Positions 1 to 64,000 of a stretch of DNA of 64,000 nt are shown here, piece after piece. Location: the NCBI GenBank assembly GCA_020249505.1, contig JADCFN010000001.1, positions 1 to 64,000 on the forward strand. The letters run 5' to 3'. Made by a program: the position numbers and the translations under genes. Each line of letters opens with the position of its first letter. Positions within the stretch are counted from its first letter, which is position 1. The DNA is from Roseomonas sp. (GTDB lineage: Bacteria > Pseudomonadota > Alphaproteobacteria > Acetobacterales > Acetobacteraceae). The notes under the pieces were generated by a model. That model was not told the DNA's origin. It worked only from the letters and a program-made list of their open reading frames with translations, and did no database searches.

Positions 1-109
1 CATCGAATTGCGCGGCAAGCTCTGCCAGCGTCTTCTCGCCCTTCACAGCGGCAAGCGCCACCTTCGCCCTGAAGGCAGGGCTGTGGTTGCGGCGGGGTCG
101 TCTCGTCAT
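1..109 (-). CDS. IS3-family transposase OrfA, N-terminal part, cut by the window edge
   Basis: Reading the minus strand from an ATG at 109 gives about 36 residues starting MTRRPRRNHSPAFKAK-like (here with R for the first K of the last three), followed by VALAAVKGEKTLAELA. This is the classic N-terminus of the small helix-turn-helix OrfA of IS3-family elements, which binds the IS ends and is fused to OrfB by frameshifting. An AGGAGA ribosome site sits just upstream. The rest, including OrfB, lies outside the window. The element end is probably somewhere near 150-175 but I could not confirm it. Confident about the family, not about whether the element is intact. Confidence 0.85.
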   Translation of the reverse strand, partial: MTRRPRRNHSPAFRAKVALAAVKGEKTLAELAAQFD

Positions 110-766
110 GGTGTCTCCTGTTCACGGCTTCATGCCGCAGTCAGGCAGAAAATCCACTTATCCCAGTTGTTCAGATTCCCCGAGCCAGCTCTGTGTTCGC
201 TCTCGAAGTACGTATTTCGGGCAAGTGGGATTCTAACCACGGCAAGTGACGACCGCGCTGAGACCGGCCTTTTACCTAGGTTTTTGAGTTCCGTACAAAA
301 ATGCCCAAGTCAGGAGGTCCGGAGAGAAAGGGCCTACGGAGAACGATTTTCCGCCCTCTGCGCGCCGAGCCAGTCAACAGGTCCGCCCCAAAAACCCCAG
401 GAAACCTGTCACTCAGCGCGACGCCCGGTCAGGCGGAGAGCACGGCTCGTATGGACACTGGCGGTGCGTGTAGGACTCGAATCAAAGACGCGCCAGCGAT
501 TTTCCGCCCCCAGTTCCATTCCCTGGGGCATCCTTTTCGCCAACTCATGCTGCGCCGCAGCATAACTAAATCATTTCAGATCAACGCTTTAAACCTTGGT
601 GGAAAAATCGGCTCACCCTCAAGCTTTGGAGAGAATCCCCCGATTCGGAGAGAAAAAGCCCGACCATTCCGCCCCCGCACCATCAAGGTTTCTGGCAAAA
701 AGCCCGCAGATACTCGCGAATTTCCAAGGCCACCCCGGGCTGAGAGCATGTTTTCGTAAGGGGAGG
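110..766. other. Non-coding stretch between an IS edge and tRNA-Arg
   Basis: About 650 bases with no convincing gene; the open frames here have no recognisable protein content. The left part should include the terminal sequence of the IS element. Three loosely similar stretches recur (around 318-360, 495-525 and 643-690), each with a purine-rich GGAGAGAAA-like or GCGATTTTCCGCCC-like segment. They look degenerate and I assign them no function. Confidence 0.5.
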
Positions 767-843
767 TGGCGTCCCCGGCGAGATTCGAACTCACGGCCCC
801 CAGATTAGGAATCTGGTGCTCTATCCTGCTGAGCTACGGGGAC
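767..843 (-). tRNA. tRNA-Arg (anticodon CCU)
   Basis: The minus strand folds as a standard cloverleaf. The acceptor strands GTCCCCG (837-843) and CGGGGAC (771-777) pair. The anticodon stem CCAGA/TCTGG encloses loop TTCCTAA, giving anticodon CCT. The T-loop reads GTTCGAATC. Discriminator G and an encoded CCA follow at 767-770. The neighbouring IS fragment and gene-poor flank fit the common use of tRNA genes as insertion neighbourhoods, but no attachment-site duplication was seen. Confidence 0.95.
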
Positions 844-886
844 ACCAAGCACTTTAATAGCGCAAATCAGCCCCTCAGGGAACGCC

Positions 887-1834
887 TCACCGACGCCGGA
901 AACGCTCAACCGCACTCACCAGCGCCGTGCGCAGCCCTGGTTCCAGCGCGGAATGGCCCGCATCGGGGATGACAGTCAGGCGGGCTGAGGGCCAAGCCGC
1001 CGCTAATTCAAAGGCGCTGGTCGCGGGGCAGACCATGTCGTAGCGGCCTTGCACAATCTCGGCCTCAATCCCGGCCAGGCGGTCCATGCGGCCAAGCAAG
1101 CCCTCCGGCGGCAGGAAAAGATCATGCGCGAAGTAATGCGCCTCAATCCGCGCGAGGCCCAAGGCGGTACGGTCCTGCGCGAAGCTCGCCACCGTTTCGG
1201 GTGATGGCAGAAGGGTGGAACAAGACCCCTCATATTGGCTCCAGGCGCGCGCGGCGGGCAGATGCACGGCGGGGTCGGGGTCACATAGGCGACGGAGATA
1301 GGCGCCCAGCAAATCGCCACGTTCTTCCGCCGGCAAATGCTCAGCGAAGGCGGCCCAGGCATCAGGGAAGACGCGGCGGAGCCCGTCCAGGAACCAGCTC
1401 ACTTCCTCCTGCCGGCCCAAAAACACGCCGCGCAATACGCAGCCCAGCACGCGTGATGGATGTTCCTGCGCATAAGCCAAGGCGAGGGTTGATCCCCAGG
1501 AACCGCCAAACAGCAACCAATTTTCAATACCAAGAAATTGCCGCAGCACTTCAATATCGCGCACCAGATGCGGCGTGGTATTTTCGCGCAATTCCCCAAG
1601 TGGTCTGGACCGCCCGGCGCCGCGCTGATCGAAAATGATCACCCGCCAATGCTGCGGGTCGAAAAAGCGCCGATGCACCGCACCTGCGCCTGCGCCTGGC
1701 CCGCCATGCAGGAACAGTACGGGCTGGCCGCGCGGGTTGCCCACCTGTTCCCAATACATGACATGCCCGGCCGAAAGCGGCAGGAAGCCGGTTTCATAGG
1801 GGGCGATATCGGGGAAAAGGTCTCCGCGCGGCAT
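887..1834 (-). CDS. pip: Proline iminopeptidase (alpha/beta hydrolase, peptidase S33)
   Basis: A 315-residue cytoplasmic exopeptidase that should release N-terminal proline from peptides. The oxyanion-hole motif HGGPG is at residues 43-47 and the nucleophile elbow GGSWGS at 110-115, with Ser112 as nucleophile. The triad is completed by Asp266 (GRYDMVCP) and His294 (DAGHS). Length and motif spacing match the S33 family. ATG start at 1834; the upstream ribosome site is weak. It lies 49 bases downstream of rsmB on the same strand, so co-transcription is possible. Confidence 0.93.
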   Translation of the reverse strand: MPRGDLFPDIAPYETGFLPLSAGHVMYWEQVGNPRGQPVLFLHGGPGAGAGAVHRRFFDPQHWRVIIFDQRGAGRSRPLGELRENTTPHLVRDIEVLRQFLGIENWLLFGGSWGSTLALAYAQEHPSRVLGCVLRGVFLGRQEEVSWFLDGLRRVFPDAWAAFAEHLPAEERGDLLGAYLRRLCDPDPAVHLPAARAWSQYEGSCSTLLPSPETVASFAQDRTALGLARIEAHYFAHDLFLPPEGLLGRMDRLAGIEAEIVQGRYDMVCPATSAFELAAAWPSARLTVIPDAGHSALEPGLRTALVSAVERFRRR

Positions 1835-1883
1835 GGGTTAGGTGTGCCGAAGCGCGCGGCGAAGCGCAATGGTTTTCACGCGG

Positions 1884-3155
1884 TCAGCCCTTCACAAAAC
1901 GCGCGATGAAAAACCCATCCATGCCCCCGCGCGCGGCCCAGTAATCCGGGCGGGTGCGTACCGCGCCGGATGGCAGGATGGCTTCGGGCAGGCCCGGCAT
2001 TTCATCGGGGCGGATCGGATCAAGCTTCAAGCCAAGCGCTGCGGCTTCGCGCAAATGCGCTTCGCCTTCTTCGGCCTGCAAGGAACAGGTGGCGAAGACC
2101 AGCCGCCCGCCCGGCGCCAGCATCCCGGCGGCAGACTGCAACAGGCGGGATTGCAAGGCGGCGGCGGTCGCGACATCGCGCGCGCGTTTGAGCCAGGCCA
2201 CATCCGGGTGGCGACGAATGGTGCCGGTGGCGGTGCAGGGCGCATCCAGCAGAATGGCATCAAAGGGCGCCGCTGGGCGGAACTGCGCGGCATCAGCGGT
2301 CACGATTTCCGCCTGCAACTGCAGTCGCGCCAGATTGTCGCGCAAGCGTTCGGCACGCTTGGCATCACGCTCCACTGCCGTGACGTTCGCCCCCGCCGCC
2401 GCAAGCTGCGCCGTTTTGCCGCCGGGCGCCGCGCAAAGATCGGCAATGCGTTGCCCCGCCTGCGGCGCCAGTAGCCGTGCCGGCAGGGCGGCGGCGGCGT
2501 CCTGTACCCAAAAGGCGCCTTCGGCAAAGCCAGCGAGTTCCGTCACGCGCGTGCCGGCGGTCAGGCGAAAGGACCCGCCGGGCAGGGCTTCCGCGCCCTC
2601 GGGCACTGTGGCGCCGGGTTTCAGGGAGATATCCAGGGGTGCCGGGCCGCAATGCGCCTCCGCAATGCTGCGTACCGCCGGGCCATAGGCCGTGTGCCAG
2701 GCGGACCAGAGCCATGGCGGCGTATCCAACCGCGCCGCATCCAGCCCTTCCAGCAGCGCCTCCCCTTCCGCCGCCACCTTGCGGAGCACGGCATTTACCA
2801 AGCCGGCAAAGGCACGCGGCGCGAGATCCACGGCGGACGCCACCGCGGCATGGGAAGGTGTGCCCAGCAGCAGCAATTCCGCAACCCCGATGCGTAGCGC
2901 ATGGCGCGCTGGCGGCGGGGGTTCCCGGCGCAGAAAGGGTTCCAGCACGGCATCAATGCTGCCGAGCCGCCGCAGAACCGTGGCTGCGATGCGATGCGCC
3001 GCCGCCCTGTCCCGCGCTTCAAGCCGCGCCGGCAGTGCTTCCAGCGCTTCTTCCAGGGGCCGATGCGCTTCCAGCACGGCGTCCAGCACATCGCGTGCGG
3101 CGCGCCTGGTGGGCAGGCCGGGCGGGCGCCTTGGCCGGGATGAGGCTTCATGCAT
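1884..3155 (-). CDS. rsmB: 16S rRNA (cytosine-967 C5)-methyltransferase RsmB
   Basis: A 423-residue RNA m5C methyltransferase. An N-terminal NusB-like RNA-binding domain (roughly residues 15-135) precedes a Rossmann methyltransferase with SAM motif DLCAAPGGKTAQLA (239-252). The two family cysteines are Cys307 (DAPC) and Cys357 (ATCSLQ), the latter being the expected catalytic nucleophile. Start ATG at 3155, with GAAGGCGG just upstream. It is divergent from the glycosyltransferase at 3204, leaving only 48 bases for both promoters. RsmB is the best fit because of the NusB domain; another member of the Sun/NOP2 family is less likely. Confidence 0.9.
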   Translation of the reverse strand: MHEASSRPRRPPGLPTRRAARDVLDAVLEAHRPLEEALEALPARLEARDRAAAHRIAATVLRRLGSIDAVLEPFLRREPPPPARHALRIGVAELLLLGTPSHAAVASAVDLAPRAFAGLVNAVLRKVAAEGEALLEGLDAARLDTPPWLWSAWHTAYGPAVRSIAEAHCGPAPLDISLKPGATVPEGAEALPGGSFRLTAGTRVTELAGFAEGAFWVQDAAAALPARLLAPQAGQRIADLCAAPGGKTAQLAAAGANVTAVERDAKRAERLRDNLARLQLQAEIVTADAAQFRPAAPFDAILLDAPCTATGTIRRHPDVAWLKRARDVATAAALQSRLLQSAAGMLAPGGRLVFATCSLQAEEGEAHLREAAALGLKLDPIRPDEMPGLPEAILPSGAVRTRPDYWAARGGMDGFFIARFVKG

Positions 3156-3203
3156 GCCGCCTTCATGGCACCCGCCGTAGTCTCATGCTAGAGCCGCGGC
3201 GCG

Positions 3204-4865
3204 ATGACCCTGGGCAGCTTCCTAGACCGATTGCCGGAAACGCGCCGCCCAGGCTGGTGGCTGGCGCTGCTGTGCCTATTGCTCTGGCTGCCGGGCTTCT
3301 TTTCCATCCCGCCCGGGGATCGCGATGAAAGTCGCTTCGCCCAGGCCAGCCGGCAGATGGTGGAAACCGGCGATTATGTGCGGATCAAGCTGGGCGAGGC
3401 CGAGCGCAACAAGAAACCTGTTGGCATTCACTGGGCGCAGGCTGCGACGGTGCATGCGCTGGAAGCCGTGGGCATTCCGGCGCGAGGTGCCATTTGGGCG
3501 TATCGGCTGCCATCGCTGATCGGAGCGCTGCTCGCGGTATTGGCCACCTGTTATCTGGGGCGCGCTTTGGTGGGGCGACGCGCGGCATTTCTGGCCGCCG
3601 CCATGCTCGCCCCCTGCATGGTCCTGGTGGTGGAAACCCATATCGCCAAGACCGATGCGGCTTTGCTCGCCAGCATCACGGCGGCGATGCTGCTGATGGG
3701 CCGCGCTTATTTGGCGCCGGCGCAATTCACTGCAAGACAGGCCCTGGGTTTTTGGCTGGCGCTGGGTGCGGGCGTGCTGCTGAAGGGACCGATTGCGCCC
3801 ATGGTGCCCCTGCTGGCCGGCGTGACTTTGCTGGTGATGGACCGCCGCGCGCCCTGGTTTGGTGCACTCCGCCCGCTTTGGGGTGTGCCGCTGATGATCG
3901 CCTGCGCCGCGCCCTGGTTCATCGCCATTGGCATCGCGACCGAGGGACGGTTTTTCTCTGAGGCCATTGGCGATGACATGCTGAACAAGGTGGGATCGGG
4001 CGAGGAAAGCCATTGGGGCCCGCCAGGTTTTTATACTTTCCTGTTCGGTATCACCGCCTTTCCTTCGGCCTGGATTGTGTTGCGCGCGCTGCCCGGTGCC
4101 TGGGCGGACCGGCTGAAGCCGCAAACGCGTTTTCTGCTGGGTTGGGCCGTGCCGGTCTGGCTGTTGTTTGAAGCGGTGGCAACGAAACTCCCGCATTATG
4201 CACTACCTGCTTATCCAGCGCTGATGCTGCTGGCGGCTGCCTGGGCGCTTGATCCTTTGCGCCGACCCACACCGCGCTGGCTGGCGGCGATTGGTTGGCT
4301 GGCGCTGGGCGGCGTGGCGCTGGGCTTGCCGATCGCAGCAATGGCAGCGGCCTTCTATGCCGAAAAGCGCGTGGATATCTTCGGGCTGATCGGGCTTGGC
4401 TTTGGTGCCGCGCTGATCCTTGTGCTGTGGCGCGCGGCGCGCGCGGGGCAATGGGCGCGCGCCGCCTTGCTTGGCGCGGTGCTGAGTGTGCCGGTTTATG
4501 CCGCCGTGCTGGAAGGCGTCATTCCGCGCCTGCAATCCGTTTGGATGTCCCCGCGTATCGCAGCCGAGGTGCGCGCCATTGCCCCAGGCTTGCGTGACCG
4601 GGATTTCGGCGTGGTCGGCTATCATGAACCTTCGCTGCAATTCGCGCTTGGCGGCGGCATTGCGCTGCTCCGCGATGGTGCGGCGGCGGCTGAGTTTCTC
4701 GCTCAGAAGCCCGGGCGTGTGGTGGCGGTTTCGCATCGGCAGGAAGCGACGTTTCGCGCTGCGGCGGCCGAGCGCGGCATCACGCCGCGCGATGCCGGTT
4801 CTGTCACGGGGCTCAATTACGTGCGCGGGCGCTGGCTCACGCTGCTGATCTTCAAGGTGGATTGA
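3204..4865 (+). CDS. GT39-family (ArnT/PMT-like) membrane glycosyltransferase
   Basis: A 553-residue polytopic inner-membrane protein of the lipid-linked sugar transferase superfamily. After the first membrane helix (about 17-35) comes a periplasmic loop with GDRDESRFAQ (38-47). The Asp41-Glu42 pair corresponds to the catalytic acidic site of ArnT/PMT enzymes. Many hydrophobic helices follow, then a small soluble C-terminal domain (from about 430). It likely moves a sugar from a polyprenyl-phosphate donor to lipid A or another envelope acceptor; the sugar cannot be told from sequence. The stop is immediately followed by the ATG of the DedA gene, so the two are probably co-expressed. Confidence 0.82.
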   Translation: MTLGSFLDRLPETRRPGWWLALLCLLLWLPGFFSIPPGDRDESRFAQASRQMVETGDYVRIKLGEAERNKKPVGIHWAQAATVHALEAVGIPARGAIWAYRLPSLIGALLAVLATCYLGRALVGRRAAFLAAAMLAPCMVLVVETHIAKTDAALLASITAAMLLMGRAYLAPAQFTARQALGFWLALGAGVLLKGPIAPMVPLLAGVTLLVMDRRAPWFGALRPLWGVPLMIACAAPWFIAIGIATEGRFFSEAIGDDMLNKVGSGEESHWGPPGFYTFLFGITAFPSAWIVLRALPGAWADRLKPQTRFLLGWAVPVWLLFEAVATKLPHYALPAYPALMLLAAAWALDPLRRPTPRWLAAIGWLALGGVALGLPIAAMAAAFYAEKRVDIFGLIGLGFGAALILVLWRAARAGQWARAALLGAVLSVPVYAAVLEGVIPRLQSVWMSPRIAAEVRAIAPGLRDRDFGVVGYHEPSLQFALGGGIALLRDGAAAAEFLAQKPGRVVAVSHRQEATFRAAAAERGITPRDAGSVTGLNYVRGRWLTLLIFKVD

Positions 4866-5486
4866 ATGTTTGAATGGGTGGCGCGCCAGGTCGCGGAAAC
4901 CGGGCTGATGGGCGTGTTTGTGCTGATGGTGGCGGAAAACATCTTCCCGCCCATCCCATCTGAAATCATCATGGCCGCATCGGGCTTCGCCGCCGCGCGG
5001 GGCGAGATTTCGCTGATTGGCGTTATTGTGATTGGTGTGCTTGGCACGGTGGTCGGCAATGCCTTCTGGTATGAAATCGGCCGCTGGTTCGGGATGGAGC
5101 GCATCCGCCCGCTGGTCGCGCGCTACGGCAAATGGTTCGCCTTTGAAACCGAAGACATGGACCGCGCGGAACGCACGCTCAAGCGCTGCGGACCCTTCGC
5201 ATTGTGCTTCGGGCGCATGCTGCCTGGCATTCGCACCATCATTTCCATCCCCGCCGGCATGGTGCTGATCCCGCGCCCGGTCTTTTATGTCTGGACGGCG
5301 ATTGGTTCAGCGATTTGGCTGAGCTTCCTCGCCATCGCCGGCTATATGCTGGAAGACCATTACGACAGGGTGCAGCATTGGGTGGAACCGCTCGCCTGGG
5401 TGGTGGTGGGCGGTTCCATCGCGGCCTATGCGCTGCATCTGATATATGCGTTTCGTCGTGCGCGGCGCAGGCGGGATCAGGCGTAG
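4866..5486 (+). CDS. DedA-family membrane protein
   Basis: A 206-residue DedA/SNARE-associated (VTT-domain) inner-membrane protein. Visible family signatures are AENIFPPIPSEIIMAASGF (23-41), with the conserved acidic residue and prolines, and FGRMLPGIRTIISIPAG near the middle, with the conserved arginines. DedA proteins act in membrane homeostasis and lipid-carrier (undecaprenyl phosphate) recycling, which suits its zero-gap position after a polyprenyl-sugar-using glycosyltransferase. Its 3' end overlaps the convergent lipoprotein gene by 10 bases. Confidence 0.9.
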   Translation: MFEWVARQVAETGLMGVFVLMVAENIFPPIPSEIIMAASGFAAARGEISLIGVIVIGVLGTVVGNAFWYEIGRWFGMERIRPLVARYGKWFAFETEDMDRAERTLKRCGPFALCFGRMLPGIRTIISIPAGMVLIPRPVFYVWTAIGSAIWLSFLAIAGYMLEDHYDRVQHWVEPLAWVVVGGSIAAYALHLIYAFRRARRRRDQA

Positions 5487-6088
5487 CGCGCCAGCGCCTG
5501 CTCCAAAGATGCAAAAGCATTGGCCAAGGCGGCATTCATCGCCGCTGCGGCCTGTTCGGGACGCGGTGCGTTGTTCGGAAGCGCAGCGCTGCCGGTGCTG
5601 ATCATCTGCCCCAGCACGCGGGGCGAGGTTTCGCGTTCTGAAATCAGCACAAAATTCAATTCCGCTTCTGCCTGCCCCGCGGCGCGATTGGCAACAAGCC
5701 GCGTCAATTCGCCTTCCAGCACCAGATCAGCATTGGCACGGCTGCCAGGGGCGAGCACGGCGGCGAAAAGCCGCGCGTCAATCAGCCAGCGGCGTAGCGC
5801 CTGTTCCGCGGCTTCCGCGGGTGGCGCGATCCATTCGGCGTAAAAATCAATTTCTTCCGTGCCATCTGGTCGCACACTGCGCAGGCCACGCACATCCAGC
5901 GCCGGTGGCGCGCGGAGCGTGCGCAGCAGCAAAAGCCGCCGCCCCTTGCCGCGCCAGCCTTCCCCCTGCCGGCGTGGTTCCAGCGCATAGCGCAGCACTT
6001 CCTGATAAGGTCGTTCCGGTAGCACGGAACAGGCGGAAGCAAGGAAAGGTGCTGCCAGCAGCATTGCGCGGCGATGCAAGGTTTTCAT
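5477..6088 (-). CDS. ABC-type transport auxiliary lipoprotein (PqiC/LptE-like) of the Mla-type operon
   Basis: A 203-residue lipoprotein. The signal peptide ends in lipobox LASAC with Cys20 as the lipidation site. The mature domain has the ABC_trans_aux fold (YALEPRR, LLLRTLRAPPALDVRGL, EWIAPPAEAAEQALRRWL), typical of the outer-membrane-associated partner of MCE transporters. I chose ATG 6088 because it starts the signal peptide and follows the mlaD stop by one base; a longer frame from 6175 would add an arginine-rich stretch overlapping mlaD. It is the last gene of the permease-ATPase-MCE-lipoprotein operon. Confidence 0.87.
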   Translation of the reverse strand: MKTLHRRAMLLAAPFLASACSVLPERPYQEVLRYALEPRRQGEGWRGKGRRLLLLRTLRAPPALDVRGLRSVRPDGTEEIDFYAEWIAPPAEAAEQALRRWLIDARLFAAVLAPGSRANADLVLEGELTRLVANRAAGQAEAELNFVLISERETSPRVLGQMISTGSAALPNNAPRPEQAAAAMNAALANAFASLEQALARYA

Positions 6089-6089
6089 G

Positions 6090-7094
6090 TCAGCGGCGAT
6101 CCCGATTGGGCGGCGGCGGCGGCGCGCCGAGAAGGGTTTGCGAAGGGCTGCGGCGGAGTGATTCCGTCGTATCACGCAGATTGGCGACCGAGGATCGCAA
6201 ATCCCGCATCAGCGGCGAAAGATCAGCTTGCAAATCCGTGGTGGCACCGCGCGCGGTGCGCAGCGTCTGTTCAAGCGCCGTGACTGCGGCGGGGATGCGC
6301 ACCAGGGCTTCGCGAATTTCGCGGCTGGCCAGCAATTCCTGCGCGCTGCGTCCGGCATCGCCCATATGGGCAATGGCACCGCGCAATTCATTTGCTGTCT
6401 CCTCAAGCCGTATCTTGCGAATCTCAGCGCGCAGTTCCGCCACGGTTTCGCCGGCTTCACGCAGCACGGTCGCCACTTCGCCGTCACTGACCTGCCGGCG
6501 CAAATCGCCCATCAGCCCGGCGGCGTTATTGACCAGGGCTTCGATATCCAGCGCTTCCAGGCGGCGCAGAATCTGCTCCGCCGCGCTGGTGACTTGGGTG
6601 ATGGTGGAAGGAACAGCGGGCACGTGATCGTATCGCGGCTTCCATGGCACCTGGATGGGCGGATAACGCGCAGGGTCCAGAATATCAATTTCCAGATAGG
6701 TGACACCCGTAATCCCCTGGGAAGCGATGCGTGTGCGCAAGCCCCCCGCAATCATGTCTTCCAGGGAGGTAATGCGCGCCACGCGCGTGCGTTCCACCGC
6801 AAAGCGAATGACCACCAATTGCATCGCATAGCGGTTGGCGCGCGCTTCCGGAACATCATAGACAGCAGCGGCAAGAGAAATTTCCGTCACGCGCCCAATC
6901 TGCACGCCGCGAAAGCGCACCGCTGCCCCGACATCAAGCCCCACAATCGATTCACCGACATAGGTTTCGAAGTAATCCGATTTAGTGCCGAATTGCCCTG
7001 CCGTCAGGTAAACAACGAAGCCAACCGCCAGCGCAATGGCCGATAGCGCCAGCATGCCGACGCGGAGAAATAGCGTATTGGGCGGTTTCGCCAT
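6090..7094 (-). CDS. mlaD: MlaD-family MCE-domain lipid-binding protein
   Basis: A 334-residue periplasmic substrate-binding component of a lipid ABC transporter. It has an N-terminal membrane anchor (about 8-32) and an MCE domain (about 38-120) with the VGLDVGAAVRFRGVQIGRV core. A long helical C-terminal region (about 170-310) suits oligomer tunnel formation, and the tail is proline-rich. It lies one base after mlaF and one base before the lipoprotein, so it is clearly translated with them. It is longer than E. coli MlaD (about 180 residues), closer to alphaproteobacterial MCE proteins. Confidence 0.9.
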   Translation of the reverse strand: MAKPPNTLFLRVGMLALSAIALAVGFVVYLTAGQFGTKSDYFETYVGESIVGLDVGAAVRFRGVQIGRVTEISLAAAVYDVPEARANRYAMQLVVIRFAVERTRVARITSLEDMIAGGLRTRIASQGITGVTYLEIDILDPARYPPIQVPWKPRYDHVPAVPSTITQVTSAAEQILRRLEALDIEALVNNAAGLMGDLRRQVSDGEVATVLREAGETVAELRAEIRKIRLEETANELRGAIAHMGDAGRSAQELLASREIREALVRIPAAVTALEQTLRTARGATTDLQADLSPLMRDLRSSVANLRDTTESLRRSPSQTLLGAPPPPPNRDRR

Positions 7095-7095
7095 G

Positions 7096-7848
7096 TCAGG
7101 CAGCCTCTCGCCGGAAGAAGGATCGTACGGTGGGGTGCGTGCCGGTGTCGCGCAATTCGCGCGGCTTGCCCATGGCGATCATGCCGCGTGCTTCCTTGTC
7201 CAGCATGATGCAGCGATCCCCAATGGCCAGAATGGATTGCAATTCATGCGTTACCACAACAAAGGTTGTCCCGGTGCTGCGCGCAATATCCAGGATCAAC
7301 TTGTCCAAACCCGCTGAGGTGATGGGGTCAAGCCCGGCCGATGGCTCATCCAAAATCAACAAAGGCGGGTCAAGCGCCATGGCGCGCGCAATGCCGGCGC
7401 GCTTGGCCATGCCGCCGGAAATCTCAGCGGGCAAAAGCCCAGCTGCATCGCCAAGCCCAACCAGGCCAAGCTTGGCGCGCGCCAAAGCCTCACGCGCGGG
7501 GCGCGGCAGATCCGTGTGTTCTTCCAAGGGCAATTCCACATTTTCGGACAGCGTCATATTGCCGAAAAGCGCGCCGGATTGCCACATCACGCCAATCCTT
7601 TGCAGCAATGCAATACGCCCTTCCGCATCCGCTTCCGCCAAATCAACGCCCAGGATTTCAGATCGTCCGGCTGCAATCGGCACAATGCCGATCAGCGCCT
7701 TGAGCAAGGTGGATTTGCCGCAGCCGGAACCACCCAGGATGATGAAGACCTCACCCCGCTTCACTTCAAAGGACACATCCTTGAAAATGGTACGCGGGCC
7801 GAAGCTGACGGCCAGGTTTTCAACGCGAATGACTGTATCGTCGCTCAT
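7096..7848 (-). CDS. mlaF: MlaF-type ABC transporter ATP-binding protein
   Basis: A 250-residue ATPase. Walker A is GGSGCGKST (39-47), the ABC signature is SGGMAKR, and Walker B is LLILDEPSAGLD. It should energise the MlaE-type permease to move phospholipid or related lipid between the membranes. Its ATG overlaps the permease stop by four bases and MlaD follows after one base. The sequence matches the Mla/Ttg2A subfamily rather than amino-acid importers, mainly by context. Confidence 0.92.
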   Translation of the reverse strand: MSDDTVIRVENLAVSFGPRTIFKDVSFEVKRGEVFIILGGSGCGKSTLLKALIGIVPIAAGRSEILGVDLAEADAEGRIALLQRIGVMWQSGALFGNMTLSENVELPLEEHTDLPRPAREALARAKLGLVGLGDAAGLLPAEISGGMAKRAGIARAMALDPPLLILDEPSAGLDPITSAGLDKLILDIARSTGTTFVVVTHELQSILAIGDRCIMLDKEARGMIAMGKPRELRDTGTHPTVRSFFRREAA

Positions 7849-8939
7849 ATGCCAAGCCTGAAAAACAGAATCGCGAAAACGCCATCCATGGCGACAATGG
7901 CGACAATGCCGCCCACCACGGCTGCGGTTGCCGCATCACCCACCGCGCGCGGGCCCAAGCCGGCGGCAAGCCCGGCGCGGCAGCCAATGGCCGCAATCAC
8001 CAGGCCAAAGCAGCAGGATTTGAACAGGCCACCCATCAGATCGCCAAGGGCCAACCATTGCTGCAATTGATTGGAAACCGCGCTCCAGGGGAAACCCAGG
8101 CTCTGCATCACTACCGTCATGCCCGTGAGCCCGGCCAGGTTCATCACCAAGGTCAGCACCGGCATCACCAATATGCCCGCCAGAATGCGCGGCAGCACCA
8201 GCATCACCATGGGGTCAATGCCCATGATGCGGAGCGCATTCACTTCCTCATTCACCGTCATGGTGCCGAGTTCTGCGGCAAAGGCCGAACCGGTGCGCCC
8301 CGCCAGCACGACGCCTGCCAGCAGCGGCCCCAATTCGCGCAGCAGCGATATGCCGACAAGGTTGGGCACGAAAATCTCCGCCCCGAAACGCTTGAGCGGG
8401 ATGGAGGATTGATAGGCGAGAATGAGCCCGATCAGAAAGCCAAGCAGCAGCGTGAGTGGAAAGGCGCGCAGCCCGATCTCATCCAAATGGCGCAGGAATT
8501 CAGCACCGCGAAACATGCGCGGGCGAAACAACATGCGGAAGGCCGCGACCAAAGCTTCCCCGGCAAAGGCAATGCCAGAAAGTGCCGCCTGGATGCCGCC
8601 AAACACCGCGCCGCCAAAGGCCGTGATGGGCGCAAAATCGCGTGGCGCCTCGGCGGGCAGCGGGGCCGCTTTCAGCGCGGCGCGGTTGCGTTCCAGCACC
8701 GCGAGCACATCGGGCGAGCCACCCTGCACCGCCACCGCATCCCCCGCGCGCAGCACCAGAATGGCGCCGGCGCTATCCATGACGTCCACCGCCGAAAGAT
8801 CAATCGCGTTGGGTTTTTCGGCTACGGCGCGCGTCATGGCCGGCCAAAGCGCCGCCGCAGCTTTGGCATCCAACGTGCCGGAAAATGCCAGCACCTTGCC
8901 TTGCGGCGTGGCGTGGGATGATAGGGCGGCCTTGGTCAT
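7845..8939 (-). CDS. mlaE: MlaE-type permease with N-terminal STAS domain
   Basis: A 364-residue protein. Residues about 10-95 form a STAS-like domain (VLAFSGTLDAKAAAALWPAM, then IDLSAVDVMDSAGAILVLRA). In E. coli the equivalent (MlaB) is a separate protein. The rest is the MlaE permease, with the family segments GAEIFVPNLVGISLLRELGP and LAGRTGSAFAAELGTM followed by NEEVNALRIMGIDP. I prefer ATG 8939, which has an AGGTGAT just upstream though close; a TTG at 8954 is the alternative. It is the first gene of the Mla operon, 60 bases after the TrmH-like gene and perhaps transcribed with it. Confidence 0.9.
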   Translation of the reverse strand: MTKAALSSHATPQGKVLAFSGTLDAKAAAALWPAMTRAVAEKPNAIDLSAVDVMDSAGAILVLRAGDAVAVQGGSPDVLAVLERNRAALKAAPLPAEAPRDFAPITAFGGAVFGGIQAALSGIAFAGEALVAAFRMLFRPRMFRGAEFLRHLDEIGLRAFPLTLLLGFLIGLILAYQSSIPLKRFGAEIFVPNLVGISLLRELGPLLAGVVLAGRTGSAFAAELGTMTVNEEVNALRIMGIDPMVMLVLPRILAGILVMPVLTLVMNLAGLTGMTVVMQSLGFPWSAVSNQLQQWLALGDLMGGLFKSCCFGLVIAAIGCRAGLAAGLGPRAVGDAATAAVVGGIVAIVAMDGVFAILFFRLGI

Positions 8940-8998
8940 ATCACCTGCTACCAAGCGCAGCTTTGCGAGGTTTCCGCAAGCGTTTCAAGGCGTCACTA

Positions 8999-9733
8999 TC
9001 AGCGCCAGAGCGCATGGATCAGCACCGCGGCGGCGACCGAAACATTCAGGCTTTCGACCGCGCCGGAACCTGGCAGCGTGACGCGGGCCGCGCAGGCGGC
9101 GATGCTCCCCTGCGCGAGGCCCTTTTCCTCATTGCCGAGTACCAGGGCGAAGGGGCGCCCGCGCGGCAGGGCTTCCGGCGCTTCACCATCACGCGCCACG
9201 GCGGCCAGGCTCAGCATGTGTGGCGCAAGCGCGCGTAGCAAAGCAGGCAGATCGGGCGCCTGAAACACGGCCAGCGCCTCCAGCCCGCCCTCGGCGGTAC
9301 GCAAGGCAGCATCCGAAAGCCGCGCCTGGCGTTGGTCGCCCGATATCACCAGCGCCTTGCAGCCGAAAAACGCCGCAGATCGCGCAATGGCGCCAAGATT
9401 ATGCGGATTGCCGATGCCATCCAGTATGGGCAGCACAGGTGCGGCCCATAGCAGCGGCGGCAGCGCGCTTGTGTCCAACAAGGTCACACCGCGCGGGCGC
9501 GCCACCGCCACCATGCCACCATGATGCACGGTGCCGGCGATGCGCTGCAATTCCTCGGGCGGGACTTCACGATAAGGCAGGCGCCGCTTCGCGAGCGCCG
9601 CGCATAATGGCCCCGCTTCCTGCCGGCGCATGGTTGTGTAGAAAAACCGCAGCACATCGGCGGGCCGATGCGCGAAAAGCGCGGCCACGGCGGCGGGGCC
9701 GCAATGCAGGTCCGGTTCCTGGGCTTTGCTCAT
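8999..9733 (-). CDS. TrmH/SpoU-family RNA 2'-O-methyltransferase
   Basis: A 244-residue SPOUT methyltransferase. It has an N-terminal substrate-binding domain and the knotted catalytic domain, with ILDGIGNPHNLGAIARSA (motif 1), FALVLGNEEKGL (motif 2) and LPGSGAVESLNVSVA (motif 3). These are the SAM- and active-site motifs of TrmH/RlmB enzymes. The target (tRNA G18 or 23S rRNA G2251) cannot be settled here; the N-terminal domain favours an RlmB-like enzyme. Its ATG overlaps the Ldh2 gene stop by four bases. Confidence 0.85.
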   Translation of the reverse strand: MSKAQEPDLHCGPAAVAALFAHRPADVLRFFYTTMRRQEAGPLCAALAKRRLPYREVPPEELQRIAGTVHHGGMVAVARPRGVTLLDTSALPPLLWAAPVLPILDGIGNPHNLGAIARSAAFFGCKALVISGDQRQARLSDAALRTAEGGLEALAVFQAPDLPALLRALAPHMLSLAAVARDGEAPEALPRGRPFALVLGNEEKGLAQGSIAACAARVTLPGSGAVESLNVSVAAAVLIHALWR

Positions 9734-10731
9734 GGCGCGGCTAATGCCTTGATCTTTTCCAGCATGGCATCGGGGATTTCCAGCCCATCAGCGCCAGCAC
9801 GCGCGCTTTGCGCATCGCGCTTGGCGCCGGGCAGGCGCACACCCTCATCGGCCAGCATGGCGGCGATCAGCGTTTCGATCCGCGCACCGAAGCCATCCGC
9901 GCCGGCAAGCGCGCCGGGGTCTATCACCAGCAGCGCCTGGCCCAAGCGCGGGCGATTGCCCTCATCCTGGAAGAAACTATCGGCTTCAAAGCCGAAAGCA
10001 GCGCCCGTCAGCGCGCAGCAGAGCAATTCGATAATCAGCGCCAGCAAGGCGCCCTTGGTGCCACCCATGGCAAGCATGGCGCCCGAAAGCGCGGCCTTGG
10101 CATCAGTGGTCGGGCGGCCTTCGGCATCCAAAGCCCAGCCTTCGGGAATGGCGCGCCCTTCCTTGGCGGCGACCATGATCTTGCCGCGCGCCACTTCCGA
10201 CAGCGCCATATCAATCACCAGCGGTGGCGCAGCTTGGCGCGGAAAGGCGGCGGCAATGGGGTTGGTGCCCATCAAGGGCCGGCGTCCGCCCGGCACCGGC
10301 ATAGCAGCCGGCGAATTGGTGAAGGCCAGCGCTACCAGCCCCTGTTCGGCCAGGCGCCGCACCGGCAGGCCCATGGCGCCGGAATGGTGGCTATTGCTGA
10401 TGCCCACAAAGGCAATGCCATGCCCCCGCGCGCGCCAGGCCGCTTCCTGTTCCGCCAAGGCAAGCGCCGGGTAAGCCAACCCATGCCCGGCATCAATCAG
10501 CGCAGCGCCGCCGCGTTCATTGATGATGCGCGGTGTGGCCTTTCCATCGGCGCGACCATTGCGCAGGAACGCCGCATATTGCGCCACGCGCGACAGCCCA
10601 TGCCCTGCCTGCCCGGCGGCCTCGGCGGCGACCAGCGCGGCAGCGGTGCGCTTGGCCATCTCAGGCCCAGCACCGCAAGCCGCGAGCGCTGCGGTGACAA
10701 GTTTTTCAGCCTCAATCAGGGAAAGTCGCAT
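9730..10731 (-). CDS. Ldh2-family (malate/L-lactate dehydrogenase-type) NAD(P)-dependent oxidoreductase
   Basis: A 333-residue enzyme of the Ldh_2 family, which oxidises 2-hydroxyacids or reduces ketimines and delta-pyrroline carboxylates. Recognisable segments are AAEAAGQAGHGLSRVAQYAAFLRNG, here split into its conserved GHGLSR core, then FVGISNSHHSGAMG (catalytic-histidine region) and RRPLMGTNPIAAAFPR. I chose ATG 10731, which shares one base with the stop of the upstream binding-protein gene (TGATG). The exact substrate is unknown; pairing with a carboxylate-binding protein suggests catabolism of an imported organic acid. Confidence 0.85.
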   Translation of the reverse strand: MRLSLIEAEKLVTAALAACGAGPEMAKRTAAALVAAEAAGQAGHGLSRVAQYAAFLRNGRADGKATPRIINERGGAALIDAGHGLAYPALALAEQEAAWRARGHGIAFVGISNSHHSGAMGLPVRRLAEQGLVALAFTNSPAAMPVPGGRRPLMGTNPIAAAFPRQAAPPLVIDMALSEVARGKIMVAAKEGRAIPEGWALDAEGRPTTDAKAALSGAMLAMGGTKGALLALIIELLCCALTGAAFGFEADSFFQDEGNRPRLGQALLVIDPGALAGADGFGARIETLIAAMLADEGVRLPGAKRDAQSARAGADGLEIPDAMLEKIKALAAP

Positions 10732-11705
10732 CAATCCGCCTTCAATTTCGCTTCCTGCACCAGCCTGGCCCAGCGGTCAGTCTCGGCGCTGATATAGGCC
10801 GCACTGCGCGCCCTGTCCCAGGCTTCCACCGTAAAGCCCCCTTCGCGCGCACGGCGAGATACTTCAGGGTCGCGGATCGCGGCCAGGGTATCGGCTTCCA
10901 GCTTGGCCAGGATGGGGGCGGGCACCGCCGCATTGGTCATCATCGCGGTCCAATTGGTCATTTCAAGTTCGGGTGAGCCCGCTTCGCGCACGGTGGGCAC
11001 ATCCGGCACCAGGGGATGGCGGGCGGCGGAGGTGATGGCAAGGGGCCGCAGCCGCCCGCCTTGGATTTGCGCAATGCATTCCGGCAGATTGGAGACCATG
11101 AAATCAAGATTGCCCGCTGCCAGATCGGTCACCGAAGGCGCACCACCGCGATAGGGCACATGGGTAATCCGGTCCCCCGCGCCCGAAACCCGCCGCACCA
11201 ATTCCAGCCCCAGATGCGGGGGAGAGCCATTGCCCGATGACCCGGCGTTCAGATTGCGCTCGCGCGCTTGCGTCAGCAGATCAGCCAGGCTTCGTGCGGG
11301 GTTGCGTTCGGCATTCACCACCACGACAAGCGGCAGCGACCCAAGAACAGAAATCGCCGTGAAATCTTGGCGGAAATTGAAGGGTGCATTCGGAAACAAG
11401 GACGCATTCACCGTATGCGTCATGGTAATGGCAAGCAGCGTATAGCCATCGGCTGGGCTTTTCGCTGCCGCATCGGCGCCGATCAACGCATTGCCGCCGG
11501 CACGGTTTTCGATGATCACCGGCTTGGCCCAAATCTCCGAGAGCTTTTGGCCAACAAGGCGCGCCATGATGTCCGTCAGCCCGCCCGGCGGGAAAGGCAC
11601 GATGTAGCGCAGGGCGCGATCGGGGAAGGCGCCTTGCGCTTGCGCACGGCCAATCAGGGCGGCGGCGGGCAGTGCAGCGAGCATATGGCGGCGAGTTGGG
11701 CGCAT
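10731..11705 (-). CDS. Bug-family (TctC-like) periplasmic solute-binding protein
   Basis: A 324-residue secreted protein. A twin-arginine-like start (MRPTRRHMLAALPAAALIG) leads to a cleavage region near AQAQG. The mature part has Bug-family landmarks: IVPFPPGGLTDIMARLVG, VIIENRAGGNALIGADAAA and the GSSGNGSPPHLGLELV ligand-loop region. Such proteins bind tricarboxylates or other carboxylates for TctAB-type transporters or for signalling; no TctA or TctB gene is nearby, as is usual for orphan Bug proteins. ATG 11705 is preceded by a strong AGGAGAGG and is preferred to an upstream extension. It leads the operon with Ldh2 and TrmH. Confidence 0.9.
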   Translation of the reverse strand: MRPTRRHMLAALPAAALIGRAQAQGAFPDRALRYIVPFPPGGLTDIMARLVGQKLSEIWAKPVIIENRAGGNALIGADAAAKSPADGYTLLAITMTHTVNASLFPNAPFNFRQDFTAISVLGSLPLVVVVNAERNPARSLADLLTQARERNLNAGSSGNGSPPHLGLELVRRVSGAGDRITHVPYRGGAPSVTDLAAGNLDFMVSNLPECIAQIQGGRLRPLAITSAARHPLVPDVPTVREAGSPELEMTNWTAMMTNAAVPAPILAKLEADTLAAIRDPEVSRRAREGGFTVEAWDRARSAAYISAETDRWARLVQEAKLKAD

Positions 11706-11820
11706 GGGGTCCTCTCCTGTGGCTTGGGCCGGCTTTCCGGCTCTTGCCAACAAGCGTAGCCCAGGGCGCGGCGCTGCCCTATAGGTTTTTCATCTGAAGC
11801 TTGGACCGGGGGATGGTCGC

Positions 11821-12996
11821 GTGACACCTGTCGAGAAAATCCGCGAATGGCATGAAGAACTCACCGCCTGGCGGCGGGATTTCCACGCCCATCCCGAATT
11901 GGGGTTTGAGGAAGTCAGGACCAGCGGGCTGGTGGCCGAACGCCTCGCCTCCTGGGGGATTGAGGTGCATCGCGGCATTGGCAAGACCGGCGTTGTGGGC
12001 GTGCTGCGGAACGGCAACGGTCAGGGCCGGCTTGGGCTGCGTGCGGATATGGATGCGCTGCCCATGCCGGAAGCCAATGGCTTCGCGCATAAATCCGGCA
12101 TTGAAGGCAAGATGCATGGCTGCGGGCATGATGGGCATACCACCATGCTGTTGGCCACCGCGCGCTATCTGGCGGAGACGCGCAATTTCGACGGCACGGT
12201 GCATTTCATTTTCCAGCCGGCGGAAGAAGGGCGCGGTGGCGCGCAGGCCATGTTGGCCGATGGCCTGTTTGATCGCTTCCCCTGCGATACGGTCTATGGG
12301 CTGCATAACCGCCCTGGCCTGCCGGTGGGGCAATTCGCCATCCGTCCCGGCCCGATCATGGCCGGCGCGCTATTTTTCGACATCCTGATCCAGGGCAAGG
12401 GCGGCCATGGCGCGCGGCCGGAACAGACGATTGATCCCGTGGTGGTCGGCGCGCAGATCGTCACTGCCTTGCAGACCGTGGTGGCGCGCAATGTGCCGGC
12501 CTTGGATAGCGCGGTGCTGAGCGTGACCTGCTTCAATGCCGGCCTCGCCCATAATGTGATTCCGGATCAGGTGACGCTGAAGGGCACAGTGCGCGCCTTC
12601 AAGGTGGAAATGATGCGCCTGGTGGAAGACCGCATGCGCGCCGTGGTGCAGGGCACGGCAGCGGCCTTTGGCGCGACTGCCGAGATCAACTTCAAGGAAA
12701 TCGCTGCCCCCACCATCAATGCATCAGAAGAAGCGACCGCGCTGGCCGATGCCGCCGCGTCATTGGTGGGTGAAACAGCGGTGGAGCGCAACCGTACGCC
12801 CGTGATGGGGAGTGAAGATTTCGCTTACATGCTGTTGCAGCGCCCTGGCGCTTACATCCATGTCGGCAATGGTACGGGCGATGCGGGCGGCTGCGATGTG
12901 CATAACCCGCATTATGATTTCAATGACGAAGCCATTCCCTATGGCGGCGGCGTCATGGCCGCGCTGGTGGAACAGAAGCTGCCGCGGGTGAAGTGA
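11821..12996 (+). CDS. M20-family amidohydrolase (hippurate/N-acyl-amino-acid hydrolase type)
   Basis: A 391-residue metallo-amidohydrolase. Metal-binding signatures are GLRADMDALP, MHGCGHDGHTTMLL and QPAEEGRGGAQAM, with GSEDFAYML near the C-terminus. The lid/dimer domain (KGGHGARPEQTIDPV) is present. The family hydrolyses N-acyl or N-benzoyl amino acids. The start is GTG 11821, with a GGGGGATG stretch upstream; no in-frame ATG is usable because one at 11812 runs into a stop. It is divergent from the Bug-protein operon and could share its regulation. Confidence 0.9.
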   Translation: MTPVEKIREWHEELTAWRRDFHAHPELGFEEVRTSGLVAERLASWGIEVHRGIGKTGVVGVLRNGNGQGRLGLRADMDALPMPEANGFAHKSGIEGKMHGCGHDGHTTMLLATARYLAETRNFDGTVHFIFQPAEEGRGGAQAMLADGLFDRFPCDTVYGLHNRPGLPVGQFAIRPGPIMAGALFFDILIQGKGGHGARPEQTIDPVVVGAQIVTALQTVVARNVPALDSAVLSVTCFNAGLAHNVIPDQVTLKGTVRAFKVEMMRLVEDRMRAVVQGTAAAFGATAEINFKEIAAPTINASEEATALADAAASLVGETAVERNRTPVMGSEDFAYMLLQRPGAYIHVGNGTGDAGGCDVHNPHYDFNDEAIPYGGGVMAALVEQKLPRVK

Positions 12997-13009
12997 GCGG
13001 GCACGGCGC

Positions 13010-13807
13010 ATGACCAGCTTGAATCAGACTGTGGATACCTTGCTGCGCCGCGCGCTGGCCAAGACGGAGCCGCTTTCCCGGCAGGAGCTTGAAGGCATTT
13101 TACATCTGATGGGCAAATGGCGCCATCAGATGATTTCCAACACCATCAAGATGCGCGATGGCCTTGTAGTGCAAGGGGGACCCTTTGCCGGCATGCAGCT
13201 TGCCCCCTATAGTGCGGAGGGGTGTTTCGCACCGAAGTTGCTGGGCTGTTACGAACAGGCGCTGCACCCGCATCTAGAAAAATTTATCGCGCGCGGTTTT
13301 GATGCGGTCCTGAATATCGGTTGCGCCGAAGGCTATTACGCCATCGGTCTTGCGCAACGAATGCCAAATACCAGAATCTTCGCATATGACCTGAATGAGG
13401 GCGCACAAGAAACTTGCCGTGCAATGGCTGACATCAACGGTGTCACGGAGCGCCTCATCATTGGTGGGCTTTTTTCCGGCGGGGACTTCGAACGGTTCGC
13501 AGCCCTCGATACGCTTGTCATGGTAGACATCGAAGGCGCCGAAGAGGCGTTACTCGATCCGGAAGCATTCCACGCCTTGCGGCAGATGACTATTGTCGTC
13601 GAATGCCATGGCGGTCCAAAGCGCGGCACGACAGAAACCCTTACCTCGCGCTTCCAGCCGACGCACCACGTAACCCGATTGGATCAGACCTACAGCCAAC
13701 CGACACTATCGCCATGGATGCGGGACCTTGGCCACATGGATCAGCTTTTGGCGATATGGGAATGGCGCGGAGAGCCAACACCCTGGCTGGTCATGGAACC
13801 GCTGTAG
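13010..13807 (+). CDS. SAM-dependent methyltransferase-like protein (FkbM-like fold)
   Basis: A 265-residue protein. The N-terminal helical part (1-80) is not recognised. The core reads as a class I methyltransferase: DAVLNIGCAEGYYAIGLA (motif I), FAYDLNEGA (acidic motif II) and TLVMVDIEGAEEALLDPEAF, which resembles the D-V-E-G-E region of FkbM proteins. Substrate unknown; FkbM relatives methylate sugars or secondary metabolites. ATG 13010, 13 bases after the amidohydrolase stop. GC is a little below its neighbours in the second half. Confidence 0.65.
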   Translation: MTSLNQTVDTLLRRALAKTEPLSRQELEGILHLMGKWRHQMISNTIKMRDGLVVQGGPFAGMQLAPYSAEGCFAPKLLGCYEQALHPHLEKFIARGFDAVLNIGCAEGYYAIGLAQRMPNTRIFAYDLNEGAQETCRAMADINGVTERLIIGGLFSGGDFERFAALDTLVMVDIEGAEEALLDPEAFHALRQMTIVVECHGGPKRGTTETLTSRFQPTHHVTRLDQTYSQPTLSPWMRDLGHMDQLLAIWEWRGEPTPWLVMEPL

Positions 13808-13824
13808 CTTTGATGAGGTGCCGA

Positions 13825-14091
13825 TTAGTGGACCAACGCCACACCCATCCCGTGCTGGAAAATCGCTGCTGCACCAAGCGCGTAATCCGGTGCCGCGCCA
13901 ATCTGCGTGCCGTCTGCCGCATGGATTGCAATCGCCCGCTGATTGTTCACCGTAACGGGGCGCATATAGGCGATGCGATTAGTGCCATAGCGCGCCCAAT
14001 CCAGCGGTGAAAGCTGGCGCAAATCCGCATCCGTCAGGATGATGTCCTGTTCGGTTTCGGTTTCAGTGTCGAATTCTTCCTGGTCACTCAT
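13825..14091 (-). CDS. DUF1150 family protein
   Basis: An 88-residue protein with an acidic N-terminus (DQEEFDTETETEQD) followed by the DUF1150 core LSPLDWARYGTNRIAYMRPV and a C-terminal HAADGTQIG segment. DUF1150 proteins are alphaproteobacterial and are typically encoded next to an Hsp20 gene, as here. The biochemical role is unknown. ATG 14091 with AAAGGACA upstream. It lies 75 bases downstream of hsp20 on the same strand, suggesting co-transcription. Confidence 0.85.
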   Translation of the reverse strand: MSDQEEFDTETETEQDIILTDADLRQLSPLDWARYGTNRIAYMRPVTVNNQRAIAIHAADGTQIGAAPDYALGAAAIFQHGMGVALVH

Positions 14092-14166
14092 GATCTTGTC
14101 CTTTGCGCGCCTTTGATAGCTCGCGCGGTTCTGCCGTCCTGGAATAGGCCCGGCGGGGGTGGGGCT

Positions 14167-14622
14167 TCAGCCCCGTTCGGGGCGCCCTTCCACGATGGTG
14201 GCGGCGCCATTGGTTTTGGTGTCAATCCGGATGGTCTTCACGCGGACCTCCGGCAGCGGCCGCTTCAATTCCACATGCAGCAGGCCGTTATCCAACCACG
14301 CACCTTCCACATCTATACCCTCGGCCAGCACAAAGGCGCGCTGGAATTGGCGGGCGGCGATGCCGCGATGGAGGAAAATCCGGCCTTCCGAATCATCCTT
14401 CTGCCGCCCGCGGATGACCAATTGATTGTCTTCCTGTGTGATCTGCAAATCATCCATCGAAAACCCTGCCACTGCCAGCGTAATGCGCAGCCGGTTATCG
14501 CCGATCTGTTCGATATTATAGGGCGGGTAGCCATCGGCATTCTTGCCCACACGATCGAGCATCTGTTCCAGATGATCGAAGCCAAGAAACAAGGGCGAGC
14601 CGAAAAGCGAAGGTCTGGTCAT
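14167..14622 (-). CDS. Hsp20/IbpA-type small heat-shock chaperone
   Basis: A 151-residue small heat-shock protein that should hold unfolding proteins in a refoldable state. The alpha-crystallin domain is clear: GYPPYNIEQIGDNRLRITLA, VAGFSMDDLQI, GRIFLHRGIAARQFQRAF and LLHVELKRPLPE. ATG 14622 is preceded by AGGAGG at nine bases; a longer frame from 14655 would run through this ribosome site. A GC-rich hairpin (GCCCC-GAAC-GGGGC on the coding strand) overlaps its last codons but has no U-tract. Heat-shock promoter elements were not convincingly seen. Confidence 0.9.
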   Translation of the reverse strand: MTRPSLFGSPLFLGFDHLEQMLDRVGKNADGYPPYNIEQIGDNRLRITLAVAGFSMDDLQITQEDNQLVIRGRQKDDSEGRIFLHRGIAARQFQRAFVLAEGIDVEGAWLDNGLLHVELKRPLPEVRVKTIRIDTKTNGAATIVEGRPERG

Positions 14623-14750
14623 GTGATATGGCCTCCTCATCTGAGAGCGAAGCAAGTTGCCGGGCCCGAAGCGCCCTGCTGATCCCTAATTTGGATTTCG
14701 GCCCTGGCGTTGCAAGGGGGGGCGCGCAGGGCTACATCCCCCGGCCAGTC

Positions 14751-15278
14751 ATGACCGAAACCGAAACCCTGCCGATCCTGCTGGTGCCCGACAAACGGCT
14801 CCGCCTTAAGGCGCGCCCGCTTGGTGCTGCCGATGGCGATGCCATCCGCGCGCTAGCCCCCAAAATGCTGGCCACCATGTATGCCGCGCCTGGCATTGGC
14901 CTGGCCGCGCCGCAGATTGGCGAAGGGCTGCGCCTGGTCGTGCTCGATATCCAGCCCAAGGAAAAGCCCGAGCCCCTGGTGCTGGTGAACCCGGAAATCA
15001 TCGCCGAAAGTGCTGAGCGCGCAACGCGCGAAGAAGGCTGCCTTTCCCTCCCCGGTCAATATGCCGATGTGACGCGCCCCGCCCGCGTGAAGGTGCGCTA
15101 TTTGGACCTGACGGGTGCGAAGCGGGAGATCGAGGGCGACGGCCTGCTTTCCGCCTGCCTGCAACATGAAATTGACCATTTGGACGGCGTTTTGTTCGTG
15201 GACCATCTTTCCGCACTCAAGCGCAATATGATCCTGCGCAAATTGGCCAAGGATCTGAAATCTCAGCAGCGCGAGTGA
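14751..15278 (+). CDS. def: Peptide deformylase
   Basis: A 175-residue iron-type hydrolase that removes the formyl group from nascent protein N-termini. All three motifs are present: [18 protein letters not shown] (metal-binding Cys) and QHEIDHLDG (HExxH metal site). ATG 14751 gives the usual MTxTxTLPIL-like start; the in-frame extension back to 14628 has no family similarity and overlaps hsp20. Its stop overlaps the fmt GTG start (GTGA), the classic def-fmt pair. Confidence 0.96.
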
Positions 15279-16201
15279 ACAGCCAAAAGCGCCCTTTGCG
15301 CCTGGCTTTCATGGGCAGCCCGGATTTTTCTGTGCCGGCGTTGCGCGCTTTGCATGGTGCCGGGCATCAGATCGCCGCTGTCTATTGCCAGCCGCCGAAA
15401 CCCGCCGGGCGCGGGCAGAATGAAACGCCCTGCCCGGTGCATCGCGCTGCGCTGGAATTGGGCCTGCCCGTGCGCCACCCTGCTCGGTTGAAGCGCGATG
15501 AAGCGGAACATGCGGCCTTTGCTGCGCTGGATTTGGATGTGGCGGTGGTCGCGGCCTACGGCTTGATTTTGCCCAAAACCATGCTGGATGCGCCGCGGCG
15601 CGGGTGCCTGAATATCCATGCGTCCCTGCTGCCGCGCTGGCGCGGGGCGGGACCGATCCAGGCGGCGATTTTGGCGGGCGATCATCAGACCGGCATCACC
15701 ATCATGCGCATGGAAGAAGGGCTGGATACGGGGCCGATGCTGCTGAAGGAAGCGGTACCGATTACGCCCACCACCACCACGCCCGCATTGCATGACGCTT
15801 TGGCCGAAGCCGGCGCGCGGCTGATTCTGCGCGCGCTGGACCAAGACCCGCCCGCCACGCCTCAGCCGGCGGAAGGTGTCACTTACGCGCCCAAACTCAC
15901 CAAGGAAGATGGGCGCCTTGGCTGGGCCGAACCCGCCGAGGTGCTCGAACGGCGCATCCGCGCGCTCAACCCCTGGCCCGGCACCTTCTTTATGCTGAAG
16001 GGGGAAGCCATACGCATCTCAGCCGCCAGCGTTGAAGCCGGGCAGGGCGCGCCCGGCGAAGCCCTGGATGATGCCGGGCTGATTGCCTGCGGACAGGGCG
16101 CGCTGCGCTTGCAGCGCCTGCAACGCCCCGGCCGCGCCGCCATGCCGGCCGAGGCGTTTTTGCGCGGCCTGCCGATCCCAACCGGTACCCGCCTGGAATG
16201 A
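15275..16201 (+). CDS. fmt: Methionyl-tRNA formyltransferase
   Basis: A 308-residue enzyme that formylates initiator Met-tRNA using 10-formyl-THF. It opens with [19 protein letters not shown], has the [20 protein letters not shown] catalytic segment (with conserved N-x-H upstream: LNIHASLLP) and the C-terminal tRNA-binding domain ([23 protein letters not shown]). GTG start at 15275 overlaps def. FolD, encoded at 60415, would supply the cofactor pool. Confidence 0.96.
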
Positions 16202-16205
16202 CGCC

Positions 16206-16967
16206 ATGCCCCGCTATGCGCTGAGGCTGGAATATGATGGCGCGCCCTTTTGCGGCTGGCAGCGCCAGGATGGCTTGCTTTCCATCCAAATGGTGCTGGA
16301 AGACGCCGCCGCGCATTTGAATGGCGGAGAGGTGCCGCTGGTCACCGCCGCCGGGCGCACCGATGCCGGCGTGCATGCCGAAGCCCAGGTGGCGCATCTG
16401 GATTTGGGCACTGACCTGCCGCCCGAGCGGGTGCGAGAGGCCTTGAACTTCCACACCCGCCCGCACCCGGTTTCCGTGACCGGTGCGGCGATAGTGCCCG
16501 AAGATTGGTCCGCCAGGTTTTCGGCGATTGGCCGCGCCTATCGCTACCGCATCCTGAACCGCCCGGCGCGCCCGGCCTTGGATTTTGGCCGCGTGTGGCA
16601 TGTGAAGAAGCGCCTGGATTCGGCAGCGATGCATGAAGCCGCGCAGGGGCTTTTGGGCCGGCATGATTTTTCCGCCTATCGCGCCGCTTCCTGCCAGGCG
16701 AAATCACCGCTCCGCACACTCGACCGGCTGGATGTGACCAGGCTGGGGGAGGAGATTGAAATCATCGCCGAGGCGCGGAGCTTTCTGCACCACCAGGTGC
16801 GCAATATGGTGGGCACGCTGGTGGAGGTTGGCTATGGCCGCCGCCCAGCTTCCTGGCCGCGCGCCGTGCTGCTGGGCGGAGACCGCGCCAAGGCCGGCCA
16901 GACTGCGCCGCCGGAGGGGTTGGTGCTGACGGGGGTGAAGTATCCGGAAGCGGTGGGGTGGGGGTAG
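16206..16967 (+). CDS. truA: tRNA pseudouridine synthase A
   Basis: A 253-residue enzyme making pseudouridine at tRNA positions 38-40. Family segments are RYALRLEYDGAPFCGWQRQ at the N-terminus, the catalytic-Asp motif AAGRTDAGVHAEAQVAHLD, and RSFLHHQVRNMVGTLVEVG. ATG 16206 follows the fmt stop by four bases, so def-fmt-truA form one operon. A longer frame from 16083 lies inside fmt and is rejected. Confidence 0.96.
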   Translation: MPRYALRLEYDGAPFCGWQRQDGLLSIQMVLEDAAAHLNGGEVPLVTAAGRTDAGVHAEAQVAHLDLGTDLPPERVREALNFHTRPHPVSVTGAAIVPEDWSARFSAIGRAYRYRILNRPARPALDFGRVWHVKKRLDSAAMHEAAQGLLGRHDFSAYRAASCQAKSPLRTLDRLDVTRLGEEIEIIAEARSFLHHQVRNMVGTLVEVGYGRRPASWPRAVLLGGDRAKAGQTAPPEGLVLTGVKYPEAVGWG

Positions 16968-17007
16968 GCGAAGCCCTGCCGCTGATCGTTTCAGGATAAC
17001 GGGACAC

Positions 17008-17037
17008 TTGCACAGTTTTGGGGAATGTAGGTATAAA
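17008..17037 (+). promoter_or_regulatory. Putative sigma-70-type promoter for the lipoprotein gene
   Basis: TTGCAC (17008-17013) and TATAAA (17032-17037) are separated by 18 bases within a markedly AT-rich stretch (about 17025-17065) that stands out against the GC-rich surroundings. A strong AAAAAGGAGA ribosome site follows at about 17083-17092. Inferred by eye. Confidence 0.5.
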
Positions 17038-17097
17038 TTAACTTAGTATTAAGAATAAATTTTTCCGGCTAGTGTTCGTTGAAAAAGGAGATCTGAA

Positions 17098-18369
17098 ATG
17101 TCTCTCGTAAGATTGGCAACAATTTTCGCTTTGGCCCCCCTTATGGCTGGGTGCTGCGCTCTTTTTCCAGATCATTGCGAACCTGTCCTTCGGCCGTCAG
17201 CAAACGCGCTGAAACTTGATAATTATCAGCACCATAACGGCGCAGGTACCTCCGTTTCCTTCGAGGTTTTGAGGGACGGCCAGCCCCTATCCTCAGTGGG
17301 GCGGCAGGCGGTCTATGCCGTGCGCACCACGGAGCCAGGAGCAGCTTCCAAGGCGCAACGCCTTTGGCAGCAGGATGGCTACATCCGTGCCCGTCTGCGG
17401 ATAGAAGAAATTGGCGGTATCGCCGCCAACGCGAATGATCCTTCCTGGCTGGAGCGAGCGGTCAGCTCGGTTTGGAAAGAAAATCAGGAAATGGCCGCAC
17501 TTGTCAGTGTTGCAAGCGCATCGCAACCAGACGCCAATCTTGTTGTCCCCGTGGTGAGGTCAAGGCGTCAGACCAACCAAGCCGCCAACCCCGAGGTCAA
17601 CGACGGAACTGTTCTGCTTCTGCCTGCCCTAATCAATGGCGGCGACACATACACCATCACTACGCAATTTGCCTGGGGCGATGGGGTTGAAACAAAGCTA
17701 CCGGGCCTTGCGCTTGAAGCCATGAAGACTGCTGCTGGCCTGGCAAGCGGCATCCCTGCACCGCTTGCCGCGACCCTTGCGGGCATAAACAACGAGCATC
17801 GGGCGGCAGCGAATAAGGCGGTTTCTGAGGCGCTTTCAACATCCGTGCCGGCAAAGCCTATCACGCTGACATTGAGTTCTAACGATCTGAGGGATGCACG
17901 AGCGATACTGGTGACTATTTTTGATCGAGATCACACCGGCGTAACTGATCCGAAGCAACAGACGCTTGTACGCTTCCGCATTGAATTCGAGCCGATGGTC
18001 AGCCTGCTGACCAGTAATGTCAGTGAAGATGGGACGCCGGATTTCAAGACATTTTCTGCAGACCGTTATACACGGCCCTTTGAGCAACGCCGACCGAATG
18101 AAACTCCCCTCGTCCTTGTGCAGAGAGCAAATCTGCCAGATCAGACCAATGATTGGCGCGAGTATCACCGGCTTTGCACTGAGGTAAGCGGCGTGTTTTC
18201 ACGCGAGGGGTTCAATACAGCTGATAGTCAGGCCCTTCGATGGGCGGCGCTTGAGAAAGCAAGAGCGCGACTGCCTGTTACAATTGCAGATGGTGATGGG
18301 CGAACGCCATGTCCGGAAGACGAGTTGCGCGTGAATACCTCATGGCGCCCCGCTAGACGCGTGCCTTGA
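17098..18369 (+). CDS. Putative lipoprotein of unknown function
   Basis: A 423-residue protein I do not recognise. The signal peptide ends in the lipobox LMAGC (Cys near residue 19), so it is probably an anchored envelope lipoprotein. The rest has beta-rich stretches (SVSFEVLRDGQPL, DGTVLLLPALINGGDTYTITTQF) and a helical middle (LALEAMKTAAGLASG), with no transmembrane helix. GC is visibly lower than the flanking housekeeping genes. It has its own AT-rich promoter and strong AAGGAGA ribosome site and no operon partner, all consistent with acquisition as a single cargo gene. Function unknown. Confidence 0.7.
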   Translation: MSLVRLATIFALAPLMAGCCALFPDHCEPVLRPSANALKLDNYQHHNGAGTSVSFEVLRDGQPLSSVGRQAVYAVRTTEPGAASKAQRLWQQDGYIRARLRIEEIGGIAANANDPSWLERAVSSVWKENQEMAALVSVASASQPDANLVVPVVRSRRQTNQAANPEVNDGTVLLLPALINGGDTYTITTQFAWGDGVETKLPGLALEAMKTAAGLASGIPAPLAATLAGINNEHRAAANKAVSEALSTSVPAKPITLTLSSNDLRDARAILVTIFDRDHTGVTDPKQQTLVRFRIEFEPMVSLLTSNVSEDGTPDFKTFSADRYTRPFEQRRPNETPLVLVQRANLPDQTNDWREYHRLCTEVSGVFSREGFNTADSQALRWAALEKARARLPVTIADGDGRTPCPEDELRVNTSWRPARRVP

Positions 18370-18697
18370 GGTCAACTGGAATCGAGGGGCCGAGCGGAAC
18401 ATATCTGCTTCAAACAAAGTGGGATCACTCGGGTCTTTAGAAAATCCGATCCGACTAGGGATTGGGCCATATTGGCCAAATGCAGGCTGCCCTGTTGCCG
18501 AGCTTAGGCCGCGCCAAGGAAGGAAAGGCGGCGGCCGTCGGAGGGGGCGGTGCTGACTAGGGCACGGCATGGGGAAGCTGTAGGGTGGAGGGTAGGGGAC
18601 AAATGAGCTCAAGCTACTCGTAACCGATCGGACCCCTCTGTCCCGCTAAGGTAATCACGTTACAGAGGCTACCTGCGGAACCGGGCGAGCAGCTAGC
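18370..18697. other. Intergenic stretch, no gene seen
   Basis: About 330 bases between the lipoprotein and the emrA relic. Short frames exist on both strands but none has recognisable or codon-biased content. No repeat, tRNA or clear terminator was seen. Confidence 0.5.
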
Positions 18698-18931
18698 CTA
18701 ACGCGCCCCCGCCGCCTCCGCCTTGCCCCTAAACAAGTCCAAAAACCCCGTCACCACATCCGCAATACTCCGCCCGCGCCCGGTATCAATCGAAACCGTC
18801 GCGGTCACACCCGCGCGCAAGGGGGGCTCGCCCGCATGGGGTTCAAGGCGGATGCGCACGGGCAGGCGCTGCACCACCTTCACCCAATTGCCTGAGGCAT
18901 TTTGCGGCGGCAGGATCGCAAACTCCGCCCC
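18698..18931 (-). pseudogene. C-terminal relic of an EmrA/HlyD-family efflux membrane-fusion protein
   Basis: The minus strand reads 77 codons beginning GAEFAILPPQNASGNWVKVV and continuing QRLPVRIRLEP...LRAGVTATVSIDTGR, then TAG. This is the conserved beta-barrel end of EmrA-type membrane-fusion proteins; the upstream roughly 300 residues (signal anchor, coiled-coil hairpin, lipoyl domain) are missing. The relic begins directly after the TGA stop of the LOV kinase and is in the same frame as it. No emrB follows. Interpreted as a truncated gene left by a deletion or insertion that brought the kinase in. Confidence 0.8.
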
Positions 18932-20932
18932 TCAGTCACGCCGGTTGGCATTCACCGCACCACCCGGCACCACGGGAAAGGCAGCAAGGCTTTTTTCCAC
19001 CAGATTAGGCAGGCTCTGGCAAAGCTCAGAAACGCGGGGCATATCGCGCGCCACGCACGCCTCCTCCAGGGAAGACGCTATCGAACGCAAGGCCGCCGCA
19101 CCAAAAGTGCCAGCCGCGGATTTCAGCCCATGGGCTTCTTCTTCAATCACCGAAACATCGTCGGTCGCGGTCAGGCGTGCCACACGCGCGCGGGTCTCAT
19201 CGGCAAAAACACCAATCAGCCGTGGCAGCCGCCCGGGGCCGACGGCCGCGCGCAATTCCTGCAAGGTGGTATGGTCAATCAGAGTCGGGCCGGCCGGATC
19301 AGGCTCATCCGCGGCAACGCGTGGCCGGCGCGGCCGGTTTTCCAGCACATCGGAAACCGCGGAAAGCAGCGCGGTCAGGTCCATGGGCTTCGCCACATGC
19401 GCATCCATGCCGGCGGCAAGGCAGCGCGCAACCTCATCCGGCATGGCAGCCGCTGTCATGGCAATGATCGGCACGCGCCCGGCGGGGCCTTCCAAGGCGC
19501 GGATTGCGGCTGTTGCGGCAAAGCCATCCATGCGCGGCATGCGCACATCCATCAGCACCAGATCATAAGCGGCAGTGCGCGCAGCGCCCAGCGCCTCTTC
19601 ACCATCGCGCGCCAAATCCACCGCATAGCCGGCCTTGCGCAGAATGGCCGCGGCAACAAGCTGATTGGCTTCCCCATCTTCTGCAATCAGGATACGCCCG
19701 CGCGCGCCGGGCAGGGGTTTTGCCAGCGCGGGTTTGGGCAAAAGCGTGCTCGGCGGGCGGCCCGATTCGGCAATGGGGCGCAGCGGAATCTCGAAGGAAA
19801 AGGTGGAACCCTTGCCGGGCGTGGAGGCCAGCACAATGCGCCCGCCCATCAGCCCCACCAGGCGCTTGCAGATCATCAGGCCAAGGCCAGAACCGCCATA
19901 GCGCCGCGCGGTTTCCGGCCCACCTTGCGCGAAACGCCCAAATAGCCGCGCCTGCACTTCGGGCGGCATGCCAATCCCCGTATCGGCCACGGCAAAGCGC
20001 ACCTGGCCATTCGCCTCGGCCCGTTCCACGCGAATGCCAACACCGCCAACGGCCGTGAATTTCACCGCATTATCCGCAAGGTTCAGCAGCACTTGCCGCA
20101 AGCGCCGCGCATCGCCAATCACCCGCGCGGGCAGAAGGGGATCAATGCTGGCTGAAAGCCGGATGCCCTTTTCCGCAACGGCGGGGGCGAGCAGATCCAG
20201 CACTTCGGCAACCGGTGCCGCCAGATCAAAGGCTTCTTCCTCAATCGCCAAATGCCCCGCTTCAATGCGCGACAGATCAAGCATTTCATTCACGGTCGCG
20301 AGCAGCAATTCACCGCAGCGCCGGGCAGTTTCCGCATAGGCGTGCTGTTCGGCATCAAGTGTCGTGTCCAGCAGCAGCGAAATCGTACCCATCACGCCAT
20401 TCATGGGCGTGCGGATTTCATGGCTCATGAAGGCAAGGAAGTCGCTTTTCTCGGCATTGGCGCGTTCAGCAGCGCGGCGGGCGCGTTCCGCATCACGGGC
20501 GAATTGCTCGCGTGCCGAAACATCATGCTGAATGCCGAAAATATAGCGCACTTCACCATCATCACCGAAAATCGGCGACAGATGAAGTTCATTGACAAAG
20601 CGCGATCCATCCTTGCGGTGATTGACGAGTTCCACGTCAATCGCCTTGCCTTTTTCGATTGCTTCCCGAATGGCGCGGATATGGCGCGGATTTGTCCCCG
20701 GGCCTTGCAGGAAGCGGCAATTGCGCCCGATCACTTCTTCTTCGGTGTAGCCGGTGATGCGAAAAAAGGCCGGATTGGCATAGATGATGGGGCAATCTGG
20801 CAGGTTCGGATCGCAGATCACAATGCCCGTTGGTGTCGCGAGCACGGCAGCACTCAGCACGCCCTGCAAGGGCGTCGGCAATTGGGCCGCAAGGCTATTC
20901 GCTGTAGGAGACGAGCGCTTCGAATGGGACAT
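18932..20932 (-). CDS. LOV-domain hybrid histidine kinase (putative blue-light sensor)
   Basis: A 666-residue soluble sensor with the order LOV-HisKA-HATPase-REC-HPt. The PAS domain carries the LOV signature GRNCRFLQG (69-77) with Cys72, the residue that forms the flavin adduct. Asn104 (ELVNHRKDG), Asn114 and Gln135 (GIQHDV) match the flavin-binding set. HisKA has [11 protein letters not shown] (169-179, His171), HATPase has [16 protein letters not shown] and GGSGLGL, and the receiver has Asp462 and Lys515. The HPt motif is [12 protein letters not shown] (His601). ATG 20932 has GGGAGGAAG upstream and overlaps apt by 38 bases. No transmembrane segment. It likely signals through its HPt to an unlinked regulator; no partner regulator is adjacent. 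Confidence 0.92.
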
Positions 20933-21431
20933 CGAGCTTCTTCCTCCCGTCAAGAAAAGAAAGTTCAATCAGCGCAGCGGCGGCTGGCACAAAGGCACCC
21001 GCCTGGCGCAGCAGGCCAATGCCCGCCGCCATGGTGCCGCCGGTTGCCAGCAGATCATCCAAAATCACCACGCGTTGACCGGGGCTGACGGCATCGGCCT
21101 GCATTTCAATCCGGTCCGAGCCGTATTCCAGCGCGTAATCAAGGCCGATACGCTCGCCTGGCAGCTTGCCGCGCTTGCGGAGCATGATGAAGCCAAGCCC
21201 CAATTCCAGCGCAAGCGGTGCGGCAACCAGAAAGCCCCGGCTTTCAACGCCGGCCAGAAGATCGGGCTTATGGGGGCTGATCGCGCGCGCCATGCGCGCC
21301 ATGGCAGTGCGCCAAGCCGGGCCATGCCGCAGCAGGGTGGAAATGTCATAGAAAAGAATGCCCGGTTTCGGAAAATCCGGGATGCCGCGGATATGCGCCT
21401 TGAGATCAAGCTGGTCGTTTGTGTCTGTCAC
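20895..21431 (-). CDS. apt: Adenine phosphoribosyltransferase
   Basis: A 178-residue purine-salvage enzyme converting adenine and PRPP to AMP. Visible features are the N-terminal [35 protein letters not shown], and the PRPP-binding loop [14 protein letters not shown]. The start is uncertain: GTG 21431 (giving [11 protein letters not shown]) is the best fit to family length, but its ribosome site is weak. The last 38 bases also encode the start of the LOV kinase in another frame. Confidence 0.92.
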
Positions 21432-21596
21432 GTTTCTGCGCTGTCTTTGTGTCTGCCGTATCAATCAGACCCCGCCGCTTTGACGGATGAAGCCTGGCTG
21501 AGCCCTTCCTGGATGATCATAACTACGTGACAATTCAAATGTCCAGTAAAGTTGACACTAGTGGCAATTTTTCCCGCCCGTTCCTATTTGCGGGCA

Positions 21597-21782
21597 ATGT
21601 CAAAACCAACGCTCGCCGGGATTATCGGCATCATCGGCTTCCTGGTCTATGTCGCGGCCGTCATAATCCTTGCGGATCATGTACTTGGCACGCATTGGAC
21701 ACTGGAATTCATCTATTTCGCGCTGGCGGGAATTGTCTGGGTATGGCCTGCCAAGGCGCTCATTATCTGGGCGGCCAGGTAG
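21597..21782 (+). CDS. DUF2842 small membrane protein
   Basis: A 61-residue protein with two hydrophobic helices (GIIGIIGFLVYVAAVIILAD, and FIYFALAGIVWVWPAKALI) and the DUF2842-like ending WPAKALIIWAAR. The family occurs in Alphaproteobacteria and has no known function. ATG 21597 gives the family start MSKPTLAG; the in-frame extension to 21552 is not supported. It converges on mlaC, whose stop is nine bases away. Confidence 0.78.
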   Translation: MSKPTLAGIIGIIGFLVYVAAVIILADHVLGTHWTLEFIYFALAGIVWVWPAKALIIWAAR

Positions 21783-21791
21783 GAATTCAGT

Positions 21792-22427
21792 TCAAGCCCC
21801 TTCCCGGGAAGCTAATTGGGTGATCTGGCCGCGCATGGCATCCAAAAGCGCCGTCACCCGCCCGCCACTGCGTTGGATGACCGAGGCATACTCACTGCGC
21901 GTCGTCAGGCGAAGGGATGTGCCTTCCGCGATCATATCCACCACCTTGGGCTGGCCCGCGATTTCCGCCACGCGCCAATCCAGCGCGAATGGCGGCGTAT
22001 TGGGGCGTTCGACCAGGGTGCTGACCAGCGCATCCTCCTCGGTACGCTGCTGGGAACGCCCTAGCGCGAATTTCACGCCGCGATATTCGCCAAAGCGTGA
22101 TGAGAGGTTGCGGATGATGATTTCATCGAACAGCTTGAGGTATTCCTGCAATTCCGCCGGCGTTGCCTGGCGCGTATGGCGGCCCAGGATGAAGCGCCCG
22201 GTCCCTTCAATATCAATTGCGGCGCGAAGGATGCCTGCGACCCGATCTCGCCGTTGCCCCTGATTCATGCGGGGGTCATTGATGGCATTGACCAATTCCC
22301 GCCCCGCCTTATCCACAAAAGCGGCAGCACGGTTGATATCAATTTGCTGCGCATGCGCCGGGCCGCTGACAAGGCCAACAAGGCTGGCAAATATTTCACG
22401 TCGGGTGATCGGGAATTCGGACATCAT
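21792..22427 (-). CDS. mlaC: MlaC-family phospholipid-binding protein
   Basis: A 211-residue periplasmic lipid shuttle. A signal peptide (about 1-24, ending PAHAQ) precedes the MlaC/Ttg2D domain: INRAAAFVDKAGRELVNAIN, GRFILGRHTRQATPAELQEY, FDEIIIRNLSSRF and KVVDMIAEGTSLRLTTRSEY. It should pass phospholipid between an outer-membrane lipoprotein and the inner-membrane MCE complex. Here it lies about 13 kb from the mlaEFD-like operon at 6-9 kb. ATG 22427 (or the next codon) has GGAGA upstream. Confidence 0.9.
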   Translation of the reverse strand: MMSEFPITRREIFASLVGLVSGPAHAQQIDINRAAAFVDKAGRELVNAINDPRMNQGQRRDRVAGILRAAIDIEGTGRFILGRHTRQATPAELQEYLKLFDEIIIRNLSSRFGEYRGVKFALGRSQQRTEEDALVSTLVERPNTPPFALDWRVAEIAGQPKVVDMIAEGTSLRLTTRSEYASVIQRSGGRVTALLDAMRGQITQLASREGA

Positions 22428-22695
22428 CGGGTCTCCAAGCCATGCTGTGCAAAACCAAAATGAACCCAAGGCGCGACAGCGCCGCCGGGCGCATACCTGT
22501 TGCGAATTTCAAACGCGCGAATCGACTGCGACATTCATACGCCGGGCCCGGAATGCCGCAGCTGACGATTGAACGAGCGGTCGCCTGAATGAATGAGCGG
22601 CTTGCGCCCGCGTAGAGCATCGGCGAGGTATTGGAACGGCAGGTCAGGTCGCCTTCTCGGCACCGCTTCCGGGCAAAGGCTTGGTCGTACGCGGT

Positions 22696-23436
22696 TCACG
22701 CGGCATGTTTTTCGGCCTCCTTAGTGCTTGATCCTCTGCGCCAGAAGGTCACGGCGAGAGCGATCAGCCAAACAAGGGCAAAGGGTGGCACGGCGGCGCT
22801 CAGGGCATTCAGTGCCGGCGCCATGGTTCGAAAGGCCGTAAGCGCGAAGGCAATGCCGAGAACCGCGCTGATGATGGCGTTGATCCTCATGTCCAGCTTT
22901 TGGAAGACCAGCCCGAGCGAGATCAGCCAAAGGCCCGAGACAAGCTGCACGCCCAGTAGTTCCCCCACCCCGCCCGCATAGGCGTTGAGCGTCATGTAGT
23001 TGACCTCGATGATGGCGCGAGCCGCCGGATCGGATGTCGCCACATAAAGATCGGCCAGCATCGGCATCGTGGTCAGCCATCGGACAATGCCGAGTGTCTT
23101 GAGGATGCCGGCCGCAATGGCGAAGGCCGCCATGGTATCGGTCAGCATGCCGCCGGCGCCATGCGCCATTGCGAAGCGCCGCAAGGCGATACCGAAGGGC
23201 ACCATGGCGACAGCCGTCAGAAGATAGCCCCAATAACCAATCTGAATGGCAAGCGGATTGGCCGCGACAAGGGGAAGCGCTTGGTTTGCGGGCAGCCTCA
23301 AACTGGCGGGCCAGCCGATCACCTGACCCAGCACGGTGACGGGGATCAGGAAAAGCACCAGTTGAGACAAGGTCAGAAGCACCAGGGCGATGGTTTCGGC
23401 GCGGGTCATCGACGTGGTAGTTGGCTTGACTGACAT
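22696..23436 (-). CDS. DUF4386-like integral membrane protein
   Basis: A 246-residue protein with about six membrane helices, starting TRAETIALVLLTLSQLVLFL and ending in a short basic/acidic tail. The DUF4386-type layout is visible: LAIQIGYWGYLLTAVAMVPF, MLTDTMAAFAIAAGILKTLG, RWLTTMPMLADLYV and GLVFQKLDMRINAIISAVLG. Function unknown. ATG 23436 with CAGGAACA upstream. No obvious partner in the neighbourhood. Confidence 0.7.
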   Translation of the reverse strand: MSVKPTTTSMTRAETIALVLLTLSQLVLFLIPVTVLGQVIGWPASLRLPANQALPLVAANPLAIQIGYWGYLLTAVAMVPFGIALRRFAMAHGAGGMLTDTMAAFAIAAGILKTLGIVRWLTTMPMLADLYVATSDPAARAIIEVNYMTLNAYAGGVGELLGVQLVSGLWLISLGLVFQKLDMRINAIISAVLGIAFALTAFRTMAPALNALSAAVPPFALVWLIALAVTFWRRGSSTKEAEKHAA

Positions 23437-23543
23437 GGCGTGTTCCTGGCTGCATTGACGTCAAGCATGAATGGCGAGGCTTGGTGGCCGCCGCAGAAGC
23501 ATTCGCCTCTGGCGACGGCCATGCCAGGGTCGCTGAGACAGCG

Positions 23544-24362
23544 TCAGAACCTGTAGCTGAGGCCAAGGCCGAAGCTTATTTGGTTTTCATCACCTTCGCG
23601 GGAGACGATGGGGCTGTCTGCGGCATCGCCCATCAGGCGGCGGAAATTGACAACGCCGGTAATGCCCCAGCCGCCGGAGATGACATAATTGGCCGTGAGC
23701 GTCAGGCCAACATCGCGGATGCCGCCGCTGGCCTTGTATTCCGGCAAGCCGCTTGCGGTGGCGCCGGCTTGCGTCACGCCGAAGAAGGTCTGGTTGTAGC
23801 GATCAGTGGCATAGGTCGCGAGTGCGATCGCGCGCAGACGCAGCCGATCCGTGGGATCGAAGCGATAGCTGCCGCCAAAAAACAACAGATTGCCCGATGA
23901 GGTCGAAGAAACATCGTGATGGTACTGCACTTCAATCGCAGCCTCGTCGCGACTGGTGAGAACGTCGCGGAAAGGCAGCCGAATGAAGGCGCCGGCTTCG
24001 GTTGAATCGTCAATATCGCCAAGCAGCTTCACGCGCTTGTTTTCGACGTCAGATCGCCCACGGCGCTGACCCAGAACCGGGCCAAACTCGATCCCAGACC
24101 AGGGCGAGATATTGGCGCGCAAGGCAATGCCAGCGCTCAGCGTGGCGGTTTCGATGTAGTAGTTATCATAGCCGAGACGCGCAGCAACAAGCGGGCCGAC
24201 GCTCCGGTCACTTGAGCCTTGGTAATCCGGGGTCGAGAGCGCACCGAGCGAGAAGAAGCCCGAAATCCGAGGGTCGGACTGAGCCATGGCCGGGGCGGCG
24301 AGACCTGTCAGCAGAAGGGGCGCTGAGAGAGCGACCAGTGGGAAGCGGCTGTTTGTATTCAT
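23544..24362 (-). CDS. MipA/OmpV-family outer membrane protein, copy 1
   Basis: A 272-residue outer-membrane protein. The Sec signal peptide ends APAMAQ; the mature part has alternating beta strands and the MipA/OmpV features VGPLVAARLGYDNYYIETAT, ISPWSGIEFGPVLGQRRGRS and LLGDIDDSTEAGAFIRLPF, ending in the C-terminal barrel signal GLGLSYRF. The family includes scaffold and porin-like proteins. A very similar copy of identical length lies at 33342-34160 on the opposite strand. The upstream region is conserved with that copy and holds a perfect palindrome, so regulation is probably shared. Confidence 0.88.
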   Translation of the reverse strand: MNTNSRFPLVALSAPLLLTGLAAPAMAQSDPRISGFFSLGALSTPDYQGSSDRSVGPLVAARLGYDNYYIETATLSAGIALRANISPWSGIEFGPVLGQRRGRSDVENKRVKLLGDIDDSTEAGAFIRLPFRDVLTSRDEAAIEVQYHHDVSSTSSGNLLFFGGSYRFDPTDRLRLRAIALATYATDRYNQTFFGVTQAGATASGLPEYKASGGIRDVGLTLTANYVISGGWGITGVVNFRRLMGDAADSPIVSREGDENQISFGLGLSYRF

Positions 24363-24446
24363 CTACTCAGGACCTTTCGGTTAAAACGGCAATGCCGATT
24401 ATGCGAGGCATCGACGCTGCAGATGCGGAGACGAAGCACTCACCTA

Positions 24447-24499
24447 AATTTAGTTTAACATTAAACTGACCAATGTCCAGATAAATTTCTTGTAACAAA
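24447..24499 (-). promoter_or_regulatory. Upstream block of mipA-like copy 1, shared with copy 2
   Basis: Read toward the gene, this runs from TTTGTTACAAGAAATTTATC through GGACATTGGTCAG to the palindrome AGTTTAATGTTAAACT and then AAATT. About 34 of the inner 40 positions match the block at 33227-33280 upstream of the second copy. The palindrome occupies 24452-24467 (7-bp arms, 2-bp centre), ending about 90 bases before the ATG. It is probably a promoter/operator; the regulator is unknown. Confidence 0.6.
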
Positions 24500-24521
24500 G
24501 TGTTATTCAGATATTGTTACA
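24491..24521. repeat. Inverted repeat TGTAACAA ... TTGTTACA
   Basis: Perfect 8-base arms (24491-24498 and 24514-24521) separated by 15 bases, about 130-160 bases upstream of mipA-like copy 1. A nested imperfect repeat (TGTAACA-AAG-TGTTATT) overlaps it. It could be a regulator site; it is not fully conserved at copy 2. Confidence 0.45.
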
Positions 24522-24649
24522 GCGGAGGCGACTGAACTGCGGGATAAGGGAGTTTTCGCGTGGGGTAGGGTCAGCCGACACCACATAAAAAAACGTCGAA
24601 ACAATGCGTTAAAGTAGGTCGCAGGAACCGAAGGTGAACCGAAAACCGA

Positions 24650-25306
24650 CTAAACCAGAGGCGGCAGCCTTTCGTCACCATCGGCCCGCATGGCGCATGC
24701 CGTCACGATCAGCGCAATGAGGTCATTTGCCACCTCCTGCGCGCGATCCTCGGGATTCCATAGATCTCCCCCCGTGCCTTCGGCGCGCAGGGCGCAGAAT
24801 CCATGAACGGCGGCCCAGGCCAGCGTGAGCCTTGCGCGCACGGCACGGCCATCAGCACTCGGCACATGCGCGGCCATGGCTTCCGCGAGCGGCGCCCAGG
24901 AATCCCGAACCGCGCGCTGCCATGCCGGGTCAGCGGTATCCAAAAGATCGGTTCTGAACATCAGGCGAAAATGCGCCGGATTGTCGCGCGCAAAAGCCAT
25001 ATAGCCATGGCCTGTGGCGGCAAGGCGGGCACGGGCATCGGCAGCGGGCGGCAGGGCGGCTACCGCATCCGTCATCGAATGCGACAGGCGAAGATTTCCT
25101 TCAGTGGCGAAGCTTGTCAGCAGGCCGCGCAGATCGCCGAAATGCGGTGCGGCCGCAGAATGGGAAACGCCAGCACGGCGGGCGCATTCCCGGAGGCTGA
25201 CAGCATCCGGCCCGGCCGCCAGCACAATATCGGCAACCGCATCAAGCAGCGCGCGGCGCAACGCGCCGTGGTGGTGTTTGCCCTTGGGCTTGGGCGTGAC
25301 CGTCAT
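24650..25306 (-). CDS. TetR/AcrR-family transcriptional regulator
   Basis: A 218-residue repressor-type protein. The N-terminal helix-turn-helix reads ALRRALLDAVADIVLAAG followed by VSLRECARRAGVSHSAAAPH, the TetR DNA-binding core. The C-terminal half (YMAFARDNPAHFRLMFRTDL, RLTLAWAAVHGFCALRAEG) matches the TetR C-terminal class with a W-H-G-type motif. It is divergent from the ABA4-like gene at 25393, with 86 bases between, and is the likely regulator of that pair. The ligand is unknown. Confidence 0.88.
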   Translation of the reverse strand: MTVTPKPKGKHHHGALRRALLDAVADIVLAAGPDAVSLRECARRAGVSHSAAAPHFGDLRGLLTSFATEGNLRLSHSMTDAVAALPPAADARARLAATGHGYMAFARDNPAHFRLMFRTDLLDTADPAWQRAVRDSWAPLAEAMAAHVPSADGRAVRARLTLAWAAVHGFCALRAEGTGGDLWNPEDRAQEVANDLIALIVTACAMRADGDERLPPLV

Positions 25307-25334
25307 GCCGCGACCATGAGGTGTGATGATTTGC

Positions 25335-25375
25335 TTGACAATGGAAAAACCTGACAGCTATAAACTGACCATTGG
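25335..25375 (+). promoter_or_regulatory. Promoter and candidate operator for the ABA4-like gene
   Basis: TTGACA (25335-25340) and TATAAA (25359-25364), 18 bases apart, form a near-consensus promoter. CAATGG (25339-25344) and CCATTG (25369-25374) form an inverted repeat bracketing the -10 box, placed where a TetR-type repressor would block it. The spacing is wide for a TetR site, so the operator call is inference. Confidence 0.5.
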
Positions 25376-25392
25376 AAAGATAGTGGTAGCTC

Positions 25393-25830
25393 ATGGACCC
25401 TGCAATAGTCTTTTCGGCGGCCAACAACCTTGCCATGGCGGGATGGTTGGTCATGCTGGTCGCGCCTCGGTCGCGCCTTGTGACTTGGTGGATTTGCGGC
25501 CTTGGCATCCCCGGGCTTCTGGCGATGCTCTATGTGCTTTTCATGCTGCTCTACGCGCCGCAAGCGGAAGGGGGCTTCTCATCCCTGGCCGAGGTTGCCC
25601 TGCTGTTCCGCAATGATGGCGTATTGTTGGCGGGCTGGGTGCACTACCTTGCCTTCGACATGTTCATCGGCGCCTGGATGTGCCGCATCGCCGCGGCCGA
25701 GCAAATGAATGCCTGGCTGGTTCGACTCTGCCTGCCACCAACATTCCTGGTTGGGCCGGTTGGGCTTCTGCTGTTCCTGATCCTACGATTTTTTCTCGTG
25801 AGGCGCTTTGGCCCATGGCAACCATCATGA
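25393..25830 (+). CDS. ABA4-like (DUF4281) integral membrane protein
   Basis: A 145-residue protein with four predicted membrane helices. The ABA4/DUF4281 core is FRNDGVLLAGWVHYLAFDMF followed by IGAWM. Plant ABA4 takes part in neoxanthin formation; bacterial relatives have no established role. ATG 25393, with GGTAGCTC rather than a good ribosome site upstream. It overlaps or nearly overlaps the next membrane-protein gene, forming a two-gene unit probably controlled by the divergent TetR protein. Confidence 0.82.
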   Translation: MDPAIVFSAANNLAMAGWLVMLVAPRSRLVTWWICGLGIPGLLAMLYVLFMLLYAPQAEGGFSSLAEVALLFRNDGVLLAGWVHYLAFDMFIGAWMCRIAAAEQMNAWLVRLCLPPTFLVGPVGLLLFLILRFFLVRRFGPWQPS

Positions 25831-26618
25831 CAAAGCTTCGGGCACTCTTCGCGGCGTTGGATCAACGCCAGCCAATCCTTGCCCGTCTGGGCTGGGTGAT
25901 GCTGATCATCGTTGCGCTTTGCCTCATGGCGGCGGTGATTGATGGCCGAACGATCAATGGCGTTTCGGTTTGGGTCAAGCCCGCAAAATTCGCGGCGTCC
26001 TTCGTCGCCTGGTTTTGGACCATGGCCTGGGCCTGGGGGGTGCTTGCGCCTGCAGCGCGCGACGGTTGGGTGGCGCGGATTGTCCTGTGGGGGACAGTCC
26101 TGGCAGCGACTTTCGAGCAAGGCTGGATCCTGTTCCGCGCTGTACTTGGGCTACCGAGCCATTTTGCCACAGACCGCGTTGGCGAGATTGCCTATCGGCT
26201 GATGGGGCTCGGCGCCATGACCCTGGTCTTTTTGGCGCTCTTGCTCGGCATATTGGTCCTGCTGCGTGGCGATCAGCAGCAACCCAAGAATTGGCGGCTC
26301 GCGGTCGGGCTTGGCCTGGCAATCACCGGAATTCTTGGGGGCGTCACCGGCGCCACGATCTCAACCGTGACAACACCCTATATAGGCGGCACCATGACGG
26401 ATGCTACGAATTTCGCGCCGTTCTTCTGGTCGCGCGATGGGGGCGATTTGCGCACCGCACATTTTCTTGCCGTGCATGCCATGCAGGCGCTTCCAGCGCT
26501 TGTGCTGCTGATGCAATCTGTAAAGCCGGCTGGTGTAGGGATTGCCGCCTGCCTGTGGATTGCCCTGACAGGCGCGGCCTATGCTGCGGCCTTTGCTGGG
26601 GTCTCACTATCGCCGTAG
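25827..26618 (+). CDS. Polytopic membrane protein of unknown function, partner of the ABA4-like gene
   Basis: A 263-residue protein with about seven membrane helices. I start it at ATG 25827, which overlaps the ABA4-like stop (ATGA); ATG 25815 is an alternative with a GTGAGG nearby. Notable segments are RTINGVSVWVKPAKFAASF and, near the C-terminus, RTAHFLAVHAMQALP with two histidines that could bind a cofactor. I recognise no named family. The tight coupling to the ABA4-like gene suggests they work together in the membrane. Confidence 0.75.
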   Translation: MTKLRALFAALDQRQPILARLGWVMLIIVALCLMAAVIDGRTINGVSVWVKPAKFAASFVAWFWTMAWAWGVLAPAARDGWVARIVLWGTVLAATFEQGWILFRAVLGLPSHFATDRVGEIAYRLMGLGAMTLVFLALLLGILVLLRGDQQQPKNWRLAVGLGLAITGILGGVTGATISTVTTPYIGGTMTDATNFAPFFWSRDGGDLRTAHFLAVHAMQALPALVLLMQSVKPAGVGIAACLWIALTGAAYAAAFAGVSLSP

Positions 26619-26990
26619 CGCGGTTTTCGATTACGCTTCGGCAGGGAAACCGCGTGAACGGGCGCCCGTGATTGCCGAAAAATCCAAAGCCTCGCGGAGC
26701 CTAGTGGTCCGATCGCCGCTGTCGGTTCCCGACAGCCGCGTGAATCGGCCCACCAGATATACGGCTAGTGGTGCGCGGGGCCATTTTTGGCATGGGATAG
26801 GTCAGCATGAATTGCACCACTAGAGCACACAAAACGCGCAAGGTGACCGGCCTGGACAATCCCCTGCCCCGCCGCGGGAGGAGTATGGGTGTTCCACATC
26901 CGGCACGAGGCACGGCTTGGCACCGAAAAATGGCCCAAACAAACGGGACCAAGGTTCTGGAAGAATGCCCGGGCAGATAACCGGGGCGAT
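26619..26990. other. Repeat-containing intergenic stretch upstream of tRNA-Pro
   Basis: About 370 bases without a gene. CTAGTGGT occurs at 26700 and 26765 and its complement at 26816. CTAGTGGTGC (26765-26774) and GCACCACTAG (26814-26823) are perfect 10-base inverted repeats around 39 bases. A hairpin GCTGTCGG-TTC-CCGACAGC lies at 26717-26735. It looks like the remains of a small mobile element, with possible terminator activity for the genes on the left. Confidence 0.5.
26765..26823. repeat. 10-base inverted repeats flanking 39 bases (MITE-like)
   Basis: Arms CTAGTGGTGC (26765-26774) and GCACCACTAG (26814-26823) are perfect. Together with the extra CTAGTGGT at 26700 they suggest a tiny non-autonomous element or a cruciform-forming relic. 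No target-site duplication was recognised. Confidence 0.45.
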
Positions 26991-27067
26991 TGGTCGGAGT
27001 GAGAGGATTCGAACCTCCGGCCCCTGCGTCCCGAACACAGTGCTCTACCAGGCTGAGCTACACTCCG
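26991..27067 (-). tRNA. tRNA-Pro (anticodon CGG)
   Basis: The minus strand gives acceptor strand CGGAGTG (27061-27067) pairing with its complement at 26995-27001. The D-arm starts TAGCTCAGCCTGG. The anticodon stem CTGTG/CGCAG encloses loop TTCGGGA (anticodon CGG), and the T-loop reads GTTCGAATC. Discriminator A and an encoded CCA are present at 26991-26994. Confidence 0.95.
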
Positions 27068-27197
27068 AGGCCGACCGTGACGTCTGCGCGGCTATAGCGG
27101 GCGGGGGAGAAGGCCGCAAGCGGGTGGGAAATAGAGCACCGAGGGCACTTCAAGTATTCCCGAGGCCTGTTGCACCCCCCATTTAGATGGCGAATTG

Positions 27198-27650
27198 ATG
27201 AACGCTGCTATGAAAACTCTGAAATACGCTCTGCCGATCCTGCTTTTCCTTCCCTTCGCGGCCGCGGCCATGACCGCAGCGGATAAGATCAGCGTCCGGC
27301 GCAATGGCCTGAAAGCGGTTGGGCATCAGATGGATCAAATAGAGGCACTGCTTGACCAGCGGGCCGATCCACGCGCGGCTGCCGACTCTATTGCCCAGAT
27401 GATCCGCTTTTTTGAGGGCATGCCAGCACTTTTCCCGCCCGGCAGTGGTGAGGGCGAAACCCGCGCGCGGACCACGATCTGGTCCGATGCAGGTGGATTT
27501 GCCACAGCAAATGCCAAGATGATCGACAGTCTCCGCGCCCTTGAGGCCTCGGCGAATATGGGTGACCGCGCCGCCCTGAACGCGGCGTTTCAGCAAGCTG
27601 CTGCCACGTGCACCGCCTGCCATCGCCCCTTCCGGAGTCGCAGCCGATAG
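27198..27650 (+). CDS. Cytochrome c' (class II c-type cytochrome)
   Basis: A 150-residue periplasmic haem protein. It has a signal peptide (about 1-24, cleavage near AAA-M) and a four-helix-bundle layout starting ISVRRNGLKAVGHQMDQI. The haem-attachment motif CTACH lies at the extreme C-terminus (Cys138, Cys141, His142), the class II arrangement. Cytochromes c' bind NO and protect against nitrosative stress. Start ATG 27198 or 27210; both keep the signal peptide. It converges on the cytochrome b561 gene, 21 bases away. Confidence 0.9.
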   Translation: MNAAMKTLKYALPILLFLPFAAAAMTAADKISVRRNGLKAVGHQMDQIEALLDQRADPRAAADSIAQMIRFFEGMPALFPPGSGEGETRARTTIWSDAGGFATANAKMIDSLRALEASANMGDRAALNAAFQQAAATCTACHRPFRSRSR

Positions 27651-27671
27651 CCCTGCGCCACGCATGGGCGC

Positions 27672-28346
27672 CTAAAACAACCGGATGAACAGGAATACCG
27701 CCGCCCCGGCCAACACAAGCAAGCCAAGGGCAAGCTGGCCGGATGCCAGGCGCGGCGCCTTGGCGCCTTCCGGCAGCAATTTCTCACCGGTCAGCATCGG
27801 CATGACCAATTCATGCCCTTTCACGAGCTTATAGAGCATAATCGCCAGCACATGCAGTGCAATGGCCAGCAGCAGATAGCGCTGCACGGCAAGATGCAGC
27901 GCGGAAAGCGATTCTGAGGTCGCCTCATCCACCTTCAGCGCTAAGGGGCCGCGCTGAGAATAGCTGAAACCCGGATCGTGACTGGCAAAAAGACCGCTGA
28001 AAGCCTGGGTTAGAAGCAGCGCCAAAAGCACCACCACCATCCAGCCACCGGCTGGGTTATGGCTGGTTTCCGTGTCTCGATCCCGCTTTGCGATCCGCCC
28101 CAACTGACGCAGCGCAGCCAGGGGTGACTTCAGGAAATGCATGAAGCGCGCATTCTCAGACCCGAAAAACCCCCAAAGAATACGAAACAGCACGAGCGTA
28201 AGAATCGCGTAGCCGGAGACATAATGCAGCCCCCAGGCGCCGCTTTTGGCACTGGCGAAGGAGAGTGCGACAAGCAGGATCAGGGTCCAATGGAATAGCC
28301 TGACGGGGCGGTCCCAAATGCGGATTCGGGTGCTATCTGCGCTCAT
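27672..28346 (-). CDS. Cytochrome b561-family membrane haem protein
   Basis: A 224-residue protein with four main membrane helices plus a C-terminal anchor. It opens with IRIWDRPVRLFHWTLILLV, the first haem-ligand histidine region, followed by GLHYVSGYAILTLVLFRILW and later LHLAVQRYLLLAIALHVLAI, carrying the other histidines. Such proteins pass quinol electrons to periplasmic c-type cytochromes, and the neighbouring cytochrome c' is a natural partner. ATG 28346 is preferred (AGGTGATC just upstream); an in-frame extension to 28400 is not family-like. Confidence 0.88.
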   Translation of the reverse strand: MSADSTRIRIWDRPVRLFHWTLILLVALSFASAKSGAWGLHYVSGYAILTLVLFRILWGFFGSENARFMHFLKSPLAALRQLGRIAKRDRDTETSHNPAGGWMVVVLLALLLTQAFSGLFASHDPGFSYSQRGPLALKVDEATSESLSALHLAVQRYLLLAIALHVLAIMLYKLVKGHELVMPMLTGEKLLPEGAKAPRLASGQLALGLLVLAGAAVFLFIRLF

Positions 28347-28479
28347 GATCACCTGCCGGCTGATAATGGCACGATTGGCCTTGTTGCAGGCCCATGACAA
28401 GGGACTTAGAGAAGGTTCTTAAATTCCAGGCCATGGCGGTTCTTTCATGGCATTTAAGGCGCGGCGGGGGGATTGCAGC

Positions 28480-29757
28480 ATGAATGAGCAGAATGCCGGC
28501 GGTAGCAGCGCAAAGAAGCTGATCATCCCGGCTTTGCTGCTGGTGCTGGCGATACTCGTCTTTCTCGGCTGGCGCGGCGTTTTTTCCCCGAACCCCTCTG
28601 GTGTGACCGGCACGGCGCGCGCCCCGGTGGCCGAAGCGCCGGCCAGTGCCGCCGGCCCTGGTGGCGCAGGCCAGGCGGCGCGCCCCGCGATTCCCGCTGC
28701 CCCTGCCCCGCCGGATCTTGCCGCTCCCAGTACTGAAGCTGCCCGCCCCGATCCCAATGCCGCTGCCCCGGCCACCGCCATGATCCCGCCGCGCTTCGAT
28801 GTGGTACGGGTCGGAGCCCGTGGCAGCGCCGTGGTGGCGGGGCGCGCAGCACCGGGAGCCGAGGTGATTCTTTTCGCCGATAATGGCCGCGAATTGGGCC
28901 GCGCGCGGGCTGATCGGCGTGGTGAATTCGTGATCCTGCCCGCCGATGCCCTGCCGCCCGGGCCGATGGAGCTTAGCCTTCGCGCGCGACTCGGTGATCA
29001 GGAAATGGCCGGGCCGGATACTGTAGTGCTGGTGGTGCCCGATACCGCGGCGCAAGTCGCCGAAGCGCCGCGCCCAGCCCCGGCAGCGGCCCCAGCCCAG
29101 GCTCCCTCTGGGACGCCGCAAGCCCAACCAGCCCCGCCTGTAGCCGCGGAACCCCCGGCGCAAACCCAGGCCCCCGCCCCCACAGGCCCCTTGGCCGTGC
29201 TGATCCCAGGTCGGTCAGAAGCCGCTGGTCCGCGCCTTTTGCAGGTGCCGGAACCCGCCCCGCCGGCTGGCGCCGCGGCGCGGCTTGGCATTGACTCCGT
29301 TGAATATGACCAAAGCGGGTCCATGCGCTTTGCCGGCGCTGCGCCGCCCGGCGCCAGGCTCAGGCTTTACGTGGATGATCAGCATATCGGGGAAGCCGTT
29401 GCCGATGCCCTTGGGCGCTGGGCCTTCCAGCCGGAAAACCAACCCTCCGTCGGGCGGCACCGGCTTAGGGTTGATCAGCTTTCGCCGGCTGATGGGCGCG
29501 TACTGGCCCGCGCCGAGGTACCCTTCCAGCGCGAGGAACTCTCAGCCGAGGCTTTCGCCCAGCAGCGCATTGTGGTGCAGCCAGGGAATAATCTGTGGCG
29601 CATAGCCCGCGCCACCTATGGGCGGGGCATTCGCTTCACGGTGATTTATCAGGCCAACAAGGATCAGATCGCCGATCCCAATAAAATCTATCCGGGTCAG
29701 GTCTTTACGCTGCCGGTTGCCCAGCCGGCGCCGGCGGCTTCCAACCGATCAAGATAA
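28480..29757 (+). CDS. Membrane-anchored LysM peptidoglycan-binding protein
   Basis: A 425-residue protein. It has an N-terminal membrane anchor (KLIIPALLLVLAILVFLGW), then an Ala/Pro-rich linker, a carbohydrate- or Ig-like domain (RFDVVRVGARGSAVVAGRAA onward), another long Pro/Ala linker, a second similar domain (about 265-345) and a C-terminal LysM motif (VVQPGNNLWRIARATYGRGI, ending with PGQVFTLPV). It likely spans the periplasm and binds the cell wall. ATG 28480 follows a GGGGGGA ribosome site; 28447 is an alternative. Its 3' end overlaps the convergent gene by 61 bases. Confidence 0.85.
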   Translation: MNEQNAGGSSAKKLIIPALLLVLAILVFLGWRGVFSPNPSGVTGTARAPVAEAPASAAGPGGAGQAARPAIPAAPAPPDLAAPSTEAARPDPNAAAPATAMIPPRFDVVRVGARGSAVVAGRAAPGAEVILFADNGRELGRARADRRGEFVILPADALPPGPMELSLRARLGDQEMAGPDTVVLVVPDTAAQVAEAPRPAPAAAPAQAPSGTPQAQPAPPVAAEPPAQTQAPAPTGPLAVLIPGRSEAAGPRLLQVPEPAPPAGAAARLGIDSVEYDQSGSMRFAGAAPPGARLRLYVDDQHIGEAVADALGRWAFQPENQPSVGRHRLRVDQLSPADGRVLARAEVPFQREELSAEAFAQQRIVVQPGNNLWRIARATYGRGIRFTVIYQANKDQIADPNKIYPGQVFTLPVAQPAPAASNRSR

Positions 29758-30125
29758 GGATCAAGCGCGAGGACGAAGCGCACCAACGCCGCGACCAATT
29801 CCGGCGCATTGGTGGGTGGCACGAGCGCCAGATCCGCTTCAAAGCGTATCCGGTGATCGGGCGTAAGCCCCATACGCCAGCCCTCCGGCAGGCCAGGGTT
29901 CAACGCGGCCAGGGTGGCGAAGCTTGCTTGGCGCAAATCCCGCCCTTCGGCAGTGGAAGGGATGCGCGCGGCATCGGTTTCCACCACCAGCCCATCAGCG
30001 CTGAGCTCCGCACGGCAACGCCTCCCGCGCCAATCAAAGGTGAATTCCAGGGGGCGGTCTGCCTGCCTGGGGGCAAGGCGGCCTTCGGGGTCTATGGCCA
30101 GGGGGCCAAGGGTGATCACGTCCAT
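29697..30125 (-). CDS. Hypothetical protein
   Basis: A 142-residue soluble protein I do not recognise. It starts MDVITLGPLAIDPEGRLAP, has a beta-rich N-terminal half (FTFDWRGRRCRAELSADGL) and a helical C-terminal half (PELVAALVRFVLALDPYLDRL). ATG 30125. It is divergent from psd (48 bases between) and overlaps the LysM gene tail-to-tail by 61 bases. Codon use is ordinary for the region, which supports it being a real gene. Confidence 0.6.
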   Translation of the reverse strand: MDVITLGPLAIDPEGRLAPRQADRPLEFTFDWRGRRCRAELSADGLVVETDAARIPSTAEGRDLRQASFATLAALNPGLPEGWRMGLTPDHRIRFEADLALVPPTNAPELVAALVRFVLALDPYLDRLEAAGAGWATGSVKT

Positions 30126-30173
30126 GGGCTACAGTTTTGTGCAATTTTGGTAAAAACACTGTAAGCGGGGCGC

Positions 30174-30851
30174 ATGGCACTCGGACAAAGTCTTCGCATG
30201 GTTCTCGCCCGGCCGCATCCGGCGGCGAAACCCTTCCTGATCGGCGGCGCGGCAGTGGCGCTGCTGGGCGGCGCGCTGCTGGGCAGCTTCCTGTTTTGGC
30301 TCGGCGTGGCGTTCACGCTGTTCTGCCTTTACTTCTTCCGCGACCCGGAACGCGTGCCGCCCGCGCGCCCTGGCCTGGTGCTGGCGCCGGCAGATGGGCA
30401 TGTGGTGTCCGTCATGCCGGCCAAGCCGCCATTGGAGCTTGGCATGGGCGAGGAAACGCGCTGGCGTATCGCGATTTTCCTTTCGGTCCTTGATGTGCAT
30501 GTGAACCGCATGCCCTGTGATGGCACTGTGACGCGCATTGCCTATCACCACGGCAAATTCCTCAGCGCCAATCTGGATAAGGCGAGTGATGAGAATGAAC
30601 GCAATGCGCTTGCGTTGCGGCTGCCCGATGGGCGCGACATTGCGGTGGTACAGATTGCGGGGCTGATCGCGCGGCGGATCCTGTGTGATGCCAAGGTGGG
30701 TGATGCGGTGCAGGCGGGCGACCGTTTTGGCATTATTCGATTCGGCAGCCGCACGGATATCTACCTGCCGCCGGGCGTTGCGCCCATGGTCGCGGTAGGC
30801 CAGACCATGATCGGCGGTGAGACCGTTTTGGCGGAGTTGCAGGCGCGATGA
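30174..30851 (+). CDS. psd: Phosphatidylserine decarboxylase (short form)
   Basis: A 225-residue membrane-associated pyruvoyl enzyme making phosphatidylethanolamine. It has an N-terminal hydrophobic region (about 20-55) followed by [10 protein letters not shown], the catalytic core [11 protein letters not shown], and the self-cleavage site [11 protein letters not shown], with Gly191-Ser192 becoming the pyruvoyl group. Length fits the short alphaproteobacterial type. Its stop overlaps the pssA ATG, giving the usual psd-pssA pair. Confidence 0.94.
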
Positions 30852-31741
30852 ATACTGAGCGCGATATCGGCGGGGCAGGACGCATGCGCAGGCTGCGCCG
30901 TCGCTTTCGCCCGCGCACGCGCCCGCGTTTTGAAGGGCAATCCTTCAATCGCCTGATCCCGAATATCCTGACCATGCTTGGACTTTGCTGCGGGTTGGTG
31001 GCAATCCGCGCAGCCTTTGAACAGCGCTTCGCCGAAGCGGCCGTGCTGATTGTGGTGGCCGGCGTGATTGATGGGCTGGATGGGCGGTTGGCGCGGCTGT
31101 TGAAGGCGACATCTCGTTTCGGGGCGGAATTCGATAGTCTCGCGGATTTTCTATCCTTCGGTGTGGCGCCGGCGCTGGTGTTGTATCTCTGGGCCTTGCA
31201 GGATTATCGCGGCATTGCGTTTGCGCCCGCCTTGCTGTTTGCGGTGTGCTCCGCACTCCGGCTTGCGCGCTTCAATGCGGCGCTGGATGTCGGGCCGGCA
31301 CCGAAGCCTGCCTATACCTATAATTTCTTCACCGGCGTGCCGGCGCCGGCGGGCGCGGGCTGCGCGCTGTTTCCGTTGTTCGCTGGGCTGTTCTTCACAC
31401 AGACCGATATGCCCATGCTCGCCAATATCATGCGCAACCCCGTGCTGGTCGGGGGTATTCTGATCCTGGTGGGCGGGCTGATGGTGAGCACGCTGCCAAC
31501 CTGGTCCTTCAAGAATTTCAAGGTACCGCGCGCGGCGGTGCTGCCGCTGCTACTTGGCGTTGGACTCTTTATGGCGCTGTTATTTGCCGAGCCCTGGGGC
31601 GCGCTGGCCATGGCGGGCATGATCTATCTTGGCATGTTGCCCTTTTCGGTGCGGTCCTATTTGCGGCTGAAGCAGGAAGCGGAAAGCCTGCTGGAACCCG
31701 TGCTGGTGGCCGATAATGGCAAGGGAAACGCCACGCCCTGA
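30848..31741 (+). CDS. pssA: CDP-diacylglycerol-serine O-phosphatidyltransferase
   Basis: A 297-residue inner-membrane enzyme making phosphatidylserine. The CDP-alcohol phosphotransferase signature is intact: Asp78-Gly79, Ala82-Arg83, Gly92, Asp96 and Asp100. The N-terminus is arginine-rich (about 10-28) and several membrane helices follow. Overlaps psd by four bases and shares one base with the downstream phosphatase gene, so the three are translated together. Confidence 0.94.
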
Positions 31742-32166
31742 TGCTGCGCGGGCGGCTTGAATTGCCCCTGGAGGGGCAGCGCATCAGCATCTCGGGCGGG
31801 CCCTTTGATGCCATGCCGGCAGGTGCGCGCGGGCTATGCCTGGAAGCGCGCGCCGCGCGTGTTGCGGAAGCCGAATGGCAGCTTGATGTGCCGGATTTTG
31901 GCCTGCCCGATGAAGCTGGTTTGCGCACGGTATTGGCAGATATGCTGGAAGCGATGCGCGCTGCCCCCGATGGCGCCTATCACATCGGCTGCAAGGCCGG
32001 GCTTGGGCGCACCGGCACGGCCATGGCATGCCTCGCCATCCTGGCCGGCGCGGTAGAGGGCGACCCAGTTGCCTGGCTCCGCGCAGCCTACAATGCTGAG
32101 GCGATTGAAACGCCCGCGCAGGAAGACTTTGTCCGCCGCTTTGCGCACACGGGTTTGGCCCGTTAA
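31741..32166 (+). CDS. Protein tyrosine/dual-specificity phosphatase-like protein
   Basis: A 141-residue soluble protein with the CX5R phosphatase loop: HIGCKAGLGRTG, with Cys84 and Arg90. The usual His directly before the Cys is replaced by Gly, with a His at 81. A general-acid candidate is Asp52 in VPDFGLPDE. It starts one base before the end of pssA (TGATG), so it belongs to the phosphatidylserine/phosphatidylethanolamine operon. It could act on protein or on a phospholipid intermediate; the second is inference from context. Confidence 0.78.
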   Translation: MLRGRLELPLEGQRISISGGPFDAMPAGARGLCLEARAARVAEAEWQLDVPDFGLPDEAGLRTVLADMLEAMRAAPDGAYHIGCKAGLGRTGTAMACLAILAGAVEGDPVAWLRAAYNAEAIETPAQEDFVRRFAHTGLAR

Positions 32167-32193
32167 GATCGTTTCAACGCCAGGAGAAACGCG

Positions 32194-33006
32194 ATGCCCC
32201 AAATCCTCGATCCCCAGATCATCGCCGATTATGACCGTGATGGCGCGGTGGTGATCCGTGGCGCCTTCGCGCCGCATTGGGTTGAGCTGCTTGCCGCCGG
32301 GGTGGAGCGCAATCTGCAAGAGCCCGGCCCCTTCGGCAAACGCTATACGCCGGAAGGCAAGCCCGGCATGTTCTTCGGCGATTACTGTTCCTGGCAGCGC
32401 ATTGCGGAATATGAGGCGTTTTTGCGCCATTCCCCCGCCGCCGCCATTGCCGGCGCGCTGATGCAAAGCGGCAAGGTCAATCTGTTTCATGAACATGTTC
32501 TGGTGAAGGAACCAGGCACGGAAGAACCAACCCCTTGGCATAATGACCAGCCCTATTGGACGGTTGAGGGCTGGCAGGTTTGTTCGCTCTGGATTCCGCT
32601 TGATCCTGTGGCGCGGGAGAATGGCGTGGAGTATGTCGCGGGGTCGCATCGCCGGGGCGAATGGTTCAAGCCGAAGCGCTTTGCCGATAGCGCCGACCAT
32701 CCTTCTGACGATCCGCGCTTTTTGCCGGTGCCGGATGTTGAGGGGAATCGAGGCGATTACACCTTGCTGGGCTGGGATTTACGGCCGGGCGATTGCGTGG
32801 CCTTCCATGGGCTGACCTTGCATGGCGCGCCGGGCAATCGCAGCGGGAAACTTAGGCGCCGCGCGGTTTCAGCGCGCTGGACAGGCGATGATGCGGTTTT
32901 CACGCGCCGCAAGGGAATTGAGAGCCCGCCCGCGCCGGCAAATGCGCCGGCACATGGCGCGGCGATGGATAGTGAGGTGTTTCCGGTGGTTTGGCGGGCG
33001 GCTTAG
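32194..33006 (+). CDS. Phytanoyl-CoA dioxygenase (PhyH)-family protein
   Basis: A 270-residue Fe(II)/2-oxoglutarate oxygenase. The metal site is His116-x-Asp118 (PWHNDQPYW) with the distal histidine His210 (LTLHGAPGNRS) and a nearby arginine for 2-oxoglutarate. The family hydroxylates diverse small molecules; the substrate is unknown. ATG 32194 follows an AGGAGAAA site. A 37-codon copy lacking the middle 714 bases lies at 34207-34317, and the two bracket a MipA/OmpV gene. Confidence 0.88.
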   Translation: MPQILDPQIIADYDRDGAVVIRGAFAPHWVELLAAGVERNLQEPGPFGKRYTPEGKPGMFFGDYCSWQRIAEYEAFLRHSPAAAIAGALMQSGKVNLFHEHVLVKEPGTEEPTPWHNDQPYWTVEGWQVCSLWIPLDPVARENGVEYVAGSHRRGEWFKPKRFADSADHPSDDPRFLPVPDVEGNRGDYTLLGWDLRPGDCVAFHGLTLHGAPGNRSGKLRRRAVSARWTGDDAVFTRRKGIESPPAPANAPAHGAAMDSEVFPVVWRAA

Positions 33007-33226
33007 TATTTTCAGGCCACGCAGTGATCGACCAAATAAGCCCATAAGCGACCAATGCGCCTTCGTCGTCGTCCTTCCAGGGCATGTCTGCCACGCATGC
33101 GCGCGGCCGATATGCTTCAGTCCGTCGTTACGCGACATTTTTCGGGTCGCCAGGTGATGCGCCCGAGCGCTCCCCCCTCAAACCCGCGGCTCAGTCGCCG
33201 CCTCTGCGGCAGCGCATCCGCCACAA
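33007..33226. other. Intergenic stretch downstream of the PhyH-family gene
   Basis: About 220 bases with no supported gene. The first 25 bases after the stop (…GGCTTAG then AxTTTCA-xx-CCA) resemble those after the deleted copy at 34317, showing that the duplication included some 3' flank. The remainder shows no clear signal before the conserved regulatory block begins. Confidence 0.5.
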
Positions 33227-33280
33227 TTTGTTCAACAACATTTTATCTCGACATTAGTCAGCTTCACGTTAAACTAAATT
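33227..33280 (+). promoter_or_regulatory. Upstream block of mipA-like copy 2, shared with copy 1
   Basis: Starts TTTGTTCAACAACATTTTAT and continues CTCGACATTAGTCAG then AGCTTCACGTTAAACT (33260-33275) and AAATT. It matches the block upstream of copy 1, including the GTTAAACTAAATT half. The palindrome here is imperfect (two changes in the left arm). It ends about 62 bases before the ATG. AT content is much higher than in the surroundings. Confidence 0.6.
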
Positions 33281-33341
33281 GTCTGAGCACGTCGTTTCCG
33301 CATCACTGACATTACCGCTGCAACCGAAGGGTCCCGCGTCC

Positions 33342-34160
33342 ATGAATAGAAATAGCCGCTCGCCGCTTCTCTCTCTCGCAGCGCCGTTTCTGCTGACAGG
33401 TCTGGCCGCCCCGGCCATGGCCCAGTCCGACCCGCGGATATCAGGCTTCTTCGCACTCGGCGTGCTTTCCAAGCCGGAATACCAAGGCTCGAGAGATCAG
33501 AGTATTGGTCCGCTCATTGCCGGTCGCCTCGCCTATGATAATTACTACATCGAAACCGCCACATTGAGCGCCAGCATTGCCTTGCGTGCCAATGTTTCGC
33601 CCTGGTCTGGCATCGAATTTGGCCCCGTTTTGGGTCAGCGCTTTGGCCGTTCTGATGTCGAAAACAAGCGCGTGAAACTGCTTGGCGATATTGACGATTC
33701 GACCGAAGCTGGCGCCTTCATGCGGGTGCCCTTCCGCGACGTGCTCACCAGTCGCGACGAAGCCGCGATTGAGGTGCATTACGTCCATGATGTTTCTTCC
33801 ACTGCATCCGGCGGCCTGCTGTTTTTCGGCGGCAGCTATCGCTTTGATCCGGTCAATCGGCTGCGGCTCCGGGCCATCGCGCTCGCGGGCTATGGCTCTG
33901 ATCGTTACAATCAGACCTTTTTTGGCGTGACGCAGGCTGGCGCCGCCGCAAGCGGTTTGCCTGAATACAAGGCGAGCAGTGGTATCCGCGATGTGAGCCT
34001 ATCGCTCACGGCGAATTATGTGATTACTGGTGGCTGGGGCATCAACGGCGTTGTCAGCTTTAAGCGCTTGATGGGCGATGCCGCCGACAGCCCTATTGTC
34101 ACCCGCGAGGGCGATGAAAACCAAATAACCTTCGGGCTTGGGCTGAGTTACAGGTTCTGA
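33342..34160 (+). CDS. MipA/OmpV-family outer membrane protein, copy 2
   Basis: A 272-residue outer-membrane protein, same length as copy 1 and nearly colinear. The signal peptide ends APAMAQ; it shares SDPIV-type and DVENKRVKLLGDIDDSTEAG segments and ends GLGLSYRF. Most differences are conservative. ATG 33342 matches copy 1; the extension to 33279 lies in the regulatory block. It sits between the intact PhyH-family gene and its deleted copy, unlike copy 1, whose neighbours differ. Confidence 0.88.
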   Translation: MNRNSRSPLLSLAAPFLLTGLAAPAMAQSDPRISGFFALGVLSKPEYQGSRDQSIGPLIAGRLAYDNYYIETATLSASIALRANVSPWSGIEFGPVLGQRFGRSDVENKRVKLLGDIDDSTEAGAFMRVPFRDVLTSRDEAAIEVHYVHDVSSTASGGLLFFGGSYRFDPVNRLRLRAIALAGYGSDRYNQTFFGVTQAGAAASGLPEYKASSGIRDVSLSLTANYVITGGWGINGVVSFKRLMGDAADSPIVTREGDENQITFGLGLSYRF

Positions 34161-34206
34161 AGCTGTCTCGGTGACTTTGGCAAGGCCAGCGCCAGAGGTG
34201 AACGTC

Positions 34207-34317
34207 ATGAGTGACGCGATGCCCCAGCCCCTCCATCCCGAGTTCATGGCTGATTATGACCGGTGTGGCGCGCCGATGGATTGTGAGGTGTTTCCGGTGG
34301 TTTGGCGAATGGCTTAG
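34207..34317 (+). pseudogene. Internally deleted copy of the PhyH-family gene (36 aa)
   Basis: ATG 34207 to TAG 34315-34317 encodes 36 residues: MSDAMPQPLHPEFMADYDRC joined to GAPMDCEVFPVVWRMA. The first part matches the start of the dioxygenase at 32194 (MPQILDPQIIADYDRDGA) and the second its C-terminus (AAMDSEVFPVVWRAA). The join is at TGGCGCG, which occurs in the intact gene at 32241 and 32955, exactly 714 bases (238 codons) apart. It is therefore a duplicate that lost its catalytic core by a repeat-mediated deletion that kept the frame. Probably non-functional. Confidence 0.85.
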
Positions 34318-34415
34318 GACTTTCAATCCAAGTAGTGTAAATCGGCGACGCGGAAAATGCGACTCAAGCAAATATTTAGCGCGTGTCCGGTGAACGCATG
34401 TGAACCGGACATGAG

Positions 34416-35018
34416 CTACCCCACCAAAGCCACCACCAAAAACCCAAGCCCCGCAAAACTCGCCGCCGCGCCCATAGCCGGGCGTAGGCACTGCGCGCGG
34501 GTGGCCCGCGCCAGCGCCATGGCGCCCAGCATCAAACCGCCCTGGATCACCGCAAGCCCGGCCAGATAGGCGATGATCGGCGTCGCCTCGGCGCCGATCA
34601 AGGCTTCCGCAAATGTATGGCCATGGAATAGCCCGGCCAGGGCAAAGCCCAGCAGCAGCGCGCGCGCTGAAACGCGCTTTGCAACCAGCAGCGCAAGCCC
34701 CGCCAGCAGCACTGATGCCGCAACCAAAGCCTCGGTCATGCCAAGGCCAATGCCGGTCATGTGCAGCGTGAGGCCCACCATGCCGGCGGCCAGGAAACCG
34801 GCAATCGCGCGCAACGCCTCACCACGCGGCAGGGCCGCCGCCAGCACGCCGGCCGCCACCAGAAAGGCCAGATGATCCAGCCCAATCACCGGATGGCCAA
34901 TGCCGGAAGCAAAGCCTTGCCAGAGTGTTTCCGGCATGGCGCCGCCCATCGGGTGATGCGCAGCCGCCGGCAAAGGCAGCAGTGCCACAAGGCTCAGGGC
35001 GAAAAATTGGCGGCGCAT
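34416..35018 (-). CDS. hupE: HupE/UreJ-family membrane protein (putative nickel/cobalt permease)
   Basis: A 200-residue protein with a signal peptide ending PAAAHH and about six membrane helices. Family motifs are GIGHPVIGLDHLAFLVAAG (39-57), with His42, Asp48 and His49 as likely metal ligands, and AGLFHGHTFAEALIG. The family is linked to nickel or cobalt uptake. No urease, hydrogenase or cobalamin gene is adjacent and no riboswitch was seen. ATG 35018 is chosen because GGGAG sits six bases upstream; ATG 35024 is possible. Confidence 0.85.
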   Translation of the reverse strand: MRRQFFALSLVALLPLPAAAHHPMGGAMPETLWQGFASGIGHPVIGLDHLAFLVAAGVLAAALPRGEALRAIAGFLAAGMVGLTLHMTGIGLGMTEALVAASVLLAGLALLVAKRVSARALLLGFALAGLFHGHTFAEALIGAEATPIIAYLAGLAVIQGGLMLGAMALARATRAQCLRPAMGAAASFAGLGFLVVALVG

Positions 35019-35527
35019 CCGCATCTCCCACGGGTTTTCCCCAGCATGCTTGCCGCTTCGGGGCCGGGATGATCGAGGAGCGCGGCCTCGATTTTGGCCG
35101 CAACGCGGTTTGGGTTTGGTCCTTTCGCGCCGGGAATAGCCAATCAGCTTGCAGGCGCGGCTCAGATTCCACAATCCGGCGGCGATTTCGAGCAATGATA
35201 GCTTGCGTCATGCTAACCTTGTCTTTCGTGTTTGAGGGTTGTGTCGCATCGCCATCAAGCCGGCTTCTACGCGGTCCGGCCACCAAGAACCGGGCGCGCA
35301 GACTTTTGTGGTCCGGGCCCGATTTCGCCGGTGGCAATCCACCTCATGGTTGATGGGCCTTTTCCGAATGAGCAATTCAACCTACATCAATCTCCTCCAG
35401 CATCCTTGGGTTCGTAAAATCTTTACGCAGATCCGAAGCTGGCGGTTTGACCCAATCAAGCGCCGCCCCCCGAACATCCTAGGGCAGCGGCGCGGCTCCA
35501 TCCCAGACAGGCATCAGCCAACGCGCC
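35019..35527. other. Gene-poor stretch with a probable transposase relic
   Basis: About 510 bases between hupE and yraN. The minus strand around 35132-35205 encodes LEIAAGLWNLSRACKLIGYSR, resembling the helix-turn-helix start of IS481/DDE-type transposases; the reading frame then degenerates. The remainder has only short unsupported frames. No riboswitch-like structure for hupE was recognised. Confidence 0.45.
35132..35205 (-). pseudogene. Fragment resembling an IS481-type transposase N-terminus
   Basis: Roughly 24 residues (EIAAGLWNLSRACKLIGYSR and a few more) match my recollection of the helix-turn-helix segment (…NLSRACxxxGYSRD…) of DDE-type transposases. The expected continuation (FYRxKELY) is missing, so this is at best a short relic. 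Identification from memory of the family motif, hence low confidence. Confidence 0.4.
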
Positions 35528-35923
35528 ATGCCCCGCCAACCCCCACCCACCCATCGCCTGCTGCGTGGCCGGCGCGCCTACGTCGCCGGTCAGGATGCCG
35601 AAACCCTCGCCGCCGCCGCGCTGACCGCCGAGGGCTGGCAAATCCTTGCCCAAAGATGCCGCACCGAGGCCGGCGAAATTGACCTGATCGCCGAACGTGA
35701 AGGCTTGCTCGCCTTCATCGAGGTCAAGGCCCGACCATCGCTCACTGAGGCCGCCTTCGCCCTTGGCCCGCGCCAACGCGCCAGACTGGTCGCGGCGGCT
35801 GAGGCTTGGCTTGCCGCCAACCCCGGCCATGGCGCGGCGGGCATGCGCTTTGATGTCATGCTGGTCGCCGCTGATGGCACCATCCGGCGCATCGCCGATG
35901 CCTTCAGGATCGAAGAAACCTAA
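35528..35923 (+). CDS. yraN: YraN/UPF0102 family endonuclease-like protein
   Basis: A 131-residue protein with the UPF0102 core: GQDAETLAAAALTAEGWQIL, RCRTEAGEIDLIAEREGLLAFIEVK (the E-D-ExK nuclease-like residues, here EIDLI and FIEVK), and MRFDVMLV. It is a restriction-endonuclease-like fold with no firmly known role. Usually encoded after rsmI; rsmI is absent here and the upstream sequence is a relic-bearing gap. ATG 35528. Overlaps convergent ubiG by four bases. Confidence 0.88.
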   Translation: MPRQPPPTHRLLRGRRAYVAGQDAETLAAAALTAEGWQILAQRCRTEAGEIDLIAEREGLLAFIEVKARPSLTEAAFALGPRQRARLVAAAEAWLAANPGHGAAGMRFDVMLVAADGTIRRIADAFRIEET

Positions 35924-36654
35924 GCAGGCTTCTCCGCCATCATCAGATAATTCACCCCCGTATCGCGGGTGATTCGCCAGGCACCGCCAAGGCTCATTTC
36001 CATCCCGGCCAGATCGGCAACGCGCAACCCCGCCCCGCGCAGCCCCGCGCCAAGCTCAGCCGGGGTCACAAACATGCGCCAATCATGCGTACCTACCGGC
36101 AGCAGCCGCAGCAGATATTCGGCGCCGAGTTTCGCCATCAGGAAGGATCGCGGCGTGCGGTTCAAAGTGGAAAGGAACACCAAGCCCCCAGGCCGGGCGG
36201 CACGGGCCAGCGCGCCCAGGAAGGCCGCGCGTTCCGTCACATGTTCAATCACTTCCAGGCAAATCACGGCGTCAAAGCCGCCCGCTTCCTCGGCCAAATC
36301 CTCTGGCCCGCCTAAGCGGTAATCAATCGCAAGCCCGCCGGCTTCGGCATGGGCGCGGGCGGCGGCGAGTGCCTCGGGCGCCGCATCCATGCCGGTGACG
36401 TCAGCGCCCAGCCGCGCCAGCGCCTCAGAAGCCAGCCCCGCCCCGCAGCCCACATCCAGCACCCTGAGCCCCGCCAAGGGCGCCACCCCGCCCGGTTTGC
36501 GGCCATGGGCGCGGGCGAGCCTCTCGGCAATCCACCCAATACGCACCGGATTCATCCGATGCAGCGGCTTCATCGGCCCATTCGGGTCCCACCAGCGCGC
36601 CGCAAGCGCGTCGAATTTGGCGATTTCCGCCTCAAGCGCCGTTGCTTCCGCCAA
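35920..36654 (-). CDS. ubiG: Ubiquinone O-methyltransferase UbiG
   Basis: A 244-residue enzyme performing both O-methylations in ubiquinone synthesis. The N-terminus IAKFDALAARWWDPNGPMKP followed by LHRMNPVR is diagnostic of UbiG, and the SAM motif is VLDVGCGAGLASEALARLGA. The post-motif helix (FDAVICLEVIEHV) and C-terminal segment fit. The best start is TTG 36654, which has AAAGGG about ten bases upstream; no in-frame ATG precedes IAKF. It is divergent from lysC with 135 bases between. Confidence 0.92.
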   Translation of the reverse strand: MAEATALEAEIAKFDALAARWWDPNGPMKPLHRMNPVRIGWIAERLARAHGRKPGGVAPLAGLRVLDVGCGAGLASEALARLGADVTGMDAAPEALAAARAHAEAGGLAIDYRLGGPEDLAEEAGGFDAVICLEVIEHVTERAAFLGALARAARPGGLVFLSTLNRTPRSFLMAKLGAEYLLRLLPVGTHDWRMFVTPAELGAGLRGAGLRVADLAGMEMSLGGAWRITRDTGVNYLMMAEKPA

Positions 36655-36789
36655 GATGCTGCCCTTTCTTGCGCTGAACCTTCGGGGTGGGTTGCGCGTC
36701 CCCCGCCCCCCCGGTATCTGTCCCGCCCCGCGCGCCGGTGCAACCGCCGGCCATTCCTTTTCCGCCCCGCCCAGGGAAAATAGCCTTCT

Positions 36790-38013
36790 ATGGCCCGTAT
36801 TGTCATGAAATTCGGCGGCACCTCAGTCGCTGATCTGGATCGTATCCGCAATGTCGCCGCCCGCGTGAAGCGAGAGGTGGATGCCGGCCATCAGGTGGCT
36901 GTCGTGGTTTCCGCCATGTCGGGTGTCACCAATCAGCTAGTCAAATGGTGCCAGGATCTCTCGGCGCTGCATGATGCCCGCGAATATGACACGGTGGTCG
37001 CGACCGGTGAGCAGGTGACAACCGGCCTGACCGCCATTGCGCTGCAAGCGATTGGCGTTGATGCGCGGTCCTGGCAGGGCTGGCAGGTGCCGATCATCAC
37101 GGACCAGGCGCATGGCAAGGCGCGGGTAGACCGCATTGATGGCGCGGCACTGATTGAACGCATGGAACAAGGCCAGGTGCCGGTGGTGGCGGGCTTTCAG
37201 GGCATTGACCCGAAACGCAACCGCATCACCACGCTTGGCCGCGGTGGGTCTGATCTTTCCGCGGTTGCCATCGCGGCTGCCGTCAAGGCAGATCGCTGCG
37301 ATATCTATACCGATGTGGATGGCATCTATACGACCGACCCGCGGATTGTGCCGCGCGCGCGCAAGCTTGAGCGGATTTCCTATGAGGAAATGCTTGAACT
37401 CGCTTCCGTTGGCGCCAAGGTCTTGCAGACGCGGTCGGTTGAACTTGCGATGAAACAGCGTGTGCGCGTGCAGGTCTTGTCGAGCTTTGAAGACAAGCCA
37501 GGCTCGCTTGTGGTTGATGAGGATGAAATCGTGGAACAGCCCGTCGTTTCCGGCATCGCCTATTCGCGCGATGACGCCAAGATAACGCTTCGCCGTGTGC
37601 CGGACCGCCCCGGTGTGGCCGCCGCCGTTTTCGGCGCGCTCGCGAAGGCCAATGTCAATGTGGATATGATCGTGCAGAATATCGGCGCCGATGGCAGCAC
37701 GGATATGACGTTTACCATCGGCAAGGTTGATCTGGCCCGCGCGCAGGATGTGCTGGCGAAGGCGCAGGCCGAACTTGGCTATGGAGCGCTGCTCGCTGAC
37801 CCGGATGTGACGAAGATCAGCGTGGTGGGGATTGGCATGCGGAGCCACGCCGGGGTTGCCACCACCATGTTCAAGGCGCTGTCCGAAAAGGGCATCAATA
37901 TCCAGGTGATTTCCACCAGCGAAATCAAGGTGAGTGTGCTGGTTGGCGCCGATTATACCGAACTTGCGGTGCGCGCGCTGCACACGGCTTATGGGCTGGA
38001 TGCGCCGGCATGA
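36790..38013 (+). CDS. lysC: Aspartate kinase
   Basis: A 407-residue first enzyme of the lysine/threonine/methionine pathway. It starts MARIVMKFGGTSVADLDRI (catalytic KFGGTS), has the kinase core LGRGGSDLSAVAIAAAVKAD and two C-terminal ACT domains (VPDRPGVAAAVFGALAKAN, and MRSHAGVATTMFKALSEKGI) for feedback inhibition. Length fits the single-function alphaproteobacterial type. It overlaps the next gene by four bases (ATGA). Confidence 0.96.
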   Translation: MARIVMKFGGTSVADLDRIRNVAARVKREVDAGHQVAVVVSAMSGVTNQLVKWCQDLSALHDAREYDTVVATGEQVTTGLTAIALQAIGVDARSWQGWQVPIITDQAHGKARVDRIDGAALIERMEQGQVPVVAGFQGIDPKRNRITTLGRGGSDLSAVAIAAAVKADRCDIYTDVDGIYTTDPRIVPRARKLERISYEEMLELASVGAKVLQTRSVELAMKQRVRVQVLSSFEDKPGSLVVDEDEIVEQPVVSGIAYSRDDAKITLRRVPDRPGVAAAVFGALAKANVNVDMIVQNIGADGSTDMTFTIGKVDLARAQDVLAKAQAELGYGALLADPDVTKISVVGIGMRSHAGVATTMFKALSEKGINIQVISTSEIKVSVLVGADYTELAVRALHTAYGLDAPA

Positions 38014-39050
38014 GTGATGACATGACCAAGGCCCTGGCGCAGCTTGATCGGCTGATGGCGCGCGGCGCGGCGTTTTTGGGCGCGCGCTATGCCATCATGG
38101 GTGGCGCCATGTCCTGGGTCAGTGAGCGGCATTTGGTCTCTGCGCTTTCCAATGCGGGGGCCTTTGGCGTGATTGCCTGCGGGGCGATGGAACCGCCGCG
38201 GCTCGCGGAAGAAATCGCGGGTACGCAGGCGCTGACCACCAAGCCTTTCGGCGTCAATCTGATTACCATGCACCCAAGGCTCGATCAGCTGGTGGATACC
38301 TGCCTGGCCGCCAAGGTTTCACATATTGTTTTCGCGGGTGGCATTCCGCCTGGCACCGCAATCAAGAAGGCCAAGGATGGCGGGGCGAAGGTGGTATGTT
38401 TCGCGCCGGCGCTGGCGCTGGCCAAGCGCCTGATCCGCGCCGGGGCGGATGCGCTCGTGATTGAAGGCAGCGAAGCGGGTGGGCATATCGGCCCGGTTTC
38501 GCTGACGGTGTTGGCGCAGGAAATATTGCCCCATATCCGCGACGTGCCGGTATTTGTGGCGGGCGGGATCGGGCGGGGTGAGGCGATCCTGTCCTATCTC
38601 GAAATGGGTGCGGCTGGTGTGCAGCTTGGTACGCGGTTTGTGTGTGCGCGGGAATCCATCGCTCATGCCAATTTCAAGCAGGCCTTCATCCGCGGTAATG
38701 CGCGCGATGCCATGCCGACCATCCAATTGGATGAAAACTTCCCGGTAATCCCGGTGCGTGCTTTGCAAAATCAAGGCACCAAGCGCTTTCTGGAACATCA
38801 GGCCGAGACCATTCGCCGCTTCCAATCCGGTGAACTCACCAAGGAAGCCGCGCAGCTGGATATCGAACATTTCTGGGCCGGGGCGCTGCGCCGCGCCGTG
38901 ATTGATGGCGATGTCGAAAATGGCTCGCTCATGGCCGGGCAATCGGTTGGCATGGTGACGCAGGAACAAACTGCCGCTGAAATCATCGCTGAATTGCGCG
39001 ATCAGGCCGCACAGGCGATTATGGCGCGCTCAGCCGCTGCTGCCGCCTGA
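38010..39050 (+). CDS. Nitronate monooxygenase-type flavoprotein (2-nitropropane dioxygenase family)
   Basis: A 346-residue FMN-dependent TIM-barrel enzyme. Family features are ARYAIMGGAMSWVSERHLV, KVSHIVFAGGIPPGTAIKKA, the substrate/FMN histidine region ALVIEGSEAGGHIGP, and VPVFVAGGIGRGEAILSYLE followed by GAAGVQLGTRFV. It may detoxify nitronates, or act as an enoyl-ACP reductase-like protein; the exact reaction is open. Translationally coupled to lysC, and RodZ follows after 15 bases. Confidence 0.88.
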   Translation: MSDDMTKALAQLDRLMARGAAFLGARYAIMGGAMSWVSERHLVSALSNAGAFGVIACGAMEPPRLAEEIAGTQALTTKPFGVNLITMHPRLDQLVDTCLAAKVSHIVFAGGIPPGTAIKKAKDGGAKVVCFAPALALAKRLIRAGADALVIEGSEAGGHIGPVSLTVLAQEILPHIRDVPVFVAGGIGRGEAILSYLEMGAAGVQLGTRFVCARESIAHANFKQAFIRGNARDAMPTIQLDENFPVIPVRALQNQGTKRFLEHQAETIRRFQSGELTKEAAQLDIEHFWAGALRRAVIDGDVENGSLMAGQSVGMVTQEQTAAEIIAELRDQAAQAIMARSAAAAA

Positions 39051-39065
39051 CCCGCTGGAATCCCC

Positions 39066-40046
39066 ATGAAACGCTCTGCCCGTACCGAAAACACCGTCCA
39101 GGAAGCCGCCCGCGTTGGTGAAGAACTGCGCGAGGCGCGGATTGCCCTTGGCGTGAGCGTTGAGGATGCGGCGACGCAGCTGCGTATCAATAAGCGCTAT
39201 TTGATGGCGTTGGAGGAAGGGCGGGTGAAGGATTTGCCCGGCGCCGCCTATGCCGTTGGTTTCGTCAGGTCCTATGCGACGGCGCTTGGGCTTGATGCGG
39301 ATGATGCCGTGCGGCGCTTTCGCGATGTTTCCGGCACGGCGGTGACGAAGCAGGGCGATCTGGTCTTCCCGGAACCCGTTCCCCGGCGCGGTATCCCGAC
39401 CGGCGTGCTGGCGGCGCTTGGTCTGGCGCTGGCCCTGGGCGGCTATGTCGCCTGGTATCAATGGAGTGGCCGTGGCGAGCGCGTGGTGGACACCGTGCCC
39501 CCCCTGCCGCCCCGGCTGGAACGCGCGGCTGACGCGTCGGCACCTCGGGAAACGCCTGCCGCCCCGGTCGCGGAACCGCCCGCGCCCACCCCGGCGCCAG
39601 TCGCCGCGCCGCCGCCCCCGCGCATTGACCCTGACAAGCCACGCGTAGTGATCCGCGCCAAGGGCGAAAGCTGGGTGCAAATCCGCGACAATCCGGCCAA
39701 TCGGGTTATCACGGACCGTGTGCTGCGCGCTGGTGAGACCGTGGAAATCCCCAATCGCCCAGGGATTGTGCTGACTACCGGCAAGGCCGAGAACCTGGAT
39801 ATCCTGCTGGATGGGCAGGATGTGGACCCCTTTGGTGGCCCCGGCGTGCGGCGCAATATCGCGCTGGAACCTGACCGGCTGCGGCCGCCGCCAGCCCCGG
39901 CAGCGGCGCCTGCCGCAGCACAAGCGCCGCGCCCGCCGGCCGCAACCCCTCAACCTGCGCCCGCCGCAGCCCCCACGGCTGCCGCGCCACCCGCCCCGCG
40001 CCCGGCCCCCGCGACACCCACGCCACCAACGCCGCCGCGACCGTGA
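39066..40046 (+). CDS. rodZ: RodZ-like cytoskeletal/HTH membrane protein
   Basis: A 326-residue bitopic protein. The N-terminal HTH (VGEELREARIALGVSVEDAA, then LRINKRYLMALEEGRVKDLP) contacts MreB in RodZ. One membrane helix follows (about 113-133, GVLAALGLALALGGYVAWY), then a Pro/Ala linker, a periplasmic DUF4115 domain (about 195-275, VVIRAKGESWVQIRDNPANR) and a long Pro/Ala-rich tail. It should link the rod-shape machinery to the cell wall. ispG follows 75 bases later, the usual RodZ-IspG order. Confidence 0.88.
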   Translation: MKRSARTENTVQEAARVGEELREARIALGVSVEDAATQLRINKRYLMALEEGRVKDLPGAAYAVGFVRSYATALGLDADDAVRRFRDVSGTAVTKQGDLVFPEPVPRRGIPTGVLAALGLALALGGYVAWYQWSGRGERVVDTVPPLPPRLERAADASAPRETPAAPVAEPPAPTPAPVAAPPPPRIDPDKPRVVIRAKGESWVQIRDNPANRVITDRVLRAGETVEIPNRPGIVLTTGKAENLDILLDGQDVDPFGGPGVRRNIALEPDRLRPPPAPAAAPAAAQAPRPPAATPQPAPAAAPTAAAPPAPRPAPATPTPPTPPRP

Positions 40047-40121
40047 CGCTTTTCAAGTCTTTCGGCGCGGCGAAAGCCTGGGCATAATCGCTGGACAAAA
40101 CCAGCCTTTGGGGTCCGCCGC

Positions 40122-41252
40122 ATGTCCTATCGTCCCTATCAGAAGATCGAGCGCCGCAAATCCCGCCTGATCCATGTCGGGCGCGTGCCGGTGGGGGGCG
40201 ATTCGCCGATCTCGGTCCAGACCATGACCAATACGCCGACCGAAGACGCCGCGGCGACGATTGCGCAAATCCGCCGCGCGGAACTGGCCGGCGTTGATAT
40301 TGTGCGCGTGTCTTGCCCGACCGAGGAAGCAACGGCGGCGCTGGCCGAGATTGTGCGCGAAGTGAATGTGCCGATTGTGGCTGATATTCATTTCCACTAC
40401 CGCCGCGCCATTGAAGCGGCCGAAGCGGGCGCGGCGTGCTTGCGGATCAATCCCGGTAATATCGGGTCCAAGGAACGCGTGAAGGAAGTGATCAAGGCCG
40501 CGCGCGATCATGGCTGTTCCATCCGCATCGGCGTGAATGCCGGCAGCCTTGAGAAGCATTTGCTTGAAAAATACGGCGAACCCAATCCGGAAGCGCTGGT
40601 GGAAAGCGCGCTATGGCATGCGGATCATTTGCTGCAAGAGGATTTTCACGAATTCAAGATCAGCGTGAAGGCATCTGACGTGTTCCTTGCCGTTGCTGCC
40701 TATCAGCAATTGGCGGAAGCCTGCAATCACCCCTTGCATATCGGCATTACGGAGGCGGGTGGCAAACGTACCGGCACGGTGAAATCCGCGATCGGCCTTG
40801 GGTCCCTGCTTTGGGCCGGCATTGGCGATACGCTACGTGTCTCCCTCTCCGCCGAGCCGGAGGAAGAGGTTTCGGTCGGTTGGGAATTGCTGAAATCGCT
40901 GCATCTCCGCCATCGCGGGGTGAAGGTGATTTCCTGCCCAAGCTGCGCGCGGCAAGGTTTTGATGTGATCCGCACCGTGGAGAAATTGGAAGAACGGCTT
41001 TCGCATATTGTTGAACCCATCAGCCTTTCCATCATCGGCTGCGTGGTGAATGGCCCCGGTGAGGCGCTGATGACCGATATCGGCCTGACCGGCGGCGGTG
41101 CGGGGACTCACATGGTCTATAGCGCCGGTAAGACCGACCATACGATCCGGACCGAGGAAATGGTGGACCATATTGTGGGGCTGGTCGAAGCCCGCGCCGC
41201 CGCGCTGCGGACGGCGAAGGCTGCGGAAGACGCAGCACGCGCGGCGGAATAG
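40122..41252 (+). CDS. ispG: 4-hydroxy-3-methylbut-2-enyl diphosphate synthase (IspG)
   Basis: A 376-residue [4Fe-4S] enzyme of the MEP isoprenoid pathway. The cluster ligands are visible: Cys272 and Cys275 ([10 protein letters not shown]), Cys307 ([10 protein letters not shown]) and Glu314. The N-terminal TIM barrel has [21 protein letters not shown] short Ala-rich tail ends the protein. ATG 40122. Part of the rodZ-ispG-hisS-prfA-prmC run. Confidence 0.96.
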
Positions 41253-41303
41253 GCCGCGCTTTACCCCTTGCCCCGGGCGCCCGCCCGGCGATACAGGCTT
41301 TTC

Positions 41304-42545
41304 ATGTCCAGCCAATTGCAGCCCGCCCGTGGCACCCGTGACCTGATCGGTGAGGAATTCCGCCGCCACCATGCGGTGGCCGAAGCCGCGCGGCGCATCT
41401 CCGCCCTTTACGGTTTTGAGGAATGGGCGACCCCCATTTTCGAAGACACGCGCGTCTTTGCCCGCGGCCTTGGCGATACCTCCGACGTTGTCTCCAAGGA
41501 AATGTACAGCTTCACCGATCGCGGTGGGGAGAGCCTGACGCTCCGCCCGGAAATGACCGCCGGGGTTTGCCGCGCGCTGGTTTCCAACGGCCTCACGCAA
41601 TCCAATCTGCCGCGCAAGGTTTTCTATGCCGGGCCGATGTTTCGCTATGAACGCCCGCAAAAGGGGCGCTATCGGCAATTCCACCAGATCGGCATTGAAA
41701 TCCTGGGAGCGGCGGAACCTCTGGCTGACGCGGAAGTGATCGCCTGCGGCTGGCATATCCAGCAGGAACTCGGCATCGCTGAGGGTACGGTGCTGGAAAT
41801 CAATACGCTCGGCGATGCTCCCTCGCGCGATGCCTATCGTGCCGCCCTTGTTGCCTATTTCAGCGCGCATCGCGATGCGCTGAGCCATGACAGCCGCGTG
41901 CGGCTTGAAAAAAACCCTCTGCGGATCCTGGATTCCAAGGATGAGACGGACCGCGCTATTGTCGCCGGTGCGCCGGTGATTGGCGATCATCTCACCCCTG
42001 AAGCGGCGGCGTTTTACGCGACGGTCAAGAAGCACCTCACGCGCTTTGGCGTGCCCTTCCGCGAAAACCCGCGCATTGTGCGAGGCCTTGATTACTATAG
42101 CCACACGGCCTTTGAATTCGTGACGGATCGGTTGGGCGCACAAGGCACGGTGATGGCGGGCGGGCGCTACAACGGGCTCGTTGAGGAAATGGGTGGCCCA
42201 CCCACCCCTTCCGTCGGCTGGGCCGCCGGCATTGAACGCCTTGCGATGCTGCTGCCGCAAAGCCCTGCCGCGCCGCGCCCCGTGGCGGTGATCCCCGTGG
42301 GTGATGACGCGGAAGGCCCTGCGCTGGATATGCTGGGCGCTTTGCACCGTGCCGGCATCGCGGCCGAAATCGCCTATCGCGGCAATCTCAAGCGCCGGAT
42401 GGAACGCGCCAATCGCATCAATGCCCGCGCTGCCGTGATTTTGGGCGAAGCCGAAATCGCCGCCGGGGTCGCGCAATTGCGTGATCTTGATGCCGGCACG
42501 CAGGAAAGCGTGGCACTTGCGGATATCCCCGCCCGGCTGAAATGA
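41304..42545 (+). CDS. hisS: Histidyl-tRNA synthetase
   Basis: A 413-residue class II synthetase. Motif 2 is [20 protein letters not shown], the histidine-specific regions include [14 protein letters not shown] and GGRYNGL, and motif 3 is [15 protein letters not shown]. The C-terminal anticodon-binding domain is present ([18 protein letters not shown]). ATG 41304 ([13 protein letters not shown]) fits the family; an upstream in-frame extension from 41268 does not. The stop overlaps the prfA ATG. Confidence 0.96.
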
Positions 42546-43597
42546 GCCTACCGTCTCGCCTTGATCGGTTGCTGTCGCGCGCGGAGGAGCTGCGCCATAT
42601 GCTCTCCACCGCGCCGGGGGCGGATATTGGTGCGCTCAGCAAGGAATTGGCGGAGCTTGAGCCGCTCGTTGAAAAATACGCTGAATACCGTGCGGCTGAA
42701 CGGGCGCGTGATGAAGCCCAGGCCATGCTGGCGGACCCCGAAATGCGCGAATTGGCCGAAGCCGAATGGCTCACGCAAAAGGAACGCGTGCCTGCGCTGG
42801 AACATGAAATCCGCATCATGCTGCTGCCGCGCGACGCAGCAGATGAACGGAGCGCCATTCTGGAAATTCGCCCGGCAGCCGGCGGGGATGAGGCCGGGCT
42901 ATTCGCCGCTGAGTTATTCCGCGCCTATCAGCGCTATGCCGAAGGGCGCGGTTGGCGCTTTGAAGTGCTGGATTATGACGAAAACGAATTGGGCGGCATC
43001 AAGGGCGCAACCGCTGAGATCGCCGGGCGCGGGGTTTTCGCGCGGCTCAAATACGAAAGCGGTGTGCATCGCGTCCAGCGCGTACCCACCACTGAAACCC
43101 AGGGGCGCATCCATACCTCCACCGTCACGGTCGCCGTATTGCCGGAAGCCGAGGAAGTGGATGTGCAGATCGAAGACAAGGATCTGCGCATTGATACCTA
43201 TCGCGCCTCGGGCGCTGGTGGGCAGCATGTGAACAAGACCGATAGCGCAGTGCGCATCACCCATATGCCAAGCGGCATTGTGGTTGCGATGCAGGAAGAA
43301 AAAAGCCAGCACAAGAACCGCGCCAAGGCGATGAAGGTGCTGCGCGCCAGGCTTTATGAACAGCAGCGCAATGCCGCCGATCAGGCGCGTGCCGCGGACC
43401 GCCGCAGCCAGGTTGGCACGGGTGATCGGTCCGAACGGATCCGCACCTACAACTTCCCGCAAGGGCGCGTGACGGATCACCGCATCGGCCTCACGCTGCA
43501 TAAGATTGACCGCGTGATGCTGGGCGAATTTGACGATGTATTTGATGCGCTGATCGCCGAAGACCAGGCAGCGCGGCTCGCGGCAGAAGCGGCGTGA
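42542..43597 (+). CDS. prfA: Peptide chain release factor 1
   Basis: A 351-residue termination factor for UAA/UAG. The catalytic GGQ is at 226-228 ([16 protein letters not shown]), preceded by the [17 protein letters not shown] segment, with a helical N-terminal domain. It overlaps hisS by four bases and prmC by four (GTGA). PrmC, encoded next, methylates the glutamine of this GGQ. Confidence 0.97.
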
Positions 43598-44469
43598 GCG
43601 AAGCCGCCTGCGCCGACCCCGCCGGCACCATCGGCTTTTTTCTCTGTCAGGCCGGGCAAAGGCTGCGCGGTGCGGCGATTGAAGCGCCACGGCTGGAAGC
43701 GCGCCGGTTGCTCGCGCATGTATTGGGCACAACGGAAGAAGCGCTGTTGCGAGACCCGCGCGCGGCGGTGCCGGCAGATAAGGCTCAGCATTTCGCCGCC
43801 TTGCTTGCGCGGCGTGTGGCGCATGAACCCTTCGCCTATCTGACCGGGCGCGTTGGCTTCTGGACGCTTGATATGGAAGTTTCCTCCGCCACGCTCATAC
43901 CGCGCGCCGATAGCGAAACCCTGGTGGAAGCTGCGCTGGCGGCCTGCCCGGACAAGGGCGCGATGCTCAAGGTGCTGGACCTTGGCACTGGGACCGGGGC
44001 CTTGCTACTGGCGGTGCTGAGTGAATTCCCCGCTGCCAACGGCGTTGGCATTGACCTGAAGGCCGATGCTGCGGCTCTGGCTGCGCGCAATGCGGCGCGG
44101 CTGGGCTTGGCGGCAAGGGCGCGCTTCCTGGCTGGCGATTGGGCGGAGGCAGTCAGCCGCCGGTTCGACCTGATCCTCTGCAACCCGCCCTATATCGAAA
44201 GCGCGGCCATCCCATCGCTTATGCCGGAAGTGGCGCAGCACGAACCGGCCTCGGCGCTTGATGGCGGGGCGGATGGCTTGGCAGCCTATCGGCGCACCAT
44301 CGCCGATCTGCCGCGGCTTTTGGCGCCTCGGGGCTTGGCGGTGCTGGAATTGGGCGCGGGCCAGCAGGCGGCGGTGGAAGCCTTGGGCCGGGCAGCCGGC
44401 CTGACGCCCGAAGCCTGCTCAGCCGATCTCGGCGGGGTGCCGCGCGCCCTTGTGCTGCGGGCCGCGTGA
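43594..44469 (+). CDS. prmC: Release factor glutamine methyltransferase
   Basis: A 291-residue SAM methyltransferase that modifies the GGQ glutamine of release factors. Motif I is [16 protein letters not shown] (128-143) and the substrate-glutamine motif NPPY is at 197-200. The N-terminal helical domain and the [15 protein letters not shown] segment fit PrmC. GTG start at 43594 overlaps prfA. Confidence 0.96.
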
Positions 44470-44688
44470 TTTTGCCCTTGGCGCGGCGGGGCTGAGGCGC
44501 TACAAGAATATTGCGGTGAGGGCAGGAAGTTCGATTCCCCTCCCTGATCCCGAAAAGCCTCAAGGGTATTTGCCCGGTCCTTTCGGCACCGTTTGGATGC
44601 AACAGACTCGGAATTCAGGACGTAACCCAGGGCCTTGGCCCGCTGCGCCCCGGAAATGCCGAATGCGGAATAGCGAAACGCGATACAG

Positions 44689-45174
44689 ATGAACATGAAG
44701 CGCATGCGCGGCCGGGGCGGTCACCGTCATGGTGGGGGCGGCCAGTTCCGTCATGGTGGCGGGGGTGGCGGCCAGGGTGGCGGTCAGCCGCTCAACCGCA
44801 ACCACGTTTTTGACTCGAACGGGCCGGATTTGCGGCTGCGCGGCACGGCGCAACAGCTTTTCGAAAAATACCTCCAGCTCGGGCGCGATGCGACCAGCGG
44901 CGGCGATCGCGTGATGGCGGAAGGCTATTTCCAGCATGCGGAGCATTACTTCCGCATCCTGAACGCGATGAACCAGGCCGCAGCGCAGCATCAGCAGCAA
45001 TATCAGCAGCGCCGCTATTCGCAGCAGGAAGGCCAGGAAGGGCCAGACGGCGGCGAGGCTGGCGATCAGCCGGAATATCGCGGTGAAGCGCAAACCATCA
45101 CGCCCGATTTGAATGAAAGCGGCGCGGAAGTGGTTGCCCCCGCACGGCCCGCACCGGCGCCCGAAGCAGCCTAA
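44689..45174 (+). CDS. DUF4167 domain-containing protein
   Basis: A 161-residue basic protein typically found after prmC in Alphaproteobacteria. It opens with a glycine/histidine/arginine-rich stretch (MKRMRGRGGHRHGGGGQF), then the DUF4167 core NRNHVFDSNGPDLRLRGTAQ followed by QLFEKYLQLGRDA and DRVMAEGYFQHAEHYFRILN. A glutamine-rich and acidic low-complexity tail follows. It looks RNA-binding, but the function is unknown. ATG 44689 or 44695; the ribosome site is weak. Confidence 0.85.
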   Translation: MNMKRMRGRGGHRHGGGGQFRHGGGGGGQGGGQPLNRNHVFDSNGPDLRLRGTAQQLFEKYLQLGRDATSGGDRVMAEGYFQHAEHYFRILNAMNQAAAQHQQQYQQRRYSQQEGQEGPDGGEAGDQPEYRGEAQTITPDLNESGAEVVAPARPAPAPEAA

Positions 45175-45228
45175 AGCGCCACTTGAACTGCCGCCCGGCG
45201 CGCGGTGCCGGGTTTTGGGGAAAAGATC

Positions 45229-46593
45229 ATGCCCGTGAACCCCGCCGATGGCGCCGTGCTCGGCGCGCTTTATGGCACGGATGCCATGCGCGCTGCCTTT
45301 GGCGAAGACGCCTATTTGCAAAAAATGCTGGATGTGGAAGCCGCCCTTGCGCGTGCGCAGGCAAGGCTTGGGATCATCCCAGCCGAGGCCGCAGCGACCA
45401 TCACGCGCGTCGCGCGGGTGGAGGCTTTGGACCGTGCCGCCATGGCCGCCGCCACACGCAATACGGGCTACCCCGTGGTGGGCCTGGTCAATCAGCTTTC
45501 CAAACTCGCCGGGGAAGATGCCGGGCGCTGGACCCATTGGGGTGCCACCACGCAAGACATCATGGATAGCGCCCTTGTTTTGCAAATCCGTGATGGCCTT
45601 TCGCTGATTGAAGAGGATTTGCGCGCGACCATTGCGGGGTTTGCGACACTCGCGGCACAGCATCGCGCGACGGTGATGGCTGGGCGGACGCATTTGCAGC
45701 ACGCCTTGCCAGTGACCTTCGGCTATAAGGTCGCGGTTTGGGTCAATCCGCTGATCACGGCCTTGGAAAGGCTGGAACAGCTTCGCCCGCGTGTGCTGCG
45801 GCTTGGCTTCGGCGGTGCGGCTGGGACGCTGGCTTCCCTTGGTGATCAGGGCCTGCCGGTGGCGCGCGAATTGGCGCAGGAACTTGGCCTGATCGAAGCC
45901 GATATCCCCTGGCATGTGGCGCGCGATGGTGTGGCGGAAGTGGCCTGCTGGCTTGGCGTGCTGTGTGGCAGCCTTTCCAAGATCGGCACGGATGTGATGC
46001 TCCTGATGCAAACGGAATTGGCCGAAGTCGCCGAACCCCATGTGCCAAAGCGCGGCGGGTCTTCCACCATGCCGCAAAAGCGCAACCCGATTGCTTGCGA
46101 ATATATCCTGGCGCAGGCGCGTGGCGTGCATGCGCTGGTGCCGCAAATGCTCTCGGCCATGGCGCATGATCTGGAACGCGGCACCGGCCCCTGGCAGGCG
46201 GAAGCACTCGCACTGCCGCAAGCCTTCCTGCTGACCCATGGCGCGGTGGCGCAGGCGCGGTTTTTGTCCGAGGGGCTGCAAGTGGATGCGGCGCGCATGC
46301 GCGCCAATCTGGATGCAACCCATGGCATGATCATGGGTGAGGCCGTGATGATGCGCTTGGCCCCCATTCTGGGCCGTGGCGAAGCTCACCATAAGGTGAA
46401 TGACGCCTGCGATGCGGTGCGGGCCGAGGGCATTACGCTGGCGGCGGCCTTGTCGCGCATTCCGACCATTGCGGCGCGGCTGGATGCGGCGGCGGTCGAG
46501 GCCATGACCGATCCGGCAAGCTATCTGGGCAGCGCTCATGCCTTCACGGACAGGGTGGTGGCGCGGGCAAGGGCGGTTCTGGCCGCGAAGTAG
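45229..46593 (+). CDS. Fumarase/aspartase-superfamily lyase (PcaB/adenylosuccinate lyase-like)
   Basis: A 454-residue lyase. The superfamily signature GGSSTMPQKRNPIACEY is clear, as are RWTHWGATTQDIMDSALVLQ (conserved T-H-W-G-A-T-T) and AGRTHLQHALPVTFGYKVAV. Sequence character is nearer 3-carboxy-cis,cis-muconate cycloisomerase-type enzymes than the usual PurB. Its place directly before purC nevertheless makes a purine role conceivable. ATG 45229 has GGGGAAAAG upstream. The function remains two-way ambiguous. Confidence 0.75.
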   Translation: MPVNPADGAVLGALYGTDAMRAAFGEDAYLQKMLDVEAALARAQARLGIIPAEAAATITRVARVEALDRAAMAAATRNTGYPVVGLVNQLSKLAGEDAGRWTHWGATTQDIMDSALVLQIRDGLSLIEEDLRATIAGFATLAAQHRATVMAGRTHLQHALPVTFGYKVAVWVNPLITALERLEQLRPRVLRLGFGGAAGTLASLGDQGLPVARELAQELGLIEADIPWHVARDGVAEVACWLGVLCGSLSKIGTDVMLLMQTELAEVAEPHVPKRGGSSTMPQKRNPIACEYILAQARGVHALVPQMLSAMAHDLERGTGPWQAEALALPQAFLLTHGAVAQARFLSEGLQVDAARMRANLDATHGMIMGEAVMMRLAPILGRGEAHHKVNDACDAVRAEGITLAAALSRIPTIAARLDAAAVEAMTDPASYLGSAHAFTDRVVARARAVLAAK

Positions 46594-46675
46594 CCCCTTG
46601 GGGCGGGGGCTGCTATACGTAGCGACTCTTCCCGAGAGCCGCCCAAGGCTGGTCGGGGCAAAGGATCGCTGACCC

Positions 46676-47440
46676 ATGGCTCGTCGCCGCCAACTTTATG
46701 AAGGTAAAGCAAAAATCCTGTTTGAGGGGCCGGAACCCGGCACCCTGGTGCAGTATTTCAAGGATGACGCCACCGCCTTCAACGCCAAGAAGAAGGGCAC
46801 CATCACCGGCAAGGGGGTGCTGAACAACCGCATCAGCGAATATCTGATGATGCGCCTGACCGAGATCGGCATCCCGACGCACTTCATCCGCCGGCTCAAT
46901 ATGCGTGAGCAATTGATCCGGGAGGTTGAGATCATCCCGCTTGAGGTGGTGGTGCGCAATGTCGCCGCCGGGTCACTTTCGCAGCGTTTGGGCATTCCGG
47001 AAGGCCAGCGCCTGCCGCGTTCCATCATTGAATATTATTTCAAGAATGATGCGCTGAATGACCCGATGGTGGCCGAAGAACACATCACCTGCTTCGGCTG
47101 GGCTTCGACGCATGATCTGGATGACATGATTGCGCTCACGCTGCGCATCAATGATTTCCTGACCGGGCTTTTGCTTGGCGTCGGCATTACGCTTGTGGAT
47201 TTCAAGCTGGAATTCGGCCGGCTTTGGGAAAATGAGGAAATGCGCATCGTGCTGGCCGATGAGATCAGCCCGGATAATTGCCGGCTTTGGGATGCCAAGA
47301 CTGGCGAGAAAATGGACAAGGACCGCTTCCGCCGAGACCTAGGTAAGGTCGAAGAAGGCTATCAGGAAGTGGCGCGGCGCTTGGGTATTCTGCCGGAAGC
47401 GGGTGTGCGCGACCTGAAGGGGCCGGAGGCTATTCAATGA
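46676..47440 (+). CDS. purC: SAICAR synthase
   Basis: A 254-residue enzyme of purine synthesis joining CAIR and aspartate. It opens [20 protein letters not shown], has [20 protein letters not shown] and the [20 protein letters not shown] signature, then [10 protein letters not shown]. Length is standard. Overlaps purS by four bases, as in many proteobacteria. Confidence 0.97.
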
Positions 47441-47676
47441 AAGCCCGCGTTTACGTGATGCCCAAGGCGGGCGTTTTGGACCCTCAGGGCAAGGCCATTG
47501 GCCATGCTTTGGAAGGCTTGGGCTTTGGTGGTGTGCGCGATGTGCGCGCCGGCAAGGTGATTGAACTCGATTTGGCTGAGGCTGATCCCGCGCAGGCCAA
47601 GCAGATCGCCGAGGATATGGCGCGCAAACTGCTCGCCAATACGGTGATCGAAAGCTTCCGGGTGGAGATCATCTGA
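47437..47676 (+). CDS. purS: Phosphoribosylformylglycinamidine synthase subunit PurS
   Basis: A 79-residue small subunit of the split FGAM synthase. Typical segments are [20 protein letters not shown] and [14 protein letters not shown], with the C-terminal [13 protein letters not shown]. It bridges PurL and PurQ. Overlaps purC; a tiny membrane gene starts one base after its stop, which separates it from purQ. Confidence 0.95.
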
Positions 47677-47677
47677 G

Positions 47678-47896
47678 GTGGTCAAGGCCAGCCTGATTGC
47701 GATGCTGGTGCTCACTGTGCTGATCGCCATGGGGCTGCGCTGGCGCGAACAACGCGCGCCTGCGGTGGCGCGCGGCAATATGGTGGCGCGCGGCAAGCGG
47801 ACGATCAATCGCTGGGTGACGGCGGCGGCGCTCGCCGCGCTGGTGACAATGGTATTCATGGGCGGGCTGCATTGGCTACGCCTGATCAGGACCTGA
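47678..47896 (+). CDS. Small two-helix membrane protein inserted in the purine operon
   Basis: A 72-residue protein, GTG start at 47678 one base after purS. Two hydrophobic helices ([16 protein letters not shown] and [18 protein letters not shown]) flank a basic loop ([20 protein letters not shown]). I recognise no family. The frame lies between purS and purQ with no room for another gene, and the composition is strongly membrane-like, which supports it being real. It ends six bases before the purQ ATG. Confidence 0.6.
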
Positions 47897-47901
47897 AGGC
47901 C

Positions 47902-48600
47902 ATGAAGGCTGCCATCATTGTATTCCCCGGCACGAACCGTGAGCGCGATATGCGCCTCGCCCTAAAGCGCGCCTCTGGCCACGAGCCAGCCATGCTGTTT
48001 CACCGCGAAGCGGCGCTGCCGAAAGGGCTTGATCTGGTGGTGCTGCCGGGTGGTTTTTCCTATGGCGATTATCTGCGCTGCGGGGCCATGGCGGCGCAAT
48101 CGCCCATCATGCGCGCGGTGAAGGATTTTGCTGCAGGCGGCGGGCATGTGCTTGGCGTGTGCAATGGTTTTCAGATCATGATTGAAGCCGGGCTTTTGCC
48201 GGGTGGTTTGCTGCGCAATGCCACGCTCCGGTTTCTGTCCATGGATTGCCGCTTGCGGGTGGAACGTGCCGGCACGGCCTTTACCGCGCATTGGCAGCAG
48301 GGCGATTGCTTCCGCGCCCCCATGGCGCATGGCGATGGCAATTACTTCGCCGATGATGCCACGCTTGATCGCCTGGAAGATGAAGGGCTGGTTGCCTTCC
48401 GCTATGTGGATGAGGCCAGCGCCGCAACGGCGGCCGCCAATCGCAATGGCAGCGCGCGCAATATTGCGGGCATTCTCTCCCCCAATCTCCGCGTCTGCGG
48501 GCTGATGCCGCATCCGGAAGATTTGGTGGACCCACTCATGGGCGGCGTGGATGGCCTGCCCATGTTCCGAAGCCTGGCCGAGCGGCTGGTCGCCGCTTAA
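47902..48600 (+). CDS. purQ: Phosphoribosylformylglycinamidine synthase glutaminase subunit PurQ
   Basis: A 232-residue class I glutamine amidotransferase feeding ammonia to FGAM synthase. The nucleophile is Cys87 (GVCNGFQIM), completed by His204 and Glu206 (LMPHPEDLV). It starts [17 protein letters not shown], as in the family; the extension to 47872 is rejected. GAAGG precedes the ATG. purL is not in the window. Confidence 0.96.
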
Positions 48601-48606
48601 ACGGTT

Positions 48607-48984
48607 TTACGCCTCAACCTGCTTTGTAGCGCGGCGGAGTGCAGCACAAAGCCGCGAGAAGCTCAGCCAGAAAGAACCATGTTCGGGCGCGCGTTCCGGG
48701 TGCTGGCCGAAGGCTGGCTCTCCACGTCGAAGCAGCGGCAGGCGCGCTTCAAAGCGCCCGCGCATGTTTTCCAGAAAGGCCGAGCTGGACGCCATGTAAA
48801 GCTCCAGCATTTCCGCGGCCAATTCCAGCTCCACCCGCGCATTGCCTTCGGTGGTGAAGCGCTTCAGCGCGCGACTGTCTTCGGCCAGTGCCAAGTGAAT
48901 GCGATGCAAATCCTGCAAATGCGCCGCAACACGCTGGCGGCATTCACGGGCTGACTCATCCGATCCGGTGCCTGTTGGTTCCAT
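48607..48984 (-). CDS. Hypothetical protein
   Basis: A 125-residue soluble, mostly helical protein that I do not recognise (AAHLQDLHRIHLALAEDSRA, VELELAAEMLELYMASSSAF). It has ATG 48984 with a good GGGAGG ribosome site. It converges on purQ, six bases away. The ribosome site and consistent codon use support expression; function unknown. Confidence 0.65.
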   Translation of the reverse strand: MEPTGTGSDESARECRQRVAAHLQDLHRIHLALAEDSRALKRFTTEGNARVELELAAEMLELYMASSSAFLENMRGRFEARLPLLRRGEPAFGQHPERAPEHGSFWLSFSRLCAALRRATKQVEA

Positions 48985-49048
48985 TGGGGACCTCCCAATG
49001 AAAGCATAGGTTGGAGAGCTTAAATTTCCGTCAAATTGCAGCAGGGCA

Positions 49049-49555
49049 TCAAGTGGGGCCCTGACGCCTGATCAAAAAACGTGGCCAAGGACCGGCACCC
49101 CAGGGCCGCGGTAGATTATTTGCGATGAAGGTGACCAGAAACAAGGTTGCAAGGCCCGGTACGAGCGGTGCCAGCATGAAGCCAAAATCCGCATTTTCCG
49201 CGAAAACCACAACTGGGTTGGCACCCGCAGGTGAATGGATGCAACGCGCCAGAGCCATGGCAGCGAGCGCCAGGCCCACCGCCAGCGCAAGCCAAAAGGC
49301 GATCGGCCCACCAAGGCTGGCATGGCCGATGCGGCAGATGATACCGATAGTGGTTGAGAGCAGATGCCCGCCGAAAAAGGAACGCGGCTGGGCCATGATA
49401 CCGCGTGGCATACCCAACAGAATCACACATGAACCGCCAAGTGAAGGAAGTAACCATGGGTGTTCGGTAAAGGACAGCGCCGCATGCGTGGCCAGAAGTG
49501 CCATAACCGTTGCTATGACTTGCACAAGAAGGCGGCTTGGTGGCGGCGGTTTCAT
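49049..49555 (-). CDS. HPP-family integral membrane protein
   Basis: A 168-residue protein with four or more membrane helices. Family features are PWLLPSLGGSCVILLGMPRG, MAQPRSFFGGHLLSTTIGII and CIHSPAGANPVVVF (the HPP-type loop, here with HSPAG). HPP proteins have been linked to nitrite and other anion transport in plastids and bacteria. ATG 49555. It is preceded by 160 bases that could hold its promoter. Confidence 0.8.
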   Translation of the reverse strand: MKPPPPSRLLVQVIATVMALLATHAALSFTEHPWLLPSLGGSCVILLGMPRGIMAQPRSFFGGHLLSTTIGIICRIGHASLGGPIAFWLALAVGLALAAMALARCIHSPAGANPVVVFAENADFGFMLAPLVPGLATLFLVTFIANNLPRPWGAGPWPRFLIRRQGPT

Positions 49556-49714
49556 CGCTAAGGACCCAACAAGGCTTGGTTAGCTGCCGATCGCGCGGAC
49601 GTTGCTTCTATTTCCGACGAGGAATACGCAACGGACGGGAGATAGCGATTTGATGCGTCACTGCGCGCAGAATATTGAGCGGTGCGAAATGTATCTTCGC
49701 GGGGTTCACCACGT

Positions 49715-50185
49715 TTATCCATCAAGCCGCCCGCACGCAGCCTCCTTTGTGCCGGCCGCCGGCGACAATTGGCCCGCATTGCCTAGCCCAGTGGGCGGCA
49801 TGCCGGAATAGATTGATTCATCTTGCCCATCCCTGATCACATAGGTTTCGTGCCAGATCCCGACATCACCCCGCGCATCCCGTGCGGCGCGATTGAATGT
49901 GGCCCAGGCTGGTGCATGGAGCTTCTCTCGATTTTGCGCATAGGCTTCCAGCGCTTGAAAACTTCGCCAATATTGCACTAAGGCGAAAAGCCCAAGCTGC
50001 GTGAAGCCAAGAAAACCGTGCTCCGGGCCAAGGGCCGAAACTTCGCGCAACATGCGCGGCATGGCGGAGGCCACGGGATACCAGCGATGGATTTTCCAGG
50101 GCTTGTTGACGCGCATGCCAATCAGAAAGACCACGAAATCGCCTTCGATGCGCGCTGTCATGCGGGCGGGGATGACGCCTGCCAT
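49715..50185 (-). CDS. DUF4188 family protein
   Basis: A 156-residue protein of the ferredoxin-like, monooxygenase-related group. Recognisable parts are [60 protein letters not shown] and [10 protein letters not shown]. Function unknown; relatives are described as putative haem-type or oxime dehydratase-like proteins. ATG 50185 has a strong GGAGGC upstream. Confidence 0.78.
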
Positions 50186-50217
50186 GGAATGCCTCCGTTA
50201 CCTGTTTGGGCGTGTTT

Positions 50218-50814
50218 CTAAAACCTGATCCGTGCCCTGCGAAGTGCTACCAGATCCTCGGCGCTATCCACATCGCGCTTGGGCGGTAATAGCGCCACGC
50301 GATGGCTTCGGAAATTGGCCAAGGTATCAGCCAGCGCATGGCGGCTGGACCAGCGCACCCGCGCGAAGGGCCGATGCGGGCGGCGTGGACCAAAACCGAC
50401 CAGCCAATAGCCACCATCCAGCGCCGGGCCGAATACCGCATCCGCCCGCCCGAGCGCGCGAAACCCGGCGGCAATATCGGCAGGGCCGAGCCCTGGAATA
50501 TCACTGCCGATCAGAATGGCGCGCGGGTAGCGGGCAAGCGCCTTTTCCATCCGTCGCCCCAAATCGCCGGAAACCTGCGCCATGCGCGGCGTACCGGGCG
50601 GCGCCAGGCGCGCCCAATCCGCCCGCGCCCCGCGCGGCGTGATGGCCAGCACGGTGTGCCAACGCCTATCTCGTGCAATAGGCCAGGCGGTTGCCGCCAG
50701 CATCGCTCGGTAAAAACGCAAGGCACCGCGCGCGCCGATACCTGCTGCCAGGCGCCGCTTCACCGCGCCAAGGCGCGGCGCGCGGGCGAAGATGATCACA
50801 ACGGGGCGGCGCAT
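50218..50814 (-). CDS. TIGR04282-type (DUF2064) glycosyltransferase
   Basis: A 198-residue GT-A fold protein resembling the arsenosugar-biosynthesis-associated glycosyltransferase family. Features are IIFARAPRLGAVKRRLAAGI at the N-terminus, RAILIGSDIPGLGPADIAAG and FGPALDGGYWLVGFGP. It is paired with a TIGR04283-type glycosyltransferase just upstream (18 bases), as usual. The start is uncertain: ATG 50814 is used, though GAGGTG lies directly against it. Confidence 0.82.
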   Translation of the reverse strand: MRRPVVIIFARAPRLGAVKRRLAAGIGARGALRFYRAMLAATAWPIARDRRWHTVLAITPRGARADWARLAPPGTPRMAQVSGDLGRRMEKALARYPRAILIGSDIPGLGPADIAAGFRALGRADAVFGPALDGGYWLVGFGPRRPHRPFARVRWSSRHALADTLANFRSHRVALLPPKRDVDSAEDLVALRRARIRF

Positions 50815-50831
50815 CACCTCAGCAAAGCCGA

Positions 50832-51518
50832 TCAGCGCCGGCGCGCATAGATGCGCGCAATGCGCTCGGGCGAAACGCCCGCGAACCAGAGCGAGAGGCA
50901 GAAAAGGTTCCGCGCTGAGCGCGCATACCAGCCATCGCGCCGCCACTTCTCGGCCGAGGTGATGAAGGCCGCCGGCAAAGCCACCAGATTTCGTCGGCCG
51001 ATGCGGCGGATCAGCGCGACATCTTCCATCAGCGGGATGGGCTCATAGCCACCTAGCGCCTCATAGAAATCACGCGCGATCAGCAGGCCCTGATCGCCAT
51101 AGGGCAGGCCAAGCCAGCGGCAGCGCCAGGCGACCATGGCCTCCAGGCGCCGTGCCTCGGGCGCGGCATCATCAAGCTCGAAACGGAAATGGGCGGCTTT
51201 GGTCGCGTTCTTGGGCTGCGCGATGAAGTTCGCCACTGCTTCCTGCCAGCCAGCGCCGGGGCGCGTATCGGCATGGATCGACAGCAACCAGGGCTGGGTT
51301 GCGGCCTCGGCCGCCGCGCGCAATTGCGGGCCGCGGCCGCGCGGCGCCTTGATCACCCGCGCGCCGGCGGCTTGCGCGAGCGCCGCTGTGCCATCGCTGC
51401 TGCCGCCATCGGCAATGATGATTTCCGCAACCGCGCCGCGCAACGCTGCGAGTGTGGCCGGCAGGCAGGCAGCGGCGTTCAGCGTGGGGATGATGGCGGA
51501 GACAGGCAAACCACTCAT
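50832..51518 (-). CDS. TIGR04283-type family 2 glycosyltransferase
   Basis: A 228-residue GT2 enzyme. It begins VSAIIPTLNAAACLPATLAA, has AEIIIADGGSSDGT and the DxD-like LSIHADTRPGAGW, and a C-terminal hydrophobic tail (NLFCLSLWFAGVSPERIARI). The family is associated with arsenosugar pathways, but no arsenic gene (arsM, arsS) is nearby, so the true sugar and acceptor are unknown. ATG 51518 has no good ribosome site. The putative SOS box begins three bases upstream of the ATG. Confidence 0.85.
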   Translation of the reverse strand: MSGLPVSAIIPTLNAAACLPATLAALRGAVAEIIIADGGSSDGTAALAQAAGARVIKAPRGRGPQLRAAAEAATQPWLLSIHADTRPGAGWQEAVANFIAQPKNATKAAHFRFELDDAAPEARRLEAMVAWRCRWLGLPYGDQGLLIARDFYEALGGYEPIPLMEDVALIRRIGRRNLVALPAAFITSAEKWRRDGWYARSARNLFCLSLWFAGVSPERIARIYARRR

Positions 51519-51520
51519 TT

Positions 51521-51535
51521 GTTCTTATTTTGTTC
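51521..51535. promoter_or_regulatory. Putative LexA (SOS) box, GTTC-N7-GTTC
   Basis: GTTC (51521-51524), seven bases, then GTTC (51532-51535) exactly matches the alphaproteobacterial LexA-binding pattern. It lies in the 73-base gap between the divergent glycosyltransferase and radical SAM genes and touches a TTGACC -35-like box (51536-51541) facing the radical SAM gene. A third GTTC is at 51551. Chance occurrence in the genome is possible, but the placement is apt. Confidence 0.55.
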
Positions 51536-51591
51536 TTGACCTGTGACGCCGTTCTTGGCAGGGTGGGGGCGATTGGAAAGGGAATTGTTCC

Positions 51592-52725
51592 ATGCCCGAT
51601 GGTATCCCCAACCTGACGCCTGGCGATAGCGGTGCAACCTGCTTCGCCATGCCATCCCTGGCGCGCAAGGGGCGCGGTGCTGTTTCCAACCCGCCGGTGC
51701 GCTTTGAACCCGCGCGGCGGGAGGCCTTCGACGATGGCTGGGCGACGCTTGAACAAAGCTTCGCCGAATTGCCCCCCTTGCCAACCAGCCTGACCGAGGA
51801 TCGCGCGAAATCCGCGCTGAGCTACAATGAAAGCCCCGATCTGGGTTTTGATCGGTCCATCAACCCCTATCGCGGCTGTGAGCATGGCTGCATCTACTGC
51901 TATGCGCGGCCTTCCCATGCCTATCTTGGCTTTTCGCCGGGGCTCGATTTCGAAACGCGGCTGATGTTCAAGCCCGATATCGCGGCGCTGCTGGAAAAGG
52001 AACTCCGCAAGCCTGGCTATCAGGCCCGCCCCATCGCGCTTGGCGCCAATACGGACCCCTATCAGCCGGTGGAACGCCAATTGGGGCTGACGCGGGCGGT
52101 GTTGGAAGTGCTGGACAGCTTCAGCCACCCGGTCACCATTGTTACGAAATCCGCGGGCGTTTTGCGTGATGTGGATATCCTGCAGCGGCTCGCCGCGCGC
52201 AATCTGGTGCGGGTGTGCCTTTCCATCACCACGCTCGACCCAGCCTTGGCGCGCATTATGGAACCGCGCGCTGCGACGCCCGCGCGGCGATTGCAGGCGA
52301 TCAGGGAATTGACGGCAGCGGGCGTGCCAACCGCCATCCTGGCCGCGCCGATGATCCCGGCGGTGAATGACATGGAATTGGAAAAGCTGCTGGAACAGGG
52401 CGCAGCGGCGGGGGCAACCAGCGCGGGCTATGTGCTGCTCCGCCTGCCTTTGGAAATCAAACAGCTTTTTGAGGAATGGCTGGCGCGGCATATGCCCGAT
52501 CGTGCCGCCCGGGTGCTGTCACTGATCCGCCAAACCCGTGGTGGTGCGCTTTATGACAGCCGTTTCGGCCAGCGCCAGACCGGCAGCGGGCCTTATGCGG
52601 AATTGCTGGCGCGGCGCTTTGCGGTGGCGATGCGCCGGCTTGGCTTGGAAAAGCGCGGTGGTGGGACGGGTGCCTTGGATTGCACGCGCTTCGCCGTGCC
52701 TGGGGCGCAGATGTCGCTGCTTTAG
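51592..52725 (+). CDS. PA0069/SplB-like radical SAM protein
   Basis: A 377-residue radical SAM enzyme. The cluster motif is RGCEHGCIYCYARPSHAYLG with Cys96, Cys100 and Cys103 (CxxxCxxC). Relatives are annotated as DNA repair photolyase-like (spore photoproduct lyase superfamily), but the substrate is unproven. Other conserved segments are ALGANTDPYQPVERQLGLTR and TIVTKSAGVLRDVDIL. ATG 51592. The SOS-like box upstream fits a DNA-damage role. Confidence 0.87.
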   Translation: MPDGIPNLTPGDSGATCFAMPSLARKGRGAVSNPPVRFEPARREAFDDGWATLEQSFAELPPLPTSLTEDRAKSALSYNESPDLGFDRSINPYRGCEHGCIYCYARPSHAYLGFSPGLDFETRLMFKPDIAALLEKELRKPGYQARPIALGANTDPYQPVERQLGLTRAVLEVLDSFSHPVTIVTKSAGVLRDVDILQRLAARNLVRVCLSITTLDPALARIMEPRAATPARRLQAIRELTAAGVPTAILAAPMIPAVNDMELEKLLEQGAAAGATSAGYVLLRLPLEIKQLFEEWLARHMPDRAARVLSLIRQTRGGALYDSRFGQRQTGSGPYAELLARRFAVAMRRLGLEKRGGGTGALDCTRFAVPGAQMSLL

Positions 52726-52805
52726 TTTGGGGCTTCAACCTGCTGGACGGGTAGGGGTTTTTCCGGGCAAGGAAGGCGCGCCGCTTCAGCCCGGAAGGAA
52801 TCGCC

Positions 52806-55301
52806 TTGGCCTCGCTCGATTTGCAAGCCGCTCGTCGTCATCATCAGGCCGGCAATCTAGACGCGGCCATTGCTGGCTACCGCGCCTTCCTTGTGGAATA
52901 CCCTTTCAATACCGAAGCGTTACAATTGCTGGGCCGCGCACTTTTTACGCGTGGACAGTTTGCCGAGGCGCTTGAGCTTGTGGAACGCGCGTCCAGCTTG
53001 ATGCCTGACGATGCTGCGCTGCTGAATGATCTTGGCAATGTGCGCCGCGCCGCCGGCGACAGGGCGGCAGCCGTTGAAGCTTTTAGTGCAGCGATCAGGA
53101 TTGATCCGGGCTTTGTCTTTGCCTATTTCAACCTTGCTGATGCGCTGCTGGAGGCCGGTGACGTGCAACGTGCCAGCGCAACCTATGATGACATCATCGC
53201 GCGCGGCTTTGCTGGGATTGATGGCGATTTCCATGTCAATCGCGGGCTATGTCGGCTGCAGCTTGGTGATGCGGCCGCTGCCATGGAAGCGTTTCGCGCT
53301 GCCCTGGCGTTGGAAGCGGGCCATGCACGCGCCGCCGCGGCACTTTCCGACACTATGCAGAAGCTTGGGGCTCATCGCGATGCGGTGATCTTCCTGACAG
53401 GCTTTTTGGACAAGCAGCGCGCCAGTCTGGAGACCTTGATTTCGCTCGGCTCCGGCTTTCTGGGCCTGCGCGATTATCCGCGCGCGCTTGGGCTGTTTGA
53501 ACGCCTGGCCTCGGCCAGCCCGCGCTCCGTCAAGGCCCTGATCGGCAAGGGCATCGCCCTGAACGGGGAGAACCGGCACGAGGAAGCGATCGCAGCGCTG
53601 GAAGCTGCTCTCGCGCTTGATGCGCGCGATGCGGAAGCGTTGATCGGCAAGGGGGTTGCGCTGAAGGCTTTGCGCCGTGTGCCGGAAGCGATTGAAACCT
53701 ATCGCCGCGCCATTGAAGTGGCGCCCCGCAATCCGAATGCGCATCTCAATCTTGGTAATGCCTTGGCGCTGCTAAACCGGCATGAGGAAGCGCTAGTGTG
53801 CTATGAACGCGTGCTGGCGCTTGACCCCAATTCTGCGGAAGCGCTGAATTATGAGGGCAATTCGCTGAATGCGATGAACCGGCAATCGGAAGCCGTGGCG
53901 CGGTTTGAAAAGGCGGTCGCGCTCGACCCCGGTGTTACTGAGGCGCTTTCTTCGCTGGTCTATACGAAGCAAAAGCGCTGGGATTGGGCAGGGCTGCCGG
54001 AGCAGCGCCAGTTTCTACTGGACCGTGTGCGCGCGCGGCAATATGTGGCCAACCCCTTTGCGCTGCTTGGCATTTGCGATGATCCGGAACTGCACCAGAT
54101 CGCTGCCCGCGCCTATACGCGCGAAACCCTGCCGCGCCCGCCCGCTGTCCAACCGCCCCCCGCCACACAGCGTGATCGGCTGCGCATCGGCTATTTTTCC
54201 GCCGATTTCCACAACCACGCGACCATGCATTTGCTGGCTGGCGTGCTGGAATGCCATGACCGGGACGCCTTCGAAATCCATGCCTTTTCCTATGGGCCGG
54301 AAATTGAGGATGCCATGCGCGCGCGCGCCCGCGCCACGGTGGATCATTTCCATGAATGCGCGCGGCTGTCTGATGGCGCGATCATCGCCGCCGCGCGTAA
54401 GATCGGAATTGATATCGCCGTTGATTTGAAGGGCTATACGCAGGACGCGCGGCTTGCGCCCTTCGCTGCGCGGTTGGCTCCCTTGCAGGTCAGTTATCTT
54501 GGCTATCCTGGCACCGTCGGCGCGGATTTCCTGGATTACATCGTCGCCGATACGACCGTGCTGCCCATGGATCAGCAGCGCTTCTGTGACGAAAAGATCG
54601 TCCATCTGCCTGATAGCTACCAGGCGAATGATGATCGCCGGCTGATCGCGCCCGAGACGCCATCGCGCGCTGAAGCGGGGCTGCCGGCGGATGGCTTTGT
54701 CTATTGCTGCTTCAACAATGCCTATAAGATCACGCCCGAAGTCTTCACTTCCTGGATGCGCATTCTGAATGCCGTGCCAGGTTCTGTGCTGTGGCTTCTG
54801 GCGAATGAAGCAGAGGCCATCGATCGGCTGCGCACGGTCGCGGCAGGGCAGGAGATTGATCCGGCGCGGCTCATCTTCGGTGCTTCGCTGCCATCAGCGC
54901 AACATCTGGCGCGGCATCGGCTTGCGGATCTTTTCCTTGATACGCTCCCGTATAATGCGCATACCACGGCGAGTGATGCGCTTTGGGCCGGGCTGCCGGT
55001 ACTGACGCAAATGGGGCAGGCCTTTGCCGGCCGCGTTGCGGCAAGCCTGCTGAACGCCGTTGGCATGCCCGAGCTGATCACACGCGATGCGGCGGAATAT
55101 GAAGCGCTGGCCATCGCACTTGGCCGGGACCCCGCCCGCGCCGGCGGGCTGAGGACGAGGCTCGCCACCGCCATTCCAACCGCGCCCCTGTTCAATACGC
55201 CGCGCTTCACGCGCCATCTGGAAAGCGCTTATCGCATGATGTGGCAGCGCCATGCCGCCGGCCTGGCCCCCGAAGGCTTCGCCGTGCCGGCTGAGGATTA
55301 G
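52806..55301 (+). CDS. TPR-containing O-GlcNAc transferase-like glycosyltransferase (GT41)
   Basis: An 831-residue protein. About ten tetratricopeptide repeats occupy residues 1-385 (for example NPNAHLNLGNALALLNRHEE). The SPY/OGT catalytic region follows: LRIGYFSADFHNHATMHLLA, DYIVADTTVLPMDQQRF, VYCCFNNAYKITPEVFTSWM, and DLFLDTLPYNAHTTASDALW with AGLPVLTQMGQAFAGRVAAS. Such enzymes add sugars to Ser/Thr of proteins. The start is TTG 52806 behind GGAAGGA; no in-frame ATG is nearby. It begins the glycosylation-rich stretch. Confidence 0.88.
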   Translation: MASLDLQAARRHHQAGNLDAAIAGYRAFLVEYPFNTEALQLLGRALFTRGQFAEALELVERASSLMPDDAALLNDLGNVRRAAGDRAAAVEAFSAAIRIDPGFVFAYFNLADALLEAGDVQRASATYDDIIARGFAGIDGDFHVNRGLCRLQLGDAAAAMEAFRAALALEAGHARAAAALSDTMQKLGAHRDAVIFLTGFLDKQRASLETLISLGSGFLGLRDYPRALGLFERLASASPRSVKALIGKGIALNGENRHEEAIAALEAALALDARDAEALIGKGVALKALRRVPEAIETYRRAIEVAPRNPNAHLNLGNALALLNRHEEALVCYERVLALDPNSAEALNYEGNSLNAMNRQSEAVARFEKAVALDPGVTEALSSLVYTKQKRWDWAGLPEQRQFLLDRVRARQYVANPFALLGICDDPELHQIAARAYTRETLPRPPAVQPPPATQRDRLRIGYFSADFHNHATMHLLAGVLECHDRDAFEIHAFSYGPEIEDAMRARARATVDHFHECARLSDGAIIAAARKIGIDIAVDLKGYTQDARLAPFAARLAPLQVSYLGYPGTVGADFLDYIVADTTVLPMDQQRFCDEKIVHLPDSYQANDDRRLIAPETPSRAEAGLPADGFVYCCFNNAYKITPEVFTSWMRILNAVPGSVLWLLANEAEAIDRLRTVAAGQEIDPARLIFGASLPSAQHLARHRLADLFLDTLPYNAHTTASDALWAGLPVLTQMGQAFAGRVAASLLNAVGMPELITRDAAEYEALAIALGRDPARAGGLRTRLATAIPTAPLFNTPRFTRHLESAYRMMWQRHAAGLAPEGFAVPAED

Positions 55302-55310
55302 GCGCGCCGT

Positions 55311-55586
55311 ATGCCGGATTTCGCTGCCCTTTTCGCATCCGGCCGTGTCGCCGACCTAATGATAGCGGTGCTGCTGATTGAGGCTTTGGCCTTGCTTGCT
55401 TTCTGGCGCGTGAGCGGACGCGGCCTGCCGCCGCGATCCGTGATAGCCCTGGTGTTGCCGGGGGTTTTCTTTGCACTCGCGCTGCGCGCGGCACTCACGG
55501 GGGCTTGGTGGGGCTTTGTTTCCATGGCCATGACGGCCGCATTTTTTGCGCATGCTTGGGATCTGTGGTGCCGCTGGCGGGGGTAG
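55311..55586 (+). CDS. Small membrane protein of unknown function
   Basis: A 91-residue protein with about three hydrophobic segments (DLMIAVLLIEALALLAFWRV, SVIALVLPGVFFALALRAAL, WWGFVSMAMTAAFFAHAWD). ATG 55311, nine bases after the OGT gene, so co-transcribed. No family recognised. Confidence 0.65.
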   Translation: MPDFAALFASGRVADLMIAVLLIEALALLAFWRVSGRGLPPRSVIALVLPGVFFALALRAALTGAWWGFVSMAMTAAFFAHAWDLWCRWRG

Positions 55587-55673
55587 GGGATCAGCGCTTC
55601 GCAGGACAAATTTCTCAGGTGGCCTGAGTCTAGTGTTTCCCGTAGCAGGCCAAACCTAACGACACGGATCACT

Positions 55674-57452
55674 TTAGCCTCCCTTAATTGCAGCAACGTA
55701 GCCCTCTCCAGGGGCGAACCGCGGTTCGCCAAACGGCTCTTCTCTTATACCAGGACCTTGATTGAACCATCCATACGCTTTAGCAGCGATACGCTCGAGC
55801 TGGTGCGTTGCAAATTCGGCATCAAGGTCCATGTCGCTTTTCGACAAAACAATAAGGTTCCGTCTAAACCAAGAGAGCGACGCCAATGCGCGAATACCCA
55901 TGCTTTCGATCAACAGAGGCGCCCAGCCCCTCTGACGCCACTGCTCAAGCCAATAGGAAAGTGGCTGACAATTGATGTGGCCGTAGCCAGGCTGATTAAC
56001 ACCTGCGGCGGAGAACACAATCAACCGCCCTGCGTGTCGATGAATGGTATCAACTAACTGGATGGCTTGATTTTTGCTCAGATGTTCGACCACCTCCGTA
56101 CACAAGACAAGATCAAACACCTGATTGAGAAGTATTGGTTGCCCAAGGTCTGCTTGGATATACTCAGAGGGCGTAAGAACACTTTCGGTGGCTACCTGGG
56201 GTATCCCGTCGACCCCAAGAACGGATGAACCGGCGAAGGTCTTGAATACTTTTAGGTATTGCCCAATTCCGCACCCAATATCCAAAACAGAGCTTGGACG
56301 GAATTTTTCGGCGAGATATCGAAAGGGCGCAATATCGACGAATAGATGATCCCAGTGCCAAGCTGCATTGAAAGACGTTGCGGCAGCTCGATTTTCGTTA
56401 TCCATGATTTTAGGCCGATTCAAGGCCATTAAGGGATCTTGCGCTCGTAAAGTTTGCTGCCAAGAACTTGAAATAACGGCGATTGGATCGCTGGCTTCGC
56501 TCTTTGATACAACCCTCTTGTACTTGAATGGTCCAGGACAATGAATAAGCGGAGTTTCCATTACAGAGACTGGGTCGGTGGTGGCGTAGTTTTGCGAAAG
56601 CAGCGCTAGCGTACCTCCTACTGCAGAATCTCCTTCACGCGCAATTTTTTCAAATATGCCACGCCAATGAAATCCTTCAGTAGCCTTATGTGCCTGGGGA
56701 TTCTTCTTCAAATACGCAGCCCATCCGACGACAATCTTGGCTGTCAATTGAGCTTGGCTACGAATAGGAAAATGAAGGAGTGGGACATCGCGCAAAACAA
56801 CCTCAGGCAAACGACCTTTTTCATCAATCACGTAGTGATTGCCTTGGACAACTCGTATAAAGGGATCGAATTCTCCAGCTAAAGAAAGGACTGCCTTGTA
56901 GAATTGTGGTCTCTCATATTCTCGACAGTATTCCAATGAACGCGGGGCATCCGCACCGTCTTCCTTTTCATGGCCCTTCCTCAAGACATGGGTACGCCAG
57001 GGCATCAGCCCAACACCTCGCTTTGGGATAACACTTAATGAAGGTAGCAAGTCTTGGCGGGATTGGGCAGAGATAAACTCATCCGCGTCAAGAAAGAAAA
57101 TGTAATCGGCAAAGAAGGACCCTTGGCAGTGAAGTAACATGCTTGTCATTCGCTCTGCTTGATTATAGCCAAATTTCCTTGTATCGCATAGAAAGACGCC
57201 TTCAATCTGTGCTTGACAAGATCTAATGATATCGCGAGTTGCGTCACTTGAGTTATTGTCGGCGATAATCATTGCGTCAAAAAATTGCGCATTATGAAGG
57301 ATGAACGGTTCGATGATGTCTTGTTCATTCTTTACCATCGACAAGCATATGATGCGCGGTTGCGCTGCCTGCTGTTCTTTGACCAATTTCTTCTCTCCTG
57401 AAAGTTCCGATGTTGCCTCACTTGTGCGGTTCGCATCCAAATCTTGAATCAC
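55674..57452 (-). CDS. Fused family 2 glycosyltransferase and methyltransferase
   Basis: A 592-residue two-domain protein. Residues about 33-240 form a GT2-like domain (IICLSMVKNEQDIIEPFILH, DNNSSDATRDIIRS) with the metal motif Asp122-Ala-Asp124 (FFLDADEF). Residues about 360-530 form a class I methyltransferase with motif VLDIGCGIGQYLKVFK (389 on) and LVLCTEVVEHLSKNQ. It probably adds and caps a sugar. GTG start at 57452 overlaps the upstream methyltransferase gene (GTGA). GC is clearly below that of neighbours, suggesting transfer. Confidence 0.82.
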   Translation of the reverse strand: MIQDLDANRTSEATSELSGEKKLVKEQQAAQPRIICLSMVKNEQDIIEPFILHNAQFFDAMIIADNNSSDATRDIIRSCQAQIEGVFLCDTRKFGYNQAERMTSMLLHCQGSFFADYIFFLDADEFISAQSRQDLLPSLSVIPKRGVGLMPWRTHVLRKGHEKEDGADAPRSLEYCREYERPQFYKAVLSLAGEFDPFIRVVQGNHYVIDEKGRLPEVVLRDVPLLHFPIRSQAQLTAKIVVGWAAYLKKNPQAHKATEGFHWRGIFEKIAREGDSAVGGTLALLSQNYATTDPVSVMETPLIHCPGPFKYKRVVSKSEASDPIAVISSSWQQTLRAQDPLMALNRPKIMDNENRAAATSFNAAWHWDHLFVDIAPFRYLAEKFRPSSVLDIGCGIGQYLKVFKTFAGSSVLGVDGIPQVATESVLTPSEYIQADLGQPILLNQVFDLVLCTEVVEHLSKNQAIQLVDTIHRHAGRLIVFSAAGVNQPGYGHINCQPLSYWLEQWRQRGWAPLLIESMGIRALASLSWFRRNLIVLSKSDMDLDAEFATHQLERIAAKAYGWFNQGPGIREEPFGEPRFAPGEGYVAAIKGG

Positions 57453-58282
57453 CTGAGGCTAGCGTTCCCGGCCACAACAGATACTCTAGCCTCCCGCCCC
57501 CCCCTTCCGGCAAGGCGAAAGAATGCGCGGAAACCTTCGGGGGCAAAGATGGGTGTACTGGATAGTATTGGAAACTCGGAATAAAAACGGTCTTGCCCAT
57601 AGTCCTGAAAGGCAACGTCCGAAAATCTATGCAAGATATTGTCATAGTTTGCCGCCAGGACCTCAGAGGTAGCGTTCAGCCCGCGTATTACGACAAGTCC
57701 CGTAGGCGGACAATCCAAGATGTGCACTTCAAGATCGGGGCGATAGTCACGCAGAATAGGCAGAAGCTTCCACACATCCCCTGCCCACCATTGTCGGGTT
57801 TCCGCAATCTGCCTGCCTTCAGTTACCCACTCGCGCGGCGTGATTTCGTCATTGACCGGGAAACAATCATGAAGAAATATCACAGAATTTGCATGGCTAT
57901 ACTTCTCAGTGTTCATGAAATCGCGCAATAGAAATTCGAAATGGTGCAGTCCATCTAAAAATGCGAAATCCACCCCGCCCGGCAGGAAGTGACGCAAGTC
58001 GTAAGTTTTGAAGAAGTCATCAGAAGTTGTCTGAAAAAGATGTGCAGCGGGGCTTCCACCAATAGGATCATACTTGAGCTTAAATTGTGGATCTATCGCA
58101 ACTTTATGACACTTGGCTAGCCTAAACGAACTGCCCATATTTGTGCCAATTTCAAGATAACTTTTCGGCGCGCCGATTTCATGAAAGCGCGCAAGGAAGT
58201 TAAGGTAGGGAACGCCAGAGAGAAGCCTCTCTGCCTTGTTGAAGATTTTCGTCTCGAAGCCAACATCCGGCGCTATTGACAT
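57449..58282 (-). CDS. Class I SAM-dependent methyltransferase-like protein
   Basis: A 277-residue protein. SYLEIGTNMGSSFRLAKCHK with VAIDPQFKLKYD resembles motif I and II of the Methyltransf_24 group; FAFLDGLHHFEFLLRDFMNT followed by NSVIFLHDCFP is typical of that family. ATG 58282. It overlaps the GT2-methyltransferase gene by four bases and has the same low GC, so the two were likely acquired together. Substrate unknown, probably a surface glycan. Confidence 0.75.
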   Translation of the reverse strand: MSIAPDVGFETKIFNKAERLLSGVPYLNFLARFHEIGAPKSYLEIGTNMGSSFRLAKCHKVAIDPQFKLKYDPIGGSPAAHLFQTTSDDFFKTYDLRHFLPGGVDFAFLDGLHHFEFLLRDFMNTEKYSHANSVIFLHDCFPVNDEITPREWVTEGRQIAETRQWWAGDVWKLLPILRDYRPDLEVHILDCPPTGLVVIRGLNATSEVLAANYDNILHRFSDVAFQDYGQDRFYSEFPILSSTPIFAPEGFRAFFRLAGRGGREARVSVVAGNASLR

Positions 58283-58723
58283 GAGCTTTGCTCCACCAAA
58301 AAAAGGGGGGGGGTCATTTCAACCCCGCGGTAAGAAGAACGATGGCTATCTTTACGCCAACTCTCGGGAAATAGAGGATAGCTAAGGTCGTGAAAAGTCC
58401 GAAAAAGCATTCTCCAAGAACCACGCCCCAAGTTATCGCTCCGGATTTCAATGATAGCATCGGCATGTTTTGCAGCCATCCAGCGTATTGAACGGGCATG
58501 TTTGCCGCTCCACCACAAGGGATCGGTGCTGAATATCGTGGTTCATCACCGACGCCGCCCTATAAAGCGCCAGAGCCACAAGCCCCCACCCCAAGCCTGC
58601 GGCTTCCTAGGGGTACAGAGAGCACTCCGCTTACCCTGACTTTCCAGCCAAATCACAAACACCCCCCAAAGGCACCCGGATCCCTTTTCGCAAGACCAAT
58701 CCCTCTCAAGCCCCCCCCGCACG
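58283..58723. other. Low-GC gap with only doubtful small frames
   Basis: About 440 bases. The minus strand has two overlapping frames: one (58499 to 58314) encodes 61 residues with two hydrophobic stretches (WGVVLGECFFGLFTTLAILY) and a GGAG eight bases upstream. The other (58518 to 58273) encodes 81 residues that look unlike known proteins. Neither is firm. A run of C/G bases around 58302-58313 is prominent. The right part (58550-58720) shows nothing. Confidence 0.4.
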
Positions 58724-59539
58724 CTACCTGTGCACCAGATGAAATTTATACAAATTCAAATATGACGCCTGGCGTGTCTTCAAGTATTGCCCCTTCAGCG
58801 CGTCCAACAACAGGAAGCGCGAGTAATCAAGCGGCTCCTTACCCACGCCCTTCATGCCATTTACGTATTCCTCTCGCTGATGGATGAAGTTGAATTTGCT
58901 TGCCGCATTCAGGTCAAGTTTCTCCAGCAGCGCACTCACGATACGTTCAATGATGAAAATCTTCATCTGGTAACGGTTCAGCGTGCGCCGATGCGGGACA
59001 AAGGCGTTCAGCCGCCCCGCCAGCGGCGTGTCATTACGTTCGCACATAGCGAAGATCTGCTCGCAATACCCGAACCACCGCTTCCAGAAGCGGTATCTGG
59101 CCACGAAATAGTTCGAATAGATTGTGCGCGTCTGGTCCTGCCAAAGGTTCTTCAGGTCCAAGCCAAGGCCAATGGCCGCCAGCACCTCCTCACTCACGCT
59201 AAGCAAGCCTGGCTGAAACCGCTCCCCCTGCAGAAAGATATTCTGCCGTCGCGCAATATCGAAAAAGATCGGGGAAAAGGCGACCACTTCCGCCCCACTC
59301 CGCTCGACCAAGGCCTTTACCTGCGCCCCCATAAAGCCGGTCTTTTCGAAGAATCGGGGCGACAAAAACCCCACATAATCGGAATCCTCAAAGGTTTGGT
59401 TCAGCAAAACACTGCGGATCGGCCAATATTCAAGCCAATCCGGCCGCTTCGATCCTGTATTGTCCAGCGGCAGGAAGGCGGGATCGAGGATTTTTTGCGT
59501 ATTTTCATCGTAGAAAATCTGAAAAATATGGATCGCCAT
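58724..59539 (-). CDS. Uncharacterised protein in a glycosylation context
   Basis: A 271-residue soluble protein. It begins MAIHIFQIFYDENTQKILDP, with PLDNTGSKRPDWLEYWPIRS and YVGFLSPRFFEKTGFMGAQV, resembling uncharacterised proteins found in surface-glycan clusters. No catalytic motif is evident. ATG 59539; GC is moderately lower than in the flanking housekeeping genes. It could be a glycosyltransferase of an unnamed family; this is inference from similarity of opening and context. Confidence 0.6.
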   Translation of the reverse strand: MAIHIFQIFYDENTQKILDPAFLPLDNTGSKRPDWLEYWPIRSVLLNQTFEDSDYVGFLSPRFFEKTGFMGAQVKALVERSGAEVVAFSPIFFDIARRQNIFLQGERFQPGLLSVSEEVLAAIGLGLDLKNLWQDQTRTIYSNYFVARYRFWKRWFGYCEQIFAMCERNDTPLAGRLNAFVPHRRTLNRYQMKIFIIERIVSALLEKLDLNAASKFNFIHQREEYVNGMKGVGKEPLDYSRFLLLDALKGQYLKTRQASYLNLYKFHLVHR

Positions 59540-59822
59540 TCACCAAGCCCTTCCAAATCGGGCGGCCAAAAAGCACCGCAGCCCAGCCCGCCAGCCCGTC
59601 ATCGTCCTTCATTAAAGAGCGTGGAAAAAGCGGCGGCAAGCCAGGAACCCGCCCCGCCGGCCACCAGCCGCAAAACCCTGTCATGCCAGGCTTGGCCTGA
59701 CAGGCCGCGCCCCTCCGGCCGCTTCAAAAAGGCTTGCAGCCCCGGCCCTTCTTGCAGATATAGGCCCCTGACCCGGCAGGTAGCCCCAGTTCGCGCCGCC
59801 ACCGGTCTTGGCAGGAGGCTTC

Positions 59823-60128
59823 ATGCACGCGTTGTTTTGGCTGATCGATTCCGCGCTCAGCCTATTCGTCTGGGCGCTCATTATCGGGGCCATCGTCTCG
59901 CTGCTGATCGCCTTCAATGTTCTGGATACGCGCAACCGTGCCGTCTGGGCGATTGCCGATTTCTTCCATCGGCTGACCGAACCGGCACTTCGGCCCATCC
60001 GGCGTTTTGTGCCCAATCTCGGGGGCATTGATATCTCCCCGGTAGTGCTCATTCTGCTGCTGCAAGCCGCGCGTATCCTATTGGCCGAAATCCAATATGG
60101 CCTGCTGGGCAGTAGCATTGTGCGATGA
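59823..60128 (+). CDS. yggT: YggT family membrane protein
   Basis: A 101-residue protein with two hydrophobic pairs: FWLIDSALSLFVWALIIGAI and, toward the C-terminus, DISPVVLILLLQAARILL. The YggT signature includes FFHRLTEPALRPIRRFVP. Family members are implicated in osmotic or membrane homeostasis. ATG 59823 follows GCAGGAGGC; the extension to 59808 is not needed. Overlaps the DUF167 gene by four bases. Confidence 0.9.
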   Translation: MHALFWLIDSALSLFVWALIIGAIVSLLIAFNVLDTRNRAVWAIADFFHRLTEPALRPIRRFVPNLGGIDISPVVLILLLQAARILLAEIQYGLLGSSIVR

Positions 60129-60418
60129 CCGGCTTCTGGCGCGCGGAAGCCGCCGCGTTCCTGGTGCGCGTAAAGGTGCAGCCCAAATCCCGCCGTCCGG
60201 GGCTTGATGGGCTTGGGCCCGCCGCGGATGGGCCCAGGCTGCGGGTCTCGGTCTCTGAAGCGCCAGAAGATGGCCGCGCCAATCGGGCGGTTTGCGCCGC
60301 GCTCGGCCTGCCGGCATCGGCGGTGGAAGTGGCCCAAGGGGCAGCGGCGCGCGACAAGACACTGCGCATTTCGGGTGATCCCACCCTTCTCATCCCCAAG
60401 ATCGAGGCATTGGCGTGA
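60125..60418 (+). CDS. yggU: DUF167/YggU family protein
   Basis: A 97-residue protein with the DUF167 core: [40 protein letters not shown] and [16 protein letters not shown]. Small, soluble, of unknown function. ATG 60125 overlaps yggT; its stop overlaps the folD GTG. The yggT-yggU-folD order is common in Alphaproteobacteria. Confidence 0.9.
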
Positions 60419-61266
60419 CCGCGCGTATTCTTGATGGCAAGGCGCTCGGCGCTAGGCTGCGGTCCGGCCTCGCCGCACGCATTGCGGGGCTTGGCTTTAA
60501 GCCCGGGCTGCGCGTGGTGCGGGTTGGCGAAGACCCGGCAAGCGGCGTTTATGTCCGCAACAAGGACCGCGCGGCGCTGGAAGCCGGGTTTGATAGCGCG
60601 ACAGTGCATCTGCCCGAAGCCACCAGCGAAGCGACCCTTCTGGCCGAAATTGCAAGGCTCAATGCGGACCCGGCGGTGGATGGGATTCTGGTCCAGCTCC
60701 CCCTGCCCGCCCATATCCGTGCCGAGGCCGCCATTGCCGCAGTTGACCCAGCAAAGGATGTGGACGGGTTTCACCCCCTGAATGCGGGGCGGCTGGCTGC
60801 GGGGCAGAAGGGGTTGGTGCCTTGCACCCCACGCGGCGTGATGCATTTGCTGGCGGAATCGGGCGTTACGCTACAAGGCGCGCGGGCGGTGGTGCTGGGG
60901 CGATCGCAGATTGTCGGCCGGCCCCTGGCGCAGTTGCTGCTTGGCGCGGATTGCACGGTCACGATCGCCCATTCCCGCACGCGCGACCTGCCGGCCGAAT
61001 GTCGTCGCGCTGAAATCCTGATCGCGGCGGCGGGCCGGGCGGAAATGGTCCGCGGGGATTGGATCAGCCCCGGCGCCGTGGTGATTGATGTTGGCATCAA
61101 TCGCCTGGCTGATGGCAGGCTGGTGGGTGATGTGGCCTATCAGGAGGCAATGGGCCATGCCGGCGCCATTACCCCCGTACCAGGCGGCGTTGGCCCGATG
61201 ACGATTGCCTGCCTTTTGGAAAACACGCTTGAAGCGGCGCTGGCGCGGCGCGGTTTGGCGGCGTAA
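60415..61266 (+). CDS. folD: Bifunctional methylenetetrahydrofolate dehydrogenase/cyclohydrolase
   Basis: A 283-residue enzyme interconverting 5,10-methylene- and 10-formyl-tetrahydrofolate. Signatures are [15 protein letters not shown] (with catalytic Lys), [21 protein letters not shown], and the NADP-binding [18 protein letters not shown], ending with [19 protein letters not shown] start at 60415 overlaps the DUF167 gene. Supplies one-carbon units for purine synthesis and Fmt. Confidence 0.96.
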
Positions 61267-61289
61267 TCTCCCTTTTGTCGCTGCTTACC

Positions 61290-61620
61290 AATAATTTCTG
61301 AAAGCCCCGCCATCAAGGTGATTTGACCGAACGAGACACCAGACGCATCCGATCTGCACAGCCCCCTGCCTGGCTTGCCGCTCACCTTCCAAACACGGCT
61401 TGAAACCATCCCTGCCTGGCAAGATGGATATCTGCATCCGCGCGCGGCAGAGGTTGCGCATGGGTCGCGCCGTTTGCCCGCTGGCCGGCGCGCTTGGCAA
61501 GCCAATCTGGCTGGTGCTGCCGTTTGCGCCTGATTTCCGCTGGTTTTTGGATCGTGGGGATTCCCCCTGGTATCCAAGGATGCGGCTTTTTCGCCAGCAT
61601 AGACGCTGCGCTGCGGGCCT
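61290..61620 (+). pseudogene. Degenerate, internally deleted copy of the downstream TPR-GT9-like gene
   Basis: Two segments match the neighbour at 61822. The first (about 61300-61455) reads DLHSPLPGLPLTFQTRLETI followed by PAWQDGYL, versus DLHCPLLTLPLAFGTRLETI and PAFQNGYL in the intact gene, with an in-frame stop at 61324-61326. The second (about 61470-61616), in another frame, reads LAGALGKPIWLVLPFAPDFR then WFLDRGDSPWYP, versus LAGALGKPTWVMVPFAPDFR. The about 300 bases between these in the intact gene are missing. A frameshifted duplicate with an internal deletion; nothing suggests it is expressed. Confidence 0.82.
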
Positions 61621-61821
61621 TACCCGCCACCCAAAATCCACCTTCCGCCCAATGAGGCCAGGTTTTCGATCCAGGGGCTCTTCATCATTGGCAGGGCACC
61701 CATGAGGTGAACGCGTAGGATTCTGAAAAGCGCAACGCGTTAACACCTTCGCGGCCTTGAAGTATGCTAGTTTCTCAAACGTCCCTTCAGCCTGGCCCAA
61801 GGCGGGTATCCACAATTGCAG

Positions 61822-63681
61822 ATGAAGCCCCCACCCGTGCCCATCAAACAACAGCTCGCCGAAGCCATCGCGCTTTTCCAGCAGGGCCGCACCGCTGATG
61901 CCGAAGCGGGCTTTCGCGCCATAATGAAGCGTGATCCGAAAAATTTTGATGCGCTCCACCTTGCCGGTGTTGCCGCCGCCATGGCCGGCCGGCTTGAAGA
62001 AGGCGTAAACCTTATCCGTCGCGCCTTGGCAATCAATCCGCGCGCTGCGGTGGCCCATGGCAATCTTGGCAGTGCACTTGTCCGGCTTGGCCGCCTTGAG
62101 CAAGCCCTGGTCAGCCTGGACCGTGCCTTGGCGATTGATGCAAAGGCCGCCAATGTCCACCACAATCGGGGCTTCGCCCTGATGAAGTGCAAGCGCTTTG
62201 ATGATGCCATCGCCGCCTTTGATCGCGCCATTGAATTGAAGCCGGATTTTGCGGAAGCGCATAATGACCGCGGCAGCGCCCTGATGGATCAATACAAGCT
62301 GAAAGAAGCCCTTGCGGCCTATGAAAAGGCGCTCAGCCTGAAGCCGAATTCCCCAGGCGCTATGGTCAATGTGGCACTTGTCTGGTGTGAGCTACAGCGC
62401 CATGCCGAAGCCCTGGCGATGGCCGACACGGCGCTCTGTCTTGATCCTCAGCATATCAGCGCCCTCATCACGCGCGCCCGCGCGCTACTTCCGCTTGGCC
62501 GCGCGGCTGAAGCCCTCAGCACGGTCGATAGGGTCATCCAGATTGAACCCAAATCGGTACAGGCGCATTTATGGCGCGCAGTCGCGCTCAATCTGATGGC
62601 TGAGCCTGAGGCCGCGCTGGGTGCGGCAGAGCAGGCCCTTGCGCTCGCCCCTCAAGATGCTGATACGCATAACAATTACGGCTTTGCGCTTGGCAATCTG
62701 GGCCGGCTTGAAGAAGCCTTGGCGTCCTATGATGTTGCCCTGAAACTCAGGCCCGATGATCGGGAAACCTTATGGAACCGCGCCTTGGCTTTGCTTGTGC
62801 TTGGGCGGTTCGAAGAAGGTTGGCTTGCCTATGAGTATCGCAATCTGCGTCACAAAACTCTGGCAGCGCGGAAATATCCAAAACCGCTTTGGTGGGGCAA
62901 GGAACCGCTCAAGGATCAGCATCTTTACGTCTATTGGGAACAAGGGCTTGGCGATACGATCCAATTCGCGCGCTATGCGCTGCTGGCCGTCGCGGCGGGC
63001 GCGCGCGTGACGCTTTCCGTGCAGGATCCGCTGATTCGGCTATTCAAGGATTTCGCGCCCGGCGTGACGGTGGTGGGACAGAATGACGAAGCGGATGACT
63101 TCGATTTGCACTGCCCGCTGCTAACGCTGCCACTGGCCTTCGGCACAAGGCTTGAAACCATCCCTGCCTTTCAAAACGGCTACTTGAGCGTCCCAGCTGC
63201 CGATGCGGCGCGGTGGGATCAGCGCCCACCGCGCGGCCGCCGGCGTATCGGCCTGGTCTGGAGCGGGAGCCAAATCCATGTAAACGACGCGAATCGTTCG
63301 ATGAGGCTCGCAGGGATTTTGCCCGTTCTGCAAACAGACGATATCTGGGTATCCCTGCAAAAAGACATACGGGAAGCGGATCGCGCCGCACTTGCCGGTT
63401 CCGGCGTTTTGGATGTCAGCGCGGAGCTTGGCGATTTTGCCGACACGGCAGCGCTGATTTCCGCGCTTGATCTGGTGATTTCGGTTGATACCTCGGTCGC
63501 GCATTTGGCTGGTGCGCTGGGCAAGCCCACCTGGGTCATGGTGCCTTTCGCACCGGATTTCCGCTGGCTTTTGGACCGAGAAGATACGCCCTGGTACCCC
63601 AGCATGCGCCTGTTTCGCCAAGGCCGCGCGGGCGATTGGGATGGGGTGGTGGCGCGCATCGGTGAAGCGCTGCGCCAATAG
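61822..63681 (+). CDS. TPR protein with GT9/ADP-heptose transferase-like C-terminal domain
   Basis: A 619-residue protein. About nine tetratricopeptide repeats fill residues 5-310 (for example FAEAHNDRGSALMDQYKLKE). The C-terminal half looks like a glycosyltransferase family 9-type fold: LYVYWEQGLGDTIQFARYAL, RRIGLVWSGSQIHVNDANRS, ISALDLVISVDTSVAHLAGA and DFRWLLDREDTPWYPSMRLF. It likely transfers a sugar to a protein or surface target. ATG 61822 is used; a TTG two codons earlier (61816) is possible. A relic of the same gene lies immediately upstream. Confidence 0.82.
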   Translation: MKPPPVPIKQQLAEAIALFQQGRTADAEAGFRAIMKRDPKNFDALHLAGVAAAMAGRLEEGVNLIRRALAINPRAAVAHGNLGSALVRLGRLEQALVSLDRALAIDAKAANVHHNRGFALMKCKRFDDAIAAFDRAIELKPDFAEAHNDRGSALMDQYKLKEALAAYEKALSLKPNSPGAMVNVALVWCELQRHAEALAMADTALCLDPQHISALITRARALLPLGRAAEALSTVDRVIQIEPKSVQAHLWRAVALNLMAEPEAALGAAEQALALAPQDADTHNNYGFALGNLGRLEEALASYDVALKLRPDDRETLWNRALALLVLGRFEEGWLAYEYRNLRHKTLAARKYPKPLWWGKEPLKDQHLYVYWEQGLGDTIQFARYALLAVAAGARVTLSVQDPLIRLFKDFAPGVTVVGQNDEADDFDLHCPLLTLPLAFGTRLETIPAFQNGYLSVPAADAARWDQRPPRGRRRIGLVWSGSQIHVNDANRSMRLAGILPVLQTDDIWVSLQKDIREADRAALAGSGVLDVSAELGDFADTAALISALDLVISVDTSVAHLAGALGKPTWVMVPFAPDFRWLLDREDTPWYPSMRLFRQGRAGDWDGVVARIGEALRQ

Positions 63682-63755
63682 TTGGTAGGGCGGCAGACAA
63701 GCGCGCCCAAGCGATGCAACATGCGCCCAAGCCATCGCAGCAAGGGGGAACCACC

Positions 63756-64000
63756 ATGTCATCGGGCAGCTATGACCGCGCCAGCTTCAAGGGCCTGACC
63801 TTTCATGATGCCGTGCCGCGCTTCCTGGCGGGGCAGGATACTCCCCGCGCCTATCTGGAACGCTGCCTGGAAGCCATTGCCGCCAAGGATGGTGTGGTGC
63901 GGGCCTTTGTCGTGCTGAATGAAGCAGGTGCGCGTACCGCCGCCGATGCCTCCGCCGCGCGCTACAAGGCGGGCCGCGCGCTCTCAGTCATTGATGGCAT
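63756..64000 (+). CDS. Amidase, N-terminal part (cut by the window end)
   Basis: The first 81 residues of what appears to be an amidase-signature family enzyme: FHDAVPRFLAGQDTPRAYLE, RAFVVLNEAGARTAADASAA, then YKAGRALSVIDG, which leads to the usual (G)IPIGIKD-type motif. The catalytic Lys-Ser-Ser part is outside the window. ATG 63756 has AAGGGGGAAC upstream. Substrate unknown (GatA-like, AtzF-like or other). Confidence 0.78.
   Translation, partial: MSSGSYDRASFKGLTFHDAVPRFLAGQDTPRAYLERCLEAIAAKDGVVRAFVVLNEAGARTAADASAARYKAGRALSVIDG

Follow-up and report, generated by a model that had tools for sequence, protein, structure and literature searches.

A LOV hybrid histidine kinase overlapping apt in Acetobacteraceae and its probable role as a blue-light sensor of anoxygenic phototrophs

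Introduction

What process is served by a LOV-type histidine kinase whose gene begins inside the housekeeping gene apt and whose neighbors include no evident output regulator? The question is raised by a locus in a 64,000-nucleotide stretch of Roseomonas sp. DNA (the window). To our knowledge, the reading of light by aerobic anoxygenic phototrophs outside the Rhodobacter and Roseobacter models has been little explored. Here the receptor is defined, a promoter site can be predicted, and natural losses exist in several forms (clean absences, a deletion of the first 76 residues, a LOV domain without its cysteine, and HPt domains without their histidine). The locus also suggests, as a claim open to test, that blue light is linked to the photosystem by a phosphorelay and not by a direct antirepressor. 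Photosynthetic traits have been estimated to occur in about 40% of the Roseomonas clade (PMC10715153); the main text of that study, a phylogeny of the Acetobacteraceae, does not mention LOV proteins or blue light. Among the titles and abstracts listed by a search of the open-access full-text literature, none concerned this protein, LOV domains with apt, or LOV kinases of Acetobacteraceae.

Results and Discussion

Domain architecture of the kinase

The open reading frame runs on the minus strand from an ATG at 20932 to a TGA at 18932 and translates to 666 residues, with the following parts.

18932..20932, minus strand: LOV-HisKA-HATPase-REC-HPt hybrid histidine kinase, 666 aa (open reading frame and Pfam)
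20516..20833, minus strand: LOV domain (PAS_9), residues 34 to 139, with the Cys72 codon at 20717-20719 (Pfam and PDB matches)
20255..20449, minus strand: HisKA dimerization/phosphoacceptor domain, residues 162 to 226, with His171 (Pfam PF00512 and alignment)
19778..20116, minus strand: HATPase_c domain, residues 273 to 385 (Pfam)
19355..19693, minus strand: Response_reg receiver domain, residues 414 to 526, with Asp462 (Pfam and alignment)
18989..19219, minus strand: Hpt domain, residues 572 to 648, with His601 (Pfam and alignment)

An initial sequence-only reading had described a five-domain hybrid kinase of 666 residues with the LOV motif GRNCRFLQG around Cys72 and a matching set of Asn104, Asn114, and Gln135. 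Both descriptions held, in that the five Pfam domains were recovered in the stated order, all with scores above their gathering cutoffs, and the motif and the four residues lie at the positions claimed in both the translation and the ortholog alignment. These four positions have established roles in flavin binding and LOV photochemistry. With HisKA, HATPase, receiver, and HPt domains in one chain and H171, D462, and H601 intact, the protein has the makeup of an unorthodox hybrid histidine kinase; the Pfam Hpt domain was likewise recovered at E <= 1e-5 in 21 of 22 aligned members of the ortholog group.

A PDB search seeded with residues 1 to 162 matched 157 sequences, and of the best 60, which were examined, 55 are named LOV proteins or fusions, the five without a LOV name being 9vf7, 9vf8, 6hmj, 3p7n, and 9hkf. 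The top match, 9vf7 (a histidine kinase; 1e-35), has an identical GRNCRFLQG motif, and next in rank are entries for the Brucella blue-light kinase, at 8e-35. Among the matches listed, the closest solved relatives are therefore LOV rather than other PAS domains, and the outcome that the sequence-only reading had named as adverse, a match to non-LOV PAS domains only, did not arise. These similarities support the assignment of the PAS domain to the LOV class, and the LOV-kinase match is not a chance one. In the host genome, this domain was the sole match to its own sequence as a query (E <= 1e-10), and a loose LOV motif scan of the four other PAS_9 loci gave no match.

Relationship to known photoreceptors and hybrid kinases

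With the whole protein as a query, the best 25 of 152 matching NCBIfam models all scored below their cutoffs. TorS, BarA, and ArcB-type models led, with 388.6 for TorS against a cutoff of 676.5, so that among these best 25 models the kinase is not an equivalog of TorS, ArcB, or BarA. The Brucella/LovK-type model NF052306 gave 149.7 against a cutoff of 450 bits, with residues 27 to 145 alone matching, which places the kinase outside the HWE type; the blue-light kinase and YtvA models likewise matched the LOV part only.

The kinase thus resembles several known systems in part. TorS, ArcB, and BarA are membrane sensors with a similar kinase-receiver(-HPt) part, and the Roseomonas kinase has a LOV domain where those have their own sensor. 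Brucella LOV-HK (NF052306; PDB 6ph3 and 3t50) and Caulobacter LovK have LOV domains among the closest by sequence, but they are HWE/HisKA2 kinases tied to the general stress response and lack a receiver or HPt domain, whereas the Roseomonas kinase has a HisKA core (PF00512) with both. The hybrid LOV-HK-RR photoreceptors of Xanthomonas and Pseudomonas end in the receiver; in contrast, the Roseomonas kinase has an HPt domain at its C terminus and is encoded in an apt operon, and among the samples searched its orthologs were confined to Acetobacteraceae. As these photoreceptors are described in PMC8282871, the two share a cytosolic LOV domain followed by a kinase and a fused receiver. From the side of photosynthesis, the nearest parallel is LdaP of the aerobic anoxygenic phototroph Dinoroseobacter shibae, a LOV protein described as an antirepressor that contacts PpsR, whose sites there have the form TGT-N12-ACA, one of them overlapping a -35 region (PMC10890935). 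The Roseomonas locus shares with the LdaP system, so described, a LOV domain, a probable role in photosynthesis gene control, and a TGT-N12-ACA site overlapping a -35 box (see below), but its input is a hybrid kinase and its sole link to PpsR is the predicted promoter site.

Phyletic distribution and conservation

The nearest named relatives of the kinase come from Roseomonas and Neoroseomonas genomes, with a few metagenome bins under other labels. In a sample of 200 genomes of the family, a LOV match (E <= 1e-20) was recovered in 72, of which 19, from 9 genera, stand out by their scores as an ortholog group (E <= 1.2e-43). In a class-wide sample of 385 genomes, the best LOV match outside the family was at 2e-39, with none at the level of the ortholog group.

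We aligned the orthologs in 50 rows, in which some genomes appear twice (under a name and under a handle), and set cut rows aside for each count. The adduct cysteine is kept in 48 of 49 rows and Asn104, Asn114, and Gln135 in all 49; among the phosphorelay residues, His171 is kept in 49 of 49, Asp462 in 47 of 47, and the HPt His601 in 44 of 45. The linker from D137 to H171 measures 34 residues in 48 of 49 rows and 41 in the remaining one, exactly one heptad longer; the constant length and the heptad step fit signaling through coiled-coil register as described for YF1 (PMC6798134). The exception, with its 7 additional residues, is a single genome (G301) represented by loci L149 and L247. LOV-kinase linkers of 7n residues have been described as light repressed and those of 7n+1 as light activated (PMC6798134), and we attempted to read the polarity of the Roseomonas kinase from this rule. 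The attempt was set aside: its 34 residues compare with 36 in YF1, counted to the phosphoacceptor H161 (PMC13322254) from D125 as the presumed counterpart, and with YF1 taken as 7n, the kinase falls in neither class.

The overlap with apt

The kinase gene lies directly downstream of, and overlaps, the gene for adenine phosphoribosyltransferase.

20895..21464, minus strand: apt, adenine phosphoribosyltransferase, from its predicted start (NF002636, 208 bits against a cutoff of 125)
20895..20932, minus strand: overlap of the apt 3' end and the kinase 5' end, 38 nt, with the apt stop at 20895 (open reading frames and alignment)
20940..20948, minus strand: Shine-Dalgarno-like GGGAGGAAG inside apt; its AGG (codon 174) is the sole one that apt contains

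This arrangement is general in the ortholog group. apt is directly upstream in all 48 ortholog rows where the position is visible, in all 18 orthologs of the family sample besides that of the window, and in 15 of the 16 best named loci, to which this check was confined (the 64 others have <= 48% identity); the contig of the sixteenth starts within the kinase gene. By comparison, no apt was found within the short flanks of the eleven next-best LOV loci.

The distance from the apt stop to the kinase start is -38 nt in 43 of 48 rows and -11, -4, -4, +4, and +7 in the others, a count that by itself proves little because the kinase starts were assigned by rule (the first ATG at most 80 nt ahead of the apt stop or, failing that, the first start codon). 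More telling is a comparison of apt genes with and without the kinase behind them: an ATG is present at -38 in 29 of 33 of the former versus 5 of 39 of the latter, and the arginine AGG that forms the ribosome site in 22 of 33 versus 3 of 39, with Fisher values that overstate the difference because the rows are related. In a hand count at the level of genera, 6 of the 9 with carriers have the kinase start at -38, and an ATG occurs there in 1 of 19 carrier-free genera (P = 0.0014). In the window, AGG makes up 2.9% of the arginine codons of 13 open reading frames, and apt uses it at this position only; GAT, the codon that gives the ATG, outnumbers GAC by 211 to 81 in the host genome, so that AGG alone is unusual in this apt. 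In another genus (g73), the aspartate of apt is replaced by histidine and the ATG for the kinase is still present. Taken together, the apt codons in the overlap appear to favor the ribosome site and ATG of the neighbor, a case in which the codon choice of a housekeeping gene has apparently been kept for the kinase. Two kinase-less apt genes of genus g1, that of the host (L155 and L156), still have the ATG at -38 with a stretch resembling a ribosome site, which may have been left behind by a kinase gene since lost.

A PpsR-type site at the operon promoter

Upstream of apt we found a promoter-like sequence with an overlapping site.

21540..21557, minus strand: PpsR-type site TGTCAACTTTACTGGACA (TGT-N12-ACA), overlapping the -35-like TGGACA (pattern match)
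21516..21545, minus strand: promoter-like TGGACA-18-TATGAT upstream of apt, the best match there (consensus match alone; three in the region against 1.2 expected)

With this site at the apt promoter and PpsR encoded in the genome, the operon has the sequence attributes of a member of the PpsR regulon, the site being a predicted one. The bare TGT-N12-ACA pattern occurs upstream of apt in 10 of 34 carrier loci versus 2 of 40 others; genus g1 accounts for 9 of the 10, and the 2 include a genome with a broken kinase copy (G218). The pattern is a permissive one, with 7 occurrences in the window against 3.9 expected, and it is not enriched around the photosynthesis genes (4 in 58 kb against 5.6 expected).

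What does stand out is a refined pattern, TGTCAANNNNNNTKGACA, which is partly circular in that it was built from the apt site together with sites of the photosynthesis region. At <= 1 mismatch, the apt promoter site is its only occurrence in the 64-kb window, where 0.17 matches would be expected; two or more matches, the number observed (one site counts on both strands), arose in 4 of 100 shuffles. In the 58-kb photosynthesis region, five sites were found at this level, against about 0.3 expected (approximately 0.1 per 19-kb piece). One lies at the bchC start, two lie around the bchF start, one precedes an open reading frame followed by crtD, and one precedes a polyprenyl-synthase gene beside crtB, which occupies the crtE position and is crtE-like with scores below the model cutoffs.

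Of the 19 carrier loci in genus g1 whose upstream sequence is long enough, 17 have the refined pattern at <= 1 mismatch by hand tally, the exceptions being one with two mismatches (L037/L195) and one with no site at that level (L041). Among the noncarriers of the genus, G218 retains the site, and the other eight lack it, several still with the -35 box. Outside genus g1, none of 24 carrier loci has the pattern upstream of apt at <= 2 mismatches. Within genus g1, PpsR is the presumptive binder of the apt-promoter site.

Co-occurrence with photosynthesis genes

The host genome encodes pufLM, BchG, and PpsR (TIGR02040, 471 bits against a cutoff of 275). In the 200 genomes of the family, pufLM (PF00124) was detected in 68, one of them below the cutoff, and it is present in 17 of the 19 genomes with the kinase versus 51 of the 181 without it; by genus, the figures are 8 of 9 carrier genera versus 32 of 93 (P = 0.002). 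Within the host's own genus (35 genomes), 23 of 25 genomes with an apparently whole kinase have pufLM, versus 5 of 10 with none or a broken copy. We had forecast in writing that 11 further carriers would be puf positive, with the possible exception of G362, and 8 of the 11 were; the three without pufLM comprised G362, as anticipated, and, contrary to the forecast, G271 and G272. A further 69 genomes, taken as noncarriers by being members of a sample absent from its 41 LOV matches, included 2 with pufLM. In a total compiled by hand from 312 different genomes, to which Fisher's test was applied, 45 of 52 kinase carriers have pufLM, versus 58 of 260 noncarriers; conversely, 58 of the 103 puf-positive genomes have no kinase.

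This association is not solely one between genera, as permutation within genera gave P = 0.0009 for presence of the kinase (with G383, which also lacks apt, dropped) and P of about 0.0002 for intact copies. A tree-based independent-pairs test with 4 usable pairs was not significant (on average 3.0 pairs in the same direction and 0.1 opposite; median P = 0.25). Since carriers of the sensor mostly also carry photosynthesis genes, it probably helps to run the light-harvesting machinery. LOV matches that are not apt linked are likewise more frequent in family members with pufLM than in those without it (28 of 51 versus 25 of 130, by hand tally).

Loss and decay of the kinase

We examined 40 apt loci in genomes that have no intact ortholog of the kinase, drawn from 190 family genomes with apt and from genomes of the genus. 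No LOV-kinase match lies near apt in 39 of them, in two of which the contig ends 44 nt (L185) and about 500 nt (L182) after apt. The fortieth, that of G218 (L153, approximately 3600 to 5440), has a deletion in which 76 N-terminal kinase residues, the cysteine among them, have been lost, so that apt at its 3' end passes straight into codon 77 of the kinase, out of frame. A TAG immediately precedes this point when read in the frame of the kinase, beyond which 588 of its codons remain open. One of the kinase-less loci (L173) has an unrelated receiver 2 kb from apt.

On a quickly built apt tree, in which 31 of 69 inner branches have less than 80% support, carriers and noncarriers of the same genus fall together in g45 and g96 and partly in g29 and g1, the exceptions being a g29 noncarrier (L175) and one block of g1 carriers placed elsewhere; the labels change 12 times between carrier and noncarrier, versus 24 in shuffles. 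The same-genus grouping is compatible with vertical inheritance and recurrent loss of the kinase. We also considered lateral movement of apt and the kinase as one cassette, which neither the grouping nor the number of label changes favors.

Damage to key residues of the retained copies was seen in puf-negative genomes only. Among 44 of the 52 carriers, in which these residues were read, Cys72 or the HPt histidine is lost in 3 of 7 puf-negative genomes; none of the 37 puf-positive genomes shows such a loss, although in three of them the sequence is truncated ahead of the HPt domain. Cys72 is replaced by Gly in G050 (L209), and His601 by Arg in G072 (L210) and by Ser in G362 (L238), both of genus g73; no pufLM was found in any of the three. 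The other puf-negative carriers, G271, G272, G374 (77% complete), and G376, have all examined key residues intact, and G374 and G376 also keep the promoter site.

The output of the phosphorelay and its likely purpose

The sequence-only reading had noted that no output regulator is adjacent, and this was borne out by comparison across ortholog loci: among the neighbors listed in a comparison of 21 loci, and leaving aside apt, open reading frames overlapping it, and the kinase, no gene recurs as a homolog in more than 11 of the 20 other loci. None of 15 receiver-protein regions of the host genome stands out as a partner, and in several of them BLAST with the domains of this kinase detected no kinase in the stretch examined. 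In several g1 loci (L191 to L195), flagellin-like open reading frames were seen by eye on the opposite strand a few kilobases downstream of the kinase.

From the domains, residues, apt overlap, co-distribution, and promoter site, all of which are seen at the sequence level, we consider it reasonably probable that the kinase is the cytoplasmic blue-light receptor of a phosphorelay that serves photosynthesis in aerobic anoxygenic phototrophs of the Acetobacteraceae through an unlinked output regulator. The photochemistry, the order of the phosphorelay, its output, and PpsR as the binder of the promoter site are what we infer. Blue light would form an FMN-Cys72 adduct in the LOV domain, and the resulting change would pass through the fixed-length coiled-coil linker to the HisKA/HATPase core, from which phosphate would move from His171 to Asp462 to His601 and on to an unlinked response regulator. 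The kinase would be translated by coupling within the apt-kinase operon, whose PpsR-type promoter in genus g1 would have the sensor coexpressed with the photosystem, and the sensor would then adjust the photosystem, or protection from it, to light. The place in the operon, the promoter site in genus g1, the co-occurrence with pufLM, and key-residue damage only where pufLM is lacking make control of photosynthesis or photoprotection the likeliest purpose. A stronger version, in which this apt-embedded and PpsR-controlled phosphorelay is the dedicated light gauge of Acetobacteraceae phototrophy and decays residue by residue after loss of the photosystem, the photo-cysteine or HPt histidine first, is offered tentatively, and we hold it with some doubt.

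The kinase might instead be a genuine blue-light sensor with general photoprotection, motility, or attachment as its output, its link to pufLM reflecting a shared sunlit habitat or clade. The lean of the other LOV matches toward puf-positive genomes, the flagellin-like open reading frames, the nonsignificant pairs test, and the reported ties of other LOV kinases to the general stress response (PMC4438053) and adhesion (PMC8282871) all speak for such an output; we nevertheless regard it as less likely, given that the promoter site and the restriction of key-residue damage to puf-negative genomes both point at the photosystem and that the pufLM association persists inside genera. We see still less room for a flavin that acts mainly as a redox or oxygen sensor, with an incidental response to light. 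Redox readout by a flavin is chemically possible, and photosynthesis gene control is often redox linked, but a pure redox sensor would not need the adduct cysteine, which is nearly invariant among the orthologs, and the sole copy without it sits in a puf-negative genome. The constant presence of apt upstream might also suggest that kinase and Apt form a functional unit in which the kinase senses or regulates purine salvage. This is the least probable of the readings, as apt persists with no LOV-kinase match nearby in 39 of the 40 loci examined from genomes lacking an intact copy, and the overlap could lock the two genes together without any shared function. A photosynthesis-serving blue-light phosphorelay accordingly remains our preferred reading.

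Other features of the neighborhood

In frame right after the kinase stop (18698-18931, minus strand), 77 codons remain of the C-terminal end of an EmrA-type efflux adaptor whose front part is missing; the nearest relative (L026) has just a short diverged piece of it. On the other side, upstream of apt, an MlaC/HpnM-like gene (21792-22469, minus strand) is found, as it is beside apt in several close relatives.
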